Positions 1 through 64,000 are shown, numbered from the stretch's first letter. The stretch: 64,000 bases of DNA from Halobacteriovorax sp. JY17 (GCF_002753895.1 NZ_NJER01000001.1:1302910-1366909); one strand, 5' to 3'. Notes: generated by a model not told the origin, from the letters alone. Numbers and translations are program-made.

Positions 1-1
1 T

Positions 2-652
2 TGCCAAGAGAGAGAGAATCTTTTTGGAAGAAGTTCTCTTAAATATCCAAAAGACTATATCAGAAAGCCTTTCTCAAAAAACTATGTAAAACACATAAGA
101 GAAAATTACGCCCAGGCTCATCCTGATGAAGATTGGGCCGAAACCTTTGCTGTGTGGTTAGATCCAAAGTCTAATTGGAAAGAGAAATATAAGAATTGGA
201 AAGCGCTAGAAAAGCTTAATTATGTAGACAAAACTATGAAGTCCATCAGAGGAAAGCGTCCACTTTTAAAAAATAAAGATACTGTCGATGAAATTTCCAC
301 ATTAGGAATTACGCTTAGAACTTATCTTAGTAGAAAAGAAAAAATAAAAAGTAAGTACAAAGCTCCAATCTTTGGAAAGAATTTAAGTAAAGTCTTTAGC
401 CCCGGTCGAAAGAATAATGCGCTTAGTTTCATTACTTTAAATGAGAGAGAGCTTTGCATAAGAGTTGCAAAAAATACGAATCAGTATCATTATATAGTTA
501 GAGATGTTTTAAAAGAGCTCAAAGGTGAATGTAGAGATAAGAGCCTCACTCTTAAAATGCCTATCTCTCAAACGAGAGAAACTCTTATACAGTTACTAAG
601 TAAATCAACTCTACACTACGTTAAGCAAGGAAAGAATAAGGTCATCATGTGA
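2..652 (+). CDS. Putative zinc-binding metallopeptidase, C-terminal part (5' end outside window)
   Basis: The frame is open from the first bases of the window, so the gene starts upstream; 216 residues are visible. The motif HPDEDWAETFAVWL near visible residue 41 resembles the conserved block of the Peptidase_Mx family (putative zinc-binding metallopeptidases). The expected HExxH zinc site would lie upstream and cannot be checked. The remainder is lysine-rich with no domain I recognise. The stop overlaps the GTG start of the next gene (GTGA), so the two are translationally coupled. A shorter reading from the ATG at 152 is possible but would remove the conserved motif. The family call rests on one motif. 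Confidence 0.6.
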   Translation, partial: CQERENLFGRSSLKYPKDYIRKPFSKNYVKHIRENYAQAHPDEDWAETFAVWLDPKSNWKEKYKNWKALEKLNYVDKTMKSIRGKRPLLKNKDTVDEISTLGITLRTYLSRKEKIKSKYKAPIFGKNLSKVFSPGRKNNALSFITLNERELCIRVAKNTNQYHYIVRDVLKELKGECRDKSLTLKMPISQTRETLIQLLSKSTLHYVKQGKNKVIM

Positions 653-1659
653 AAATACTCGTTCTAATGCATAAAGACCTTGTCCCCCCTGAAGATATTC
701 AAGAGAAAGATTTTAATAAAGATGAAGTCCCATGGATAACTGAATACGATGTGATCAAAGCACTTAGAGAGCTGGGACATAGCGTTTTCCCTTGTGGTGT
801 CATTAGTGATTTAAAAGTCATAAAGAACGCTATTGATGAATTTAAACCCACTCTCATTTTCAATTTACTCGAAGAATTTGATGGTGAAGTTCTCTTTGAT
901 CAAAATGTTGTGAGTTACTTAGAACTACTTAGAGTGCCCTACACAGGATGTAATCCTCGAGGGCTTATGCTTGCTAGAGATAAAGCACTCACCAAGAAGA
1001 TTCTTCTCTTTCACAGATTGAAGACCCCTCAGTTTCAAGTCTTTCCAAAGAATAAGAAAACGAGAAAGTTAAAGCACTTAGAATACCCTCTCATTGTAAA
1101 ATGTTTAACAGAGGAAGCTTCCCTTGCCATTGCCAAGGCTTCAATTGTTTACAACGAAGAAAAACTCAGAGAGAGAGTTCAATATATAAATCAAAAAATA
1201 GGTGTCGATGCCATCGTTGAAGAGTTTATTGAAGGGCGTGAGTTCTATGTTGGAGTAATGGGGAATTATCAAATAAAAACTCTACCGATATGGGAATTAA
1301 AATTTGAAAAAGTCGAAAAGCCTGAAAAGGAGCTCTATTCTAATAGAGCGAAGTGGAATAATAAGTATAGAGACCGAAAAGGAATTAAAACAGAGCACGC
1401 AGAACTTGATACGGAGACAGTGAAGAGAATTCAACATATTTGTAAGAAAGCCTACAAGCACTTAAACCTAAATGGCTATGCTAGAGTTGACCTTAGAATG
1501 AATAGTAATGGAGACATTTACATCATAGAAGTTAATCCAAATCCAAATATTGCCCGCGAAGATGAATTTGCCTCTAGTGCTGCTCATAGAGAAATTCAAT
1601 ACACAAAGCTTATTACTCAGATTTTAAAGCTTGCAAAGTCTTGGGCAAAGAAAGTCTAA
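649..1659 (+). CDS. D-Ala-D-Ala ligase-like ATP-grasp enzyme
   Basis: This 336-residue protein has the ATP-grasp layout of the COG1181 (Ddl) family: an N-terminal Rossmann-like part (MKILVLMHKD), a lid region with YTGCNPRGLMLARDK around residues 98-112, a lysine in IVKCLTEEAS, the acidic VEEFIEGREFYVGV, and the metal-binding EVNPNPNIA near residue 294. It should join a carboxylate to an amine using ATP. Whether the product is D-Ala-D-Ala or another amide or peptide cannot be told. It starts with GTG overlapping the stop of a metallopeptidase gene. That pairing fits ATP-grasp/peptidase neighbourhoods that make or modify small peptides better than a housekeeping Ddl, which normally sits with mur genes. 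Its stop overlaps the convergent receiver gene. Confidence 0.8.
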   Translation: MKILVLMHKDLVPPEDIQEKDFNKDEVPWITEYDVIKALRELGHSVFPCGVISDLKVIKNAIDEFKPTLIFNLLEEFDGEVLFDQNVVSYLELLRVPYTGCNPRGLMLARDKALTKKILLFHRLKTPQFQVFPKNKKTRKLKHLEYPLIVKCLTEEASLAIAKASIVYNEEKLRERVQYINQKIGVDAIVEEFIEGREFYVGVMGNYQIKTLPIWELKFEKVEKPEKELYSNRAKWNNKYRDRKGIKTEHAELDTETVKRIQHICKKAYKHLNLNGYARVDLRMNSNGDIYIIEVNPNPNIAREDEFASSAAHREIQYTKLITQILKLAKSWAKKV

Positions 1660-2063
1660 GCTCTTTTTTTCTTTAGAACTTCTTCTATTTTTGAAAGTAA
1701 TTTTTGTTCGTCGAAGGGTTTGATGAGATATTGAGAGACTCCTCGATTAATGGCCTCTACAACATGGTAGCGATCAGTATCAGAAGTCACCATAACAAAG
1801 GGAATTTCATTAAAGTCAGCATTTCTCTTTAGGTAGTCTAGAAAATGAATACCATCAAGTTCTGGCATTTCCCAATCAGCTAAGACCATATCAACTCTTT
1901 GATTCTCTAGGAAGGCCTGTTCTATAAAGTCAACTGCACCTACTCCATTAACTTCTTCATGGATATTTCTAAATCCATTCTTTCGAAGTAAAGTTGTAAT
2001 AAAGTTTCGAACATCTATATCATCATCGACAACTAGAATATTCATGTCAGGATTGATTCTCAT
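1656..2063 (-). CDS. Stand-alone CheY-like response regulator receiver
   Basis: The 135-residue protein is a single receiver domain. The acidic cluster is VVDDDID (Asp13-15), the phosphoacceptor is Asp63 in LADWEMP, the switch Thr is in MVTSD, and the conserved Lys is in YLIKPF. No output domain follows, so it should act by protein contact, as CheY does. The partner kinase is not in the neighbourhood. A shorter start at Met7 (MNILVVDD) is equally plausible because no clear ribosome-binding site is visible for either. The 3' end overlaps the convergent ATP-grasp gene by 4 bases. Confidence 0.85.
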   Translation of the reverse strand: MRINPDMNILVVDDDIDVRNFITTLLRKNGFRNIHEEVNGVGAVDFIEQAFLENQRVDMVLADWEMPELDGIHFLDYLKRNADFNEIPFVMVTSDTDRYHVVEAINRGVSQYLIKPFDEQKLLSKIEEVLKKKRA

Positions 2064-2121
2064 AAATGAATTATAGAATCTATAGCTTAAGGAAATCAGA
2101 GTAATTGTGAAGATTTTTGGT

Positions 2122-2832
2122 CTATTTCAAATTATCTAGTTTCTTAAGTAAAGCTTTAATTCCAGGCTTTAAAGGTATCGCTGTTTTCTTAGCTTCAGCT
2201 TCTAGTGACTCAAGAAATTGGTAAGGAAGCTTTTTTTGCAACATATTTACGAGCCAAATTGGTAGCGAACCTTTTGGGTCTACCAACAAAGTCATTCGAA
2301 CAGAAGAGAATTCTCCGTGTCTTCTAAACTCTAAAGTTCCGTAGGACATTTCGGCCCTAACAATATCTTTAACTGGGGGATAATTCTTATCTTCTACAGA
2401 GTAAGTATCAACTACTAAGAACTTATTCTTTTCATCTAACCTTAATTCATTCATCAAGATCATATCCCTATCCGCAGCAGGCCACGGAAGATCATTATTG
2501 CTATAAGTAGTAGCCTTTAGATCGTTAAATTCTTTAATTGTCCTCTTCTCTGTCATATTTGGAGCCCATCTAATCGTTCCCTCAACATCTCTTAGTAGAG
2601 ATAAAATATTTTCTAAAGGTGCTTCCAAAATAGCTTCTGCTTTAAAGCCTACAATTTTTGAGTCCTTCGCTTTCTGCGAGTAAACGACTACTCCTTTCTT
2701 AGTGTAGACTTTATCCCACCCTGAAGGATTGAAGAATTCGGTGAAGTCATTACTTGCGAGAGAAGTTGTAGATATTAAAAATACAAGTAGTAAAAGTACT
2801 TTCAAAATAATCGTCCTTAATATTTGAATCAT
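2122..2832 (-). CDS. Secreted START/SRPBCC-domain protein
   Basis: The 236-residue product starts with a hydrophobic signal peptide (cleavage probably after SLAS, near residue 27). The rest matches the START-type lipid-binding fold seen in many Gram-negative exported proteins: WDKVYTKKGVVVYS, then LLRDVEGTIRWAPNM, the hallmark NDLPWPAADRDMI around residues 112-124, and VDPKGSLPIWLVN near the C terminus. Family members are thought to bind a hydrophobic ligand in the periplasm; the ligand here is unknown. It is monocistronic, divergent from the nuclease-like gene at 2986. No good ribosome-binding site precedes the chosen ATG, but it gives a sensible signal peptide. Confidence 0.75.
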   Translation of the reverse strand: MIQILRTIILKVLLLLVFLISTTSLASNDFTEFFNPSGWDKVYTKKGVVVYSQKAKDSKIVGFKAEAILEAPLENILSLLRDVEGTIRWAPNMTEKRTIKEFNDLKATTYSNNDLPWPAADRDMILMNELRLDEKNKFLVVDTYSVEDKNYPPVKDIVRAEMSYGTLEFRRHGEFSSVRMTLLVDPKGSLPIWLVNMLQKKLPYQFLESLEAEAKKTAIPLKPGIKALLKKLDNLK

Positions 2833-2950
2833 CTAATGCTACCACAAAGAAGTATTTTTTATATGGGAAATTTCTAACAAATATTACTAAAATTAGATAG
2901 TTATATATAGAAACACAAGAAAATAGAATAGAATCAAAACAATAACCGAC

Positions 2951-2979
2951 TTGGCTATTCAAGTTACCTTCGGTAGAAT
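2951..2979 (+). promoter_or_regulatory. Candidate sigma70-type promoter giving a leaderless mRNA
   Basis: A -35-like TTGGCT (2951-2956), a 17-base spacer and a -10-like TAGAAT (2974-2979) lie directly before the ATG at 2986. The usual start point seven bases past the -10 element would fall on the A of that ATG. No Shine-Dalgarno sequence lies between. Inferred from spacing only. Confidence 0.5.
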
Positions 2980-2985
2980 CGACGC

Positions 2986-3666
2986 ATGAAAAGCCTTCTC
3001 GTTACTCTATTTATTCTCTCTTCTCTATCGGTAAGATCTGAAGTCTTTAAGAAAGAAAAACTTGTTTCACTTAATGAAATTCATCCGACTCAGGCCTTTA
3101 TTGGTCTCGACCAAATTCCTGATAAAGTAAGAAAAATATTAAAAAAGTATAAGAAAGACTCTCTTGACAACTATCTTAAGGAGAAATGGACTCCTGCGAT
3201 ACTTGGACCCGATCAGAAGTATTGGATCATCGATCACCATCACTTGAGCTTCGCTCTCTTAAAAGCGGATATACCAAAAGAAAAGAAGAGACTCTACCTT
3301 AAAATCATCCATGACTGGTCGAATAAGAATTGGAATACTTTTGCGCAAGAAATGGAAAGAGAGAAATTTCTCTACTTAAAAGACGATAATTTTAACACTC
3401 TTAACTTCCAAGATATTCCTGAAAATATTGAGAGCTTAAAAGACAATCCTTATAGAAGTTTAGCCTACTTTGCGAGAGAAGAAGGTTGTTTTGATAAAGT
3501 AGATATTCCTTTTCTAGAGTTTACTTGGGCAGAGTTCTTCTACCTCCAGAGTATCCGAATTAATAGCGATAGAAATTATCAAAGAGCACTGAAAGCCGCT
3601 CTCAAACTTTGCCATAGTAGTGAAGCGAGCAATCTACCAGGCTTTAAAGAAAAAATTATCCCTTAA
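2986..3666 (+). CDS. Secreted ParB-like nuclease-family protein (ParBc_2 type)
   Basis: The 226-residue protein has a short signal peptide (cleavage probably after VRS, residue 18). It then shows the pattern of the ParBc_2 family of putative ParB-like nucleases: a HPTQAFIG segment near residue 33, a YLKEKWTPAILGP stretch, and a DHHHLSFAL motif near residue 83. The family's activity is poorly established; a nuclease role comes only from fold similarity. Nothing else in the sequence tells the substrate. The start codon probably coincides with the transcription start (see the promoter entry). The last 11 bases overlap the convergent TatD-family gene. Confidence 0.65.
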   Translation: MKSLLVTLFILSSLSVRSEVFKKEKLVSLNEIHPTQAFIGLDQIPDKVRKILKKYKKDSLDNYLKEKWTPAILGPDQKYWIIDHHHLSFALLKADIPKEKKRLYLKIIHDWSNKNWNTFAQEMEREKFLYLKDDNFNTLNFQDIPENIESLKDNPYRSLAYFAREEGCFDKVDIPFLEFTWAEFFYLQSIRINSDRNYQRALKAALKLCHSSEASNLPGFKEKIIP

Positions 3667-4315
3667 TCCTTAGAAAGTTCTTCATACACTGGTCAGCTAA
3701 ATCTTTTAAATCCATAGAAAGAAGAGTTGAAGCTCTCTTATACGCATCAAAGATTGAAAATTCTTGCTGATCATCAGTTTCTATAAAGAGTCTATTATTA
3801 GGTATTAAACTTAGAGACTTCATGGCCTTTGAGTTCTCTCGAAAGAGCATACTACCATAAGAGAAGTAATCCCCTCTCTCGACTAATTTCTGAGTCATCT
3901 CTTCACTTCCATTATAATCGTGAAAAACTAAGTGACCCTTAAAACCGATATCTCTTACGCAATTTAAAACTTCTTGATAGGCCTTCACACAGTGAATAAT
4001 AATAAAGGAGTCCTCTCTTAAAGAAGCAATTTCTAATTGAAACTTAAAGACCTCTTCCTGAGTTTCAAAAGAAGTACTCTTAAAAGATCTATCTAATCCC
4101 ATTTCTCCCATACAAAGAAAATCGCTCTCTAAGAAAAACTTTTTAAAATAATCTCTATTTTCCAAGTGCTTTCTTTCTATCCACCAAGGATGAATTCCAG
4201 CGCAACGAAAATCACCTTTAGTAAACTCTACTGTGCCCTTGCGAATATCAACATTATAGAAGTTGATAACTTCTGGATCGTTTTTTAAAATATGAGTATG
4301 AAAGTTTAAGTACAT
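3656..4315 (-). CDS. TatD-family metal-dependent hydrolase
   Basis: The 219-residue protein has the amidohydrolase-type metal sites of TatD nucleases in order: HTH at residues 6-8, the GEMGLDR loop near residue 70, IIHCVKAYQEV, VFHDYNGS, and the ETDD near the C terminus. TatD proteins act as 3'-5' exonucleases or related phosphodiesterases in the cytoplasm. It is about 40 residues shorter than the usual 260, mainly between metal ligands. It lies 21 bases after tcdA on the same strand, so the two are probably co-transcribed. Confidence 0.8.
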   Translation of the reverse strand: MYLNFHTHILKNDPEVINFYNVDIRKGTVEFTKGDFRCAGIHPWWIERKHLENRDYFKKFFLESDFLCMGEMGLDRSFKSTSFETQEEVFKFQLEIASLREDSFIIIHCVKAYQEVLNCVRDIGFKGHLVFHDYNGSEEMTQKLVERGDYFSYGSMLFRENSKAMKSLSLIPNNRLFIETDDQQEFSIFDAYKRASTLLSMDLKDLADQCMKNFLRIKG

Positions 4316-4336
4316 TAACTAGATTATAGATCGGTT

Positions 4337-5131
4337 TTAGTTTTTTACAAAATCTGAAGACTTAGAACAAATATCTTTCACCACTTCACTAGCAGCAACA
4401 AAACCAAAAGTTCCTGTAACAAAAGCAGCACTTCCAAATCCTGTATAACAATCTAGACGGTAACTTTTCTGCTCTTCTTTTCTTATTTGGCAAACACTTC
4501 CATCATCTTGTGCCAGAAAGGGAAGTTCAGGTAAGAAGACACTTTTGATATTAAAAGGAGTTCTATCTGTTGGATAAGAGTACTCTCTTCTAAGCTTCTT
4601 TCTAAGCCTTTGAAGTAGACGGTCATTCCACGAGTTCGCTAAATCATCCACAAGGATCTTCGTCGGATCTTGCTTCCCGCCTGCTCCACCAATAGTAATG
4701 ATAGGTATACTTCTCTTTAGGCATTCATCAACAAGTACTGCCTTGTTGTCGAGAGAGTCTATAGCATCAACGACATAGTCAAACTCTTCTGAAAGAATAT
4801 CTGCAACAGTAGAACTCGTTAAGAAGTCTTCAATAGCACTAATCTTCACATCAGGATTAATGAGCAAGCACCTCTCTTCAAGGGCCCGAACTTTTAGTCT
4901 TCCAATATTTCCATCGAGAGCGTGAAGCTGTCTATTAACATTTGTTATGCAAATATCATCTAGATCAACCATTGTGATTCTTCCAATTCCTGAGCGAACA
5001 AGAGCCTCAACGGTCCATGATCCTACGCCCCCGATTCCAACGACACAGATATGGGCAGAACGAAGAGCGCTAGGAGCTTGTGCCCCATACAATCTTGAAA
5101 TTCCACTAAAACGATAATTTTCTTCACTCAT
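4337..5131 (-). CDS. tcdA: tRNA threonylcarbamoyladenosine dehydratase
   Basis: The 264-residue protein belongs to the ThiF/MoeB/E1 superfamily. The nucleotide-binding GIGGVGSW is at about residues 32-39, followed by DDICITNVNRQ with the conserved Arg/Gln, and DAIDSLDNKA. The N-terminal RFSGISRLYG matches TcdA (formerly CsdL/YgdL). TcdA cyclises N6-threonylcarbamoyladenosine at position 37 of ANN-decoding tRNAs, using ATP. E. coli TcdA is about the same length. It is divergent from rlmN, another RNA-modification gene, with only about 60 bases between the starts. Confidence 0.9.
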   Translation of the reverse strand: MSEENYRFSGISRLYGAQAPSALRSAHICVVGIGGVGSWTVEALVRSGIGRITMVDLDDICITNVNRQLHALDGNIGRLKVRALEERCLLINPDVKISAIEDFLTSSTVADILSEEFDYVVDAIDSLDNKAVLVDECLKRSIPIITIGGAGGKQDPTKILVDDLANSWNDRLLQRLRKKLRREYSYPTDRTPFNIKSVFLPELPFLAQDDGSVCQIRKEEQKSYRLDCYTGFGSAAFVTGTFGFVAASEVVKDICSKSSDFVKN

Positions 5132-5197
5132 TTTTTTTATTTAACACAACTTCATCCAGTTGCAAAAGCTAACTTTGCAGAATATATAATAATGACG

Positions 5198-6271
5198 ATG
5201 AAATACACACCACAGCTCACTTCCATTTATAGCCTAACCCTTAACGAGCTTCAAAATGAGTTTTCAAGGAATAGTTTTAAAGAATTAGGAGCCACTGAAC
5301 TCTATCGAAACCTCTATAAAACCTTTAATTCAACGCTAGACAATGTTCCCAATATCGCTGAGAACTCAATTAGATTTATTAAAGAAAATTATTCTCTGGA
5401 GCTTCCAAAAATTTCAAAAATTCAGAAATCAGATGATTTAACAGTAAAGTTTCTCATGGAAATGAGAGATGGATATAAAGTAGAGACGGTTCTTATCCCC
5501 TTCGCCAAGAAGTATACTATTTGTCTCTCTAGCCAAGTAGGCTGTGCTATGAAGTGCAGTTTTTGTTTTACGGGTAAGCAGGGACTCGCCAGAAATTTGG
5601 AGACCCATGAAATAGTGGGACAGTATATTATTGCCTATAAGTGGCTCCGAGAAAATAGACCTGAAAAGATAGCTCCTCCTAATATTGTTTTCATGGGACA
5701 GGGAGAACCACTTCACAATTTTGACCATGTAAAAAAGGCCATTGAAATCTTTCTTATTGCTCAGGGACTTCATATAGGTTTTCGACAAATAACTCTTTCT
5801 ACTGCGGGTTATTTACCCGGCTTAAAAAGATACTCAGAGCTTCCAAATATAAATCTTGCCCTATCTCTTCACTCACCAGTTGATGAGCATAGAAGTACAT
5901 TAATTCCTCTAAATAAGAAGTTTAACCTTGAGACTCTTTTTAAGAACCTTGATGAGATTAAATTATTAAAAAGGCAATTCATCACCTATGAATATCTTCT
6001 GATTAAAGATTTAAATGATAGAGATGAAGACATTGAGTTACTTGCCAAGTGGTTAGTCAATAGACGCTCTCTTATAAATATTATTCCTTTTAATGAGTTT
6101 CCTGGTACTCCTTATAAGAGACCCACAAATGAAAGAGTTCTCTACTTTAGAGACGGCCTTGAGAAATACGGGCTAAACGCTAAAATTCGAACGACAAAGG
6201 GTGGTGACATATTGGCCGCCTGTGGACAACTAAACACTAAAGAGAAATTGCAGGAACACTCTATTTTCTAA
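5198..6271 (+). CDS. rlmN: Dual-specificity RNA methyltransferase RlmN (radical SAM)
   Basis: The 357-residue protein carries the radical-SAM cluster motif CAMKCSFC (Cys116, Cys120, Cys123), the GQGEPLHNF segment, and the C-terminal AACGQL whose Cys342 corresponds to the Cys that is methylated during catalysis. RlmN methylates C2 of A2503 in 23S rRNA and A37 of some tRNAs. I chose the second ATG (5198): a TATAAT lies at 5185-5190, so the start of transcription would fall at about 5197. The upstream ATG at 5192 adds two residues and cannot be excluded. No Shine-Dalgarno sequence is present. Confidence 0.93.
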   Translation: MKYTPQLTSIYSLTLNELQNEFSRNSFKELGATELYRNLYKTFNSTLDNVPNIAENSIRFIKENYSLELPKISKIQKSDDLTVKFLMEMRDGYKVETVLIPFAKKYTICLSSQVGCAMKCSFCFTGKQGLARNLETHEIVGQYIIAYKWLRENRPEKIAPPNIVFMGQGEPLHNFDHVKKAIEIFLIAQGLHIGFRQITLSTAGYLPGLKRYSELPNINLALSLHSPVDEHRSTLIPLNKKFNLETLFKNLDEIKLLKRQFITYEYLLIKDLNDRDEDIELLAKWLVNRRSLINIIPFNEFPGTPYKRPTNERVLYFRDGLEKYGLNAKIRTTKGGDILAACGQLNTKEKLQEHSIF

Positions 6272-6303
6272 CTTTTCCCTACTTCATTATTACTTTATTA
6301 CAT

Positions 6304-6331
6304 AACCCCTGATTAAGCATTGCTAGGGGTT
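6304..6331. other. Stem-loop between rlmN and the protease gene
   Basis: AACCCCT (6304-6310) and AGGGGTT (6325-6331) form a perfect 7-bp stem, and AGCA/TGCT can pair inside the loop. No U-run follows on the plus strand, so it may be a weak terminator for rlmN or a leader structure for the next gene, whose ATG is at 6368. Confidence 0.4.
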
Positions 6332-6367
6332 TATAAAATATGATTCTATATTTTCCAGGGAGAATAT

Positions 6368-7702
6368 ATGCGTCAATTAAATTTAATTATTTCACTAGGT
6401 TTACTTTTAACACTAGCTTCATGTGAAGATGAAGTTGTAAAATGCCAAGACACTTTCCAAAAAGACTATAATTCACTTAAGCAATCATTTGTGGATATTT
6501 ACTCGCCAAGTACAACGACGGGAGAATTTAAACTCTTCAAACAATCGATTTCTGCATTTACTGCAAAGTATCCAGAAAAATGTACGGTAGACGGAAAAGT
6601 CTATGACTTAACTAGTGACTTAAATAAATTCGTTCAACAAAGTACTGTGAATGAACTTCTCTCCGCCAAAGTCATATACGGAAAGGATGATAGATTAGAT
6701 ATTTCGGCCTCAACTGATCCAAGACATCAAGAATGGTCAAAGGCCGTAGCGGTTCAAATCTCCAAAAGCGATATAGGAACCAATGGAGAACTCTCTACCG
6801 AAACAATTCAAGAAAGTATGAATCTATGCCCAACCGAGCAATTTGCGAATCAAATTAACCCAGGAAGATGTTCTGGCTTTCTTGTTGGAAAGAATATTCT
6901 TGTAACAGCAGGTCACTGTGTTGAAAACCAGGCCGATTGTAATAGCTACCAATGGGCCTTTGGTTTTAAAGAGGGTGTTACAAAGTTAGCGGAGAATCAA
7001 GTCTACTCTTGTAAGAAAATTATTTCTCAACAACTAAGTGATTCAACTAAGGCAGACTTTGCAGTCATTGAATTAGATAGAAATGTTGAAGACGCGAAAC
7101 CACTTTCTTTTAGAACTGAAGGTGAAGTAAAGAAAGACGATCCAATAACAGTTATGGGTCACCCTTCAGGTCTTCCAATGAAAGTTGCCGCTGGAGCAAA
7201 TATTAGAACAAATACCAATGACTGGTACTTTGTTGGAAATCTAGATACATTTGGAGGAAATTCAGGTTCTCCTGTTTTCAATACAACAACAGGTATCGTA
7301 GAGGGAATTCTCGTTCGAGGAGAAACTGACTACTCATGGTCAAGTGATGGTAATGGAAGTTCGTGTCGAGTTGTCTACCAATGTAAGGACGACGAATGTC
7401 GTGGAGAAGATGTAACAAGAATTACCAAAGTGACTGGACTTCCAAAAGTTGCTTCGGCATCTAGTATTCTTGCAGAATTCTTTGAAAACTCTACTCTCAC
7501 ACTCTCAAATAAAGGTATCGCCTTTAACGTACAGGTTAAACTAGGCGACGAAAGCTACCTCGCAGGAACGAAGTTTCTAGACCTCTGTGCTCTACACACG
7601 GCTTCACATGATGAGCCTACGAATTGGCTAGAATCTAGTGTTGTCGATTGTAAGGAAGGTAGAGAAGAGCTCCTTCAAGTTGTTGAGATCTTTAAAAATT
7701 AA
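6368..7702 (+). CDS. Trypsin-like (S1) serine protease lipoprotein
   Basis: The 444-residue protein starts with a lipoprotein signal (lipobox LASC, Cys19). The catalytic triad of the S1 family is visible: His183 in VTAGHC, Asp230 in KADFAVIELD, and Ser299 in GNSGSP. About 150 residues before the protease domain may be a pro- or interaction domain. A cysteine-containing segment after residue 335 resembles no domain I know. The protein should be lipid-anchored in the outer membrane or periplasm. A ribosome-binding site (GGGAGA) precedes the ATG. Substrate is unknown. Confidence 0.85.
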   Translation: MRQLNLIISLGLLLTLASCEDEVVKCQDTFQKDYNSLKQSFVDIYSPSTTTGEFKLFKQSISAFTAKYPEKCTVDGKVYDLTSDLNKFVQQSTVNELLSAKVIYGKDDRLDISASTDPRHQEWSKAVAVQISKSDIGTNGELSTETIQESMNLCPTEQFANQINPGRCSGFLVGKNILVTAGHCVENQADCNSYQWAFGFKEGVTKLAENQVYSCKKIISQQLSDSTKADFAVIELDRNVEDAKPLSFRTEGEVKKDDPITVMGHPSGLPMKVAAGANIRTNTNDWYFVGNLDTFGGNSGSPVFNTTTGIVEGILVRGETDYSWSSDGNGSSCRVVYQCKDDECRGEDVTRITKVTGLPKVASASSILAEFFENSTLTLSNKGIAFNVQVKLGDESYLAGTKFLDLCALHTASHDEPTNWLESSVVDCKEGREELLQVVEIFKN

Positions 7703-7737
7703 AGCTAAATAAAAGACGTTTTTCACAAAATCTTCAC

Positions 7738-7778
7738 ACTCCTTGGCTATCCTATAAATGTAAAGGTAACCAAGGAGT
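7738..7778 (+). promoter_or_regulatory. Inverted repeat hiding the Shine-Dalgarno sequence of the next gene
   Basis: ACTCCTTGG (7738-7746) and CCAAGGAGT (7770-7778) are perfectly complementary over 9 bases. The right arm contains the AAGGAG ribosome-binding site for the ATG at 7783. A TATAAA at 7753-7758 lies in the loop and could instead be a -10 element, in which case the repeat would be a DNA operator around the promoter. Confidence 0.5.
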
Positions 7779-7782
7779 CTCT

Positions 7783-8205
7783 ATGCTCTCAATTCAATTA
7801 AACCCAATCTCAGAAGCTGAAGACGATGAAGTAGAAATGTACTACAAGGTCGAAGAGACGATGGTCGAAAATGGTGACTTGAAAATAAGTCAGGAGGAAC
7901 TCTACGACGAGATAGACTCGCACCATAGTATCTACTTTCTAAAGACCCATGAACACTTTCATGTCTTTACTTTTATAGCTTCTCTATTTATTTATTACAT
8001 TGCCTATGAGCAATACCTACTCGCTTCAGGCCCTTCTCTATCGGGGATTATTTTTTCAGCTCTAGCAACAACAATGCTTGCTCTAAGTTGGGTTATTGCT
8101 CACCCTACACTCAAGCATGAACATGATGTAATGGATTACTATAGAAGTCACAGGATGCTCTTCTACTACAATAAGGATCATTCTAAGCTAAACAAATTGA
8201 AGTAA
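7783..8205 (+). CDS. Unrecognised small membrane protein
   Basis: I do not recognise this 140-residue protein. About 55 acidic N-terminal residues are followed by two predicted membrane helices, roughly residues 62-80 and 86-105, separated by a short loop. A histidine-rich polar C terminus follows. Another cluster of histidines (KTHEHFHVF) sits just before the first helix, which might suggest metal binding, but no known motif is present. The ATG is preceded by a perfect AAGGAG, which is part of an inverted repeat (see separate entry), so translation may be controlled. It is monocistronic and convergent with the next gene. Confidence 0.6.
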   Translation: MLSIQLNPISEAEDDEVEMYYKVEETMVENGDLKISQEELYDEIDSHHSIYFLKTHEHFHVFTFIASLFIYYIAYEQYLLASGPSLSGIIFSALATTMLALSWVIAHPTLKHEHDVMDYYRSHRMLFYYNKDHSKLNKLK

Positions 8206-8226
8206 GAATTAAACATGATACAGGAA

Positions 8227-8859
8227 CTAAGTGAGCATAGACCACTTAGTTCCATCATACTTATAATTTTGTAACTTGAGAGCATTCTCTGAGCACTTCG
8301 CACATGGTTGATACCAAGGGTCTGCGCGCACGATTTCCCAATCCTCTTCAATTGTAGGTGTCAGCTCCTCTAGAAGTTCGGGGCTAGACTTTCTAAGAAC
8401 AGCAAAGCGTTCATAGAGGGTTTTCATCGGAGTCGTATAAATATCTTCAAGAATGAGTTGATTTATTTTAGAAGGAATTTGCGTGTGAATAAGGTCTCTC
8501 TGCGTGACAAAGCGAGCGTTACAATTCGAACAGCAGTGAACCTTTAAGTTCTCTAATTTCTCATTCTTAAATTCATTTAACTGAGTTAGAACATCTTTAT
8601 CAAGTTCGATACATTGAAAGTAGATTCCAATAATTGATCTTAGCTTCCAAAATAGACTCAAGCTCCAAGGATCGGAGAAATGAATATCATTTAACGTTCC
8701 AGCACCACCGAAGGCCTTAGAATAGTGATCATAGGAGTCTGAAAAGCTCTTATCCAGCATCTTCTCCACAGAGGTCATCCAGTGGGACCATTGGTGGTTA
8801 TTCTCATAGTCTAATAGAGAGGAAAATGAACTTAAAAAGAGTTTTAATTTTTCTTGCAT
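8227..8859 (-). CDS. Unrecognised cytoplasmic protein with two Cys pairs
   Basis: I do not recognise this 210-residue protein with confidence. The N-terminal HWMTSVEKMLD and FGGAGTLNDIHF segments resemble the DUF6966-type pattern of a Trp-rich helix followed by a GxGSxND-like turn. Two cysteine pairs, HCCSNC and CAKC, lie about 85 residues apart and could bind zinc. I start at 8859 because AAGGTG is spaced six bases before that ATG. The upstream ATG at 8880 has no such site. There is no signal peptide or membrane segment. Confidence 0.55.
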   Translation of the reverse strand: MQEKLKLFLSSFSSLLDYENNHQWSHWMTSVEKMLDKSFSDSYDHYSKAFGGAGTLNDIHFSDPWSLSLFWKLRSIIGIYFQCIELDKDVLTQLNEFKNEKLENLKVHCCSNCNARFVTQRDLIHTQIPSKINQLILEDIYTTPMKTLYERFAVLRKSSPELLEELTPTIEEDWEIVRADPWYQPCAKCSENALKLQNYKYDGTKWSMLT

Positions 8860-8967
8860 TGTTTTCACCTTGATATTCATTTTTATAACAAATTCACCTC
8901 TTTATGTCGTGTAATTCTTTTCAATTGCGTTGTACTTTCAAGTACTCTCTGCTACTTATCCAAGGTT

Positions 8968-11439
8968 ATGACAAAGAAACCAGAACTCCTCCTCCCTGTT
9001 GGCAATATTGAGATGTGCCAGGCCGCTATTCACAATGGCGCAAATGCCATTTATGTGGGTATGCCAGAATTTAATGCTAGAGGAAGAACCACTGATCATA
9101 GCTTCGAGCAATTAGAAGAAATTATAAAACTCTGCCACACATATGATGTAAAAGTTCACGTGGCATTTAATATCGTTATATTTGAACAAGAAATTCCTAG
9201 AGCAATGGAGCTTCTAAGAAAGCTTCTTCCTCTTTCGCCAGATGCGATCATTGTACAAGACCTAGGCCTAGTAAAACTCATAAAAGAGATGGCGCCATGG
9301 CAAATAATTCACGCCTCAACTCAAATGACAGTGACCAATGAACTCGCCATTGAAATGACAAAAGACTTAGACATCGAAAGATATGTCCTTGGAAGAGAGA
9401 ATAGTCTAAGTGAAATTAAAAAAATCAAAGAAAATACAGATAAAGAATTAGAAGTCTTCGTCCATGGAGCTCTCTGTGTTGCCTACTCAGGACAATGCTT
9501 TACAAGTGAGAGCATAGGTGGACGAAGTGCTAACCGCGGGCAATGTGCTCAGAGCTGCCGCTTTGAGTATGATCTCATTGTAGATGATAAGAAGGTTGAT
9601 CTCATCGATCAGAAGTATCTTGTTTCTCCACAAGACCTCTGTGGAATTGATGAAGTCGATCAACTCAGAGAGATTGGCGTCGACTCCTTAAAAGTAGAAG
9701 GAAGACTCAAAAGCCCTCTCTTTGTTGCGAGCGTAGCAAATTCTTATAGAGCGGCGATTGATCATCAAGCTCCGACTAAAGATCTTAAAGAAGAAATGGC
9801 AATTACCTACTCTAGAGGATTCTTCCCAGGCTGGCTCCACGGAGTCAATCACCAAGACTTAGTTGACGGAACTTTTGGAAGTAATCGTGGACTGAAAATT
9901 GGTCAAGTTCAAGAAGTCAGAAAGAACTCAGTAATTATTGCTTCTGATAGAAATTTAGAAAAGGGAGATGGTCTTCTCTTTGCGAGCGTATCAGAACCAA
10001 AGAAGAAAGAAACTGGGGGAATGATTTACGATATTAGAACTCTTAAAAACAGACGCTTTGAAATCTATTTTCAAAAAGACTTTAAAGTGAGTGCTATCAA
10101 AGAAGGCTATAATATCTATCAAACTTCTTCTCCAAAGATTACAAAAGATCTAAGTAAGTCTTTTACTGATAAGCACTCCTTACTCAGAAGACCTATCAAA
10201 GTAAACTTAGAAGCTCACTGTGGACAGCCGTTAAAACTAACGGCCTCAATAAGTGAAAAAGTGATAACTATTACTGATGAATTAATTCTTGAGCCATCAA
10301 AGAATGACGTTAATATTGATTCAATAAAAAAGGAAATTAGCGCTCTAAGTGCTACTCCTTTTATCTGTGAATCACCAAAGGTCGAATTATCAGAAGTACC
10401 ACCTTTTATTCCAAATAAGACTTTAAAGAAGCTTAGACAAAGAGCTATTTCTCAACTCTTAGAAGAGCTAACAACTGCTCCAGTGAGAGACTTAAATGAA
10501 GTAACTCTTCCCTCTTCAAAAGAGAGACTTCAAGAGAGAGATTCCAAGATAAGGCTCCTACTAAGAGAAATTTCTCAGTTAGAAGAGGTTCTTCCTCTAA
10601 TAAGTTCAAATCAAGTAATAAAAGAGCGTTTAGATTTCATTATTCTAGATTATGAATTTGGAAGAGATTACCAAACATCTCTAGACCTCTTAAGAGAGTA
10701 TGGAATAAAGTCCGCAATAGCGACCAATAGGATTCTAAAACCTGGTGAATATCATCATTTAAAGCTACTACTTAGAATTAAACCTGACGTTATTCTAGTG
10801 AGAAACCTAGGAGCTCTTCAGTTTATTAAAGAGCATGATCCCGAGCAAGAAGTGATCGGAGACTTTAGTTTAAATATTGCAAACTCCGTCACCGCATCTT
10901 ACCTATTTAAGAAGGGACTAAGTTCTCTTACTCCTAGTTACGACTTAAATAGAGATCAACTTTTGGCCTTAATAGAACACTCTGAGAATAAGAACTTTGA
11001 AATAACAGTTCATCAGTATATGCCAAGCTTTCATATGGAACACTGTGTGTACGCAGCTTTTCTTTCAAATGGAAAATCGTTTAAAGACTGCGGGAAGCCT
11101 TGTGAAAAACACAAAGTCGAACTACATGATAGTTTTGGAAATAAGCACTTCATCAAGGCAGATTCCGAGTGCAGAAATACCATGTACAATGCCACTTCCA
11201 TCTCTGCGCCTACTCTTTTAAAAGAATGTGAGGCCATTGGAGTGAGCCTCTTTAGAATTGAAGCTCTCCATGAAGATGCGAAAACTATTTACAATAAGCT
11301 CTTGGCCTTTACGAATCTATTATCTAATCAAATAGAACCAGCAGAGCTCAATAAAGAATTAGGTCTCCATGAAAACTACGGACTCTCATCGGGACAAATC
11401 TTCAAAGAAGATTCCTACATTGACAGGAAGAAGTTCTAG
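8968..11439 (+). CDS. U32-family protein, RlhA-like (23S rRNA C2501 hydroxylation type)
   Basis: The 823-residue protein opens with the U32 signature (ELLLPVGN, then GANAIYVG). The block around residues 170-197 contains four cysteines (170, 177, 193, 197) in the GGRSANRGQCAQSC pattern typical of RlhA/YdcP. A second U32-like half has another four cysteines (693, 708, 712, 735). U32 relatives UbiU and UbiV bind a 4Fe-4S cluster through four such cysteines; RlhA hydroxylates C2501 of 23S rRNA. It is about 170 residues longer than E. coli RlhA. The open frame extends to 8854, but homology starts at MTKKPELLL, so I use the ATG at 8968. Its stop overlaps the convergent next gene. Confidence 0.82.
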   Translation: MTKKPELLLPVGNIEMCQAAIHNGANAIYVGMPEFNARGRTTDHSFEQLEEIIKLCHTYDVKVHVAFNIVIFEQEIPRAMELLRKLLPLSPDAIIVQDLGLVKLIKEMAPWQIIHASTQMTVTNELAIEMTKDLDIERYVLGRENSLSEIKKIKENTDKELEVFVHGALCVAYSGQCFTSESIGGRSANRGQCAQSCRFEYDLIVDDKKVDLIDQKYLVSPQDLCGIDEVDQLREIGVDSLKVEGRLKSPLFVASVANSYRAAIDHQAPTKDLKEEMAITYSRGFFPGWLHGVNHQDLVDGTFGSNRGLKIGQVQEVRKNSVIIASDRNLEKGDGLLFASVSEPKKKETGGMIYDIRTLKNRRFEIYFQKDFKVSAIKEGYNIYQTSSPKITKDLSKSFTDKHSLLRRPIKVNLEAHCGQPLKLTASISEKVITITDELILEPSKNDVNIDSIKKEISALSATPFICESPKVELSEVPPFIPNKTLKKLRQRAISQLLEELTTAPVRDLNEVTLPSSKERLQERDSKIRLLLREISQLEEVLPLISSNQVIKERLDFIILDYEFGRDYQTSLDLLREYGIKSAIATNRILKPGEYHHLKLLLRIKPDVILVRNLGALQFIKEHDPEQEVIGDFSLNIANSVTASYLFKKGLSSLTPSYDLNRDQLLALIEHSENKNFEITVHQYMPSFHMEHCVYAAFLSNGKSFKDCGKPCEKHKVELHDSFGNKHFIKADSECRNTMYNATSISAPTLLKECEAIGVSLFRIEALHEDAKTIYNKLLAFTNLLSNQIEPAELNKELGLHENYGLSSGQIFKEDSYIDRKKF

Positions 11440-13373
11440 GCTTCTTCCAACTTCTCTTTCTTTACTTCTACAGGAAGAGTTAAATTCACTCTTGAATCTA
11501 ATACCTCAATAAATCCAGCATCTGCATTTATCTCATAGTAATTCTCTCTTTCACGAACAAAGAAATCTACAAAACTATCTGCTGCTGCAGAAAGACTAAT
11601 AAGAATAGCCTCGCCTTTATTAAGCTTAAAAAACATTGGAGGAAGAGTTAGAGAATACTCCCCTTCACTATTATCTTCGAAGTAAATTGAAGTTCGACTA
11701 ATTCCATAAGTCATTGAATGAGGAACTTCCCACTCACCATTTTCAGTATTAAAGAGAGAAACAATAACAGCTGTTTTCTTTAGAGAGGATTTTGCTGTAA
11801 ATTTTAATTTCAAAGTTCCATTGACGACTAAATCCTCTTCAAGCACCCCTCCAAATTGAAGAGACTTACCTTCAGCAATATCTAGCCTATTATTTAAAAT
11901 AGCAGGACGGGCTTCAGTCCCCAGAGTTAGAGTTAACTCTCTAAAATCTCCTTCAACATTATTTGATCCAGTTGGAATTTCTGAATGGTCACGGTACTCA
12001 CTCTTTAAATCTTTCATTTTTCCTTGCAAGAAATTAAATGCAAATTCTTTCTCAAAGAATCCACCACAACCGTGCCCCTGATGATGTAAGTATAGGAAGT
12101 GATTCTTTGGATTTATCGAATCATTTCTTAGAGCTTCAAAGGCCAAGACAGTATCTCTCCCATCTTGATCGTTATCTGTTCCAGCAATATGAAAGATTGG
12201 AATATGTGACTCTTTAAGCTCCTCTAGAATAGACCTTTCTTTAAAGTACTCGCTAAGTTCTCCATTCTCTCTTGCATTAGTTAAATCTGTCCAATCTGCA
12301 ATATCTCTACCATAGAGAAGATTGTCATAGTCTTCAAAAGGAGTATTCTTAGAAAAGAGATATGAGAATTTCTCATCGTAGAGAGAAAGTTGATCTGGAT
12401 TTTCTCTCTCAGCAATATAGTCTAATAATCTCGACTCTACAGTCTTTCCTGCAGTAAAAGAGTCCGTTTCAGCGTTAGAGGGAGCACTGCAAGCAACTGC
12501 AGAAATAAGCCCTCTTGCATTACTCGCTGCTGCAGCAAGTGCATTATAGCCATCATAGGATACACCGTAGGATATAACGGCCCCATTAGAAAATTTCTGC
12601 TTAGTGATCCACTCAATTGTCTCTTTTGAGTCTTCAATATTCTTTTCGTGAAGCCATTTAAAGTTACCTGTCGAAGCATGAGAGCCTCTATTTGATTGGA
12701 TGACTACATTCATATTCATTTTCATCAAACTATTTACAGAATTAATATAGTAACCAAAACTACTTGTATGAAGATATGGAGTCTTTATAAAGAAAGTTCC
12801 TCTCTTTACATTAGGATTACTGAAAGTAATTGAAGAAATTTCTTCACCATCACTCATTCTTACTAATTCGTGAGTAATGTTTAAACCTACTGCAGAAAGA
12901 AAGTAGTAAGACTGAATAAGCTTTTCTTTATCTACTCTAAAGAAGGCATAGAGTGAATTATCACCAGCTAAATTTAATTTAATAATGCTGATTGGATAGT
13001 GGTCCATAATAATTTCAGAAGAATAGCAGTGATTTGATAATTGTGTAATCTGATTTGTATAACTCTTAAAATCATTGAACTTAATATTCTTTGAAAAGTA
13101 TTTTTCAAACTCAAAGGGATTATCAAGCTGTTTCTTATTAATTAAGAGGCATAGATTATCGGATAGATTTAGCGATTTCTCACCACTTGAAATTTTCTTT
13201 GTATTTAAACTAAATTGCTCACCAGAAGATAAAGTAGAGCTCTGTTTTAGCTGTTGTTGATTTAAGAACTCAATCTCAGATACGACTTTTGTATACTCAT
13301 AACTCTTTTCTTTCTTAGAGCAAGAATAGAAACTCGCAAGAATAAATAGAAGAAGAAAGCTTGTTTTTCTCAT
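11436..13373 (-). CDS. S15/CocE-like alpha/beta-hydrolase lipoprotein
   Basis: The 645-residue protein has a lipobox (SFYSC) and an alpha/beta-hydrolase core. The nucleophile motif is GVSYDG with Ser272. The acid is probably in AGTDNDQDGRD, and the His in HQGHGCGGFF. The C-terminal 180 residues look like the jelly-roll domain of the PepX/CocE family. These enzymes are X-Pro dipeptidyl-peptidases, acyl esterases or acylases; which one applies cannot be told. The chosen start at 13373 has AAAGGTG seven bases upstream. The longer frame to 13427 lacks one. The lipoprotein signal places it in the periplasm or outer membrane. Confidence 0.8.
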   Translation of the reverse strand: MRKTSFLLLFILASFYSCSKKEKSYEYTKVVSEIEFLNQQQLKQSSTLSSGEQFSLNTKKISSGEKSLNLSDNLCLLINKKQLDNPFEFEKYFSKNIKFNDFKSYTNQITQLSNHCYSSEIIMDHYPISIIKLNLAGDNSLYAFFRVDKEKLIQSYYFLSAVGLNITHELVRMSDGEEISSITFSNPNVKRGTFFIKTPYLHTSSFGYYINSVNSLMKMNMNVVIQSNRGSHASTGNFKWLHEKNIEDSKETIEWITKQKFSNGAVISYGVSYDGYNALAAAASNARGLISAVACSAPSNAETDSFTAGKTVESRLLDYIAERENPDQLSLYDEKFSYLFSKNTPFEDYDNLLYGRDIADWTDLTNARENGELSEYFKERSILEELKESHIPIFHIAGTDNDQDGRDTVLAFEALRNDSINPKNHFLYLHHQGHGCGGFFEKEFAFNFLQGKMKDLKSEYRDHSEIPTGSNNVEGDFRELTLTLGTEARPAILNNRLDIAEGKSLQFGGVLEEDLVVNGTLKLKFTAKSSLKKTAVIVSLFNTENGEWEVPHSMTYGISRTSIYFEDNSEGEYSLTLPPMFFKLNKGEAILISLSAAADSFVDFFVRERENYYEINADAGFIEVLDSRVNLTLPVEVKKEKLEEA

Positions 13374-13702
13374 GTCGACACCTTTATTGTAAGTACTTCC
13401 CATTAATAAGAGCAAAATACATACCAAAGATAAACTCCTGAAAATAAGTAAACTACTGAAATTAAGTGTCTAAAAAGCTGACATGTGACTACTCTTCTAA
13501 ATATCTGACAACCTTTCAGGTCTCTCACAAGAATACAAGAGTTTAGAAAAGTTAGATCAAATATAGACAATGCCCTCTTCTAAATCTTTACTTTCTTAAC
13601 CTATCTCTAATTATGGAGAACCAGCTTTAAAAGCTTAATAGGTCTTGATAAACGCAAAATTAATCCCTCTCTCCCCTAGGAAATGGCCTCAATATCTAAG
13701 AG
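13374..13702. other. Divergent intergenic region of about 330 bases
   Basis: This gap separates the minus-strand S15-like lipoprotein gene from the plus-strand small secreted gene. It has no open frame worth calling and no RNA gene I can recognise. The only structure I found is the pair of direct repeats listed separately. No promoter close to consensus stands out in either direction. Confidence 0.6.
13438..13467. repeat. Two 12-base direct repeats upstream of the S15-like gene
   Basis: CTGAAAATAAGT (13438-13449) and CTGAAATTAAGT (13456-13467) match at 11 of 12 positions, with an 18-base period. They lie about 65 bases upstream of the start of the lipoprotein gene on the minus strand, where a tandem-site regulator could bind. 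Function is inferred from position only. Confidence 0.4.
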
Positions 13703-13972
13703 ATGAAAGTCCTAACACTATTACTTATTCTCTCTCTAGATATTCGCGCTGAATCCGCTTCTGCGCGGGCCACGATGCAAGTCAACACCCTTGCCGAAAT
13801 TCAAATAAGTATAAAGAAGAAGAGAGAGCTCACTATTGACTCTAGTGGGATAAGAGTTGCTCCGAACCAAATGATTCTCATTCATTCTACAAATGGAACA
13901 ATGACAAGAAGTTCAGGAAAGAAGGGTATTTTAAAAACTCCACAGAATAAGAAAATTGAAATATTTTTCTAG
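13703..13972 (+). CDS. Small secreted protein resembling the N-terminal segment of the DUF4402 pilin
   Basis: The 89-residue protein has a short signal peptide (cleavage probably after IRA, residue 16). The mature N terminus (SARATMQVNTLAEIQIS) has the same alternating pattern as the mature N terminus of the DUF4402 major subunit at 17787 (TAQALAVVTAAINIS). After that the protein is basic and lacks the rest of the subunit fold. It could be a shortened fibre component, a degraded subunit gene or an unrelated secreted peptide. It converges on the minor subunit gene and overlaps its end by 4 bases. The similarity was judged by eye only. Confidence 0.5.
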   Translation: MKVLTLLLILSLDIRAESASARATMQVNTLAEIQISIKKKRELTIDSSGIRVAPNQMILIHSTNGTMTRSSGKKGILKTPQNKKIEIFF

Positions 13973-14376
13973 TAAATTACATCCACTGTAAAAGTTCCGA
14001 AATAATTCCCTGGAGGCTGAGTTACATTTATACTTGTAAGAGTTGCTCCAATACCAATAGTTTGCCTACCTTTCTTATCGAGCAATCCATTTGCCCCCGC
14101 AGCTGGCACAGACTTAAAGTTATTGATAATAATAGGGTTAGATCCTGATCCATTTAGACTAATTGACATTTGAGTAGGAAGTAAGATTGAGTAAGAGGTA
14201 TTCTTGTCTCCAGTAACATCAAATACAGCACTATTCGGATTATTAGAGTTTGGAGGAATTATTTTAGAAGAATCTCCCTGGACAAGAATTCCAAACTCCA
14301 GGTCTTGAACTTGAGTAACTTTGATTGGTTTTGAATAACTACTAATAGAAATAAGCAAAAGTATCAATACCTTCAT
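13969..14376 (-). CDS. Minor DUF4402 fibre subunit, possible tip
   Basis: The 135-residue secreted protein is a DUF4402-type subunit. It shares VQDLEFG, VQGD, the PAAGANGLLD block and the final TFTVDVIY with the major subunit at 17787. After a signal peptide of about 15 residues the mature protein begins almost at VTQVQDLEFG. It thus lacks the extra N-terminal strand seen in the major subunit. In chaperone-usher systems, subunits without this donor strand sit at the fibre tip; this is inference. Its ATG overlaps the usher stop (ATGA), so it is the last gene of the operon. A GAAGGGGTG ribosome-binding site precedes it. Confidence 0.75.
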   Translation of the reverse strand: MKVLILLLISISSYSKPIKVTQVQDLEFGILVQGDSSKIIPPNSNNPNSAVFDVTGDKNTSYSILLPTQMSISLNGSGSNPIIINNFKSVPAAGANGLLDKKGRQTIGIGATLTSINVTQPPGNYFGTFTVDVIY

Positions 14377-16886
14377 ATCTTCACCCCTTCAAAGAAAATA
14401 CTATCGCCCTCTTTAGGCATCGTAAATTCTTTCTTATAATCTCGTCCGACACATTTTTCACACTTAATCTTTAAAGTATATTTCCCAGGGATAATCCCTT
14501 GAATATAGAAATAACCATCTCTTTCAATTTGAAACTCTTTATAAATTTTACCATCTAATAGAATCTCTCCCTTTAATCTCTCTTTTGAATTTGTCTTCTT
14601 AGAAAACTCAATCTCTCCTTCAACGTCTCCTTCAATCCTCAGAGGAAATTCAAGAAGCGCAGTCTTCCCAGCTCTTCCCCAAACTCTCTTTCCAGAGGTA
14701 CTTGATTTCAAGTAAATATTTTCAATATTTTGAAGACTAATTTTTATATCCGTTGGAACAAGGGGTTGAACAAAAGAAAAGAAGGCATGTCCAAACTTAT
14801 TTGTCACTTGTCTTTCATTTCCAGAGAGTCGGTAAAATTCAACATTAGGAATAACTCCCTCATCAGCACTTCTTTTCCCATCACCATTCTTATCAAAGAA
14901 GGCCAAGCTTTTAATATTGGCGTACTCACTAGTTCTCTTGTTATAGAGATTAATTCCACTCTCTTTGTCAAAGACGAGTCCATAGGTTAGATTTAGACCT
15001 ACTCCATAACTCTTCTTATTCGTCGCTTCAAGAGTGACTCCTGCGTAGAGTTTTTCAAACCTCTTGTCGGCCCTAAGATTTAAAGAAGTTGTTCTCGTAT
15101 CAAATTCATAGATCAAGTTTGAGCTATAGCTATGCTTCTTTCTATTTGAAAATGAATAACCAAATTCACTATCTCTTAGGCCTTCTTTATTCATTCTATT
15201 TTTTAACTTCAAAGTCGAATGCCCCCATGTATAACGAGAAAATAATTCATTAAAGACAACATCGTTTTCAACGCTAAGGCTATTTGAAATATAGAAATTC
15301 ATAATAGAAAATGAGAGTCTATTTAAGAGATCTAAGTACTTTGGAGTCACACCATATTTCTTCTTATAATTAAAACTCGTATACATTTGTAAATTTGAAA
15401 TAAATTTTAAAGGGAGTAGAAAGTATCCCTTCCATGAATAGTCGATAGGATTCTCTTGCCCTAGAGTGTCTGACTTCACTCCTGTGTTATTAATATAGGA
15501 TAGATTGGTATTAACACCTAGAAAGTTAAATTTAGCAGACGCTTCAAAAGCACGTTCCTTACCATCAGTTATATAATTTGTATCAAGAAGAGTGCTATCA
15601 AGAAAAGTACTTAGAGACCCTCCGTAGTAATCCGTTGACTCAAGGGTTCTTTCATCAAAATTTCGTGTTGTATTTAAATCTAATTGCACTCTTTGAAAGA
15701 GATTCTTTGAAAGAGAGAAGGTATAATTATCCTCTTTAGAGCTATCCTTACCCATCGCTCCCGTGACTATAATCTTTCCATCATTTTTGAAATTATCTCT
15801 TATATTTAAATTTCTATTTTCGTATCTTCTCTCCCCCTTAGGTCCGTAGAAAATAAATTGAAAGCGGTTAAGACCGTAGTATAAATCGACCCCAATAAAT
15901 TCATACCTCTGCTTTAAAGAGCTACCGCTTTGCCTCCCAATAAGAATATCATTGTGATAGAGTTCTACTTCCCACCCACTCTCAAGAGGGCCAGAAAAGT
16001 CTTCTTTTGAAAAATTCTTGGATCGAAGAAGAGATCTATTTGAAAAATAGCCTCCAGTAATTTGCTTTCCTCCACCAACGAGATTTACCGTAGGCGCATT
16101 AAAGTGAATAAGCTTTATTTCACTTAGCCCTACATCTCCAAAGATTCGACTTCTATAATCATTCCTCTCAAGACTTAACCAAAAAGACTCCTGCCTCTTT
16201 CCAATCCCTCTGTAGTCAGTATAAAGCTCTGATTTTAAAACCTCAGCAGAGAGGGAGGTCTCGTGACGTAGAGATGTTCTAGTGTGCCCATCTCTAGACT
16301 TACTTGACTCAAGCGATACTGATTGATCAAAATTGAATCCATCTATCCATTCTCTCTTATTTCTCTCTACTGGATAAGATACGATCTCACCTCTTTTGGA
16401 AGATTTCTTAGAAGCCCTCTCATCTCTAGCTTCTGGAGGAAATAGAGAGTGATATTCTAAAACAATAGAAGAATTAAGAGAGTTTATTTTAAATTTAATA
16501 GGAGTAATTTCTTCAAGAGTCGCCACATCGACAAGCACAAAATCTTCAAGAGCAATAAAGCTTGTGCAATCAATTTTCTTAACTTTATCCAAAAGATTCA
16601 TTTCACATTGATCTAAATCTATTTGATAACCATTTTTCTCATCAAAGAGAAACCCCTCTATCACTCTTTGATTCTTGGCAAATTTATATTCTATACCAAT
16701 TGAATCAAAGAGATCTTCTAGGGGAAGATACCACTTATTATTCTTTTTATAAGTGAGAAGTCCTTCGTTTAAAATAAAATTCTTCTTTGATTTAATCAGC
16801 ATAATTCTCTCATAATTATACCAATCCCCTTGAGCGAAAGTGCTCATAGAAGAAAGCATAAATAGAAGGTAAAGAGATTTTATCAA
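14373..16886 (-). CDS. Outer-membrane usher of a chaperone-usher fibre
   Basis: The 837-residue protein has a signal peptide (cleavage near TFA, residue 18), an N-terminal periplasmic region, and a long beta-rich middle. Segments such as SRIFGDVGLS, a GWEVELYHND strand and YYGLNRFQFIFYGPKG resemble the barrel-plus-plug of CS1/TcfC-type ushers. Near residue 665 a FFDKNGDGKRSADEG loop looks like a calcium-binding repeat within an Ig-like or carboxypeptidase-regulatory-like domain, followed by a C-terminal beta domain. Length matches ushers (about 830). It starts with TTG overlapping the chaperone stop (TTGA). The usher call is strongly supported by the gene neighbours. Confidence 0.82.
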   Translation of the reverse strand: MIKSLYLLFMLSSMSTFAQGDWYNYERIMLIKSKKNFILNEGLLTYKKNNKWYLPLEDLFDSIGIEYKFAKNQRVIEGFLFDEKNGYQIDLDQCEMNLLDKVKKIDCTSFIALEDFVLVDVATLEEITPIKFKINSLNSSIVLEYHSLFPPEARDERASKKSSKRGEIVSYPVERNKREWIDGFNFDQSVSLESSKSRDGHTRTSLRHETSLSAEVLKSELYTDYRGIGKRQESFWLSLERNDYRSRIFGDVGLSEIKLIHFNAPTVNLVGGGKQITGGYFSNRSLLRSKNFSKEDFSGPLESGWEVELYHNDILIGRQSGSSLKQRYEFIGVDLYYGLNRFQFIFYGPKGERRYENRNLNIRDNFKNDGKIIVTGAMGKDSSKEDNYTFSLSKNLFQRVQLDLNTTRNFDERTLESTDYYGGSLSTFLDSTLLDTNYITDGKERAFEASAKFNFLGVNTNLSYINNTGVKSDTLGQENPIDYSWKGYFLLPLKFISNLQMYTSFNYKKKYGVTPKYLDLLNRLSFSIMNFYISNSLSVENDVVFNELFSRYTWGHSTLKLKNRMNKEGLRDSEFGYSFSNRKKHSYSSNLIYEFDTRTTSLNLRADKRFEKLYAGVTLEATNKKSYGVGLNLTYGLVFDKESGINLYNKRTSEYANIKSLAFFDKNGDGKRSADEGVIPNVEFYRLSGNERQVTNKFGHAFFSFVQPLVPTDIKISLQNIENIYLKSSTSGKRVWGRAGKTALLEFPLRIEGDVEGEIEFSKKTNSKERLKGEILLDGKIYKEFQIERDGYFYIQGIIPGKYTLKIKCEKCVGRDYKKEFTMPKEGDSIFFEGVKI

Positions 16887-17662
16887 AACTTAAACTGATC
16901 CTTTGCCGAAGGAGTTTTTGCAAATTCATTTTCAAAGAAGCGAATTTCATAATTCCCTCTCTTCTTTTTGAAGTCTTCAATTTTAAAAGTGAATCTTCTC
17001 TCTGGAATATAAGAGCTCACGCCATTTACAACTGAGATAAACTCTTCTTTTCCTCCATCAAGGCGAAAGATTTTAAACGTCCCAAAAGGAAAAATAGATT
17101 CATCTTTTTTCATAATGACATGAAAGAAGCTTCCTTCTTTATTGGAAGAGATTGCGAATTGTTCTAAGCTAATTTTCCCACTGCTATTTCCATGCGAATA
17201 AATAATAGGGACATTAATTGCGACTCTAGCATCTATCTTCATCATAACCAGATTATCTCTTCCGCCACTCTTCTCTTCTTCTTTCTTTATTGGCTCAAAT
17301 CGAATATGAGCGCGGTAATCTCCAGGAGAGAGCTTAGAAGTTTTTCTCACCATAAAGCGAACCACCTGTTCTTCATTTGGTGCGAGAGTAACTCGTCTTG
17401 GAGAGAAGCGAAGAAATTTAATAATAGAATGTGAGCCCACTCCAGGGTCATCAATTCTCTTCATCTGACCATCAAAAGACTGCTTGTAGAAAACAGCGCT
17501 CAACTTATAAGTTGTTTTAAACGTTCCCTTATTTCTAATCGTCACAGTTGAAACTTTTGATCTCGTCGATAATTTAATCTTTGTTGGAAAGACCTGTAGA
17601 TTTGCATAAGTACTTGCCGCAAGTAAAAGGACACTTACAGCAAAGAGTATTCTTAACTTCAT
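16883..17662 (-). CDS. Periplasmic fimbrial chaperone (PapD-like)
   Basis: The 259-residue secreted protein has a signal peptide (cleavage after YA, about residue 20) and then an Ig-like domain. FPTKIKLSTRSKVSTVTIRN is followed by FSPRRVTLAPNEEQVVRF around residues 82-99, the G1-strand-preceding segment typical of PapD-superfamily chaperones. It should bind pilus subunits by donating a strand and deliver them to the usher encoded next. Start at 17662 is chosen because GGAGAA lies six bases upstream; the ATG at 17674 has no such site. A terminator-like hairpin lies between the pilin gene and this one. Confidence 0.85.
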   Translation of the reverse strand: MKLRILFAVSVLLLAASTYANLQVFPTKIKLSTRSKVSTVTIRNKGTFKTTYKLSAVFYKQSFDGQMKRIDDPGVGSHSIIKFLRFSPRRVTLAPNEEQVVRFMVRKTSKLSPGDYRAHIRFEPIKKEEEKSGGRDNLVMMKIDARVAINVPIIYSHGNSSGKISLEQFAISSNKEGSFFHVIMKKDESIFPFGTFKIFRLDGGKEEFISVVNGVSSYIPERRFTFKIEDFKKKRGNYEIRFFENEFAKTPSAKDQFKF

Positions 17663-17730
17663 TAACTTCTCCATTTTTTCAAGTAGTTAAAGACATTATC
17701 TCTAAAAATATTGATGAATGTAAGGTGGAA

Positions 17731-17759
17731 ATAAAAAGCCCCTCCGTGAAGAAGGGGCC
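17731..17759 (-). terminator. Rho-independent terminator between pilin and chaperone genes
   Basis: On the minus strand GCCCCT and AGGGGC arms (17753-17758 and 17738-17743 on the plus strand as AGGGGC and GCCCCT) form a GC-rich hairpin followed by TTTTTATTT. It lies 28 bases after the pilin stop. Partial read-through would give much more pilin than chaperone and usher mRNA. Confidence 0.75.
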
Positions 17760-17786
17760 ATGAAATTATCTAACTATTTGTAATTT

Positions 17787-18281
17787 CTAGTAAACAACGT
17801 CTACAGTAAAGTTAGCTGCGTAACTCCCTGCAGTCTGAGTCCCCGAAAGGGCCGCTCTTGTCGCACCAACTTTCAAAGTTTGCGCACCAGTACCGTCAAG
17901 TAATCCGTTTGCTCCAGCTGCTGGAGTAGAGGCAAAAGAGTTTACTGCAATCTGCTCATCAGCAGTTGCACCACCACCAGTAATCATAGTTACAGTAGCG
18001 TCGGCCGGTAGAGTAATTGTATAGGCAGTACTCGCCTGCCCTGTAACAGCAAACTCTGCTGCAGTTGCATCACCTGGAGCTACAGTAGAAGCAGCATCAC
18101 CCTGAACTGAAGATCCAAAATCTAGATCTGCAACTTGTGAAATATTGATTGCTGCTGTAACGACAGCAAGGGCCTGAGCTGTGTCAGAAGCAGCTTTTGC
18201 TAAATCTACTGACATAAGTCCCGCTGTTGATAATCCTAAAAGACACATTGTTGTTGATACTTTCTTAAAAGTCTTCTTCAT
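17787..18281 (-). CDS. Major DUF4402 fibre subunit (pilin)
   Basis: The 164-residue secreted protein has a signal peptide ending near LAKA and an Ala/Thr-rich mature part. After an N-terminal strand-like extension (TAQALAVVTAAINIS) come VADLDFGSSVQGD, FAVTGQASTAYTITLPAD, the PAAGANGLLD block and a terminal NFTVDVVY. These match DUF4402, a pilin-like beta-sandwich family. The extension should act as the donor strand for the next subunit. It is first in the operon and is followed by a terminator, consistent with high expression. The AGGGGGA ribosome-binding site fits the second of two adjacent ATGs better, so I start at 18281; 18284 is the alternative. Confidence 0.82.
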   Translation of the reverse strand: MKKTFKKVSTTMCLLGLSTAGLMSVDLAKAASDTAQALAVVTAAINISQVADLDFGSSVQGDAASTVAPGDATAAEFAVTGQASTAYTITLPADATVTMITGGGATADEQIAVNSFASTPAAGANGLLDGTGAQTLKVGATRAALSGTQTAGSYAANFTVDVVY

Positions 18282-18300
18282 CATTCCCCCTAATTAGAAT

Positions 18301-18350
18301 GGTTAACTTTCTTAATATTGATAATTATTTATCGGTTAAGAAAATTAACC
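18301..18350 (-). promoter_or_regulatory. Long hairpin in the pilin mRNA leader
   Basis: The arms 18301-18315 (GGTTAACTTTCTTAA) and 18336-18350 (TTAAGAAAATTAACC) pair at 14 of 15 positions. Inside, GATAA/TTATC forms a further stem. The structure ends about 10 bases before the ribosome-binding site of the pilin gene. It could stabilise the transcript or control translation; alternatively the arms are operator half-sites. Confidence 0.55.
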
Positions 18351-18454
18351 CTTAAGTAAAACTAAATAGATAGGAACATATTTTTAAAGATTTCTTTACT
18401 TAACAGAGTCTTAGAAGACAAACCTTAATGAAGAAATTGGCCAAGAGTAACACT

Positions 18455-18910
18455 TTAGACCGAGCTTTTAATAGGATTCTTTGAGCAGACATAGAGAGTC
18501 AATTGTTTCATCGTAGTCTTATTATATGGCTTATTGATATAGAGAATTTTATCTGTGGGGCCAAAGATTTCTAAATAATCTTCCCAGGAATATTGCTGGA
18601 AAGCTGTACAGACAATAAACTCAGTTTGTGGATACTCTTCTCGAATATGCTTAATGGTTTGAATTCCATCAATGCCAGGAGGCATGCGAATATCCATAAT
18701 CACTAACGAATACGGATCTTTATTGCGGTAAGCTTCTCTTACTTTTAAAACTCCTACCTCACCTTGGAAACAATGCTCTAGTGAGAATTGCATTCCAAAA
18801 TTCTTAGCATTCATTTTTTCAATAATTTTCTTATACAGCTCATGCATCTCTTCCGAGTCATCAACCATTAATATTTTGTGCTCCATTATTTCATTGTCTC
18901 TCATAAACAA
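18455..18910 (-). CDS. Response regulator receiver-domain protein
   Basis: The 151-residue protein is a receiver domain with MVDDSEE, the phosphoacceptor Asp73 in VIMDIRMPPG, and the conserved Lys in YINKPY. The usual switch Ser/Thr is in VCTAF. No output domain follows. It resembles the receivers found at the N terminus of cyclic-di-GMP or histidine-kinase proteins but is free-standing. The start is a TTG with AAGGA seven bases upstream; downstream ATGs at 18904 and 18886 are alternatives. It lies just upstream of the pilin operon on the same strand, with about 170 bases between, so a role in pilin control is possible but unproven. Confidence 0.8.
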   Translation of the reverse strand: MFMRDNEIMEHKILMVDDSEEMHELYKKIIEKMNAKNFGMQFSLEHCFQGEVGVLKVREAYRNKDPYSLVIMDIRMPPGIDGIQTIKHIREEYPQTEFIVCTAFQQYSWEDYLEIFGPTDKILYINKPYNKTTMKQLTLYVCSKNPIKSSV

Positions 18911-18963
18911 GTATAATTCCTTTAAATAAAGTATAAAAATCCTTAAACACTAGGAAAACCAGT

Positions 18964-19815
18964 ATGATAAGACTTGCAATTCTTACCTGTAGAGAAATTA
19001 ACTCCGAGGCCTGTAACGACGATAATCTCATAGTTGCCTTTTTAAAGAGGCAAGGTATTACAGCAATTTTTGAAATATGGGATGATCCAAATGTTGAATG
19101 GGAGGACTATGATTGTGCTCTCGTTAGATCCACATGGGACTACACTGAGAAAATTGAAAAATTCATTTCCTTTCTAAATACTCTCCCAAGTCACACGAAA
19201 TTATTTAATTCAAAGAAAGTTATTCTAAATAACTATAATAAGTCCTACCTATTTGAGCTAGAGGAAAAAGGATTTGAAATTGTTCCCTCCATAAAGAGAA
19301 CTGAAACAATTAATAGTATCAAAGAAGCTTTTAACCTATTTGAGTGCGAAAAATTAATTACGAAACCTTTAGTTGGAGCAGGAGCTTCTGGAATTCAAAT
19401 TATTGAAAGAAATTCTGAGTTCAGAAAGGAATCAAAAGAAGAAGTAATCATTCAGCCTTTTCAAGATAGTATTTCTACAGATGGTGAAATCTCTCTCATA
19501 TTTTTTAATAGTCAATTCTCCCACGCAATTTTAAAAATTCCAAAGAAGAATGATTATAGATCACAAGAAGAATTTGGAAGCTCTATTACTTCTTTTACTC
19601 CTGATACAAGTACAATTAATTATGCCAAGAGTGCCCTCTCTTCAATTTCAACTGATACTCTCTTTGCAAGAGTTGATCTTCTAAAGAACCAAGAAGAACA
19701 ATGGAGATATATTGGAGAAGTTGAATTAATTGAACCAGCTCTCTATCTAAGTTTTGATGAAGACTCTGCCGAAAGATTTGCAGGAGCAATAGTCGATAGA
19801 ATTAAAGGCGAATAG
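18964..19815 (+). CDS. ATP-grasp ligase, DcsG-like
   Basis: The 283-residue protein follows the ATP-grasp pattern of the DcsG / prokaryotic glutathione-synthetase-like group. Landmarks are ALVRSTWDYT near residue 52, the LITKPLVGAGASG loop near residue 137, a DGEISLIFFN segment, SHAILKIPK, and ARVDLL followed by GEVELIEPALY. DcsG itself closes O-ureido-D-serine to D-cycloserine. Here the substrate is unknown and no cycloserine genes are present. A ribosome-binding AGGAAA precedes the ATG. Its end overlaps the convergent NlpC/P60-like gene by 14 bases. Confidence 0.75.
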   Translation: MIRLAILTCREINSEACNDDNLIVAFLKRQGITAIFEIWDDPNVEWEDYDCALVRSTWDYTEKIEKFISFLNTLPSHTKLFNSKKVILNNYNKSYLFELEEKGFEIVPSIKRTETINSIKEAFNLFECEKLITKPLVGAGASGIQIIERNSEFRKESKEEVIIQPFQDSISTDGEISLIFFNSQFSHAILKIPKKNDYRSQEEFGSSITSFTPDTSTINYAKSALSSISTDTLFARVDLLKNQEEQWRYIGEVELIEPALYLSFDEDSAERFAGAIVDRIKGE

Positions 19816-20350
19816 CGATAATTGGAGTTCTCTTTATCTTTTGAATTTGATCGCTCCAGCGAACTCCAATTATCTTTCCTATCGCATCAGTTTGTAGGTA
19901 GAGATCTCCCTCTCCAACACCGTCCTCCTCTCTAGAGTCGTTAGAATGAGGAGTCTTCGTTGCATCAAAGACTCTTACTTTATATAAGTGATCCTCTTCT
20001 CTTGCAGGAAATGAAATAACAAGTGCCATATGACCGCTATCCCCACTCTTTGGTATATGATCTTTCTTCCAACAGAGAATATCTCCAAGCTTAAGCTTAG
20101 AAATCTCATCGACAAAGAGATTGTGCTCTCTCGCATAAGAAAAGTAATCACTACTCTTTAAAGTTTCATCTCCCCGACTTATCCTTTCAAAAAGCTCAGC
20201 GTTTTCAATCTTTAAAATTGATGTAAATAAAGAAGAGCAATCACAGAAGTAATTCCCCTTGTAGTTTTCAAACGTACGACCTCTAAGAAAGCCTGTACTC
20301 TTCAAGCTCTCTTGTATCTTTTGAATACTCTTTAGAAAGACTTCATTCAT
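19802..20350 (-). CDS. NlpC/P60-like cysteine hydrolase (predicted)
   Basis: The 182-residue protein has a CDCSSL motif near residue 36, resembling the DCSG nucleophile site of NlpC/P60 and related papain-fold amidases. SGHMALVI near residue 105 would supply the catalytic His, and LKLGDILCWK resembles the LxxGDLxxF turn of the family. No signal peptide is visible, so it may act in the cytoplasm or use another export route. The start shares one base with the nitroreductase stop, so the two are co-transcribed. The family call rests on short motifs and is tentative. Confidence 0.6.
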   Translation of the reverse strand: MNEVFLKSIQKIQESLKSTGFLRGRTFENYKGNYFCDCSSLFTSILKIENAELFERISRGDETLKSSDYFSYAREHNLFVDEISKLKLGDILCWKKDHIPKSGDSGHMALVISFPAREEDHLYKVRVFDATKTPHSNDSREEDGVGEGDLYLQTDAIGKIIGVRWSDQIQKIKRTPIIAIRL

Positions 20351-21120
20351 TATTCGAGAATTTTTACAAAATGACTTCTATCAAAGCGAATCTGCTCACC
20401 ATAAACTCCCTTATCATCTCTCTTTCCAATACTAATCACCATAACAAAGTGGGCGCCACTTCCAAGGTGAAGAATATTCTTAATTCTCTTAGAGTCTGCT
20501 CCTTCCATTGGACAAGAGTCATATCCAAGAGCTCTAGCTGCGAGCATAATATTTTCGCACCCAAGGGCGGTGGACTTAGTTGCCCAAGTTATCATCTGAG
20601 ATTTAGAAACAGGCTCTCTTGGAGTCACTTTCTTAAAACCTGTGATAAAAATTGCAAGCCTCTTAATAAGCCCAAAAACTCCAAGAGGTCCTTGAGAGTA
20701 GGCCAATGGAACCAACTTCTCATAATATGACTTAGCGGCTGCAGGAACTCCCTCTTTCTTATTTAAGAACTCAAGCATTGTCTTTGCGTTCTCTCTCCAC
20801 GTATCAGTTCTCGCTATACAAACAATTAACTCAGGAGCAGTAGCTGCTGCCGGTTGAGAAAGACAGGCTTTTACCAGCTCTGCCTTCTTCGTCGCATTCT
20901 TCACCCAATAAAACTCCCATGGCTGAAGATTAGAAGAATTAGGTGCCAAGACAGCAGCATCTAAGATCTTCTGCATATCTTCCTCTTTTACAGGCTCGTC
21001 CTTATAGACCCTTACACTTCTTCTGCTTTTTAGAACCTTAAAGAATTCTTCGCTATTAATGCTCTCTAATTCTTCCCTGTAACCAGTATCGGCCACCTCT
21101 GAAAATATGTCATTGCTCAT
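20350..21120 (-). CDS. Nitroreductase-family FMN oxidoreductase
   Basis: The 256-residue protein shows the nitroreductase fold. SRRSVRVYKDEPV near residue 32 and the following LAPNSSNLQPWEFYWV bind FMN. GCENIMLAARALGYDSCPM near residue 190 is the second half of the usual active-site region. Such enzymes reduce nitro compounds, quinones or flavins with NAD(P)H; the physiological substrate is not known. An insertion of about 60 residues (including SQGPLGVFGLIKRLAIF) contains a hydrophobic stretch that may touch the membrane. It heads a two-gene operon with the NlpC/P60-like gene. Confidence 0.88.
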   Translation of the reverse strand: MSNDIFSEVADTGYREELESINSEEFFKVLKSRRSVRVYKDEPVKEEDMQKILDAAVLAPNSSNLQPWEFYWVKNATKKAELVKACLSQPAAATAPELIVCIARTDTWRENAKTMLEFLNKKEGVPAAAKSYYEKLVPLAYSQGPLGVFGLIKRLAIFITGFKKVTPREPVSKSQMITWATKSTALGCENIMLAARALGYDSCPMEGADSKRIKNILHLGSGAHFVMVISIGKRDDKGVYGEQIRFDRSHFVKILE

Positions 21121-21165
21121 GATTTTTCCTTTTCTTTAAACTTCATTATTTATAGAGTGCTATCT

Positions 21166-21522
21166 ATGAAATATTTAACTATTTGTCTTATTGTATTTTC
21201 AATAAATTCTAGCCTTTCGGCCAGAGAGAAATTTCTATGTTCGACTCTGACTCTCCATAAATATAAATCAATAATCCCTAAAACGGAATTTGATAAAGTT
21301 AAACATTGCTCCTATTCATGTATTCTAAGTAGAAAGTGTGGTGTTGTAGAGAGTTTCTCTGTCGGTGTAGCCAAAGAAATTGCAGATCTCTTAGGCTTTG
21401 GGACACCTGATTGGGAGGACCTTGCTGCAAATAGAAAAGGAATAAAACTGGGTCGAAAAATAAAAAGTATTCAACAATGTCTTCCAACGTGCAGAGGTTA
21501 CTACGAGCGCGGAAATATATGA
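21166..21522 (+). CDS. Small secreted cysteine-containing protein of unknown function
   Basis: The 118-residue product has a signal peptide (cleavage near LSA, about residue 19). The mature part has cysteines in FLCS, HCSYSC, RKCG and QQCLPTC. The pattern KVKHCSYSC, then GVAKEIADL, then GTPDWEDLAANRKGI is regular and looks like a real family, but I do not recognise a function. Three pairs of cysteines would suit a disulphide-bonded periplasmic protein. The ATG at 21166 is preferred over the GTG at 21157. The stop overlaps the start of the MFS gene (ATGA), so the two are translationally coupled. Confidence 0.6.
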   Translation: MKYLTICLIVFSINSSLSAREKFLCSTLTLHKYKSIIPKTEFDKVKHCSYSCILSRKCGVVESFSVGVAKEIADLLGFGTPDWEDLAANRKGIKLGRKIKSIQQCLPTCRGYYERGNI

Positions 21523-22658
21523 ATTGGAGATTTATAGCTCTAGGCTACCTTAGTCTCTTTGCCTTATCACTCTTAGATAATGGAAGATCACCTACATATA
21601 ATGCGATTTTAGAAGACCTCAGCATTGGACCAGCTAAAGGCTCCTATATCTTTTCAGTAGCAAGCTTCATAAGCCTCTTAGTGAATCTCACTGCTGTAAA
21701 ATGGCTCCCCAAACTAGGTCCTGTAGTTTCAACAAGAATCTCCCTGTCGCTCATGGCACTAAGTGGCTTCTTCATGTACATAACAGGAGTTCAAACTAGC
21801 TACACACTTTTAATTGTAAGTTCAGTCCTTCTAGGTCTTGGCCTCGCAATTTGTACAATTACAATGAATGTCCTAGTGATTAAAGGCTCGACGAGCTCCT
21901 CTAGGAAGAGACTCTTCTCAGGCCTCCATGCAATCTACGGCCTATCGTCCTTACTTGCTCCATTTATCTTGGCATTTCTTATTAAGCATGGAGGAGACTG
22001 GAAGACCTACTTCGTAGTAAGTGGAATTATTGCTTTCTCTGTCATACTTATTACCGCTAAGACAGAAACTCTTCCTACAGAACCTCAAGAAAAGCAAAGA
22101 GAGAATCAAAATGTTCCAGTAAGATTTAGAATACTCTTTGGACTTCTCCTAGGCGCCTACGTCGCGAGTGAAATTGTTATCTCAACTAGGCTTCCATACT
22201 ACTTAAGAACCGTTCTAAAGTTTGATGAGATCACTGCTGGATACTATTTGAGCTTCTTCTTTTTAAGTCTATGCGCCGGAAGACTACTCTTTTCATTAAA
22301 GTCATTTAATTTTAAGAGCGAACACTTAATGATCTTCTCTCATATTACAACACTTGTCTGTTTCTTTAGCGGTCTCTATATCCACCCTCTCTTTCTCGCT
22401 CTCTGTGGCTTTACCATGTCCTACGCTTTTCCAATGGGAATGGACTTTCTAGTAGAGACCTTTAAAGAGAAGAGTGATTATATGATTACTTCTGTCATGA
22501 CTTGGATTGGGGTGATGCTCGCTTCCATGCACTTTGTCTTTGGCCTTATAAATGAGAACTATGGTGCTAATATCGCTCTTCTGCTAAGTCCTCTTCTAAG
22601 CCTTCTTGCACTAGGTGCCTTAATTATTTTTCTAAAGAGCGATAAGAGTTCAATATGA
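21519..22658 (+). CDS. MFS-family membrane transporter
   Basis: The 379-residue protein is almost wholly hydrophobic, with about 12 predicted membrane helices and a polar loop near residues 185-200 (KTETLPTEPQEKQ) separating two six-helix halves. This is the major facilitator layout. A glycine-rich helix (SVLLGLGLAICTITMNVLVI) and FSGLHAIYGLSSLLAPF resemble sugar or FucP-type facilitators, but no substrate can be assigned. The start at 21519 overlaps the previous stop; the open frame extends to 21477 with a non-hydrophobic extension that I reject. It is coupled by ATGA overlap to the phosphoesterase gene. Confidence 0.8.
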   Translation: MNWRFIALGYLSLFALSLLDNGRSPTYNAILEDLSIGPAKGSYIFSVASFISLLVNLTAVKWLPKLGPVVSTRISLSLMALSGFFMYITGVQTSYTLLIVSSVLLGLGLAICTITMNVLVIKGSTSSSRKRLFSGLHAIYGLSSLLAPFILAFLIKHGGDWKTYFVVSGIIAFSVILITAKTETLPTEPQEKQRENQNVPVRFRILFGLLLGAYVASEIVISTRLPYYLRTVLKFDEITAGYYLSFFFLSLCAGRLLFSLKSFNFKSEHLMIFSHITTLVCFFSGLYIHPLFLALCGFTMSYAFPMGMDFLVETFKEKSDYMITSVMTWIGVMLASMHFVFGLINENYGANIALLLSPLLSLLALGALIIFLKSDKSSI

Positions 22659-23314
22659 GAATTGTTGCGATTTCTGATACACACCAAGCTTATCTACAAA
22701 ACCTTCCAGAGGGAGATCTTCTTATTCACTCAGGGGACTTCTCTCTACTTCCAAAGAATGTAAGTTCAAATAGAGAACTTATGTTGAGTGAACTCACAGA
22801 TTTACGAGATTGGTTTCTTTCTTTAAAAGATAAGTATCAACACATAATTCTAGTACCTGGTAATCATGATTGGATTTTTGAAGTTGATTATGAATTTGCT
22901 TCTCATTTCTTAGAGGGAGTGATTGTTTTAAATGACCGTCAAATTGAAATTGATGGAATTAAAATCTGGGGAAGCCCAATTAATTTAGAGTATAGAGATT
23001 GGGCCTTTAATAGGGCCGCTGGCGAAGAAATTCTAAAGCACTGGAGAGCAATCCCTAAGGACACAGATATTCTCATCACGCATGGTCCTCCTCTTGGAAT
23101 TTTAGATCGCGCTTTCCCTGAAAAGAATAGTCCAGAACTTGGTGATATTGATCTTCTAAATACCGTTAATAAATTGGATCTTAAGGCCCATATCTTCGGA
23201 CATATTCACGGCTCTCATGGGACTTTAAAGAGAAATGGTACTTTATTTGTGAATGCAAGTATTATGGATGAATCCTATAAACCTACTTTTGAACCAATAA
23301 TATTTGAAATTTAA
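22655..23314 (+). CDS. Calcineurin-like metallophosphoesterase
   Basis: The 219-residue protein has the metal-binding motifs of the family in order: ISDTHQ (residues 5-10), HSGDFS, VPGNHDW near residue 68, ITHGPPLG near residue 142, and FGHIHGSHG near residue 175. It resembles the MPPED1/2-like small phosphodiesterases. It should cleave a phosphoester or cyclic nucleotide in the cytoplasm; the substrate is unknown. It is the third gene of a coupled set (secreted Cys protein, MFS, phosphoesterase) and is convergent with the L,D-transpeptidase gene. Confidence 0.85.
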   Translation: MRIVAISDTHQAYLQNLPEGDLLIHSGDFSLLPKNVSSNRELMLSELTDLRDWFLSLKDKYQHIILVPGNHDWIFEVDYEFASHFLEGVIVLNDRQIEIDGIKIWGSPINLEYRDWAFNRAAGEEILKHWRAIPKDTDILITHGPPLGILDRAFPEKNSPELGDIDLLNTVNKLDLKAHIFGHIHGSHGTLKRNGTLFVNASIMDESYKPTFEPIIFEI

Positions 23315-23324
23315 ACGTAGAAAA

Positions 23325-23352
23325 CCAGCGAAAGAATTTCTTCCTCCGCTGG
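23325..23352 (-). terminator. Terminator-like hairpin between convergent genes
   Basis: CCAGCG (23325-23330) and CGCTGG (23347-23352) form a stem with further AAGAA/TTCTT pairing inside. On the minus strand TTTTC follows, which fits termination of the L,D-transpeptidase transcript. On the plus strand the tail CCTCTT is less typical. Confidence 0.55.
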
Positions 23353-23366
23353 CCTCTTAAGACTTT

Positions 23367-25145
23367 TTAGAATTTATAAGTAAACTCAATATTACGACCC
23401 TGTTTCTTAGTAATCGTAACTTCCTTTGAACCAACACTTACGCTGACAGGAGCACTTACTCCTCTCTTAAAAAATCTTTTCACAAACTCTTCGACTTTAG
23501 AATTCGTTGAGTTTAGAGTTTCATTCGAAACAACTAAGTCCCATTCGTCATCTTCAACTGGAGTCATAATAAAGTTTGCAAATACCCCAACATCTAACTG
23601 TAGTCTAATTAGCGGACTACTATCTCTCTCTGCTTTACTACCTGTTACAAATAAGTTTTCAATCTCAGTACTGAAGTCATTATCTTCACCACTTAGATCT
23701 GCTTTTCCTCTTGTCTCAACTTTTACAGTTTCGTGATACTCAACACCTGAGTTATCATTTTCATCTTGATCTTTATCCGCAATATAAACTGCCATTGTTT
23801 TATCAATCGAACGATCCATAATCATGTAAGACGGAGCGATTTCATTATTAAATCCACCTTTTCCGATTTTCTCATGCTTTGGATGTGCATAATCTTCAAG
23901 TAATCCAGCATCTACATAGAAGACACCTTTCATTTTATCTTCTTCGATTCTGTAAACATTACCAGTAGTCTTTGTCTTTGCTTCGTACGAACCAAGATCC
24001 TCACCTTCTGTGAAGTTAAACATTGTTGGATACGCATCCATAACAAATGTTCCTTCTTCTAATCTTCTACTCATTGGAATATTTCTACTTTCAACTTCAT
24101 CTTTATTAGCAGAGAAGTTCTTAGTAGAGTAAGCATTATTCTTTGTTAGAACATAGTTCCAAGGTTTTGTCTTAACTCTATAATTTGATCTATGACCATC
24201 AAGTAGTGCTTCCTTCGCATAAACTTTTATAATAGGCGTTCCTACAGGAAGTATGTCTCTTAAGTAAGCAATCGCTTCGTTATTCATTCTAGAACAACCA
24301 GAACTTCTTGGGTTCGCCACTAAATTCGTAAAGTATTCTTTAGTTGCTTTAATCAAACTATCTTTGTCAGATCCCCAACCAACAGTTCCGTGTGTCCACT
24401 GAGAATGGTGATTTGGTCCAACCCAAGCTGTGTACCAACCAAAAGCTCCACGCATATCACCTTTCTTCTTTCCATTTTCTTCTGGCATATACTTGCTCTT
24501 AAACCACTTTAGAAATGACGACCCTGCCTCTGGTGGCATAGGATAATCTTCTTGGTACCAAGAAGGATAGTGTGCGGCATGATCTTGATAGAACTTCCAC
24601 CAATCAGTAATTCTATAAGACCCAACATAACTTCTCGTCTCTTTAGTATCTTCACCAATGGCCATTTCAGATTCCATAACCATTTTATTTAGACATACAT
24701 TCTTAGCGTCACATGATTTCTCATAAACTCTAAGTCTCTCTGTCGCAAGGTTTTGAATAACAAAGTACTTTCCATCGAAGTCCTTATAATCCTCAATTTT
24801 TTCAAGAAGGTATTTAAAAGAAACAAAGTACTTATTTGAAGTCGCAATATTTTGATAACTCATTCTTCTAAATGTAATTTCAACGTAGTCATCAGCTCCT
24901 GTAGCAACCACTGTCACTTTATCATGACGAGAAAGAGTACCAAGCCTCTTCCCATTTTCATCTCTAACAGTTAACGCCGTAGTCGTATAATAATTCTTAC
25001 CTACTTCAATCTCACTAATTGAAGTCATGGCACCCATCATTTTCTCATAGGCAACATTTCCTGTATTAGGATACTTTTCATTTCTTCCACCACAACTTGT
25101 AACTAGCGCACCAGTCATGGCCAAAATTAAAAGGGACTTACTCAT
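23367..25145 (-). CDS. L,D-transpeptidase (YkuD) lipoprotein
   Basis: The 592-residue protein has a lipobox (LVTSC, Cys18). An SH3-like region near residues 55-115 (TALTVRDENGKRLG) is followed by the YkuD catalytic domain: His252 in HGTVGWG and Cys284 in SSGCSR. L,D-transpeptidases make 3-3 crosslinks or attach proteins and D-amino acids to peptidoglycan meso-DAP. The 270-residue C-terminal part is acidic and beta-rich and has no domain I know. Predatory bacteria use such enzymes to remodel prey or self wall; that role is inference. A perfect AGGAGA precedes the start. Confidence 0.87.
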   Translation of the reverse strand: MSKSLLILAMTGALVTSCGGRNEKYPNTGNVAYEKMMGAMTSISEIEVGKNYYTTTALTVRDENGKRLGTLSRHDKVTVVATGADDYVEITFRRMSYQNIATSNKYFVSFKYLLEKIEDYKDFDGKYFVIQNLATERLRVYEKSCDAKNVCLNKMVMESEMAIGEDTKETRSYVGSYRITDWWKFYQDHAAHYPSWYQEDYPMPPEAGSSFLKWFKSKYMPEENGKKKGDMRGAFGWYTAWVGPNHHSQWTHGTVGWGSDKDSLIKATKEYFTNLVANPRSSGCSRMNNEAIAYLRDILPVGTPIIKVYAKEALLDGHRSNYRVKTKPWNYVLTKNNAYSTKNFSANKDEVESRNIPMSRRLEEGTFVMDAYPTMFNFTEGEDLGSYEAKTKTTGNVYRIEEDKMKGVFYVDAGLLEDYAHPKHEKIGKGGFNNEIAPSYMIMDRSIDKTMAVYIADKDQDENDNSGVEYHETVKVETRGKADLSGEDNDFSTEIENLFVTGSKAERDSSPLIRLQLDVGVFANFIMTPVEDDEWDLVVSNETLNSTNSKVEEFVKRFFKRGVSAPVSVSVGSKEVTITKKQGRNIEFTYKF

Positions 25146-25209
25146 AGATGTCTCCTGACAAACTTTTCAATTTACATTTACCTCCCGAAAATACAGAAAA
25201 TAGCGCCTC

Positions 25210-25236
25210 ACATCAACGTGATTCACTCATTGATGT
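25210..25236. promoter_or_regulatory. 7-bp inverted repeat upstream of the L,D-transpeptidase gene
   Basis: ACATCAA (25210-25216) and TTGATGT (25230-25236) are perfectly complementary, with a 13-base spacer. It lies 65 bases before the start of the minus-strand gene, where a dimeric regulator could bind. No known operator is recognised. Confidence 0.35.
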
Positions 25237-25339
25237 AAAGATTACCTAATCTAAGTTATTGATTTCTTGTAGGAATACTAAAATTGAACTTTTTACCTAG
25301 CCTAGCTAATGTTAAGTATAAGGTTTATCAAAACTTTAC

Positions 25340-25368
25340 TTGAATTTTTCCTCCAATGGTCTTACATT
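25340..25368 (+). promoter_or_regulatory. Candidate promoter of the endonuclease I gene
   Basis: TTGAAT (25340-25345), a 17-base spacer and TACATT (25363-25368) give a plausible sigma70-type promoter 30 bases before the TTG start. Confidence 0.4.
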
Positions 25369-25397
25369 CGGTGCACCTCGTAACTTAGGATTATCAG

Positions 25398-26144
25398 TTG
25401 AAACAAATAGTAGCTCTATGCCTTGTCACTTTCCTCTCCATGGCCTCGTCATGGGCAAGAACAGGAAGCTGTCAGAACGCCTGGATGAAACTAACTTCTT
25501 CTAAAGAAATTAAGGCCGAATACAAGAAGCTCATTGGAACTTGCGATAGAGACTTAAAGAGAATTTTAGGTCCTATGAGTAAGCAAAGTAGAAGTTTAAG
25601 TTATAGAGGAGCTAGAGAAGAAATGTTTGGTTCTCTAGACAACGTAAATGGGGATGTATGCTCAGTATATTCTAAAGAGTGTATCAGAACGACCTCAATC
25701 CCAAATCATAGAGTAATGAACGCAGAACACACATGGCCAAAGAGTAAGGGCGCGAGTAAGAAGCCTGCAGTAAGTGATCTTCACCATATTTTTCCAGCTA
25801 ACTCAGAAGTAAATTCAATTAGATCAAGTTACCCATTCTGCGAAGTGAGCAATACAAAGTGGACAAATAATATGTCTAGTCTAGGAACTGCTCCAGGAAT
25901 TGGAACCTGCTTTGAGCCACCTATTGAGCACCGTGGAAATGTTGCCAGAGCAATGTTCTACTTCGCGGTTCGCTATAGCCAAGGAATTCCAAGCGCTCAA
26001 GAAAAATGGCTTAGAAAGTGGCACCATGATGACCCAGTAGATCAAGCCGAGAAAGATAGACATAGTGAAATTCTAAGCATTCAAGGTAACTCAAATCCAT
26101 TTATAGAGCAGCCGGGACTAGTTGAAGTTATTGAAGATTTTTAG
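25398..26144 (+). CDS. endA: Secreted endonuclease I
   Basis: The 248-residue protein has a signal peptide (cleavage near WA, about residue 20) and the endonuclease I core. NAEHTWPKSKG contains the catalytic His111, followed by SDLHHIFPANSEVNSIRSSY. The C-terminal CFEPPIEHRGNVARAMFYF block is also typical. It should cut double-stranded DNA nonspecifically in the periplasm or outside, providing nucleotides from foreign or prey DNA. Cysteines in SVYSKEC and PFCEV probably form disulphides. The start is TTG with AGGA seven bases upstream; the frame gives a complete signal peptide. Confidence 0.92.
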   Translation: MKQIVALCLVTFLSMASSWARTGSCQNAWMKLTSSKEIKAEYKKLIGTCDRDLKRILGPMSKQSRSLSYRGAREEMFGSLDNVNGDVCSVYSKECIRTTSIPNHRVMNAEHTWPKSKGASKKPAVSDLHHIFPANSEVNSIRSSYPFCEVSNTKWTNNMSSLGTAPGIGTCFEPPIEHRGNVARAMFYFAVRYSQGIPSAQEKWLRKWHHDDPVDQAEKDRHSEILSIQGNSNPFIEQPGLVEVIEDF

Positions 26145-26197
26145 AATCAAATAACTTTGTATAGACCCTTTGCATCGATAAGTTTTCACGCAATTAT

Positions 26198-26227
26198 TTG
26201 TCAACACCTCTTCTTTACAGGTAGTAT
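26198..26227 (+). promoter_or_regulatory. Candidate promoter of the dpp operon
   Basis: TTGTCA (26198-26203), an 18-base spacer and TAGTAT (26222-26227) lie 37 bases before the dppA start. This is a near-consensus sigma70-type arrangement. An AGAGGAG ribosome-binding site follows. Confidence 0.5.
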
Positions 26228-26264
26228 TGCTCCCCTAAAACACATTTAAGAGGAGTATTATTCC

Positions 26265-27860
26265 ATGAAGAAATTGGCCACACTCGTAGCCCTTTGCGCA
26301 CTTTTCACGTCTTGCGTAAAAGAAGGTTCCAACAAGAGTACATTTGTTTATTGTTCAGAGGGAAGCCCAACGGCCTTCAATCCACAAATTACAACAGATG
26401 GTACTTCAAATAATGCTTCCGCTCACACTATTTATAATCGTCTCGTAGAGTTTGAATATGGATCGACTAAAATTGTTCCTGCTCTTGCAGAGAGTTGGTC
26501 AATTTCAGAAGATAAGCTTGAGTACACTTTCAACCTAAGAAAAGGTGTTAAGTTTCATACGACTAAGTACTTCACCCCTACAAGAGATTTCAATGCTGAT
26601 GACGTTCTCTTCTCTTTTAATAGAATGAGAGATGAATCAAACCCATTCTTCAAAGTAAGTGGTGGTACTTATGAATACTTCAATGGAATGGACATGGGAA
26701 ATCTTATCAAGGATATTGTTAAGGTTGATGATCATACCGTTAAGATCATTTTAAAGAAACAAGAGGCTCCATTTCTTGCCAATATGGCCATGAGTTTTAT
26801 GAGTGTTCTTTCAAAAGAGTACGGTGATAAATTAATCAAAGAAGCTAAGCTTGGTGACATGGATAATATTCCAGTGGGAACAGGACCATTTGTTTTCAAA
26901 TCTTACCAAAAAGATAATATTATTAAGTTTGAAGCTTTCAAAGATTTCTACGGAGAAAAGGCCAAAGTTAGTCGTCTAGCATTTGCTATCACTCCAGATG
27001 CTTCAGTTAGATATCAAAAGTTAAAAACTGGTGAGTGTCACTTAATTATTGAACCATCTCCTGCAGACTTAGGTTCAATGAAAGAGAATAAAGACATCAC
27101 TCTACTTGAAGGTCCAGGTCTCAATGTTGGCTACCTTGCCATGAACACAATGAAGAAGCCTTTTGGAAATTTAAAAGTAAGACAAGCAGTTAATCACGCT
27201 TTAAATAAAACAGCATATATTGACGCTATTTACTTAGGTCATGCTAAACTAGCGAAGAATCCTCTACCTCCTACAATTTGGTCATACGATGATAGTATCG
27301 TTGATTACGACTACAATATTAAAAAAGCTAAAAAGCTCTTAGCAGAAGCTGGGTTTCCAAATGGTTTTGAAACTGAAATTTGGACTCTCCCTGTAACTCG
27401 TCCGTACAACCCTAATGGAAAGAAGATGGGTGAAATGATGCAAGCAGATCTTGCAAAAGTTGGAATTAAGGCCAAGCTTGTTTCTTATGAGTGGCCTACT
27501 TACCTAAAGAAGTCATCAGCAGGAGAGCACGCTATGGTTCAACTTGGTTGGACGGGCGATAATGGTGATCCAGATAACTTCCTCTATACTCTTCTTGGAT
27601 GTTCAGCTGTTGAAGCGGGATCAAACTATGCGAGATGGTGTAATAAAGACTTTGAAGACCTTGTTGTAAAAGCAAAGAGAGTCACTGATCTCGCAGAGAG
27701 AACAGACCTCTATGAGAAGGCGCAAGTTATTTTCAAAGAACAAGCCCCATGGGTTCCTATTGCTCACTCTATAATCTTTAGAGCAATGAGCAATAAAGTA
27801 AAAGGATATAAGATCGATCCACTTGGTGGAGATATCTTTAAAACTGTGGAACTAAAATAA
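26265..27860 (+). CDS. dppA: Dipeptide ABC transporter substrate-binding lipoprotein
   Basis: The 531-residue protein belongs to the SBP_bac_5 family. It has a lipobox (LFTSC, Cys16), and from residue 27 the sequence FVYCSEGSPTAFNPQ closely matches DppA of E. coli, as do NRLVEFEYGSTKIVPALAE and the LNADDV-like FNADDVLFSFNRM. It captures dipeptides outside the inner membrane for DppBCDF. Unlike the soluble enterobacterial form, this one is lipid-anchored. Its stop overlaps the dppB start (TAATG). Confidence 0.92.
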   Translation: MKKLATLVALCALFTSCVKEGSNKSTFVYCSEGSPTAFNPQITTDGTSNNASAHTIYNRLVEFEYGSTKIVPALAESWSISEDKLEYTFNLRKGVKFHTTKYFTPTRDFNADDVLFSFNRMRDESNPFFKVSGGTYEYFNGMDMGNLIKDIVKVDDHTVKIILKKQEAPFLANMAMSFMSVLSKEYGDKLIKEAKLGDMDNIPVGTGPFVFKSYQKDNIIKFEAFKDFYGEKAKVSRLAFAITPDASVRYQKLKTGECHLIIEPSPADLGSMKENKDITLLEGPGLNVGYLAMNTMKKPFGNLKVRQAVNHALNKTAYIDAIYLGHAKLAKNPLPPTIWSYDDSIVDYDYNIKKAKKLLAEAGFPNGFETEIWTLPVTRPYNPNGKKMGEMMQADLAKVGIKAKLVSYEWPTYLKKSSAGEHAMVQLGWTGDNGDPDNFLYTLLGCSAVEAGSNYARWCNKDFEDLVVKAKRVTDLAERTDLYEKAQVIFKEQAPWVPIAHSIIFRAMSNKVKGYKIDPLGGDIFKTVELK

Positions 27861-28876
27861 TGCTAAAATTCATTCTTAAAAAGTTATTAGATTTAATCCC
27901 TACTCTCGTAGGGATTTCGATTCTCTCCTTTGTTCTAATACGTCTTGTCCCTGGCGATCCTGTAATGCTTATGCTCGGAGAAAGAGGTGCTGATCCTATT
28001 GTCTACGCAAAAATGCAAAAGGCACTAGGACTTGACCAAGCAATGCATGAGCAATATTTCACTTTTCTAAAAAAAGCTTTTAGCGGAGATTTAGGAACGA
28101 GTATTGTTTCAAAGAGATCTGTGACAAGTGAATTCTTCTCAAGATTTCCTGCGACACTAGAGCTTGGAATTTGTGCCATTATTTTTGCTGCGATAATCGG
28201 TATCCCCTTTGGAATTCTAGCAGCACTCAAGAGAAATTCATTCTACGACTACCTCCTAATGGGAGGGTCACTTGTTGGTTACTCCATGCCAATTTTTTGG
28301 TGGGGACTTATTCTTATCCTCTTCTTCTCTGTTCAGCTGGGTATTACACCAGTGTCAGGAAGAATTTCTATTATGTACGACGTTGATGTAGTAACAGGGT
28401 TTATGTTAATAGACACTCTCCTTCCAAAAAATTTAGCGAACGAAGGAATCGGTCCATTTCTCTCAACTCTTTCACACCTCATACTTCCAGCAATTGCTAT
28501 GGGAACAATTCCTCTAGCGGTGATGGCAAGAATGACCAGATCAAGTATGTTAGAGGTTCTTGGTGAAGACTATATAAGAACAGCGAAAGCAAAGGGATTA
28601 CCAATAAAGAAAATTATTGTAGTACACGCCCTTAGAAATGCACTTATTCCTATTGTTACAGTTGTTGGATTAATTTTTGGTTCCATCATAACAGGCGCCA
28701 TACTTACAGAGACCATCTTCTCATGGCCTGGAATTGGAAAATGGTTAGTTGCGAGTATCAACGCTAGAGATTATCCAGTTATTCAAGGTGGAGTTCTCTT
28801 TATCGCGACAATGATTGTTCTAATTAATTTAGTGGTCGACTTTGTCTACGCCATCGTCAACCCAAAGATGAGATAA
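27860..28876 (+). CDS. dppB: Dipeptide ABC transporter permease
   Basis: The 338-residue membrane protein has about six helices and the binding-protein-dependent permease signature MARMTRSSMLEVLGEDYIRTAKAKG (within about residues 221-245), which contacts the ATPases. The N-terminal ILSFVLIRLVPGDPV is typical of DppB/OppB permeases. With DppC it forms the transmembrane channel. It is the second gene of dppABCDF, five bases before dppC. Confidence 0.93.
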   Translation: MLKFILKKLLDLIPTLVGISILSFVLIRLVPGDPVMLMLGERGADPIVYAKMQKALGLDQAMHEQYFTFLKKAFSGDLGTSIVSKRSVTSEFFSRFPATLELGICAIIFAAIIGIPFGILAALKRNSFYDYLLMGGSLVGYSMPIFWWGLILILFFSVQLGITPVSGRISIMYDVDVVTGFMLIDTLLPKNLANEGIGPFLSTLSHLILPAIAMGTIPLAVMARMTRSSMLEVLGEDYIRTAKAKGLPIKKIIVVHALRNALIPIVTVVGLIFGSIITGAILTETIFSWPGIGKWLVASINARDYPVIQGGVLFIATMIVLINLVVDFVYAIVNPKMR

Positions 28877-28881
28877 TTTAA

Positions 28882-29766
28882 ATGGAAAATAAAAATACAG
28901 AAGAAATAGATCATCCACTAGTAGAGTTTTGGCAACAATTCTCAAAGAATAGAGGCGCGATCTTTGGATTAGTCGTAATTATTCTCTTCACTCTTATTGC
29001 ACTACTGGCACCACTACTCTCCCCTTATGGACCAACCAGTATTGACCCAAGCTTTCTAAGAGTACCTCCTCTTTTCTCTGATGGCGGAACTGCTAGATAC
29101 TTCTTTGGGACAGATGACGTGGGACGAGATATTTTAAGCCGTCTTATTTATGGTGCTCAAATTTCAATGTTGATAGGGTTCTTTGTTGTTATTATTTCTT
29201 GCAGTATTGGAACAATTCTAGGACTAGTCTCTGGTTACTATGGAGGCTGGGTAGATAGAGTGATCATGAGAATGATTGATATTCTCATGGCCTTCCCTTC
29301 TATTCTGCTCGCCATCGTTGTTGTTTCAGTAATGGGTCCAGGTATTTCCAACGCGATTATTGCTGTTGCAATTGTTGCCATTCCAGGATTTACAAGAATT
29401 GTGAGAGGCTCGGTACTTGCAGAAAAAAAGAAGCAATACGTGATGGCCTCTAAAACTTTTGGAGCAAGCTCAGTAAGAATAATGTTCTTAGAAATTCTTC
29501 CTAATTGTATGGCCCCTCTAATCGTTCAAGCGTCACTTGGTTTTAGTGATGGAATTCTCAATGCTGCAGCTCTCGGGTTCTTAGGACTTGGTGCTCAGGC
29601 CCCTACTCCAGAGTGGGGAATCATGTTGGCAGACGCGAGACCTTTCATTGAAAGTTCACCGTGGATGGTCACACTCCCTGGTCTCTGTATTCTATTTGCA
29701 GTACTTGGTTTCAATCTCTTTGGAGATGGGCTCAGAGATGCACTAGATCCAAGACTAAAGAGGTAA
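28882..29766 (+). CDS. dppC: Dipeptide ABC transporter permease
   Basis: The 294-residue membrane protein matches DppC: a polar N terminus, a first helix at about residues 30-50, then YFFGTDDVGRDILSRLIYG, and the EAA-like loop near residues 180-200 (MASKTFGASSVRIMFLEILP). It pairs with DppB. Two bases separate its stop from the dppD start. Confidence 0.93.
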   Translation: MENKNTEEIDHPLVEFWQQFSKNRGAIFGLVVIILFTLIALLAPLLSPYGPTSIDPSFLRVPPLFSDGGTARYFFGTDDVGRDILSRLIYGAQISMLIGFFVVIISCSIGTILGLVSGYYGGWVDRVIMRMIDILMAFPSILLAIVVVSVMGPGISNAIIAVAIVAIPGFTRIVRGSVLAEKKKQYVMASKTFGASSVRIMFLEILPNCMAPLIVQASLGFSDGILNAAALGFLGLGAQAPTPEWGIMLADARPFIESSPWMVTLPGLCILFAVLGFNLFGDGLRDALDPRLKR

Positions 29767-29768
29767 TA

Positions 29769-30737
29769 ATGTTACTAGATATTAAAAATTTAAATTTAAA
29801 ATTTCACACATCCAAAGGAATACTACACGCCATACGCGATCTAAGTTTTCATATTAAACAAGGTGAAACACTTGGAATAGTAGGAGAATCAGGCTGTGGA
29901 AAGTCTATAACGAATCTTGCTCTAATGGGACTTCTTCCTGACACAGCTGAACTCACTGCTGACAAACTAGAGTTTCAAGGGCAAGAGCTTATTGGGCTAA
30001 AAGAAAGAGAGTGGCAGAAAATTCGTGGTTCTGATATTGCGATGATTTTTCAAGACCCAATGACTGCTTTAAACCCTTGTTTCACTGTTGGATATCAAAT
30101 AGAAGAAACACTTGAAATGCATAGAAGAGATCTCAGTAAGCTTGAAAGAAAGGAATTTGTCTTTGAACTATTAGATCAAGTGGGAATTCCGGCCCCAAAA
30201 GAGAGGGCCAAGTCTTATGCTCACGAACTTTCAGGAGGAATGAGTCAAAGAGTGATGATTGCTCAGGCAATTGCCTGTAACCCAAAACTCTTAATTGCTG
30301 ATGAGCCTACAACAGCACTAGATGTAACAATTCAAGACCAAATTTTAAAACTCTTAAAAGATATTCAGGCCAAGAATAATATGGCAATGATTCTTGTGAC
30401 TCACGACCTTGGTGTTGTTTCAGAAAATGCAGATCGCATTCAAGTGATGTATGCAGGAGAAGTTATTGAGACAGGGACTTCTGATGAAGTGATTCATAGT
30501 CCAAAACATCCTTATACGAAAGGTCTTTTAGAATCTCTTCCAGGAAGTAATGCTACGACTTTTAGAGCTCCTCTTTCATCCATTGCAGGAATGGTTCCCG
30601 ATTTAAGATCAAGACCACAGGGCTGCCAATTCAATCCAAGATGTTTTAAAGTAAAAGATGATTGCTCTATTTCAAGACCTGTTTTAAATGAAGAAAACCA
30701 CCAAGTTAGTTGTTTCTATCCAATGAGTGAAGGTTAA
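29769..30737 (+). CDS. dppD: Dipeptide ABC transporter ATPase
   Basis: The 322-residue protein has Walker A GESGCGKS near residue 40, the ABC signature LSGGMSQR near residue 153, Walker B LLIADEPTT, and the C-terminal oligopeptide-transporter domain with four cysteines (GCQFNPRCFKVKDDC and SCFYP) that in related proteins bind an Fe-S cluster. It powers DppBC with DppF. The open frame runs back into dppC, but homology starts at the ATG at 29769. Confidence 0.93.
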   Translation: MLLDIKNLNLKFHTSKGILHAIRDLSFHIKQGETLGIVGESGCGKSITNLALMGLLPDTAELTADKLEFQGQELIGLKEREWQKIRGSDIAMIFQDPMTALNPCFTVGYQIEETLEMHRRDLSKLERKEFVFELLDQVGIPAPKERAKSYAHELSGGMSQRVMIAQAIACNPKLLIADEPTTALDVTIQDQILKLLKDIQAKNNMAMILVTHDLGVVSENADRIQVMYAGEVIETGTSDEVIHSPKHPYTKGLLESLPGSNATTFRAPLSSIAGMVPDLRSRPQGCQFNPRCFKVKDDCSISRPVLNEENHQVSCFYPMSEG

Positions 30738-30738
30738 A

Positions 30739-31674
30739 ATGATTTTAGAAGTTGAAAGTTTAAAGAAACATTATCCAATAACAAAGTCATTCAAGGAGAG
30801 CGCTCTCGTTAAGGCACTAGACGGCGTAACTTTCTCGGTAGAGAAGCAGAGAACCCTGGGAATTGTTGGTGAATCTGGTTGCGGAAAGTCGACACTAGCG
30901 AAGGCCCTTATGGCCTTAGAAGAGAGAACAAATGGTTCAATAAAAATAGAAAATCAAAGTATTGATGGACTTAGTAAATCAGACTTTAAGAGTGCTATTC
31001 AAATGATTTTTCAAGATCCCTATTCTTCTTTGAATCCAAGAAAGAAAGCTTGGCAACTCATCAGTGAACCACTTCTTATTAATACAAAACTCTCAAAGAA
31101 AGAATGTTTTAATAAGGCCTGCGAATTGATGAAGAAAGTTGGTCTTCGCCCAGAGATGGCCCAGCGCTATCCACATATGTTTAGTGGTGGTCAAAGACAG
31201 AGATTAGGAATAGCTAGAGCTCTTGCTCTACAACCAAAAATTCTCATTTGCGATGAACCAGTCTCTGCACTAGATGTCTCTATTCAGGCACAGGTTTTAA
31301 ACCTCCTAATGGAATTACAAGATGAGATGGGTTTAACTTATCTCTTTATCTCTCACGATCTACATGTAGTTAATCATATTAGCGATGATATCTTAGTTAT
31401 GTACCTTGGAAAAATCGTTGAGTACGGACCAAGAGAAAAAGTCTTCGATAACTCTCTACACCCTTACACTAAAGCTCTTATTGCAAGTTCTCCTTCGGTG
31501 TCAAAAGACAAGAACGATCATGAGCCTATTTCTGGAGAACTTCCTTCTCCACTGGATCCTCCTACTGGTTGTGCTTTTCATAAACGTTGTCCAATAGCGA
31601 CAGAGAAGTGTGCTATAGAAACTCCTGAGCTTCGTGAAGTTGACGGAAGAAGAGTTGCTTGTTTTCTAGTCTAA
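30739..31674 (+). CDS. dppF: Dipeptide ABC transporter ATPase
   Basis: The 311-residue protein is the partner ATPase of DppD. It has Walker A GESGCGKS near residue 46, signature FSGGQRQR near residue 153, Walker B ILICDEPVSALDVS, and the C-terminal PPTGCAFHKRCPIATEKC cysteine motif. The ATG at 30739 has AAGG six bases upstream; a GTG at 30727 overlapping dppD is less likely. It ends the operon, and two hairpins follow. Confidence 0.93.
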   Translation: MILEVESLKKHYPITKSFKESALVKALDGVTFSVEKQRTLGIVGESGCGKSTLAKALMALEERTNGSIKIENQSIDGLSKSDFKSAIQMIFQDPYSSLNPRKKAWQLISEPLLINTKLSKKECFNKACELMKKVGLRPEMAQRYPHMFSGGQRQRLGIARALALQPKILICDEPVSALDVSIQAQVLNLLMELQDEMGLTYLFISHDLHVVNHISDDILVMYLGKIVEYGPREKVFDNSLHPYTKALIASSPSVSKDKNDHEPISGELPSPLDPPTGCAFHKRCPIATEKCAIETPELREVDGRRVACFLV

Positions 31675-31706
31675 TTATTAAACACCCCCCTATAAAAATT
31701 ACACAG

Positions 31707-31768
31707 CGGTGCTTCCCGGCACCGTAAAAGAGTATCATTCCGGCACCAGAAATATCTGGGGCCATTTT
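31707..31768 (+). terminator. Tandem hairpins after dppF, the second terminator-like
   Basis: The first hairpin is CGGTGC (31707-31712) with GCACCG (31719-31724). The second is GGCACCAG (31742-31749) with CTGGGGCC (31756-31763), one mismatch, followed by ATTTTCT. The sequence CCGGCACC occurs in both, so CGGTGC could pair with either copy. A simple dpp terminator is most likely; a switch is possible. Confidence 0.55.
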
Positions 31769-31861
31769 CTCAATCTATAAACCATAGAATTCACAGATTA
31801 TGAGTTGGCATTGATGTGGCATAGTCACCTGTAACAAGCAAATTCATAAAGGAGAGAGAAA

Positions 31862-32395
31862 ATGAAAAGTAATTCGACTATGATTAATGCTTTATTAAAA
31901 AGAGAAACTCTAGTGATGGCACTAATGCTATTTTCACTAACTTCAATTAACGCTTTAGCAGTAGAGAGCTCACTAATTACTATTACTAATGATGAGACGC
32001 CTACTATTTTTAAAATGGTCATTGATACTGACGAGAACTCAGATATTAAGAAATTCTATAAAGATACTTATGACAATAAAGTACGTGTATCAAGAGAGCT
32101 CATTCCACTCAATAAGATTATTGACGGAGTGAATCTTGAAAAAAGAGATAAGTATGAAATTGTAAATTTAAAGAGTGATAACTTTGCTGCTCATAATGGC
32201 GGGAACTTAGAGCTCGATACTCTTTACAATGGAGCTAAAGGTACGAGAAAGAGTTATGAGTTAGAGATCGACCGTGTTGGTGATAACTGGGAAGTTCTAA
32301 AAGATGGAAAGAAAGTTCACGTACTTCACCTTAAATCGAATAAAGTATTTCTACTTGGAACAGTTGGAATTAAAGATATTGAGGTTAAGAAGTGA
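31862..32395 (+). CDS. Secreted protein of unknown function
   Basis: I do not recognise this 177-residue protein. A signal peptide with a long n-region ends near INALA (residue 33). The mature part is charged and mixed alpha/beta, with no cysteine, no membrane segment and no known motif. A GGAGAGAG ribosome-binding site precedes the ATG. The gene stands alone between hairpins: the tandem pair after dppF upstream and a strong terminator downstream. The strong punctuation suggests a well-expressed periplasmic product. Confidence 0.6.
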   Translation: MKSNSTMINALLKRETLVMALMLFSLTSINALAVESSLITITNDETPTIFKMVIDTDENSDIKKFYKDTYDNKVRVSRELIPLNKIIDGVNLEKRDKYEIVNLKSDNFAAHNGGNLELDTLYNGAKGTRKSYELEIDRVGDNWEVLKDGKKVHVLHLKSNKVFLLGTVGIKDIEVKK

Positions 32396-32418
32396 ATTTC
32401 GGAGAAATTCTTTCAAAC

Positions 32419-32452
32419 AGGGTAGTTTTTAAAACTACCCTTATTTATCTTA
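32419..32452 (+). terminator. Rho-independent terminator
   Basis: GGGTAGTTTT (32420-32429) and AAAACTACCC (32431-32440) form a near-perfect stem, followed by TTATTTATCTT. It ends the transcript of the secreted-protein gene 24 bases after its stop codon. Confidence 0.8.
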
Positions 32453-32477
32453 CTCTAGTCGCATCAGTTATTGTTAA

Positions 32478-32497
32478 TAGTGAGCTAACACTCACTA
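32478..32497 (-). terminator. Possible terminator of the minus-strand gene
   Basis: TAGTGAG (32478-32484) and CTCACTA (32491-32497) form a 7-bp stem that overlaps the stop codon of the gene ending at 32495. On the minus strand TTAACAATAA follows, which is weak for a U-tract. Confidence 0.35.
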
Positions 32498-33493
32498 AGC
32501 GACTTCTAGCGCTGATTCACTTACAATTGAAATCTTAGAGATCTCTTCGCGCAGTCCTTCTTCCGCTAACGAAACCATTCTTCCGAAAACTTCAGCGGCG
32601 CCTTCGTTTCTATTTACAAAGGAAATTTCAGAGTAAGGAATAAAGAAGTAGTATTCACTTCCGTTACTATAATCAGCATTATTTAAGTTTCCACTATTTC
32701 TAAAACTACTTCCTTTAATATGCATATAATCATTGGCCTCTTCATGATTGGCATCAAAGTTCTTTAGACAATTAAACGTCTTACTACTTTTAAATGATTT
32801 TAAATTTATTTTAATACTTATATTTTCAGAGTTCTTCACTTTGCTAAAAGAGTGACCGTCAATAGAGAGAATTAGTCCTCTATTAGAAAATTGAGTTATT
32901 TTTGTCTTAATACTATTAAGTGGAGAATGATTGACTTCAGCAATTAACTCAATATTAGCAGATAATCTAAACTCTCTAAGAGGAAAGTATCCAGTTAAAA
33001 GTTTTCGGTAAACAAAGAAGCTATAAGTGGACTTGTCCATCCAGCGCATTGAAGTTAGAGAAATATATGGTCCCGCTTCATGATGAAGAGAAACAAGTGT
33101 GTCTTTTTGAATATCGTGCCAAGTGGCCTTAAGTCTAGGATCAAGATAAGCTTCATAGAGTTCATAGAGATTTGATTTAACAGATTTAAGATTTCTCTGA
33201 AACCAAACGCTCTTTGTCTTTAGGGACTCCAAAGTATTATCAATGAAGTCAATTTGATCGACTCCCTTACCTAATAGATCTTTTTGAATTTTACATGTTT
33301 CACGCCAATTGGCCCAATGAAAGAATAACTCACCATTCGAACTGATTTTATAATTATCTTTAAAAGTATTCGAATGAATATATTCAACTAATTTCATAGG
33401 ACCCACTTTGTTCATGCTTTTGAAGTTTCTACTAAATACTACTATAGAGGAGCCAGTAATCATTGGTAGTAAATTATGGTTAAGATTTGTCAT
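32495..33493 (-). CDS. Unrecognised protein with a possible PilZ-like domain
   Basis: The 332-residue protein has no signal peptide or membrane segment. From about residue 170, FPLREFRLSANIELIAEV followed by TKITQFSNRGLILSIDG resembles the arginine-containing entry and the (D/N)xSxxG strand of PilZ domains, which bind cyclic di-GMP. The key Asp is replaced (FSNRG), so nucleotide binding is doubtful. The first 165 residues match nothing I know. It is divergent from a degenerate HD-GYP gene, which adds weight to a link with cyclic-di-GMP signalling. The domain call is tentative. Confidence 0.5.
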   Translation of the reverse strand: MTNLNHNLLPMITGSSIVVFSRNFKSMNKVGPMKLVEYIHSNTFKDNYKISSNGELFFHWANWRETCKIQKDLLGKGVDQIDFIDNTLESLKTKSVWFQRNLKSVKSNLYELYEAYLDPRLKATWHDIQKDTLVSLHHEAGPYISLTSMRWMDKSTYSFFVYRKLLTGYFPLREFRLSANIELIAEVNHSPLNSIKTKITQFSNRGLILSIDGHSFSKVKNSENISIKINLKSFKSSKTFNCLKNFDANHEEANDYMHIKGSSFRNSGNLNNADYSNGSEYYFFIPYSEISFVNRNEGAAEVFGRMVSLAEEGLREEISKISIVSESALEVA

Positions 33494-33529
33494 ATCTATA
33501 ATTACGAATAGTTGAGTAAAGAAAACAAT

Positions 33530-33553
33530 AGATTTCTCTTGGCCAAGAAATCT
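33530..33553. repeat. Dyad-symmetric sequence in a divergent intergenic region
   Basis: AGATTT (33530-33535) and AAATCT (33548-33553) flank CTTGGCCAAG, giving near-perfect dyad symmetry with a two-base offset. It lies between the divergent PilZ-like and HD-GYP-like genes and may be a regulator site for either. Confidence 0.35.
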
Positions 33554-33645
33554 GGGAAATTGCCAACTTTCTCTGCGTTTAAAGACAATTTATTCCCCTC
33601 AGTACTCAAATCGACAGTGGTTTAAAATAGCGATATTATAGAGTA

Positions 33646-34668
33646 ATGACGGCTTTTGATGCTTTAAAACAAAATTCACTCAGTTTTCAACTTCTTCCAA
33701 TTTCAATTAGAGAGTTATTTTTTCTAACTGAAACTCCATGCGATATATTTGGAAAGTCAGATGGGCTTTATAAACTCATTCTCAGAAAACATTCTTTTAT
33801 AAACGGACAAGTTCTAAAAGACCTTATCGCCAAAAGTCACTCTACTATTTTTGTCCATCAAGATACGAGAAAGAACTTAATTGACCTTCAACAGAATAAT
33901 TTAAGAAATGTAACGAGATCACTTTCAATTGGAGACCCTGTAGAAAAAGGAAGAAAGCAAATTGGCCTTCTCACTTTGAATATGAATTACCTCTACAATG
34001 ACCCTACAAATGACGACACACTAAATTTACAATATCAATCTGTAAAAAATCTCTGTGCTTTTCTCTATGAGAGACCTGAGATACATGAAAAGCTTTATAA
34101 AGAATTCATTAAGCAAAAACATCACTTTGTATTCGCTCAACCACTTCTTGCTTCCCTCTTTCTCATTGGTGTTTTAAAGCAGAGTCATGTCTACAGTTTT
34201 AAAGAAGTTGAATCACTCTTTTTAACTAGTTACTTTAAAGATATTGGAATGAGCGTTATCCCCCTGGAGAAGTATGATCAAATAACTCTCTCGGATGAAG
34301 ATTCTGAACTCCTGCGCTCACATCCCACAATTAGTATTCAAATTCTGCAAGGAAGAATAAAGCTCTCACCTGCACATATGGCAGTAATTGAGAACCATCA
34401 TCTCTTCTCACTCTTAACCAATGACCTTCATGTTCCTGACACCTCTAGACTTGATGAGAAGAGCGTCAAGATGATTAGTGGCTTTGAGACGATGATTGTT
34501 TCTATAACTGATGTTATTGCTGCTATGATTACACCAAGACCTTACCGAAATGCTACGAGTCTCTTCGACTCATTAGACCTAGTCAAAGCACTCATTAGCG
34601 ATGACTACCCTACCGAGTTTAGGCTTATCGTGACATATTTTAAAAGTGTCTTCTTTAGAAACTCTTAA
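33646..34668 (+). CDS. Degenerate HD-GYP-like protein
   Basis: The 340-residue protein shows the helical HD-GYP framework after residue 190, but the signature residues are altered. The HD pair is Lys198-Asp199 in YFKDIGMSVIP, in place of HDIGK. A SHPTIS His226 and the ENHH pair (His251-252) are kept. The GYP loop is replaced by DLHVPDTSRL. Phosphodiesterase activity on cyclic di-GMP is therefore unlikely; a binding or scaffold role is more plausible. The N-terminal 150 residues resemble nothing I recognise. It is divergent from a possible PilZ-type gene. Confidence 0.7.
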   Translation: MTAFDALKQNSLSFQLLPISIRELFFLTETPCDIFGKSDGLYKLILRKHSFINGQVLKDLIAKSHSTIFVHQDTRKNLIDLQQNNLRNVTRSLSIGDPVEKGRKQIGLLTLNMNYLYNDPTNDDTLNLQYQSVKNLCAFLYERPEIHEKLYKEFIKQKHHFVFAQPLLASLFLIGVLKQSHVYSFKEVESLFLTSYFKDIGMSVIPLEKYDQITLSDEDSELLRSHPTISIQILQGRIKLSPAHMAVIENHHLFSLLTNDLHVPDTSRLDEKSVKMISGFETMIVSITDVIAAMITPRPYRNATSLFDSLDLVKALISDDYPTEFRLIVTYFKSVFFRNS

Positions 34669-34831
34669 AGTAACCGACCGTTTTAATCTAACGCTCTGAA
34701 ATTATTTACTTTTTTCTTTTACAATTCGTTTTCAGTATTCCATCATAAAGTATGGGGAAAATTTTGCACGGACCGCTGATTTTCTTCCACTGCTCATAAG
34801 AAATTTACGTTTTTCGTTCTAGGGAGGGAAC

Positions 34832-35053
34832 ATGGCGTCGTATCAAGAAATAAGTCCTGTCACAGGGATCATTGACGAATGCCAAGTCGTTATCGACTTT
34901 GGTGAACACGAAGGAAAATCAGTATTAGAAGTTGCTGATGAAATGCCTGAATTCTATGATTTTCTTATCGAAAGTCGTGAGAAAGGATCATGCATGATTC
35001 GTAGATCGAAAGACAAGTGTTTTAGACTTTACGTCAACTCAACACTTCAGTAA
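34832..35053 (+). CDS. Small conserved-looking protein, DUF3820-like
   Basis: The 73-residue protein has VIDFGEHEGKSVLEVADEMP followed by FYDFLIESR. This resembles the short FGKYKGxxLxxLPxxYLxWL pattern of DUF3820 and of ExoX-type C-terminal domains. The function of these is unknown. A very strong ribosome-binding site (GGGAGGGA) and a following perfect 10-bp hairpin suggest an independent, well-expressed gene rather than a chance frame. There is no signal peptide. Confidence 0.6.
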   Translation: MASYQEISPVTGIIDECQVVIDFGEHEGKSVLEVADEMPEFYDFLIESREKGSCMIRRSKDKCFRLYVNSTLQ

Positions 35054-35078
35054 TTTCCTAGCTAGAGAGCTCGATTGA

Positions 35079-35107
35079 AATTGACCCCGATTCAATTGGG
35101 GTCAATT
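35079..35107. terminator. Bidirectional terminator-like hairpin
   Basis: AATTGACCCC (35079-35088) and GGGGTCAATT (35098-35107) form a perfect 10-bp stem with a 9-base loop, placed between two convergent genes (stops at 35053 and 35116). U-runs are poor on both strands. Confidence 0.55.
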
Positions 35108-35115
35108 CAAAATAA

Positions 35116-36903
35116 CTAATCCCCTAAAACTAATCCCCTACCCCGTGGATCTGAAACTCCATGAAGATTTCCATTTTCAAACGAAATGGCCTGAACTCTA
35201 CAACCAAGCTTTTTATATTCTATTTCGTGTTCCATTCTCTTTAGTTCTTTAATAGTTCTTGCAGGTAGCCCACTCTCTTCTACATAGAGAATATTTGGCT
35301 TCCACTGGTGATGAACTCTCGTTGCTGCGATAGATTCATAGAGAGGCATACCGTGGTCAATATAATTCATTATCGTTTGTACTACACAAGTAAGTATTCT
35401 TGTTCCAGAAGGTGAACCAAGCCCTAGAACCGCCTTTCCATCTCTTGTTACAATCGTTGGTGACATTGAACTAAGCGGCCTCTTCTCCGGTTGAACTAGA
35501 TTCTTCTCTCCACCTACAGCACCAAATAAATTATTGGCCCCCGGCTTTGTCGCAAAGTCATCCATTTCATTATTTAAGAGAATTCCCGTACCAGGAACAA
35601 CAACTCCTGAACCTAAGTACCCATTTAAAGTTTGTGTTGAAACAAAGACATTCCCCTCTCCGTCTGCAATAGTGAAGTGAGTAGTTTCAGGAGACTCGTG
35701 TTTTTGCACAAGCTCACTATCGTTCTTTGCTTCAAACTTAGATGGCTCATTCATATTAGACCAAAGAGAATTTAGCGCCTTATTTTCAGGTATAGAAAAG
35801 CGAACATCATCTGCATACTTCTTAGAAGTCAGACCTCTAACTGGGACGTATGTAAAATCTGTATCCCCTAAGTAATTCGCTCTATCAGAAAAAGCTGCCT
35901 GCATTGCTGAGGCCCTTAAGTGAACAGTCTTTGAGTGCTGAAGACCATATGTTTTAAGGTCATCATTTCTAAGAATATTTAAAATTTCAATAATATGAAC
36001 TCCACCTGAACTAGGAGGACTCATCGAGAAGACCTCATAACCTTTATAGTCTCCTCTAATTGGATCACGGTACTTAACATCATACTTATCTAGATCTCTT
36101 TGAGTCATTAGTCCGTTTAATCTTCTATGTTCTTTGACAAGGGCCTTAGCAATACTTCCCTTATAGAAACCATCTCTTCCTTTCCTTGAAATTACTTCAA
36201 GTGTTCTTGCAAGATCACTTTGAATTAGAAGGTCTCCCTCTTTTAAAATCTCTCCATTTTTATTACAGAATATTTCACAAGTGGCCTTATACCTTTTAAT
36301 AATATTTTCTCTCTTAGAAATTGCAAAAGCGAGTTCTGGATAAATCTTAAAACCATTTCTTGCAAGAGAGATAGCATCTTTCATTACAGTACCTAGTGGA
36401 AGCTTTCCATACTTCTTATGCAGCTCCAACATTCCGGCAACCATACCAGGTACACCAGCAGAAAAAATTCCATCTAGAGACATTCTTGAAATAACTTCAC
36501 CTTTATCATCCAAGAACATTTTCTCATGAGCATTAAGTGGAGCTTTTTCTCTAAAGTCTACAGTTAGTGGGAAATCCTTATTTCTCTTTACGTCGTGAAA
36601 GAGAGCAAAACCTCCTCCCCCTATTCCTGTTGACTGTGGTCTCTCAACGGCGAGAACGAATGAAGCCGTTGTCGCAGCATCAATAATATTTCCACCACTC
36701 TTAAATATTTTATAAGCGGCCTTAGTAGCAAATGCTCCTTGAGTCGCAATATTGATATTCTTTGTAATTTTCTCATGATCTTCTTTTTTCTCACCTTTAG
36801 CGAGGTCTACATAGTGAATCTCCTTTTCATAAGGAATAGAAACTTTAAATGCAGAACAAGAGCTAAGAGCAACTAGACTGGCCAAAATATATATTTTCTT
36901 CAT
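35116..36903 (-). CDS. ggt: Gamma-glutamyltransferase lipoprotein
   Basis: The 595-residue protein has a lipobox (LSSCS) and the GGT fold. GNIIDAATTASFVLAV near residue 75, TGIGGGGFALFHD, and the autoprocessing/catalytic Thr407 in ETTHFTI are present, with STQTLNGYLGSG and PLSSMSPTIV downstream. GGT is made as a proenzyme that cuts itself before this Thr. It hydrolyses or transfers gamma-glutamyl groups from glutathione and peptides in the periplasm. Most bacterial GGTs are soluble; the lipid anchor is notable. With dppABCDF next door, released dipeptides such as Cys-Gly could be imported; this is inference. Confidence 0.92.
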   Translation of the reverse strand: MKKIYILASLVALSSCSAFKVSIPYEKEIHYVDLAKGEKKEDHEKITKNINIATQGAFATKAAYKIFKSGGNIIDAATTASFVLAVERPQSTGIGGGGFALFHDVKRNKDFPLTVDFREKAPLNAHEKMFLDDKGEVISRMSLDGIFSAGVPGMVAGMLELHKKYGKLPLGTVMKDAISLARNGFKIYPELAFAISKRENIIKRYKATCEIFCNKNGEILKEGDLLIQSDLARTLEVISRKGRDGFYKGSIAKALVKEHRRLNGLMTQRDLDKYDVKYRDPIRGDYKGYEVFSMSPPSSGGVHIIEILNILRNDDLKTYGLQHSKTVHLRASAMQAAFSDRANYLGDTDFTYVPVRGLTSKKYADDVRFSIPENKALNSLWSNMNEPSKFEAKNDSELVQKHESPETTHFTIADGEGNVFVSTQTLNGYLGSGVVVPGTGILLNNEMDDFATKPGANNLFGAVGGEKNLVQPEKRPLSSMSPTIVTRDGKAVLGLGSPSGTRILTCVVQTIMNYIDHGMPLYESIAATRVHHQWKPNILYVEESGLPARTIKELKRMEHEIEYKKLGCRVQAISFENGNLHGVSDPRGRGLVLGD

Positions 36904-37032
36904 AGGTACCTCAAAAAAATTTAATGGGAATACTCTAACGAGTATGAAGAGAGCTGACTAGTAGAATCATAGATTTGACGTAAACACAGCTAGTTAACTA
37001 ACTGCGACAAGAGCTAATAACTTCCCTAGATT

Positions 37033-37075
37033 CTAACAAGAGAAATCAAATACTCATCTAACACAATCCTAACAA
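37033..37075 (+). promoter_or_regulatory. Candidate Pho box upstream of pstS
   Basis: CTAACAC (37058-37064) and CTAACAA (37069-37075) are 7-base direct repeats separated by AATC. This is the 11-base period of PhoB half-sites. Another CTAACAA (37033-37039) lies upstream and AATCAAA (37044-37050) follows it at the same period. A TAAATA -10-like element lies at 37085-37090. PhoB is encoded in the same operon. Confidence 0.55.
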
Positions 37076-37141
37076 AGCGAGCTCTAAATATTGCTATAAA
37101 TTAATCAAGTATTTTTAAATTGGCTTAAGGAGCAACACAAA

Positions 37142-38128
37142 ATGAAAAAGTTCATTTCACTTTTAATGGCATTACTAATTACAACAAATATTTATGCAGT
37201 CACAAAAGTAAACGGAGCAGGAGCAACATTTCCATATCCAATGTACTCAAAGTGGTTCTCAGAATATAACAAACTTAATAAGGATGTTCAGTTCAATTAT
37301 CAATCAATTGGATCTGGTGGTGGTATCAGACAATTAATTAAGCAGACAGTAGACTTTGGTGCTTCTGATGCTCCTATGAAGGAAAAAGATAAGAAGAAAG
37401 CAGCTTGGCCAGTAAAGCATATCCCAACAATTCTTGGAGCAGTATCAATTGCCTTTAACTTAGAAATGAGTGGGACGCTAAAACTAGATGGTGCGACTCT
37501 TTCAGAGATCTTCATGGGTTCTATCTCAAAGTGGGATGATGAAAGAATTAAGAACTTAAACCCAGGACTTAAACTTCCAAATAAAGATATTCTAGTTGTT
37601 AGAAGAGCTGATGGTTCGGGAACAACTTCAATCTTCTCAGACTACCTCTCCACTGTTTCTAAGAAGTGGGAAGAGAAAGTTGGTAGAGGAAAGTCACTTA
37701 AGTGGCCAGTAGGTATTGGATCTAAAGGTAATGAAGGTGTAACTGCAACAATCAAGCAAACAGATGGTGCTATTGGTTACGTTGAACTTGCTTACGCTCT
37801 TAAAAATAACCTACCAACTGTAGCTCTAAAAAATAAAGCCGGTGAGTTTACAAAACCATCTGTAAAAGGTGTTTCTCTTTCAGCTGCGACATTAGATAAG
37901 AATGCGGCCGTTACAACTTCTATCGTAGATGCAGCAGGTAAAGGAGTTTATCCTATCTCAGCTTTTACTTACATTCTTCTTCCTGTGAAAAAAGAAGATG
38001 CACAATTAAAAGAAGTTAAAAAGTTCTTAAACTGGGCCCTTACAAAAGGTCAGTCGATGGCAGAAGAGCTTCACTACGCTCCACTTCCAAAGTCTCTTGC
38101 AACGAGAATGCTAAACGAAATTAAATAG
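37142..38128 (+). CDS. pstS: Phosphate ABC transporter substrate-binding protein
   Basis: The 328-residue secreted protein has a signal peptide (cleavage after YA, about residue 19). The PstS hallmarks follow: VNGAGATFPYPMYSKWF, YQSIGSGGGIRQ and FGASDAPM near the N terminus, and RRADGSGTTSIFSDYL around residue 155. It binds inorganic phosphate in the periplasm. It is the first gene of pstSCAB-phoU-phoBR, preceded by a candidate Pho box. An AAGGAG ribosome-binding site lies upstream. Confidence 0.95.
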   Translation: MKKFISLLMALLITTNIYAVTKVNGAGATFPYPMYSKWFSEYNKLNKDVQFNYQSIGSGGGIRQLIKQTVDFGASDAPMKEKDKKKAAWPVKHIPTILGAVSIAFNLEMSGTLKLDGATLSEIFMGSISKWDDERIKNLNPGLKLPNKDILVVRRADGSGTTSIFSDYLSTVSKKWEEKVGRGKSLKWPVGIGSKGNEGVTATIKQTDGAIGYVELAYALKNNLPTVALKNKAGEFTKPSVKGVSLSAATLDKNAAVTTSIVDAAGKGVYPISAFTYILLPVKKEDAQLKEVKKFLNWALTKGQSMAEELHYAPLPKSLATRMLNEIK

Positions 38129-38136
38129 GATTATTA

Positions 38137-39150
38137 GTGATTAGAGATACAGAAAATATTCAAAAGAATACTTTGAAAGATAATTTTTCAAGTATCTCTA
38201 TATCTATTCAAAGTTCTAAGAAGAAGTTTCTTACTTATGGCGAACAAGATAAGTTCGCCTACTTACTTATAAAAGCAATTGCGACTTTAGTAATTATTCT
38301 TCTGCTCGGAATGATTCTCATGCTAGTAAATGCAGCCATGCCGGCAATTAAAGAATTTGGTATTAGCTATGCGCTCACTGATAACTGGAATCCCGTTGAA
38401 GATGAGTTCGGAGCCCTTCCTTTTATCTTCGGTACACTTATTACTTCAGCTCTTGCAATACTTATAGCAGCTCCGATTAGCATTGCAGTCGCACTATTTA
38501 TAAATGAAATACTACCAACCAAAATAGCAAAAACTATTTCACTATTTGTTGAAATGATTGCCGCCATTCCAAGTATTGTCTTTGGACTCTGGGGAATTTT
38601 TTACTTAGGACCCTTTGTTAAAGATATTCTAACACCTTTTCTAAAAGATAATTTTGGCTACCTCCCCTTCTTTCAAGGTGCGAGTTTTGGTATAGGAATA
38701 TTAACTGCTGCAATAATTCTTGCTATAATGATTACTCCTACAATCACTTCAATCTGTAGAGAAGTTTTAAAAACTGTTCCTAAGATTCAAAAAGAAGCGG
38801 CTCTTGCTCTTGGAGCAACCCGCTTTGAAATGATAAAAATAGCCCTTCTAAAACCTTCATTTTCGGGTCTTATGGGTGGAGTTGTCCTAGGGCTTGGAAG
38901 GGCCCTTGGAGAAACCATGGCGGTAGCAATGGTTATTGGAAACTCTCCAACTATTACAGCATCACTTTTTTCTCCAGCCGCGACAATGGCCTCTGTTATT
39001 GCCAATGAATATGCGGAAGCTGATAGTGACCTTCATCTCTCGGCCCTCTGCTACATTGGTTTATTACTATTTCTTATTACCTTCATCATAAATGGACTGG
39101 CGAGAGCGATCGTTTGGAAGAAGCAAAGAAGCGGTAGGAGTAGATCATGA
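38137..39150 (+). CDS. pstC: Phosphate ABC transporter permease
   Basis: The 337-residue membrane protein has a polar N-terminal extension of about 40 residues, then about six helices. The loop ALALGATRFEMIKIALLKP and the GRALGETMAVAMVIGN segment are typical of PstC. A YLGPFVKDILTPF region lies between helices. It pairs with PstA. The start is GTG with AGGATT upstream. Its stop overlaps the pstA start (ATGA). Confidence 0.95.
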   Translation: MIRDTENIQKNTLKDNFSSISISIQSSKKKFLTYGEQDKFAYLLIKAIATLVIILLLGMILMLVNAAMPAIKEFGISYALTDNWNPVEDEFGALPFIFGTLITSALAILIAAPISIAVALFINEILPTKIAKTISLFVEMIAAIPSIVFGLWGIFYLGPFVKDILTPFLKDNFGYLPFFQGASFGIGILTAAIILAIMITPTITSICREVLKTVPKIQKEAALALGATRFEMIKIALLKPSFSGLMGGVVLGLGRALGETMAVAMVIGNSPTITASLFSPAATMASVIANEYAEADSDLHLSALCYIGLLLFLITFIINGLARAIVWKKQRSGRSRS

Positions 39151-40010
39151 ATTATTTAACTTGGAGAAAATTTAAAAATATTTTCTTTCATTCAATGCTC
39201 TATATTTCGTCATTGATTGTTCTTCTACCACTATTTCTCATTATTAGTTACGTTTTCAAAATGGGAGCCTCGTCTCTTAATCTTGACTTCTTTACTGCTC
39301 TTCCTAAACCCGTTGGAGAAGTAGGAGGAGGAATGAGGCATGCGATACTTGGAACACTCTACTTAGTTGCTATCGGAAGCCTAATATCTATTCCAACAGG
39401 ACTTCTCTGTGGAATTTATCTAAGTGAATTTGGAAAGGGTAAGACAGCGGCACTCCTTCGCTTCTCTATCGATATGCTTACAGGTGTTCCATCAATTATC
39501 ATTGGAATCTTTTCTTATATTCTTATCGTTGTTCCCTTTAAAAGCTTTTCAGCAATTGCCGGCGGAGTCGCTCTTAGCATAATTATTCTCCCTATTGTCT
39601 GTCGATCAACAGAAGAGATCTTAAAACTTATCCCAAACCATATTAGAGAGGCCGGTCTTGCTCTTGGACTTCCAAGATGGCGAGTTATTTTAAATATTGT
39701 AGTAAGAGGAAACTTATCCTCACTAATTACAGGGGTAATGCTAGCAATCTCACGAGCAGCGGGCGAAACAGCTCCTCTACTCTTTACAGCATTTGGAAAT
39801 ATGTATCTAAGCTACAGAATTGATGAACCAATGGCATCTCTACCTGTACAAATATATCAATACGCGATCTCCCCTTTTGATGACTGGAGAAGACAGGCGT
39901 GGGCGGGAGCCTTCGTTCTAATAATACTTGTCCTCGGGATTAATCTTATCGCCAGGCTTTTAGTAAAGATCGGGAGCTTGAGAAATTTAATAAGCAGAGG
40001 TTCTAAATGA
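39147..40010 (+). CDS. pstA: Phosphate ABC transporter permease
   Basis: The 287-residue membrane protein has about six helices. [28 protein letters not shown], the [14 protein letters not shown] helix and the [15 protein letters not shown] coupling loop are the PstA landmarks, with [18 protein letters not shown] after it. With PstC it forms the phosphate channel. It is coupled to both neighbours by four-base overlaps. Confidence 0.95.
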
Positions 40011-40771
40011 AGAGTGATATTATCTTAGAAGTTAAAAATCTTAACGTATGGTATGAAGATTTTCATGCGGTGAAAGGAATTTCTGTAGACTACCCAGAAA
40101 AGTCTATCTCAGCAATTATTGGCCCTTCAGGCTGTGGAAAGTCCACATTTCTAAGATGCTTAAATAGAATCTATGAGGAAGTCCCTGGAGCAAAAGCAAC
40201 AGGCGAAATCATTCTAGAAGGTAGAAATATTCTTGAAAAGAGTGTTGATCCTGTAGAGCTTCGAAAGCACGTTGGAATGGTCTTTCAAAAACCAAATCCA
40301 TTTCCGGCCATGAGTATTTTAGATAATGTGACGATTGGTCTTAGACTCCAAGGAGTTAAGGATAAATCTTTCCTTATGAGTGTCGCTGAACAATGCCTTA
40401 GAAAAGCTGCTCTTTGGAACGAAGTAAAAGATAAGCTTCATAAACTTGGAACAAGTCTCTCAGGAGGACAGCAGCAGAGACTCTGTATCGCTAGAGCGTT
40501 GGCAGTGAATCCTTCCGTCTTACTTATGGATGAGCCGACTTCTGCTCTAGACCCAATAGCCTCAGCAAAAATTGAAGAGCTTATGAGTGAGTTAAAGAAA
40601 GAATTTACAGTAATTGTTGTGACTCACAATATGCAACAAGCCGCAAGAATCGCAGACTATACAAGCTTCTTTGTCTTAGGTGATTTAATTGAACATGGAC
40701 TTAGTTCAGATATCTTCACTACCCCTAAAGTAAAGAAAACCGAAGATTATATTACTGGAAGATTTGGATAA
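40007..40771 (+). CDS. pstB: Phosphate ABC transporter ATPase
   Basis: The 254-residue ATPase has Walker [10 protein letters not shown] near residue 38, FLRCLNRI right after it, the Q-loop VFQKPNPFP that is typical of PstB, signature LSGGQQQR near residue 148, and Walker [13 protein letters not shown]. It drives phosphate import by PstCA. The start overlaps the pstA stop. Ten bases separate it from phoU. Confidence 0.96.
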
Positions 40772-40781
40772 AAGGATAACT

Positions 40782-41450
40782 ATGGAAATCTCAAGTGCAG
40801 ATTTAAGAGAAATGATTTTAAAAATGGCAACATCAGTTGAGTCTATTGTCGATAACTCTTCAAAGCAAGAAGTCACAATTAATGAAATATTCATTTATGA
40901 GAATGAAGTGAATAAATTTCATACAGATATTGATGACCTTGTCTTTAAATACATTGCTCTAAAAACTCCTGCCGCAACTGACCTTCGAATAGCTCTCTCT
41001 GTGATGAAAATAAATTCAGAACTAGAGCGTATTGCAGATCAAGCTGTGAATATAAAGAGAAGTATGAAGAAGCTCAGCAAGAGCTATGCACAGCTTGAAG
41101 CTTTAAATGATGAAGTGAAAATGATGCTTAGAAATAGTATCGATGCCTTCGTGAAACTTGACTCAAAACTAGCGACAGATGTTATCCAACATGATCAGGA
41201 AGTAAATGAGCTGTACCGAGACATTATGAGAGACTTCATTAAGAAGATGAAGTCCGAGACAGTTAATTTTGATGAAGGATTTGCCGTTATACGTGTTGCA
41301 AAATGTCTTGAGCGAATTGGAGATCAAACTACTAATATTGCAGAAGATGTTATATTTTTAGAAACTGGTGCAGACATTAGGCATAATGCTGATGTAAAAT
41401 TTGGACGTAGAAAAGAAGATAAAGTCATCATAAAGGGACAAGAGGAATAG
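40782..41450 (+). CDS. phoU: Phosphate signalling regulator PhoU
   Basis: The 222-residue, all-helical protein has the two PhoU repeats with metal-binding-type ERIAD and RIGDQTTNIAE motifs. The first repeat contains RIALSVMKINSELERIADQA and the second VIRVAKCLERIGDQTTNIAED. PhoU links PstB to PhoR and shuts off the Pho response when phosphate is plentiful. The ATG at 40782 has AAAGGA ahead of it; a frame start at 40764 would overlap pstB without need. Confidence 0.93.
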   Translation: MEISSADLREMILKMATSVESIVDNSSKQEVTINEIFIYENEVNKFHTDIDDLVFKYIALKTPAATDLRIALSVMKINSELERIADQAVNIKRSMKKLSKSYAQLEALNDEVKMMLRNSIDAFVKLDSKLATDVIQHDQEVNELYRDIMRDFIKKMKSETVNFDEGFAVIRVAKCLERIGDQTTNIAEDVIFLETGADIRHNADVKFGRRKEDKVIIKGQEE

Positions 41451-41452
41451 AG

Positions 41453-42178
41453 ATGTCTAAGAATCATATTTTAGTAGTCGAAGATGAAAGAGATATTTCA
41501 GACCTATTAAAACTTCAACTTCAGTCAATGGATTTTCAAGTCACCGTTATTGAGGATGGAACAGAAGCTCTTGAATTTATCCAATCCTCCCCTAGCGAAA
41601 GAGAAAACAGCTCTCCAATTGATCTCTACATATTAGATAGAATGTTACCCGGAACAAATGGGTTAGAGATTTGCAAATTTCTTAGACTCTATAAGAAAAC
41701 GAAAGAGAGACCAATCCTCATGGTTACTGCACTCACAAAGCCAGAGAGTATTATCGAAGGGCTAGACGCCGGGGCCGACGATTACATCAACAAACCTTTT
41801 GATATAAATATTCTAAGTGCGCGAGTCAGATCTCTTCTTAGAAGATCTAAACAAATGGAGATGTCAAAAGAAATAAGTGAAGAGATTATCTCCTTAGGTC
41901 CTGTAAGTCTTGACAAGAGTCAGTGTAAAGTAAGTATTGATGGAAGTGATCTAGACTTAACCTTAAGTGAATATAAGCTAATGGTTGCCTTCTTACATCA
42001 GCCTGGAAAAGTTCTGACAAGAAATCAGTTAGTAGAGTTTATTCAAGACGGACCCGTTCACGTTACAGATAGAACAATTGATACACACGTCTTTGGTCTT
42101 AGAAAAAAGCTTGGAGAACACTCAGAACTTATTGAGACAATTCGAGGAATTGGATATAGAGTAAAAAGTTATGTCTGA
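41453..42178 (+). CDS. phoB: Phosphate regulon response regulator
   Basis: The 241-residue protein is an OmpR/PhoB-type regulator: a receiver with VEDERD, phosphoacceptor Asp62 in YILDRMLPG, and Lys in YINKPFD, followed by a winged-helix DNA-binding domain with VTDRTIDTHVFGLRKKLG near residue 205. It should bind the candidate Pho box before pstS. Two bases separate phoU from its start, and it overlaps phoR by eight bases. Confidence 0.92.
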   Translation: MSKNHILVVEDERDISDLLKLQLQSMDFQVTVIEDGTEALEFIQSSPSERENSSPIDLYILDRMLPGTNGLEICKFLRLYKKTKERPILMVTALTKPESIIEGLDAGADDYINKPFDINILSARVRSLLRRSKQMEMSKEISEEIISLGPVSLDKSQCKVSIDGSDLDLTLSEYKLMVAFLHQPGKVLTRNQLVEFIQDGPVHVTDRTIDTHVFGLRKKLGEHSELIETIRGIGYRVKSYV

Positions 42179-43994
42179 AAGTGGAATTAAGAAATTTATT
42201 AATTCTGTCCCATGGCGCTTCTTTAAAAGAATTGCCCTATCACAAATTATTCTTACAACAATTATTATTATAGTTACCGCTTTTTCTGCCAGATATTTTT
42301 TAAAGGTCTACATTACGAACCAGTCAGTAAATCAAGTAGTCGAATCTTTAGAGCTTATTAAACACTCTATTACTACTCAAAAGATAGACCCTGTAGCATG
42401 GTGTAAATCACTAAGACTAGATTGGTCTACCAGATACACCCTAATAGATATGAAGGGAAATGTTGTCTGCGATAATTACTTAAACGCAAAGAAGCTAGAT
42501 AATCACCTCTACAGACCAGAAGTTCGAGATGCAATTCAACTAGGTCTTGGAACTTCAAAGAGATTTAGTGAAAGTGCTGATATAGATATGATCTATGGTG
42601 CGATGACTTTTAAAGCTCTTGGAAAGAGCTACATCATTAGGCAAGCTGTCCCTCTTAGACAGGTTGCTCTTGCAATGAAGAAGCTTGATAAATCCATTAT
42701 CATCTTCTTTATTCCACTGCTAGTGCTCACCTCTCTACTTAGTTTATGGACCTCTCTACAAGTCTCATTTCCACTGCGCTCTTTAATTAGAAAGATTTCC
42801 AACTTAGAAAATTTAAAAACAGGTCAAAATAATCTAGACACCGCAATTCCATTAGATGATGAGTGGCACTTTGTCGAAAGAACTCTAGACAGAGCAGAAG
42901 TAGAACTTGCCAACTATATAAAAGAGCTGCAAATAGAAAATAAGAAGTTTTCAATCCTCATGGAAAGTAACTCCGATGCGATTTTGGCCATTGATACGAA
43001 TGAGAATATTCTCTTCATTAATCAGCGTTTCTACAAGAACTTCTTCACTGAGGATAGGACTAGAGAAATTAAAGAAATGAAAGGCCTAAAGCTAGTCGAA
43101 ATTTCAAGAAAGCGAGAAGTACACGAACTTCTACGGGAAGTTTTAAAGGACAAGACCAGTATAAAAGCTAGAAATATTGAAATAGAGATGGCCGGAAGAT
43201 CTGAGAAAGGCTGGTTCGATATTACAACTAGCCCTCTTATTTCCAATGATGGAAAAATTCTGGGTGCAATCTGTAATTTTAGAAATATCTCTCATAAGAA
43301 ACTTGCCGAACAAATGCGTGAAGACTTTGTTACAAATGTCTCTCATGAAGTTAGAACGCCCCTAACGGCAATGAAGGGCTATGTTCAAATTCTTCAAGGA
43401 ATAAAGGATATATCAGACAACGCTATTGTAAAAGAGGCCCTAAGTAAAATTGAGCATAACTCTAATAGACTAGCGATTCTCTTTCAAGAAATCCTAAACT
43501 TATCTCTTATTGAATCTAAACATAAGTTAGAACTGAATAAGACTTCTACAGAGGAATTAACACAGACAGTTCTAATGAATTTGAAACAGGTTCATGCAGA
43601 TAAGAAGCAACTCATAGAGTGTACTTTTAATGCTCAAAATGTCGTCATTGATGCTGGCTTAATTGAACAAGTTCTTACCAATCTCATTGATAATTCCTAT
43701 AAGTATGGAAAGAGTGACGGAAAAATTCTAATAAGATGGGAGGCCCTAGAGAATTCATTTGAATTATACGTTGAAGATGACGGCCCGGGGATTGATCCGA
43801 TTCATCAAAAGAGAGTCTTTGAGCGCTTCTACCGAGTTGATTCAAGTAGATCTAGAAATCTTGGTGGTACCGGTCTAGGATTAAGTATCGTCAAACACAT
43901 TGTTCAAAAACATAAAGGTTCTATCTCTGTTTTCTCCAACGATTTTGGAGGTGTAAGTTTTAAAATAACTATCCCTTTGGGGTCTTTAGGATAA
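42171..43994 (+). CDS. phoR: Phosphate regulon sensor histidine kinase
   Basis: The 607-residue kinase has two membrane helices (about residues 23-43 and 174-195) flanking a periplasmic region, then a HAMP-like linker, a PAS domain (ILAIDTNENILFINQRFYK) and the kinase core. The phosphorylated His392 lies in NVSHEVRTPLTAMKGY; N, G1 and G2 boxes are NLIDNSYKYG, EDDGPGIDP and GGTGLGLSIVKH. The large periplasmic sensor is longer than in E. coli PhoR, as in Gram-positive PhoR-like kinases. Its assignment rests on the operon. Confidence 0.9.
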   Translation: MSESGIKKFINSVPWRFFKRIALSQIILTTIIIIVTAFSARYFLKVYITNQSVNQVVESLELIKHSITTQKIDPVAWCKSLRLDWSTRYTLIDMKGNVVCDNYLNAKKLDNHLYRPEVRDAIQLGLGTSKRFSESADIDMIYGAMTFKALGKSYIIRQAVPLRQVALAMKKLDKSIIIFFIPLLVLTSLLSLWTSLQVSFPLRSLIRKISNLENLKTGQNNLDTAIPLDDEWHFVERTLDRAEVELANYIKELQIENKKFSILMESNSDAILAIDTNENILFINQRFYKNFFTEDRTREIKEMKGLKLVEISRKREVHELLREVLKDKTSIKARNIEIEMAGRSEKGWFDITTSPLISNDGKILGAICNFRNISHKKLAEQMREDFVTNVSHEVRTPLTAMKGYVQILQGIKDISDNAIVKEALSKIEHNSNRLAILFQEILNLSLIESKHKLELNKTSTEELTQTVLMNLKQVHADKKQLIECTFNAQNVVIDAGLIEQVLTNLIDNSYKYGKSDGKILIRWEALENSFELYVEDDGPGIDPIHQKRVFERFYRVDSSRSRNLGGTGLGLSIVKHIVQKHKGSISVFSNDFGGVSFKITIPLGSLG

Positions 43995-44016
43995 GGCCCC
44001 TTGGCTTCATAGATAA

Positions 44017-44403
44017 TTACTCTACTTTGTCGAGATCATTAAAATCATTAAAAAGTCTTCTCTTCTTTTCTAAGTGAACAATTTCCTTATTACTTGATAG
44101 ACAAACTGAATGGAAATTATGAGACATAATCTCTTCTAACTCACTATCTTTAACCGCGAGGTCATCTACTAAAGTAGTAAATGCCCAAAGCCCTTTAAGG
44201 TTAATTTGCTGATTATGTTTTTGGAAAACTAGAGCTGGCATTGAACTAACTTTCTCAAGTTGTGACACCTCAAAGTTTTCCATGAAAATACTAGTCGACG
44301 AGAGATAAAGCTCACAGTTTTGCTCATTATCTTGAACTCTATAAACTTCTCCAAATGATTTCGCACATATACATAGAAATATCAATAATACTAAAGCTCT
44401 CAC
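44017..44403 (-). CDS. Small secreted protein of unknown function
   Basis: I do not recognise this 128-residue protein. It has a signal peptide (VRALVLLIFLCICAKSFG, cleavage near residue 18) followed by YRVQDNEQNCELYLSS. Two cysteines in the mature part could form a disulphide bond. The C terminus is charged. I start at the GTG at 44403, where AAAGGAG is spaced correctly; the ATG at 44433 lacks it and gives a poor signal peptide. It lies downstream of HPF on the same strand, past a structured gap. Confidence 0.6.
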   Translation of the reverse strand: MRALVLLIFLCICAKSFGEVYRVQDNEQNCELYLSSTSIFMENFEVSQLEKVSSMPALVFQKHNQQINLKGLWAFTTLVDDLAVKDSELEEIMSHNFHSVCLSSNKEIVHLEKKRRLFNDFNDLDKVE

Positions 44404-44461
44404 GCTAACTCCTTTTTCTAAGAAATATAGCAATTTTAGAGCTCTATCAGAGTGTTATTGT

Positions 44462-44531
44462 AAAAAAGAAAAGGGCCGTATAGATATTTGACATTAAAGT
44501 CGCCCTCCCAGCGAGAGAGACACTGAGAGGG
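44462..44531 (-). terminator. Structured region with a U-tract between HPF and the next gene
   Basis: On the minus strand a 9-bp hairpin with one mismatch (arms 44523-44531 and 44503-44511) is followed 26 bases on by GGCCC and TTTTCTTTTTT (44462-44472). GGCCC or GCCCT can pair with AGGGC inside the first hairpin, so the structures may compete. It could end the HPF transcript, act as an attenuator, or be part of a small RNA. Confidence 0.45.
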
Positions 44532-44566
44532 AGACAGAGAGTAATGAGCACTCTTAGTACGAAACA

Positions 44567-44581
44567 AGGGTCATTAACCCT
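44567..44581 (-). other. Small hairpin just after the HPF gene
   Basis: AGGGT (44567-44571) and ACCCT (44577-44581) form a 5-bp stem with a 5-base loop; on the minus strand TGTTTC follows. It lies 13 bases after the HPF stop and is at best a weak terminator. Confidence 0.3.
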
Positions 44582-44593
44582 AGGCTATTGAAG

Positions 44594-44899
44594 TTAATGA
44601 AGATTAGGATGTTTCCTATGTAATCTCTGCTCATACTTTATTTTTCTAGGCAAAGAACTCTTCATTTTTCGAAAAACTTTGAGAACAGAAGCGTAGGCAT
44701 TCCCGGCCTTCCCTTCCATTTTGAAGATTTTTCCACTGGCCTTAAATCGAACCACGGCCTTATAAAGACCCCCTTCTCTGGAAATATTCCAATTTATATT
44801 TGAAAACTTTTCCTTATTCTGTGAGAAGTGCTTCATCTTATCTTCAACAAATTCGTTTAAAGAGTTTGACTTGTCTACATGTTGATAACTAACTTGCAT
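44594..44899 (-). CDS. hpf: Hibernation-promoting-factor-like ribosome-associated protein
   Basis: The 101-residue basic protein matches the short HPF/RaiA family. The N-terminal MQVSYQHVDKSNSLNEFVED gives the first strand and helix; VVRFKASGKIFKMEG and NAYASVLKVFRKMKSSLPRK complete the beta-alpha-beta-beta-beta-alpha pattern. Such proteins dimerise or silence 70S ribosomes in stationary phase. A strong GGAGG precedes the ATG. A perfect 6-bp palindrome (44919-44935) lies in the leader. Confidence 0.82.
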   Translation of the reverse strand: MQVSYQHVDKSNSLNEFVEDKMKHFSQNKEKFSNINWNISREGGLYKAVVRFKASGKIFKMEGKAGNAYASVLKVFRKMKSSLPRKIKYEQRLHRKHPNLH

Positions 44900-44918
44900 C
44901 TAAAACCTCCGATGTTTA

Positions 44919-44935
44919 ATAAGTTTATTACTTAT
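44919..44935. promoter_or_regulatory. Palindrome upstream of hpf
   Basis: ATAAGT (44919-44924) and ACTTAT (44930-44935) are perfectly complementary with TTATT between them. The site lies 20 bases before the hpf start and about 10 bases upstream of its ribosome-binding site. Operator or leader hairpin. Confidence 0.35.
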
Positions 44936-45124
44936 CTAAGAATCATATTACTCTCTTCAAACGAAAAGCTGTTTAGATGTAGTCATAATTTTGTAAAGTT
45001 TGAGTAAATTTAGGCCGACTTTTTTGCTTTTTAGTGAAATGACACACCCCTTTCTCTTATATATTTGCAAAAAATTACCAACTTTAAGAGAATATAAGCA
45101 ATGTTTTTATTTTAAGGAGAATTA

Positions 45125-45643
45125 ATGAGAGTTATTGATTATATAGAACAAGGTGGAGTCATTATGTACATACTACTTGCCTTAAATATTGTTGGATTTG
45201 CAATTATGCTTTCAAAATTCTTTATACTTACTAAAGAGTCAAAGAGGTCGAACCAAGTTGCTGCTGAACTTAGTGAGAAAGTAAAAACTACGACTAAAGA
45301 TGGTGATACAAATACTATTATTGAAATCGCAAAACAAGAATTAGCAACTCATATTTCAGGATTAGAGAAAGGTTTAAATACCGTAAAGATCATTGCTTCA
45401 ATATCACCTCTTCTTGGACTACTTGGAACTGTTATCGGAGTTCTCGTGGCCTTTAAAGTCATGTCACAAACGGGACTGAATAACCCTGCTTCTTTTGCAC
45501 AAGGAATATCAATGGCACTTATCACAACTGTTGGTGGTATGATCGTTGCTATCCCTCACTATATTGGACACAACTACCTTATTGGTATGGTTGATCAATT
45601 TGAAACGAGATTAGAGAAAGAATTACTTTCAGACGTTTTATAA
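45125..45643 (+). CDS. exbB: ExbB/TolQ-family proton channel protein
   Basis: The 172-residue protein has three membrane helices. The first is at about residues 12-32; the second and third (SISPLLGLLGTVIGVLVAF and GISMALITTVGGMIVAIPHY) carry the conserved pattern of ExbB/TolQ. It forms a proton-driven motor with the ExbD-like product encoded nine bases downstream. The protein is shorter than E. coli ExbB (244). No tonB or receptor gene is adjacent, so ExbB rather than TolQ is a judgement. AAGGAG precedes the start. Confidence 0.87.
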   Translation: MRVIDYIEQGGVIMYILLALNIVGFAIMLSKFFILTKESKRSNQVAAELSEKVKTTTKDGDTNTIIEIAKQELATHISGLEKGLNTVKIIASISPLLGLLGTVIGVLVAFKVMSQTGLNNPASFAQGISMALITTVGGMIVAIPHYIGHNYLIGMVDQFETRLEKELLSDVL

Positions 45644-45652
45644 GGAGGCTTC

Positions 45653-46042
45653 ATGAAGAAAAGATCTAGAGAAGCGGCTGCTCCCGATATTACTCCAATG
45701 ATTGACGTTGTCTTTCTCCTTCTTATTTTCTTTATGGTTTCGACTGTATTTAAGAAAGATGAAATGGCACTCTTACTTAATCTTCCAAAAACAGAGAAAG
45801 GTGAAAGTGCTCAAAGAGAGCAAAAGACAATTTATATCGAGCTTTCAAAAACAGAGATTGCTTATAATGGGACAAAGACAACCTTAGAGTCTTTAGAGGA
45901 TACTTTAAAAGGAGTTACCAAAAAGACTATGCCAATTGATCTTAGGATTGATAAAGACGTTAAATACGACCGTGTAGTCCTTCTCATTGGGAAACTTAAG
46001 AAGTACGAACTCACCAATGTTTCACTTATTACAGATGAGTAA
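45653..46042 (+). CDS. exbD: ExbD/TolR-family protein
   Basis: The 129-residue protein has a basic N terminus, then [19 protein letters not shown] near residues 11-29, the single membrane helix with the proton-carrying Asp of ExbD/TolR. The C-terminal periplasmic domain ([21 protein letters not shown]) matches the family. It pairs with ExbB upstream. A GGAGG ribosome-binding site precedes the ATG. The last 14 bases overlap the convergent glycosyltransferase gene. Confidence 0.9.
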
Positions 46043-47165
46043 GATAGAGATTCATTAAATCGTTAGAAGTATTTCTCCAATCAAATTTTTGAACAAATTC
46101 ATGGCCCTTTTGGGCCATTTCTCTTTGTAAATTCTCATCCTTTAAAATTTCAAGCATTGCATTTGATATTTCCTTAACAGAATAAGGATCCACATACCTA
46201 GTTGCTGGGCCACCAGACTCAGGAAAACATCCTCCCACACTTGTAATAACAGGAGTCTTTGAAAAGAGCGCCTCTATAATTGGTATTCCAAAACCTTCAT
46301 AGAAAGATGGGAAGACAAAGAGTTTTGCTAATTGAAAAATAGCAGGAATATCATCATTTATGACATCATCTAAAATTCTTATTCTCTTATTCAATTTATT
46401 TTCGTTAATATAATTAATTACATCACTTTTATACTTCTTGCCTCTACCTATAAGAATAAGATCTTCATCAATCTCTTTATAAATTTCTTTAAAAGCCTTA
46501 ACTATCCCAAGGGTATTCTTATTCTCTTCCATTGTAGCTATATGAAAAATAAAAGGCTTTTCTAAAGAGTACTTCTCACTCACTTTACCTAGCTCTACAT
46601 CTGACTTATCGTGATAGAAGTCAGGAGAGCAGCTCTGATAAATCACATGGATTTTTTCTTCAGGAACTTTTAAGTACTCAACAATATCAGCTTGGGTTTG
46701 CTCACAGATAGCAATTACGATGTCACTTACCTTACAGCTATACATAAATTTTCGGTGGTATATTTGCCTATCTACAAAGGAAAAGAATTGCGGAAATTTT
46801 AAGTAAAGTAAGTCGTGAATCGTTACAACTTTTAAAGTATTTAACTGGCTAATTCCTGGCGGTAATTCATGACTTAATCCATGGTAAACGTCGAGGTGCT
46901 TATTTTCGAGTTCGCTTTTTAAGAGAAGACTTCTCCAAATACTTGGGAAGTTCTTTGAGATTAACCCTTGGGGAGAGATAATTTCGCAACTTGAGCTTAG
47001 ATCTTTCGACCAATTAATGAGTTCTTGATTCTTGGCTTCAGGAGAAAAGAGAAGGTATTCATTCTCTTTATAATACTCATCTAAACTCTTAATGAGAGTA
47101 CGACTATAATTTCCGAGTCCTCTTAAATTATGGAGAGCTCTCTTCCCATCAAAACCTATTTTCAT
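46029..47165 (-). CDS. GT4-family glycosyltransferase
   Basis: The 378-residue protein has the two Rossmann-like halves of GT-B enzymes. The N-terminal half has [20 protein letters not shown]; the C-terminal half has [27 protein letters not shown], and the [17 protein letters not shown] donor-binding motif with the conserved Glu pair near residues 288-296. It should transfer a sugar from an NDP-sugar onto a surface polysaccharide or glycan; the acceptor is unknown. It stands alone, 32 bases downstream of the mltD-like gene on the same strand. Confidence 0.88.
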
Positions 47166-47197
47166 TCAGCTATTCTAACTTAGAAAGTTCCGGTTGC

Positions 47198-48589
47198 CTA
47201 GCTTTCACTAGGAATGATTAGACTCTGCCCTTTATAAATTCGATGACCTCTAAGATTATTTGCGACAACAATTCTCTTTATAGAAGTATTAAATTTTCTA
47301 GCAATTTCTGTTAGATTATCCCCTCTTCTAACTTTATAACGACTCACATTAATAGGGATTGAAAGACGTTGCCCAATCATAATCTTGCTCGACCTTAATT
47401 TATTTACTCTCTTAATTTTCTTTACAGGTAGCCCAAATTTTCTAGAGATTTCAATTAAGTTATCCCCTCTCTTAACTTTATAGACAGAACTTACACTGCG
47501 ACTAACAGACTGAGTAACACTTCGACTTGCAACTGTTGGTTTTCTCGCAAAACTTAAATTTGCAAATCGTCCTTCATACCCTTTTGGCAAAAGTAATTTA
47601 AAAGGACTTCTTCTAGTTACAGCTACCCAATCATTTTTTACTTCTGGATTTAATATTCTCATTTTACTAAGACTAATATTTAAAGATTTAGAGACCTTTG
47701 AAATTGAAAATGATTTTCTTGCTTCAACTTCATCAACATTTAAGTAGACAGAAGAGTCCACACTCTTTGTTTTAAGTCCGTACTTTTTACGGTTTTCATA
47801 CAAATACTTAGCCGCTGCAACTTTTGGAACATAATTAATTGTTTCTCTTGGAATTAACTTCTTCTTTACAAGTTCTCTATAATCTCTTGTATTACCTCTT
47901 CTGATTGCGTTAATGATTCTATATTCTCCGGCATTATAAGCGCAGAGAGCTAATTCCCAACTTCCAAATATATTATAGAGGTCTTTAAAGTAATTAGCTG
48001 CTGCATGTGAAGCTTTGTAGATATTTCTTCTCTCATCTAAATATCGATCAATTTTTAATCCATACCTCTTCCCTGTTCCCTTAATAAATTGCCAAGGACC
48101 AACAGCAGATGCATGAGATCTGATATGCGTATTATAACCAGACTCTATTAAACCTACATAGAATAGATCTGCAGGTAGCTTATGTTCCTCTAAAACACTT
48201 TTAACGATCTCTTCAAATTTAACACCATTACTCATATGCCTTTGGAAACGTGCCTTCTCTCTTTTTGAAAAGTATTTTTTCCAAAATTTATAGTGCTTCT
48301 CTTTATATCTAAGATTAAGAGCATCTTTATCTCTTGTTTGGACCGTCGCTGGAAATATTTTTTCTAGAAATGATTTCTTCTCTTCAATTGGGTCAGTTGT
48401 CTGCACAACTTTGACCTCTTCCTCTTTTCTACTAGGTGTTGTATCAATCTTCACACTCTCGTAAGTCTTATTAGAAGTCAGAGCTGCAATACTCTTTGGA
48501 GAACTATTCTTCTTCCTCCCCATCAGAGGACCGATGTGAGAACAGCTAGAAGTAATAAGAAGTAGGAGTAAAATGCTCAGTTTTTTCAC
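47198..48589 (-). CDS. mltD: Membrane-bound lytic murein transglycosylase with two LysM domains
   Basis: The 463-residue lipoprotein (lipobox ITSSC) has an SLT domain at about residues 120-260, with the catalytic Glu in GLIESGYNTH and the AVGPWQFIKGTGKRYGL and CAYNAGEYRII motifs. Two LysM domains (YKVKRGDNLIEISRKFGLP and YKVRRGDNLTEIARKF) at the C terminus bind peptidoglycan. MltD-type enzymes cut the glycan strand to 1,6-anhydro-MurNAc ends. E. coli MltD (452) has the same layout. Confidence 0.93.
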   Translation of the reverse strand: MKKLSILLLLLITSSCSHIGPLMGRKKNSSPKSIAALTSNKTYESVKIDTTPSRKEEEVKVVQTTDPIEEKKSFLEKIFPATVQTRDKDALNLRYKEKHYKFWKKYFSKREKARFQRHMSNGVKFEEIVKSVLEEHKLPADLFYVGLIESGYNTHIRSHASAVGPWQFIKGTGKRYGLKIDRYLDERRNIYKASHAAANYFKDLYNIFGSWELALCAYNAGEYRIINAIRRGNTRDYRELVKKKLIPRETINYVPKVAAAKYLYENRKKYGLKTKSVDSSVYLNVDEVEARKSFSISKVSKSLNISLSKMRILNPEVKNDWVAVTRRSPFKLLLPKGYEGRFANLSFARKPTVASRSVTQSVSRSVSSVYKVKRGDNLIEISRKFGLPVKKIKRVNKLRSSKIMIGQRLSIPINVSRYKVRRGDNLTEIARKFNTSIKRIVVANNLRGHRIYKGQSLIIPSES

Positions 48590-48670
48590 GATAACAGATC
48601 CTTGAAATATTGAAGAGTATTACCATTCTACATAAGGATCTAAAAAAATTAAACGCGGAAAGAATTTTGG

Positions 48671-49456
48671 TTAAAAACCTGGATTGATTTTTATAAGAAA
48701 ATCAAATTTTGTTTTCAGTCTTAAATTTGCTTTTGGAACGGCATCGACCTTAAGCCTTATGTCGATTGAAAAAGTTCTGTTATTCTTTAATATTTCCTTC
48801 ACTCTTCCATTGTCAATTTGCATTTTAAAACATTTAAAATCGCAATCATCTTCAATTTTAGAGTCTCTCTGATAGCTAAATAAAATAGCTGACTGCTTTC
48901 CATCGTACACGGGGTTTGGAGTCTCTGTATCAGTATATACAGGCTTAACGGAAGCAATTGAAGCTGGTAATTGGTTTACAATTAAATAAACATCAAGTGA
49001 TTGAACAAAGCTCAAATCAACAGCAGTACTTGTTGTTTCTGTAACTTTACCATCGGCCTTAACCCCGTCAACAACGACTTCAGAGGTATCTACTAACCTA
49101 ACCTCTGCGCCAGTGAATTCAATTTCTTTTAAAATATCAAAGTCAATATCATCAAGCTCTGGAAACTCATAAGTCATAGCATCGAGCTGAATATAAGAAC
49201 CATTTCCTTCTTGAAGTTCGATATCCGCGAAGCTTGCAATTAAGCGCTGTAGAATATCTCCTACATCTCCGCCAATTCCGCGAACTTCTCCCCCAAAAGC
49301 ATCTACATTGATATCATCGACATCATACGAAAGCTCAACAGCATTATCTTCTAATTGAGACTCAAGAGTCTCAATCCCAAATGCGGGAGTAATCTTCTCT
49401 TTTGAGCAGCTAATGCTAACTAAGATAATAAGTAGAATGAGTCCTATATTTTTCAT
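48671..49456 (-). CDS. Acidic lipoprotein of unknown function
   Basis: I do not recognise this 261-residue protein. It starts with a lipobox (VSISC, Cys17). The rest is rich in Asp, Val and Ile with a beta-strand pattern, and a CDFKC pair near residue 210 may form a disulphide bond. It resembles small beta-sandwich lipoproteins found in Bdellovibrio-type genomes, but no family can be named. It is transcribed alone, 81 bases before the mltD-like gene on the same strand. Confidence 0.6.
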   Translation of the reverse strand: MKNIGLILLIILVSISCSKEKITPAFGIETLESQLEDNAVELSYDVDDINVDAFGGEVRGIGGDVGDILQRLIASFADIELQEGNGSYIQLDAMTYEFPELDDIDFDILKEIEFTGAEVRLVDTSEVVVDGVKADGKVTETTSTAVDLSFVQSLDVYLIVNQLPASIASVKPVYTDTETPNPVYDGKQSAILFSYQRDSKIEDDCDFKCFKMQIDNGRVKEILKNNRTFSIDIRLKVDAVPKANLRLKTKFDFLIKINPGF

Positions 49457-49622
49457 AAATCTCCATCTTGAATGCTATGCGTTATACCTCTTCTGAAAAA
49501 TATTATCAAGATTTATGAATAAATTTCATTCATGAAAAATATCAATAAAAATAGTAACTTAACAGTCTTATACTTTTTTCACAGTCACTATTATTTAAAT
49601 GAAATTAGACTACAATAACACC

Positions 49623-50867
49623 ATGCAACAAACCATAAGAACGACAATTATAGCCACTGCTCTCTCCTTTTCAATTGGAAACGCAATTGGCGCAAGCTAC
49701 GACACCCTTCCAAAAGGAGTTAGGCTCGGTGGTTATCGCCATGTTCTTACTGATGGTATTAATTCAGACTACGGCTCTAGTACAACTGAAAGTAAATACG
49801 CTTTAAGAGAAAGTCTCGATGCGAAGAACCTTGAATCTATAAATGAGGCCACTAAAGAATATTTCAAACAATTAAAAAGCATTAATTCTGCGGCCTATGA
49901 CGACTTCACTTTTGGTGAGTACTCTGCCGATGCTGAAGGAAGAGTTTCAGTAAATGGATTTGGTCTCGGCTGGGGTATTACTAATAAACTAACGGCTTAC
50001 TTCTCTGTTCCTATATACAATGCAAATGTAAAATTAAATATTTCAAGAACAAAAGGTAATAATCATCAAGCGACTATCAATCAGCTTAATCAAAATGGAA
50101 CTTTAACTGCTGAACAAAAAGTTGTTAGAGATATCACTGCTCAGCTTCCAGATGCTAAAGAAGAGTTACTTCAATCAATCATTGTTAATTACTATCAATA
50201 TAAGCCAATTGGAAACTGGGAGGCACAAGGCCTTGGAGACACAGAAATTGGTGTTATTTACAAAGTTTTAGAAAAAGAAACTTATGGAGCAGCCATTGCC
50301 GGTGGTCTTGTTCTACCAACAGGTAGAGTTGATGATCCTGATATTCTTCAAGATATTTCATTTGGAGACGGACAATCGGATATTTTTGCAGAGGCCTTCC
50401 TAGGAAAGAGTTTTTTCAAGAGAAAGTTAGATCTAGATTTAAACTTTCGCTACACTTATCAAATGTCTAGCGAGAAGAGACTTAGAGTCCCTGAGAGTTA
50501 TGACTTTCCCCTGTCTAGAAAAACTGATAATTTCTCAGAAAAACTTGGAAATAAAATTAATATTTCATTTGGGCCAACTTATCATATTACACATTGGGCA
50601 TCTGTATCTGCAACTTACGGGGTAGAAAATCAAGGTGTCTCAAAGTATGAGTCAAAGAACACGGAAGCAAATCAAATCTTGGCCCATAATACAAATAGTG
50701 AATCACACAATATTCGAGTCGCAGCAAATTTCAGTACAGTCTCACTCTATCAAATGCAGAAATTTGTTATGCCACTATCTGTATCTCTAAGAGCACAGAA
50801 AAAGATTGCAGGAAGAAATACTCCGAAACATTCGCAGTATGAATTAGACTTTAAATTCTTCTTCTAA
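49623..50867 (+). CDS. Predicted outer-membrane beta-barrel protein
   Basis: The protein of 414 residues has a signal peptide (cleavage near GNAIG or A, about residue 23). The mature part alternates hydrophobic and polar residues and ends in LDFKFFF, a typical barrel sorting signal with a terminal Phe. GLGWGITNKLTAYFSVP and the LGDTEIGVIYKVL segment resemble the MetA-pathway-type (phenol degradation) transporter-like barrels. The substrate is unknown. The ATG at 49599 adds eight residues; a TATTAT at 49589-49594 would put the transcript start just inside it, so I prefer 49623. No Shine-Dalgarno sequence is visible for either. Confidence 0.72.
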   Translation: MQQTIRTTIIATALSFSIGNAIGASYDTLPKGVRLGGYRHVLTDGINSDYGSSTTESKYALRESLDAKNLESINEATKEYFKQLKSINSAAYDDFTFGEYSADAEGRVSVNGFGLGWGITNKLTAYFSVPIYNANVKLNISRTKGNNHQATINQLNQNGTLTAEQKVVRDITAQLPDAKEELLQSIIVNYYQYKPIGNWEAQGLGDTEIGVIYKVLEKETYGAAIAGGLVLPTGRVDDPDILQDISFGDGQSDIFAEAFLGKSFFKRKLDLDLNFRYTYQMSSEKRLRVPESYDFPLSRKTDNFSEKLGNKINISFGPTYHITHWASVSATYGVENQGVSKYESKNTEANQILAHNTNSESHNIRVAANFSTVSLYQMQKFVMPLSVSLRAQKKIAGRNTPKHSQYELDFKFFF

Positions 50868-51865
50868 TGTAAGTGAGACAGAAAAATAAGTCCTGAGTCT
50901 TCGTAGAGATAATTATATGGATCTTTCTCTAGCAATAGAAAACCATCTAAGTCTAAGTAGTCCACTCCATAAGCAATATTCATGGCAGAGTTTATCCCTA
51001 GAGAAGTTTCAACCATACAACCAACCATTGTTTTCATTCCCAGCTCTCTAGCCGCTCGCAACTGATTAAGAGCTTTGAAGTAACTTCCTGATTTCATCAA
51101 TTTTATATTTACACCATGGAATTGATTAGCAAGATCTCGATTCACTTCACCATTAGTAATAGATTCATCAGCAATAATTTCAACAGGACTAATAGGTTTT
51201 AGTTTTAAATATTCCTCATGAGAGCTGCTTGTGAAAGGCTGTTCTAAGAATTCAATATTAAATTTCTTAAGCGGCCCCGTTAGGAGGTTCATTACTTCAT
51301 CTGGATTACTCCATCCTTCGTTAGCATCAATTCGAAGAGGACCGTCGTAATTCTTTTGAACTTCCTTTAAGAAATCAATATCGTTCTCTCCCCCAACCTT
51401 AAGCTTAAGAGCACTAAATCTTGTGAGCTTATTTGAACTAATGAAGTCTGCAACTTTTCCAGGGTCCATTATTGGAATAGAGAAAGATGTTCTAACTTTT
51501 GACAATGAATTGGCTCCAATTATTTGAGTCACGGACATTTCTGCAATGTGGGCCATATTGTGAATAAATGCAGACTCGATTCCAAACCTTAGTGAACTTG
51601 AAATATCTACCTTTTTAAATATTGGTTCAAGATCAGCGAGAGTTGAAATAGCATTAGGACAGATAGTTACAAACTTTTTAAATTCTTCTTTAATTGATTC
51701 GAGAGTTTCTCCATATCTAGAATTAAAGGCCACCTCTCCAAGACCTAGAACACTATTACTATTATACTCAACTATTAAGTTCTTCTTAACATCACAAGAG
51801 TTTCTCGAAATTGTCCAAGAAAAACGTAGAGGTAACTCAATTTCTTTAATTTTCCAAATACTCAT
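50864..51865 (-). CDS. L-Ala-D/L-Glu (dipeptide) epimerase, enolase superfamily
   Basis: The 333-residue protein has the muconate-lactonising-type enolase fold. LKLKVGG supplies the KxK acid-base pair near residue 153, RIDANEGW, LEQPF and ADES supply the three metal ligands (Asp, Glu, Asp), and NIKLMKSG the second catalytic Lys near residue 255. GCMVETSLG and DLDG are typical of dipeptide epimerases. The usual reaction turns L-Ala-D-Glu from murein into L-Ala-L-Glu. It fits with DppABCDF and the murein enzymes nearby. Its stop overlaps the convergent barrel gene. Confidence 0.82.
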   Translation of the reverse strand: MSIWKIKEIELPLRFSWTISRNSCDVKKNLIVEYNSNSVLGLGEVAFNSRYGETLESIKEEFKKFVTICPNAISTLADLEPIFKKVDISSSLRFGIESAFIHNMAHIAEMSVTQIIGANSLSKVRTSFSIPIMDPGKVADFISSNKLTRFSALKLKVGGENDIDFLKEVQKNYDGPLRIDANEGWSNPDEVMNLLTGPLKKFNIEFLEQPFTSSSHEEYLKLKPISPVEIIADESITNGEVNRDLANQFHGVNIKLMKSGSYFKALNQLRAARELGMKTMVGCMVETSLGINSAMNIAYGVDYLDLDGFLLLEKDPYNYLYEDSGLIFLSHLH

Positions 51866-51929
51866 AATGACAACTTTCCACTCTCAACTTAATATAGATA
51901 GTAATATTACTATTATCCCCTGTTTTACT

Positions 51930-52868
51930 ATGAATTTAAAGCTTGAAGATTTGTCTCAGTACATTGTTGTCATTATTTTTATCTTGATTATCTTCAAAGT
52001 TCTTGGAAGTGGATTTATAACCTCACTTCATGAGCTATTTACAGGAAAGAAACAAGAGGATGACTTTGATATTGACTCTCTAATTAATAAGAAAAAGAAC
52101 CAATTTAACCTATCTCCTACTCTCCAATCTCAATCATTAGAAGACACGAGCTTAAGAGCAAAGGTTCAAGCTCTAGAGTCAGATGACAAAGAAAAAATGA
52201 TGGATCTTTTAAAATCTCTAGAATGGGGTGATATTGATTCAAAGTATATTAGAAATTCAAAAGAGCTTCTAGGTGATACTTCAAATACTCGCGGATTGAG
52301 CCATATCGTAAAGTTTTTCTTCGAGAGAACTTTAGAGGAAAATAAAGACAATCTTCTAAAGGTATGGACTAAAGTCTATGACAATAGTGTTCTCTGGACC
52401 AATCTATTAAACTCTTCAAAGAATATAGACGAGCAAAAAGCTCTCCTATCTTTTAAATACTCTAAGTTTTCTACAATATTGAACTTAGAAGAGCATAGTA
52501 TTAGGACTGAATTAGAAAAACTCCTTCTCCCTGCTGAACTTCTCACTATTAAATTTATAGATAAAGAGTTTTCTGAGGTAGAGACTGAGGAAATATTTGA
52601 ACAATATCAAGAAAAATTGAATCTTTTCAAAAGGTTGCGCCCAATCTCTCCGACAAGCAAGGAGAATACAAAGAAGTGGGCCCTAGAGGTACTAGAAGTT
52701 AGAGATCAAGATGTTGATGAAAAAGTGGTTAAAGAAGCCTATAAGAAAATCACATCTAAGATTCATCCCGATAAGTTTAGTTCGCTAAATTTATCAGATG
52801 ATCAAATCTCTATTTTAAATAGTAATCTTGCAACCGTAAATAAGGCCTACGCACAACTAAAGAAATAG
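51930..52868 (+). CDS. Membrane-anchored J-domain protein
   Basis: The 312-residue protein has one membrane helix near the N terminus (IVVIIFILIIFKVLG) and a C-terminal J-domain. There the HPD motif of KIHPDKFSS follows a helix (VKEAYKKITS) and precedes the final NKAYAQL helix, as in DnaJ-type co-chaperones. The middle is helical, with no domain I know. It may recruit DnaK to the membrane. The open frame extends to 51867 and the true start is unclear; the ATG at 51930 places the helix close to the N terminus. It lies seven bases before the deaminase-like gene. Confidence 0.7.
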   Translation: MNLKLEDLSQYIVVIIFILIIFKVLGSGFITSLHELFTGKKQEDDFDIDSLINKKKNQFNLSPTLQSQSLEDTSLRAKVQALESDDKEKMMDLLKSLEWGDIDSKYIRNSKELLGDTSNTRGLSHIVKFFFERTLEENKDNLLKVWTKVYDNSVLWTNLLNSSKNIDEQKALLSFKYSKFSTILNLEEHSIRTELEKLLLPAELLTIKFIDKEFSEVETEEIFEQYQEKLNLFKRLRPISPTSKENTKKWALEVLEVRDQDVDEKVVKEAYKKITSKIHPDKFSSLNLSDDQISILNSNLATVNKAYAQLKK

Positions 52869-52875
52869 GTGTCGT

Positions 52876-54525
52876 ATGAAAAAGAAAAGAGAACAACTCG
52901 TCAATCAATTACAAATTGAGTTAGTAAAAATTATAAGTGAGACAAATGGAATCTCTCTTAGCGATACCTTAGAACTTCTTCTTCAATCTATAAAAATGAA
53001 AGAGAATTCTTTAGTCGAAAAGTCTCTACTTGAATTTAATCACCTTTTAACAGGATTTCAAATTGATGAAGTTGATATCTCAACTCTTCTACTACACCCT
53101 GTAGGAGAAGCTCTCTTTGGATTCTTTAAATCTTTTCCAATTCCATACAACGAAGAACATATTCACTTAACAGGGTCTTTAAATGCAGAATTTATTTATC
53201 CAAGGCTCAAGAAACTACTTGAAGGGGATAATAAAGAGCTCTATGAAAAAAAGATTAAAGATGTCTACGGTGAAAACTCTATTCCCATTAACTCAATTGA
53301 CGATGTAGATAATTTAATAAGATTGAAAGATGGTGAGCAGTTTGGAAAGTACCTCGAAATTCTCTATCTAGCAAAACTAGTTTTAGTAGACAGAAAGGCC
53401 CATGAAGACGCTGCTTATCACATGGCAGAAGAGCTTTATACGAAATACAATGTTGGTCAAATAAGATTAAAATTCACCCTATCTAGATCCACTTCAATAG
53501 AATCAGAAAAAGTTCCTGGTATTGAGGATATTACGGAAGAAGATGTTGTCCTTGGTCTCTTCGATGGTTTTAAGAAATTTCAAAAAGATAATTCATTTTT
53601 TAAATTCGTACTCTCTCCAAGTTTTAGAAAAGAGAACGATTTCTTTGATTCTGAAAATTATAAAACAAAGAAAGATCACTTTGAAGCGCAAGTGAATTCT
53701 CTATTAAATATTCTAGACAAGCATACATTCCTACGGGCCTATGTCTCAGAAGTAGACACTGTTGGTGATGAAAAAGAGTTGTATCGTAAGGTTCACTTTA
53801 AACAAATGAAATCAGGACTTAGAAGACTGCAGTACAATGGTTTTCAAATAAGATCACACCACGGAGAAACTTGGAAGACTTTAAAAAAGGGTGTGCAGTC
53901 CGTTGATAATGCGATGAATATTTGGCATATCGATACTCTTGAACACGGTCTCTCCCTAGGAATTAATCCTAACTTCTACTACCACTCCCTTATGCAAAGG
54001 GTTTTAGAGAAGAATCAAAAAGGAGAACCTCTAAAAGAAAATGGACAAGAATTTAATGAGATTCAAGATATGGAATGGCACGATGAATCAGTGAGGAATA
54101 AAATCCTTAAAGGTTCTATTCTTACTGACGACGAAATTATAAGTTTCACTAAGACAAAATTTCATACCGCAAGAGAAGTTGAACACTATCAACATGATGT
54201 TCTAAATAGAATGATTAATAAGCAGGTTTCACTTGTGGCACTGCCTTCTTCTAATTTAAAACTCACTGGTTGCTTCCCTGATTATAAAGATCATCCATTT
54301 TCATGGTGGGAAAAGAAAGGAGTAAAGTTAGGGGTTGGGACAGATAACTATATCACTCTTTCAACCAATTTTATTCAAGAGATGCTTATTCTCTTATTTT
54401 CAGATCCAGTGAACTTAAAAATTACAAAACTCTTAATGGTTTCAACAAAAGAGAAGAGACGACCTTATATTAGTCATCTGCTCTGGGAACTTAGAAAAGA
54501 AATTCTCAATAAGAAAGTTGACTAG
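52876..54525 (+). CDS. Adenosine/AMP-deaminase-like metal hydrolase
   Basis: The 549-residue protein shows the adenosine deaminase superfamily pattern: HIHLTGSL with His95 and His97, RSHHGETW (the His and Glu of the HxGE motif) near residue 328, DTLEHGL with another ligand, and LPSSNLKLTG with GVKLGVGTDN carrying the catalytic Asp. It is about 200 residues longer than bacterial adenosine deaminases because of N-terminal and internal insertions. Substrate could be adenosine, AMP or another purine. It is in an operon with a membrane J-domain gene; the reason is unknown. The 3' end overlaps the convergent GT9 gene by 20 bases. Confidence 0.78.
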   Translation: MKKKREQLVNQLQIELVKIISETNGISLSDTLELLLQSIKMKENSLVEKSLLEFNHLLTGFQIDEVDISTLLLHPVGEALFGFFKSFPIPYNEEHIHLTGSLNAEFIYPRLKKLLEGDNKELYEKKIKDVYGENSIPINSIDDVDNLIRLKDGEQFGKYLEILYLAKLVLVDRKAHEDAAYHMAEELYTKYNVGQIRLKFTLSRSTSIESEKVPGIEDITEEDVVLGLFDGFKKFQKDNSFFKFVLSPSFRKENDFFDSENYKTKKDHFEAQVNSLLNILDKHTFLRAYVSEVDTVGDEKELYRKVHFKQMKSGLRRLQYNGFQIRSHHGETWKTLKKGVQSVDNAMNIWHIDTLEHGLSLGINPNFYYHSLMQRVLEKNQKGEPLKENGQEFNEIQDMEWHDESVRNKILKGSILTDDEIISFTKTKFHTAREVEHYQHDVLNRMINKQVSLVALPSSNLKLTGCFPDYKDHPFSWWEKKGVKLGVGTDNYITLSTNFIQEMLILLFSDPVNLKITKLLMVSTKEKRRPYISHLLWELRKEILNKKVD

Positions 54526-55483
54526 AGATTTCTTTAGTCACTCTCTCGGGTGTAATATCAACCATGCATTTCTGCCAGGTATCTTGGGAACATGAGCCTC
54601 TCCCATCCTTTGTGCAAGGACGGCATGAAAGCTCCACTTCAAGTGTTTTAATATGCTTACCTGTTGCAAAACCAAACGCAGTTGGTCCCATCAAAGAGAT
54701 TCCTTTGCGCCCTAAAATATCTGCTACATGAATAAGTCCTGTATCTGCACTGATTAAAAGTTTAGACTGATTGACTATATAGCAGCTCTCAATGAGGCTC
54801 AACTTTCCGGCCAAGTTAAAAACTCTCTCTGGTGCAACTGCCCTGATATCTTCACAGAATCTATCCCCAGGCCCACCTAGTATTGTAAAACTCTCATTCG
54901 GATTTAATTCAATTAACTTCTTCCAATGGGATATTGGCCAACGCTTCATTTCCCAAGCTGCAGAAGGAGCTATCACGATGGAGTTTTTTTCAAAATACTC
55001 ACTTAGTTCTATATTTTGAAAGCTCCAGCTTTCAGGACTAAAGTCTAGAGCATCCTTAATACCCCATTGCCGAAGAGGACGAAGATAGCTAATAATACCT
55101 CTATAGGGATTATCAAAGAGGTTCTTTCTAAATGTAAAAAGCAGCAACCTCTTCATTCGCTCCTTACTTCTTCTTAAGAAGTTTGGAGGAAAGAGAAATA
55201 GTGAAATAACTCTAGAGCGAAGATTTGAGTGAGCATCGTAGACGTGAGAGTAATTCTCCCTCCTAAGTGCTAAAGCCAACCGAATTAGTCCGATAATCCC
55301 CTTCTCTTTTTCAAAACTCCAGATTTTATCCACACTCTTGTTTAGAAGTAAGAGCGAAGACATATCAGCGCGAGTCACCCAGTGAATTTCTCCTGGAATA
55401 TTCTCTTTGACCTTATTCAGTACACTCATACACTGAACAATGTCTCCAAAGCTTGAAAATCTGATAATTAGGGTTTTATTCAT
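54506..55483 (-). CDS. Heptosyltransferase-like GT9 glycosyltransferase
   Basis: The 325-residue protein has the GT9 pattern: IIRFSSFGDIVQCMSVLNKV at residues 6-25, a PSAAWEMKRWP segment near residue 173, LAGKLSLIESCYIV and the donor-site LLISADTGLIHVADILG near residue 245. These enzymes add heptose to the inner core of lipopolysaccharide. A cysteine cluster near the C terminus (CRPC, GSCSQDTWQKC) is also typical of the heptosyltransferase group. No other LPS core genes are adjacent. Confidence 0.85.
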   Translation of the reverse strand: MNKTLIIRFSSFGDIVQCMSVLNKVKENIPGEIHWVTRADMSSLLLLNKSVDKIWSFEKEKGIIGLIRLALALRRENYSHVYDAHSNLRSRVISLFLFPPNFLRRSKERMKRLLLFTFRKNLFDNPYRGIISYLRPLRQWGIKDALDFSPESWSFQNIELSEYFEKNSIVIAPSAAWEMKRWPISHWKKLIELNPNESFTILGGPGDRFCEDIRAVAPERVFNLAGKLSLIESCYIVNQSKLLISADTGLIHVADILGRKGISLMGPTAFGFATGKHIKTLEVELSCRPCTKDGRGSCSQDTWQKCMVDITPERVTKEISSQLSY

Positions 55484-55571
55484 CTCAATTATAATACCTG
55501 ATTTTTTTTAATTTGCCCAAGAGTTGTATAAAGTCATATTATTGGTAAATACACATTAACCAGAGCTTTCT

Positions 55572-56798
55572 ATGAAATATTTAATCTTTATTTTTATTCT
55601 CTCTTTCTCCATAAGTGCATCGGAAGAAAATGAGGTTATCGCTACCCTTTGGCAGGAACTAGGACATCCCCCAATTAGTAAAGAGCAGATTTCTCCGGTC
55701 CCTACCCCTATTGTAAGAAAACAAGAAGTGCCTGTAGAAAAAAAGAGAGAACTCTCCCCTGGGCAAAGAAAGCTAGAAGAAATAAAGGCCAGAAATAGGA
55801 AATTGATTCAACAAAAGAAAGTAGAGAGCCACGCTCCAAAGAATATATATGAAGAATATAGGCAAGGTCTTACAAATTTAAAAAAGACGACACAGAAAAC
55901 GTTGGCCGATCAAAAACAGCAAATTGCAAAGACTAGGCTAAAATGGAAAAAATCTAGAGATAAATTTTTAAAGAATTTATCTCACTACAAAGAAAATACT
56001 TTTGAGATGCAGAGTGCTGCTGGTGCTAGTCGCTCAAATGCTGTCACACTGCTACCAAAGAATATTTCTCTCGAAAAAGGAAGGGACTACTTTGTCGTAA
56101 GAAATGCCTTTGATATTAGCGTTAAAGACCAGGGCCGACGACCTACATGTAGTGCCTTTGCTGGAGCTTCTGCCGTTGAAATTCTACTCAGGCAAAAGCA
56201 ATCTGATATTGAAATTTCAGAACAATACCTCTACTGGGCATCAAAGCCCTATTGCCAGAAGTCTCCCTGTTCGCAGAAAGGAAGCTGGATAAGTTATGCC
56301 TATGACAATAGTATAAAATCTGCCAATTTAGATATACCAATTTCAAGAGACTGTCCTTATATTAGAGAATCCCTACCTGGAAATGAGACCCAAATTCCAC
56401 TTGGAAGTACTTGCCAAAGAGGTGCCGTAAAAATAGAGAGCTATAAGAAAGTTAATTCATCTCAAGCTCTTCTAAATTCTCTTAACGCAAATACTCCTGT
56501 GATTATTGGAGTAAAGCTTTCTCCCAATTTTTACACAACAACAGGAATCATTACCTACCAAGATTCACTTGTTGGTGGTAAAATGGATGAGCATGCTAAT
56601 GGACACGCTCTGCTTCTAATTGGACACATGAAACTACCAGAAAAGCTTAACTCAGAAGGTAGGATTTGTTATCTAACAGTTAATAGTTGGACTAAGGGCT
56701 GGGGGGCTGGTGGATATGGCTGCATCACAGAGAAATGGTTATCAATGTATAAGGTCAAGAATCCTTTTATGGCGCTGACAAAAATAAGGAGTTTATAA
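55572..56798 (+). CDS. Secreted papain-like (C1A) cysteine protease
   Basis: The 408-residue protein has a signal peptide (cleavage near ISA, about residue 17), then a 140-residue charged, likely coiled-coil linker. The C-terminal half is a papain-type domain with Cys193 in VKDQGRRPTCSAFAG, His345 in HANGHALLLIGH and Asn371 in VNSWTKGWGAGGYG. The triad is complete. It should cut protein substrates in the periplasm or outside; targets are unknown. It abuts pilT with no gap, so the two are probably co-transcribed and may be functionally linked. Confidence 0.85.
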   Translation: MKYLIFIFILSFSISASEENEVIATLWQELGHPPISKEQISPVPTPIVRKQEVPVEKKRELSPGQRKLEEIKARNRKLIQQKKVESHAPKNIYEEYRQGLTNLKKTTQKTLADQKQQIAKTRLKWKKSRDKFLKNLSHYKENTFEMQSAAGASRSNAVTLLPKNISLEKGRDYFVVRNAFDISVKDQGRRPTCSAFAGASAVEILLRQKQSDIEISEQYLYWASKPYCQKSPCSQKGSWISYAYDNSIKSANLDIPISRDCPYIRESLPGNETQIPLGSTCQRGAVKIESYKKVNSSQALLNSLNANTPVIIGVKLSPNFYTTTGIITYQDSLVGGKMDEHANGHALLLIGHMKLPEKLNSEGRICYLTVNSWTKGWGAGGYGCITEKWLSMYKVKNPFMALTKIRSL

Positions 56799-57887
56799 AT
56801 GGCATTTAGCCTACAGAACTTTACAAGTCTAATAAAAGTAGCCGCTCAAAATAATGCTAGTGATGTTCATATCAGAAGCAATGAATCACCTAGCCTTAGA
56901 ATAAGTAGTGAACTTATTCCTGTTCAATCAAAGCCATTTAGCACGAGCGATATAGAAGATATTATTAAAATAATTACAAAAGATAAGAAGTTTGAAATCG
57001 ACCTAGATCATCTAACTGAACTTGATGGTGGAATGGAGATAGAATCGCTATGTAGAATACGCTACAATATTTTCAAATATAATGGTCTTTTTGGAATTGT
57101 TCTTAGACTTGTAAAACTTCAGATACCTACCATTGATCAATTGAACCTGCCAGCGGTCATTAAGAAAATATCAGAAACTCAGAGAGGACTTGTACTAGTC
57201 ACTGGTGCGACTGGATCAGGAAAATCAACAACACTTACTGCAATGATTGACCATATGAATAGAACGAGATCGTCTCATATAGTCACTTTAGAAGACCCAA
57301 TCGAATATATTCATAAGAATATAAAGTCGAGAGTTTCTCAAAGAGAGATCGGAACTGACACTCCAGACTTTTCAGTGGCCCTAAGGTCCGCCCTTAGACA
57401 AGATCCAGACATAATTCTCATTGGAGAAATGAGAGATGCCGAAACAATTTCTATCGCCTTAAAAGCTGCAGAAACTGGGCACCTTGTCCTCTCAACTGTT
57501 CACACTACGAATGCAATCTCAACACTAAGTCGAATTATTTCAATGTTTCCTCATGAAGAGCAAGATGAAATAAAGAAGAGACTTGCCACTTCATTAAAGG
57601 CCACAATCTCTCAAAGAATGTTAAAAGCAAATACAAAGTCAGGGATAGCCATTGCTCAAGAAATCATGCTTACGAGCCCAGGTATTCGAGAATGTATTCT
57701 TGGAGAAGAGCCTTTAAATAGAATCATCAATATTATTCAAGAAGGAAAAGGTCGATCAGGAACTGGTTCTCAAAGTTTTGATCAACATATTATGGACTTA
57801 TATAATGATGATTATATAACAAAAGAAACGGCCCTTGCTGCTGTTGAATCTGAATCTGACTTCTTACAAATGCTAGACTTCGAATAG
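56799..57887 (+). CDS. pilT: PilT-family type IV pilus retraction ATPase
   Basis: The 362-residue protein matches PilT: AAQNNASDVHIRSNESPSLR at the N terminus, Walker A GATGSGKSTT near residue 138, the Asp box LEDPIEYIHKN, Walker B IILIGEMRDAET near residue 207, and the His box HLVLSTVHTTNA. The C terminus is longer and ends LQMLDFE, without the AIRNLI-type motif I would expect of classical PilT. It could be a PilT paralogue or PilU-like protein. It powers retraction of type IV pili for gliding and, in predators, prey entry. Confidence 0.88.
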   Translation: MAFSLQNFTSLIKVAAQNNASDVHIRSNESPSLRISSELIPVQSKPFSTSDIEDIIKIITKDKKFEIDLDHLTELDGGMEIESLCRIRYNIFKYNGLFGIVLRLVKLQIPTIDQLNLPAVIKKISETQRGLVLVTGATGSGKSTTLTAMIDHMNRTRSSHIVTLEDPIEYIHKNIKSRVSQREIGTDTPDFSVALRSALRQDPDIILIGEMRDAETISIALKAAETGHLVLSTVHTTNAISTLSRIISMFPHEEQDEIKKRLATSLKATISQRMLKANTKSGIAIAQEIMLTSPGIRECILGEEPLNRIINIIQEGKGRSGTGSQSFDQHIMDLYNDDYITKETALAAVESESDFLQMLDFE

Positions 57888-57889
57888 TC

Positions 57890-58537
57890 CTAGAGATTAT
57901 CTAGGACTAGCGTTCCTGAAATAAAGTCATGGAGTCCTCTTCTTCTCATATTTAGAGGTATCATAAGTATTCCAATCACAGAGATTATTGAAATTGGCTT
58001 GGCTATATATTCTCTTATGACAATAACTCCAAGAGGAGCTTTAGGTTTCATGGTTCCTAGTATTTTTAATTTAAAAATTTTCTTCCCAATAGACTTCTGG
58101 GAAGAGGCCATTGGAACTATTATAAGAAGAAAGTGCATAGCGAAAGCAATGACTAATCCCCCAACTTCTAGAGGAATAGTATTAATAATCACAGGACCTA
58201 GAAATTCTTCAATCGACTGCCCAAAATCTGAAAACATCCCACCAGCACCTTGCCCCAGAGATACGATTAAAATTAAAATGACTAAATCAACGAAAAATGC
58301 CAATCCCCTGCGCCAGTGAGCCGCGGGATCGATAATATCTCTTCCCTTAATTGAAGTACCACCCTCTTCCCTGGCCATCTGCCTTCTAGATTTTCGAGTT
58401 GGTACCGAATTCGCATCAAGTCCTAACTTTCCTTCTTTTCTAGCATTTTTAAGAAGAGGTTTACCTGTGTTTTTTTTCTTCTTAGGTGCAACTTCTTCAT
58501 CTAGCTTAAAGTCCCAATTTCCATTATCGTCTGACAT
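57890..58537 (-). CDS. RDD-family membrane protein
   Basis: The 215-residue protein has a long, basic N-terminal tail of about 70 residues (NTGKPLLKNARKEGKLG), then the RDD signature AHWRRGLAFFVDLVIL with the conserved Arg and Asp. Two more helices follow (GGLVIAFAMHFLLIIVPMA and EYIAKPISIISVIGILMI). The C-terminal RRGLHDFISGT matches the family. Function of RDD proteins is unclear, possibly transport. The tail looks like a binding or disordered region. The ATG at 58537 is preferred over a TTG at 58549. It is the third gene after prc. Confidence 0.78.
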   Translation of the reverse strand: MSDDNGNWDFKLDEEVAPKKKKNTGKPLLKNARKEGKLGLDANSVPTRKSRRQMAREEGGTSIKGRDIIDPAAHWRRGLAFFVDLVILILIVSLGQGAGGMFSDFGQSIEEFLGPVIINTIPLEVGGLVIAFAMHFLLIIVPMASSQKSIGKKIFKLKILGTMKPKAPLGVIVIREYIAKPISIISVIGILMIPLNMRRRGLHDFISGTLVLDNL

Positions 58538-58555
58538 GAATAAAACCAATCCTTC

Positions 58556-58783
58556 TTATAACGATTTAATCTCTTCCACAATTCTATCAACTTCTTTCTT
58601 AGCTTCATCACAAGCAGCTTTCCACTGTCCGTGGCTTAGGTCTTTATTTAAGTTCATAAGCAACTCCCCTAATTTGGTAGTTGCTTGATTGAACTCTTTT
58701 AACATTACGACCGCAAGCTCTTCATCTTCTAAGTTTTCAAGCTTATCCATAATTTCATCTAATTCTGTGTTATCTATACTCAT
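58556..58783 (-). CDS. Small helical protein of unknown function
   Basis: I do not recognise this 75-residue protein. It is rich in Glu, Lys and Leu with heptad-like spacing (LENLEDEELAVVML), so it is probably alpha-helical, perhaps coiled-coil. No signal or membrane segment is present. Its start abuts the prc stop directly, and the RDD gene follows after 18 bases, so it belongs to the prc operon. A resemblance to the small subunit of exonuclease VII was considered but is only compositional. Confidence 0.65.
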   Translation of the reverse strand: MSIDNTELDEIMDKLENLEDEELAVVMLKEFNQATTKLGELLMNLNKDLSHGQWKAACDEAKKEVDRIVEEIKSL

Positions 58784-61054
58784 TTATTTAACCGCCGTAA
58801 GCTTCTTACCTTTTTGCATATGAATCATGTCATTTAGAATGAAAAGAGCTTCTTCTAATCCCGCATCTTGACGAAGCTGCTTTGTCCAATCTTCATTTCT
58901 TGTCTTAAAGCCTTTTTGCCATGTCTTCTCATCACCCTTCTTAATTTCTTCATGCATTCTCACACTATCTTCATAAAAAGAAACAAGTAGATCTTCATTC
59001 ACTTCATCAAGCTTAAGCTTATCTGACATTTCTTTATTTCTCTTATCTTCTTTAATTACATCATCGATATTAAGAGAAACTTTTGTATCTTCACGTCTCT
59101 TTGTTAGGTAACTAACAGACTCTTTAATTTTAGAAAACCTCTTTGATTCTCCGACCCTTTTTGAACTTCTCTTCTTAAGAGTACTCATATCAAACTTATT
59201 CTTGTCCCAATGCTTAAACTTCAATGGAGTAACTCTATCCCATGGAAGAGCATATTCTAAATCTTGCTCACGACTCTTAGTGTATTCATATGGATCAGGA
59301 ATAATGATATCTGGAGTTACACCTTTAAATTGAGTAGACCCTCCATTAACTCTATAAAACTTTTGAATTGTTACCTTTAGTGCTCCCATCTGAGATCCAA
59401 ATAATTGTTGAAGAGGCCCATGACTTAAGTTTAAAACCGCTTGAACTGTTCCCTTTCCATGAGAATGAGCGCCACCAACTATAACAGCTCTCTCATAATC
59501 TTGAAGAGCTGCCGCCAAAATTTCCGAAGCTGATGCAGAAAATCTATTTGTCATTACAATCAGAGGTCCTGCATAAGTCACAGTTGTATCTGTATCTTCT
59601 AAAACATCTACTTTTCCATCGTGATTTTTAATTTGAACAATAGGACCTTTCTCGATAAATAGACCTGACATTTGTTTAGCGTCTTCTAAAGCTCCTCCAC
59701 CATTATTTCTAAGATCAAGAATAACTCCATCAACACCCTTTGTTTTAATTCTCTCTAGTTCAGCTCTCACATCTGCAGTACAATTTATTGAAGAATTCTC
59801 AAAGTCTCTATAAAACTTTGGTACATGGATATATCCAACTTTTAAACCAAGACCTTTTAATTCTAAAACAGAAGATTTAGCAAAAGATTCACCAATCTGA
59901 ACGACATCTCTTTCAATTTCAATTTGCTTTCTAGAACCATCTGCTTTCTTAACTTTAAGCTTTACGATAGTTCCCTTCTTACCTCTAATATATCTAACGG
60001 CATCATCAACCCTCATTCCAACAAGATCAACAAAATCTCCCGTCTCTTGTCCTACAGCTAGGATTAAGTCATCAACTTCTAATCCTTTCTCTCTCCAAGC
60101 AGCCCCACCTGGAACAATTTTCACAACTTTGATATATGGGTCTTCCTCAGAAAGAACTGCTCCAATTCCTTCTAAACTTCCAGAGATATCAATATCAAAG
60201 TCTTCCTTTCTCTTTGGTGGAAGGTATTGTGTATGTGGATCATATATAGATGAAATTGCATTAAAGAACTTCTCTTCATAGTCACTTCTATCATCCTTCA
60301 TTAGACGACTAAAGAAGCTCTTATATTTCTTAGAAATACCTTCGTGTGCCTTCTTTCTAATTTGTACATCTGTTAAAATTTCAGGTTTCTCTTCTTTCTT
60401 AGAAGACTTCTTCTTGACCTTATCTTTCTTGTCGTCTTTCTTAGGATTCTTTAGTTCATCTTGCTCTTCTTTAAGTCCTAAATATCTATTAAGAGTTGCT
60501 TGTTTAAAAACTCTTCTCCAATGATCTTTTAGAGCTTTGTGATCCTTTGGAAAGTTTCTTTTCTCAGGATCAAGTTCAAGACTTTCTTTTAAATTCCAAT
60601 CAAACTCTTTCTTAAAAACTTCTTGTCTTACCTTATCAACTTCAACAACTCTCTCCCTAAGAATCTTAATTGCGTTATCAACAAGAACATGTTTTCCCGA
60701 CATCAATTCATTATGCATTTCAGATTTATATTTATCTAAAACTTTGATGTCACTTTTTAAGAAAAATTGTTTTCCGTAATCAATTTTCTTAAAAAATTCA
60801 GCATAAGCTTTTTCAGATAGGTCTTTGTTAATTTTTAATTTTCTATAATGATAACTTTCCAAGGCATTACGAAGAATATTACCTATGAGCTTTTCTCTTT
60901 TTACATTTGGAACAATGTCAGCTGTAATAAGGTCTACATCTCTAGCATCTTCTTTCTTAAAACTTGTCTGTGCAACTTTCTTAGAATCTTTTGCATTAAC
61001 TTGTAATCCGAAGACAAGCGTTAGTATTAATAGAAGGCTTAATTTTCTTTTCAT
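58784..61054 (-). CDS. prc: Carboxy-terminal processing protease (tail-specific protease)
   Basis: The 756-residue S41A protease has a signal peptide (cleavage after VNA, about residue 21) and an N-terminal helical domain. A PDZ domain spans about residues 285-370 (DIDISGSLEGIGAVLS). The protease domain has NRFSASASEILAAA with the catalytic Ser near residue 505 and SHGKGTVQAV with Lys534. A C-terminal DUF3340-like helical region completes it. The architecture and length match E. coli Prc (682), with a lysine-rich insertion near residue 200-225. Prc trims periplasmic proteins, including murein hydrolases and penicillin-binding proteins. Confidence 0.93.
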   Translation of the reverse strand: MKRKLSLLLILTLVFGLQVNAKDSKKVAQTSFKKEDARDVDLITADIVPNVKREKLIGNILRNALESYHYRKLKINKDLSEKAYAEFFKKIDYGKQFFLKSDIKVLDKYKSEMHNELMSGKHVLVDNAIKILRERVVEVDKVRQEVFKKEFDWNLKESLELDPEKRNFPKDHKALKDHWRRVFKQATLNRYLGLKEEQDELKNPKKDDKKDKVKKKSSKKEEKPEILTDVQIRKKAHEGISKKYKSFFSRLMKDDRSDYEEKFFNAISSIYDPHTQYLPPKRKEDFDIDISGSLEGIGAVLSEEDPYIKVVKIVPGGAAWREKGLEVDDLILAVGQETGDFVDLVGMRVDDAVRYIRGKKGTIVKLKVKKADGSRKQIEIERDVVQIGESFAKSSVLELKGLGLKVGYIHVPKFYRDFENSSINCTADVRAELERIKTKGVDGVILDLRNNGGGALEDAKQMSGLFIEKGPIVQIKNHDGKVDVLEDTDTTVTYAGPLIVMTNRFSASASEILAAALQDYERAVIVGGAHSHGKGTVQAVLNLSHGPLQQLFGSQMGALKVTIQKFYRVNGGSTQFKGVTPDIIIPDPYEYTKSREQDLEYALPWDRVTPLKFKHWDKNKFDMSTLKKRSSKRVGESKRFSKIKESVSYLTKRREDTKVSLNIDDVIKEDKRNKEMSDKLKLDEVNEDLLVSFYEDSVRMHEEIKKGDEKTWQKGFKTRNEDWTKQLRQDAGLEEALFILNDMIHMQKGKKLTAVK

Positions 61055-61215
61055 CTTTTCTCCAACTTGGAATATACGATAAAGGCATAGTCCTGTAATT
61101 TTACATCTTTATATGATACGTCTAAATGACGACACCATAAAGTGAGAAAAATATCACAGATAAGAAAAGTTATTGTTAACTGAATGTCAAAAAATTAACG
61201 GCCTAAAGAGATCGG

Positions 61216-62421
61216 TTACTTGGAGATCTCCTCATACTCCCCTAGTACATCGAAGCGGTACACCTCAGACTCATCTAGTGCCTTCTTTAAGAGGTCATTA
61301 TAGTCATTGTCGTTAGAAAAATTTCTCATATAAACATAATCTGCCTTAATGACTGGATGCTTCGGAGAGAAAAGACTACAGGCATCATCATGTGGAATAA
61401 TTGAAATATCGTGAGTTCCAACTTTTTGCGCTAATCGAATAATTTCAATTTTATTAAAACCAACCAATGGTCTCAAGATTATTTTCTTAGAGAAATTATC
61501 CATCACAGACATATTCCTCATTGTTTGACTCGACACCTGACCAAGAGCGTCTCCTGTAATTAAAGCATCTGCCTTAACTCTACTTGCAAGTAAGTTTGCA
61601 GTTTCAACCATATACTTTCTAAAAAGAATTGTTCTATATTCCTCATGACAATCCTTTGCTATTGCATTTTGAACTTCTCCAAATGGCACAACCCAAAGTC
61701 TACAACCTCTTTGATACTGACTAAGAACACTACAGATATCTAGAATTTTCTCTTTAACCTCTTCACCAACATATGGGTAAGCGTAAAAGAAAATAAAATC
61801 TTGCCTACAACCTCTTTTAGACATCATAAAACTTGCGACAGGAGAATCAAAACCTCCAGAGATTAATGTTATAACATGACCGCTCGTTGAAACAGGAAGT
61901 CCTCCAGTAGCCGTCAGCTTCTCTGTTGAAATGTAAATATTATTTTGCAGAACTTTTACATCAATCATAATCTCAGGGTTTCGAACATCAACTTTTAATT
62001 GAGAAAATTCTTTTAAAAGAAAGTGTCCAAGCTCTCTTTGCAAATCCATTGATCCATGAGGAAAAGTCTTATCCACTCTCTTACACTTAACTTTGAAAGT
62101 AGTTATTCTCTCAGTAAGTTCTCCCCTAAGTTTTTCAACAATAGCAGGAAGAATTAATTCTTTCTCTCTAGCAATACTTATTGCAGGCTGAACAGTTGAG
62201 ACCCCTGGAACCTTAACTAATGAATCGATACATTCTTTCGTAAAGCCAATTTCAGATTCTGCGACAAGGCGTTGTTGATCATTTTTCAAACGAACTTTCT
62301 CTTCGGGTGCATGAGCTCTAATTACGAGATGAACGTGCTCTTGTAGAGATCTAAAGTAATGCTTTCTATTCTTACCTTTTAGCCATAGTTCATCAATATT
62401 AATAATTAAATTCTTATACAT
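61216..62421 (-). CDS. thiI: tRNA 4-thiouridine synthase, without rhodanese domain
   Basis: The 401-residue protein has the ferredoxin-like and THUMP N-terminal domains (to about residue 165), the PP-loop ISGGFDSPVA near residue 188, and the conserved Cys in HDDACSLFSPKHP. It adenylates and thiolates U8 of tRNA. The C-terminal rhodanese domain of E. coli ThiI is absent, as in Bacillus, where a dedicated cysteine desulfurase hands over sulfur. That partner is encoded 11 bases upstream here. Thiamine synthesis is not indicated by the context. Confidence 0.93.
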   Translation of the reverse strand: MYKNLIINIDELWLKGKNRKHYFRSLQEHVHLVIRAHAPEEKVRLKNDQQRLVAESEIGFTKECIDSLVKVPGVSTVQPAISIAREKELILPAIVEKLRGELTERITTFKVKCKRVDKTFPHGSMDLQRELGHFLLKEFSQLKVDVRNPEIMIDVKVLQNNIYISTEKLTATGGLPVSTSGHVITLISGGFDSPVASFMMSKRGCRQDFIFFYAYPYVGEEVKEKILDICSVLSQYQRGCRLWVVPFGEVQNAIAKDCHEEYRTILFRKYMVETANLLASRVKADALITGDALGQVSSQTMRNMSVMDNFSKKIILRPLVGFNKIEIIRLAQKVGTHDISIIPHDDACSLFSPKHPVIKADYVYMRNFSNDNDYNDLLKKALDESEVYRFDVLGEYEEISK

Positions 62422-62432
62422 ATGCTTTCCTA

Positions 62433-63560
62433 TTAGAGACTTTTTATTTCTCTTATTATTTTACTAAATTCTTCTACAAATTCTTGAACTTCTAAAACCG
62501 TTGAATCTTTTGAAAAAGATGTTCTAAGAACAAACTTATGTTGAGACTCATGTATTTTCATAGCATCAAAGCCAGCATTATAACCCTTCGCTTTTGAAGA
62601 ACATGCCGAAGAGCTCGCAACAAATATTTCTTTCATCTCTAAATGCCTTAGAACAATATCACTAGATATTGAAGGTAAGAGAAAGCTTAAAATATAAGGA
62701 GAAGTCTCTTCAAAAGAGAAAGGAAATTCTATTCCTAACTCTCTCTTTGTTAATTCTTTTCTCATTAGAGAGTTGACTTCTTCAATATGAGAAAAAGCAC
62801 TCTCTCTACTCTCAAAACCTATTCGAATGGCCTCAGCAAAAGAGAGAATCAAAGGAGTGTTTACTGTTGAAGATCTTACTCCAAACTCGTGCCCTCCACC
62901 ATGAAGTTGAGTCCTAAGATCTACATCATTTCTTATAAATAATGCACCAATACCTTTAGGGGCCCCGATTTTATGGCCTGAGATTGTATAAGTATCAATA
63001 TGCGCTGAAAGATTCACCTCAACCTTAGTTAATGCCTGAACCCCATCGACATGAATATGAATCCCTGGAATTATTTCTTTTGCTCTCTTTGCAAGACTTA
63101 AAATATTGTAGAGATTTCCACTTTGATTATTCACATGACTTAGAACGATCAATTTAGAGTTTTCATTTAATGTTTTTAGAAAAGCCTCTTCATTTATTCC
63201 TCCTCCTACCTGAAGGGGAATTTCAACTTGTTCAGCCAGAAGACTTTTTACAGGTTCAACAGTAGAAGGATGATCCCCTAAAGAGAAATGTACTCTCGAG
63301 CCTTTCTCTAATGGAACTCCCTTAATTGCTAAATTATTTGCCTCTGTGGCAGAGGAGAGAAAAATCAATTGATCACTTTTCTTTGCTTTAAGTAGCTTCA
63401 AGACTTGAGTTCTCGCTCTCTCCACTTTCTTCATAGAGCTCTTTCCAAGCTTATGTGCAGCAGAGGGATTAGCAAAATCCTCAACAAGAGATTCGGTATA
63501 TATATTTAAAGAAGCTTCAACAATAGGAGTTGAAGCTGCATGATCAAAATAAATCATCAA
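62433..63560 (-). CDS. Cysteine desulfurase paired with ThiI (NifS/IscS family)
   Basis: The 375-residue PLP enzyme has the hallmark YFDHAASTPIVEA N terminus, TEANNLAIKG, HVDGVQAL, the PLP-binding Lys in SGHKIGAPKG, and the active-site Cys in SSSACSSK near residue 315. It takes sulfur from cysteine as a persulfide. The operon with a rhodanese-less thiI suggests that it serves 4-thiouridine synthesis, as NifZ does in Bacillus subtilis. Iron-sulfur genes (iscU, hscA) are absent nearby, which agrees with a dedicated role. The start at 63560 could instead be the second Met. Confidence 0.9.
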   Translation of the reverse strand: MMIYFDHAASTPIVEASLNIYTESLVEDFANPSAAHKLGKSSMKKVERARTQVLKLLKAKKSDQLIFLSSATEANNLAIKGVPLEKGSRVHFSLGDHPSTVEPVKSLLAEQVEIPLQVGGGINEEAFLKTLNENSKLIVLSHVNNQSGNLYNILSLAKRAKEIIPGIHIHVDGVQALTKVEVNLSAHIDTYTISGHKIGAPKGIGALFIRNDVDLRTQLHGGGHEFGVRSSTVNTPLILSFAEAIRIGFESRESAFSHIEEVNSLMRKELTKRELGIEFPFSFEETSPYILSFLLPSISSDIVLRHLEMKEIFVASSSACSSKAKGYNAGFDAMKIHESQHKFVLRTSFSKDSTVLEVQEFVEEFSKIIREIKSL

Positions 63561-63711
63561 TATTCCTTACTTTTTTGATTGGCCATCATGCCCTAACTAA
63601 CACCCATTGTCAAAGGAGCTTGTTGACTAAATTCTCCTAATTAAGGTTTGGATTATTCGACTGTGTACGTCTACAATTAGATGATATTTTATTTAATTAA
63701 AGGAAGAACCC

Positions 63712-64000
63712 ATGTCACAAGTTGGATATTACAGCTCCCCAGAAATATATGAGAATAAGCTCTACTTCATATCCGATGATGATATTTGGTTACAAGACTT
63801 ATCCGACGTAAGTAGACCGGCCACAAGAGTTACTGCCGAAAAAGGAAATATTACAAGTCTTAAAATTTCTCCTGATGGAGAATATTTAGCATACACATCT
63901 ACCCTTTCAGGTGGAAGAGATATTTATCTTATGCCCAAAGACGGGGGTATCCCCACAAGGCTCACTTACTCTCAAGGAATGAAAGTCATTGGCTGGAAAG
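63712..64000 (+). CDS. Tricorn protease-like protein, N-terminal part (3' end outside window)
   Basis: Only the first 96 residues are visible. The sequence GYYSSPEIYENKLYFIS followed by DDIWLQDL, ARVT-like spacing and LKISPDGEYLAYTS matches the first blades of the N-terminal beta-propeller in tricorn proteases (S41B) and TolB-like PD40 repeats. Tricorn enzymes degrade peptides from other proteases into short oligopeptides. The catalytic domain lies outside the window, so a propeller-only protein cannot be excluded. No signal peptide is present. AAAGGAAGA precedes the ATG. Confidence 0.72.
   Translation, partial: MSQVGYYSSPEIYENKLYFISDDDIWLQDLSDVSRPATRVTAEKGNITSLKISPDGEYLAYTSTLSGGRDIYLMPKDGGIPTRLTYSQGMKVIGWK

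Follow-up and report, generated by a model that had tools for sequence, protein, structure and literature searches.

Four genes on the minus strand of a 64,000-nucleotide stretch of Halobacteriovorax sp. JY17 DNA (the window) very probably encode a non-classical chaperone-usher fibre assembled from pilins of the DUF4402 family. One subunit, SUB2, would cap the tip of this fibre, the other, SUB1, would form the polymer, and an outer-membrane usher would export both.

Gene set and distribution

The locus is compact, with 4-bp overlaps between the chaperone and usher genes and between the usher and SUB2 genes, and the stop of a fifth, convergent gene overlaps that of SUB2 by 4 bp (Table 1). An earlier note on this DNA had proposed a major subunit, a chaperone, an 837-residue usher and a minor subunit, and all four open reading frames are found on the minus strand. 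The PAAGANGLLD block that it assigned to both subunits is literally present in SUB1 and SUB2, as is the FTVDV ending, which reads FTVDVVY in SUB1 and FTVDVIY in SUB2 at the C termini. Its interpretation as a chaperone-usher fibre of DUF4402 pilins stands, whereas its description as a reduced predator system does not, and it missed both the fifth gene and the lack of a donor strand in SUB2.

Table 1. Features of the DUF4402 locus, in positions of the window
Feature	Position	Strand	Description
SUB1, major DUF4402 pilin	17787-18284	-	165 aa; signal peptide, N-terminal donor strand, incomplete Ig-like domain, C-terminal strand FTVDVVY
Predicted donor strand of SUB1 (ASDTAQALAVVTAAINIS)	18135-18188	-	lacking in SUB2
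Terminator-like hairpin in the SUB1/chaperone gap	17737-17759	-	9-bp stem followed by a T run
Predicted periplasmic chaperone, non-classical type, PapD fold	16883-17674	-	263 aa; assigned by hhalign and signature residues
Predicted outer-membrane usher	14373-16886	-	837 aa, TTG start; N-terminal domain, β-barrel with plug, two C-terminal β domains
SUB2, DUF4402 pilin without donor strand, proposed tip cap	13969-14376	-	135 aa; mature N terminus is the first domain strand
Putative mini-subunit gene, convergent	13703-13972	+	secreted, mature length ~73 aa; start like a donor strand, end like that of a pilin

This arrangement of genes is not due to chance, because the identical order recurs in relatives. 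In a survey across Bdellovibrionota, as the earlier note had suggested, DUF4402 occurs in 25 of 291 genomes of the phylum, a strong usher match in 24 and both in 23 (Fisher p ~1e-30), the exceptions being two genomes with DUF4402 but no usher and one with the usher but no DUF4402. DUF4402 and PF00577 ushers are independent across these genomes (p 0.6). Subunit, chaperone and usher genes are neighbors in nearly all loci, and the linked cassette is found in Bdellovibrionota, Alpha-, Beta- and Gammaproteobacteria, Desulfobulbus and Ignavibacteria. Many of the bacteria that carry it are not known to be predators. It also occurs on plasmids of Polaromonas, Sphingopyxis and Pseudoalteromonas, where the RefSeq label of the usher is ‘carboxypeptidase regulatory-like domain-containing protein’ or similar and that of the majority of subunits is ‘DUF4402’. 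Current annotation has missed this usher lineage, which extends across several major groups of bacteria and onto plasmids. In the literature searched, a limited collection, we found no paper mentioning DUF4402 or PF14352.

It is because of this distribution that the idea of a predator's reduced device for prey attachment is unsupported: the same gene set is present in Vibrio, Pseudoalteromonas, Sphingopyxis, Polaromonas, Desulfobulbus and Ignavibacteria, and of five genomes sampled from the genus to which the window belongs, two lack the operon. A role in attachment to prey is speculative. In one of these two (G002) the region is rearranged, with no clean empty site.

Fold and family of the subunits, usher and chaperone

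Both subunits lie well above the Pfam DUF4402 cut-off of 25.2 bits, the comparison proposed for them in the earlier note (SUB1, E 2.3e-13, 51 bits; SUB2, E 2.9e-17, 64 bits), and no further DUF4402 gene was found in the 3.47-Mb genome. An AF2 model of SUB1 built from 42 sequences (pLDDT 88.6) was compared with the PDB using Foldseek, and nearly all of the best 50 matches are chaperone-usher subunits, including Csu, FimI, FimA, Caf1, CfaB, PapA, FimG and DraD. The best match is Csu (7zl4). Each match is weak singly (best E 6e-3, TM up to 0.57), but the list is uniform, and for this reason the modeled DUF4402 domain is a pilin fold, as had been claimed. A function is thereby assigned to a family of unknown function. 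Using sequence profiles alone, the link is faint with archaic subunits (63%) and is confined to the C-terminal strand with the K-12 pilin profile (2.6%). In the SUB1 model the C-terminal strand is mostly without DSSP pairing, as expected beside an open groove, which DUF4402 subunits presumably possess.

The usher and chaperone are less easily recognized. None of the usher models in Pfam or NCBIfam recognizes the 837-residue protein, and eight of its relatives match only SdrD_B, carboxypeptidase-regulatory and similar β domains, again with no usher model. The chaperone falls below the Pfam PapD_N cut-off (E 0.03, 14.8 bits against 23), with some relatives reaching 1.2e-5, and PDB sequence searches with single proteins and with profiles found no usher, chaperone or pilin. 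Curated profiles are a proxy for superfamily membership rather than its definition; since their cut-offs were missed, calling the two proteins ‘usher’ and ‘chaperone’ required support from structure and from profile comparison. Thus, the Pfam family matches anticipated for these two proteins did not materialize, and both were recognized instead by fold and by profile-profile comparison.

An AF2 model of the usher from eight sequences (pLDDT 79.5) retrieves FimD or PapC chains at Foldseek ranks 1-18 (best E 1.7e-27, 10-12% identity), followed by streptococcal proteases from 5.9e-9. Mainly profile comparisons were used with hhalign, because FimD as a single template was too weak to align (1%); EcpC alone, an usher of the alternative (Ecp/CFA) class and likewise a single sequence and a weak template, gave 17%. 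The profile of 28 ushers from DUF4402 loci aligns at 99.8% (E 1.6e-28, 551 columns) with that of 12 PF00577 ushers from the phylum and at 95.2% with K-12 ushers, whereas the unrelated enzyme MetG, a negative control, gives 0.1%. No member of the TcfC family, the other usher type of the alternative class considered, was found in 13 carrier genomes. The modeled fold and the profiles identify the 837-residue protein as an usher of the chaperone-usher type. That it is instead an ordinary outer-membrane barrel in an accidental neighborhood would fit the lack of any usher family match in sequence searches, but is hardly credible, as FimD and PapC outrank every other barrel by many orders of magnitude and the gene co-occurs and is linked with DUF4402; the two observations refute this reading in practice.

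The chaperone profile aligns with archaic chaperones at 97.9% and with the K-12 FimC group at 96.1%. One proline is invariant across the chaperone superfamily, Arg 89 of CsuC characterizes archaic and alternative chaperones, and classical ones typically have two basic residues (Pakharukova et al., PMC4654587). Based on our reading of sequence alignments, on which the residue equivalences rest, the superfamily proline (P99, domain 1) is present in 30 of 32 chaperones and the Arg 89 equivalent (R121, strand F of domain 1) in 29, where hhalign aligns it to the archaic arginine. The position equivalent to R8 is basic in 32/32, but that of K112 is a proline in 31/32, and the classical carboxylate anchor of R8 plus K112 is absent, K112 being missing. 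These alignments place the chaperone in the non-classical kind.

Proposed start, growth and end of the fibre

In the proposed assembly, the chaperone would capture DUF4402 subunits in the periplasm, filling the open groove and anchoring the C terminus, and the outer-membrane usher would dock the chaperone-subunit complexes and thread the fibre out. SUB2, a pilin domain without a donor strand, would be assembled first and so cap the tip. SUB1, made in excess by virtue of the hairpin behind its gene, would then polymerize, each copy filling the groove of the preceding subunit with its own N-terminal strand. The finished fibre may serve in adhesion.

The distinction between the two subunits lies at their N termini, where 24 residues precede a conserved Phe in mature SUB1 and 12 in SUB2. 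Subunits across loci fall into two such classes, one with 22-37 residues before the Phe (donor strand present) and one with 6-18 (absent); these distances were counted from signal cleavage sites predicted by a simple rule, which clearly went wrong once (L032:1395, whose short value comes from a mis-called site). Exactly one subunit of the short class, SUB2 in the window, is found per locus in ~20 loci from several phyla. The polymerizing SUB1 class has the N-terminal donor strand according to the same distances, strand exchange itself being predicted. One locus (L016) has two subunits, both with a donor strand, and no short one. Two others (L017 and L106) encode double-domain subunits, the first domain of which also lacks a donor strand.

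Under the donor-strand scheme, a subunit that has a groove and lacks a donor strand is limited to receiving one from the next subunit and is therefore first in the chain, making SUB2 most likely the tip cap. SUB2 is a DUF4402 protein, as the earlier note had it, but not a mere second copy of a minor subunit. The locus also contains no gene for a two-domain adhesin, and SUB2 is single-domain, in agreement with the claim that there is no separate large adhesin; a fibre of this sort probably has a dedicated first subunit. A precedent is DraD/AfaD, the tip of the Afa/Dr polyadhesin, which like SUB2 consists of a single pilin domain with a groove and no N-terminal donor strand, a lack that restricts it to the tip (PMC3112383). 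DraD belongs to a different family, whereas here cap and rod subunits share one.

It is improbable that SUB2 serves as an anchor at the base or as a terminator, or that it is secreted without joining the fibre. Its position is deduced from sequence, and DraD/AfaD was itself placed at the tip without direct proof that it binds its major subunit (PMC3112383). However, a groove-only subunit must start the chain in the donor-strand scheme, and a SUB2-type gene lies directly 3' of the usher in many loci, where the archaic loci of this comparison keep a gene for a tip-like protein of ~305 aa.

Hairpins of different sequence lie in the SUB1/chaperone gap of five further loci (L013, L014, L015, L102 and L103), and a terminator-like hairpin kept at this position points to higher production of SUB1 than of the assembly proteins, an excess that the hairpin probably maintains. 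In pap, too, a hairpin follows the major subunit gene.

Each of the five complete loci in the window's family (the window, L013, L014, L015 and L102) contains the fifth gene. It is always convergent and overlaps the SUB2 stop by 4 bp in 5/5, even where other neighbors differ (L015 and L102). An antisense artefact was rejected, since, apart from the 4-bp overlap, the gene lies between its neighbors, and five genomes retain it; its third codon positions differ most, a coding-like pattern. The mature protein starts with ESASARATMQVNTLAEIQI in the window and ASSSARATLLVTEQVKIT in L014, which resemble the SUB1 donor strand (z 4.3 versus shuffles, with cleavage sites picked by eye), and the terminal IEIFF is similar to a pilin end. 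A comparable arrangement exists in archaic loci of the phylum, where a protein of 74-128 aa adjoins the major subunit or chaperone gene in 23 of 30 loci sampled; these mini-subunits align to major subunits only over the signal peptide and donor strand (hhalign 96.5%, E 8e-10; z 29.8).

A half-size subunit could give a strand but not take one, and would therefore end the fibre, which is the role we hypothesize for the mini-subunit. FimI ends fibre growth in type 1 pili, and FimI and PapH are minor terminator subunits (PMC12122975). They would share this role, but are full-size pilins, whereas the mini-subunit is about half that size and has no recognizable middle.

The small gene could quite conceivably be something else, an unrelated secreted protein or a regulator. 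Its likeness to DUF4402 is weak (7% probability against the family profile using hhalign), the five copies share 20-42% identity, no Pfam family matches, and transcription is from the opposite strand. Yet its sole region of similarity is the donor strand, exactly as in the archaic mini-subunits, and both its persistence beside the operon among differing neighbors and its constant stop overlap argue for a tie to the fibre. If the mini-subunit reading is correct, a cap without a donor strand, a polymerizing subunit and a half-size subunit would allow the initiation, elongation and termination of donor-strand assembly to be tested directly.

Relation to known chaperone-usher classes

By predicted fold and by aligned residues, the system belongs to the chaperone-usher superfamily. 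Of the classes compared, the archaic one comes nearest; in sequence, subunit family and tip the system stands as a distinct branch. The nearest comparison is with archaic pili, such as Csu of Acinetobacter and CupE of Pseudomonas, which have a PF00577 usher and SCPU-type subunits. Shared with these are a non-classical Arg 89 chaperone, the gene order of major subunit, chaperone, usher and tip, an usher profile that aligns over the barrel and C-terminal domains, and a pilin fold closest to Csu. Unlike them, the present system has DUF4402 subunits, an usher below all Pfam models, a second subunit without a donor strand, and a near-invariant proline at the site equivalent to K112. Neither SCPU-type subunits nor a two-domain tip adhesin is found in the locus, both subunits being DUF4402 proteins and the second single-domain.

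There is a real, if lesser, chance that the system is no branch of its own and merely an outlying member of the archaic (sigma) class already known. The best profile matches are archaic-type PF00577 ushers and archaic chaperones, the best pilin fold match is Csu, and the non-classical Arg 89 is present. Against this, ushers joined by BLAST at 1e-3 separate almost completely: 755 of 756 ordered pairs are linked within DUF4402 ushers and 132/132 within archaic ushers, but only 19 of 672 between them. The subunit family and tip differ as well, as do the chaperone residues at the R8- and K112-equivalent sites, and the DUF4402 and archaic kinds coexist in five genomes (G001, G004, G013, G096 and G103). 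More speculatively, and only as a possibility, the DUF4402 cassette may form a further branch beside the classical, alternative and archaic ones, overlooked through the carboxypeptidase-regulatory-like annotation of its usher, while in Bdellovibrionota both it and the archaic branch would use half-size mini-subunits, consisting of hardly anything beyond a stub and the donor strand of the cognate major subunit, to plug the last groove, stopping and anchoring the fibre.

Classical pili (type 1 Fim and P pili) share with the system the FimD/PapC usher fold, a similar chaperone profile and the donor-strand principle. They differ in that BLAST at 1e-3 gives no link between DUF4402 ushers and the K-12 classical ushers, and in that the DUF4402 system is without K112, without a lectin-type tip and without a terminator of FimI/PapH size.

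Chaperone-usher systems in the genome

The DUF4402 system is the sole chaperone-usher system that our searches detected in Halobacteriovorax sp. JY17, and the PF00577 usher had no match in the whole genome. An archaic pilus locus is present in many relatives.

Genes flanking the operon

The CheY-like protein is a possible regulator of the DUF4402 operon. It is also found upstream of SUB1 (the major pilin gene) in L013 and L014, two relatives' loci with the same operon; in a third, L015, a histidine-kinase-like gene holds its position. L013 and L014 also carry a similar-sized gene at the place matching the S15-type peptidase.

Features of the window and of other DUF4402 loci
Feature	Locus	Coordinates	Setting
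CheY-like single-domain response regulator	window	18455-18910	same strand as SUB1, immediately upstream
Secreted S15-type peptidase (X-Pro dipeptidyl-peptidase family)	window	11436-13427	adjoins small convergent gene
Fused double-DUF4402 subunit	L017	673-1524	
Fused double-DUF4402 subunit	L106	8314-9222	
'Hypothetical protein'	L161	1823-2227	Polaromonas plasmid pE5SP1, flanked by two DUF4402 genes

Fused and putative shortened subunits

In both double subunits, domain 1 lacks a donor strand and the linker occupies its place; these proteins may be natural tip fusions. The plasmid protein, which carries no DUF4402 label, has a donor-strand-like start and a pilin-like end, and is possibly another shortened subunit.

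Among 30 archaic (PF00577) pilus loci examined in Bdellovibrionota, 23 hold a mini-subunit of 74-128 aa (L127, L128, L131-L133, L135-L139, L141-L143, L145-L151, L153-L155), its gene usually lying between those of the major subunit and the chaperone, and its donor strand being that of the cognate major subunit.
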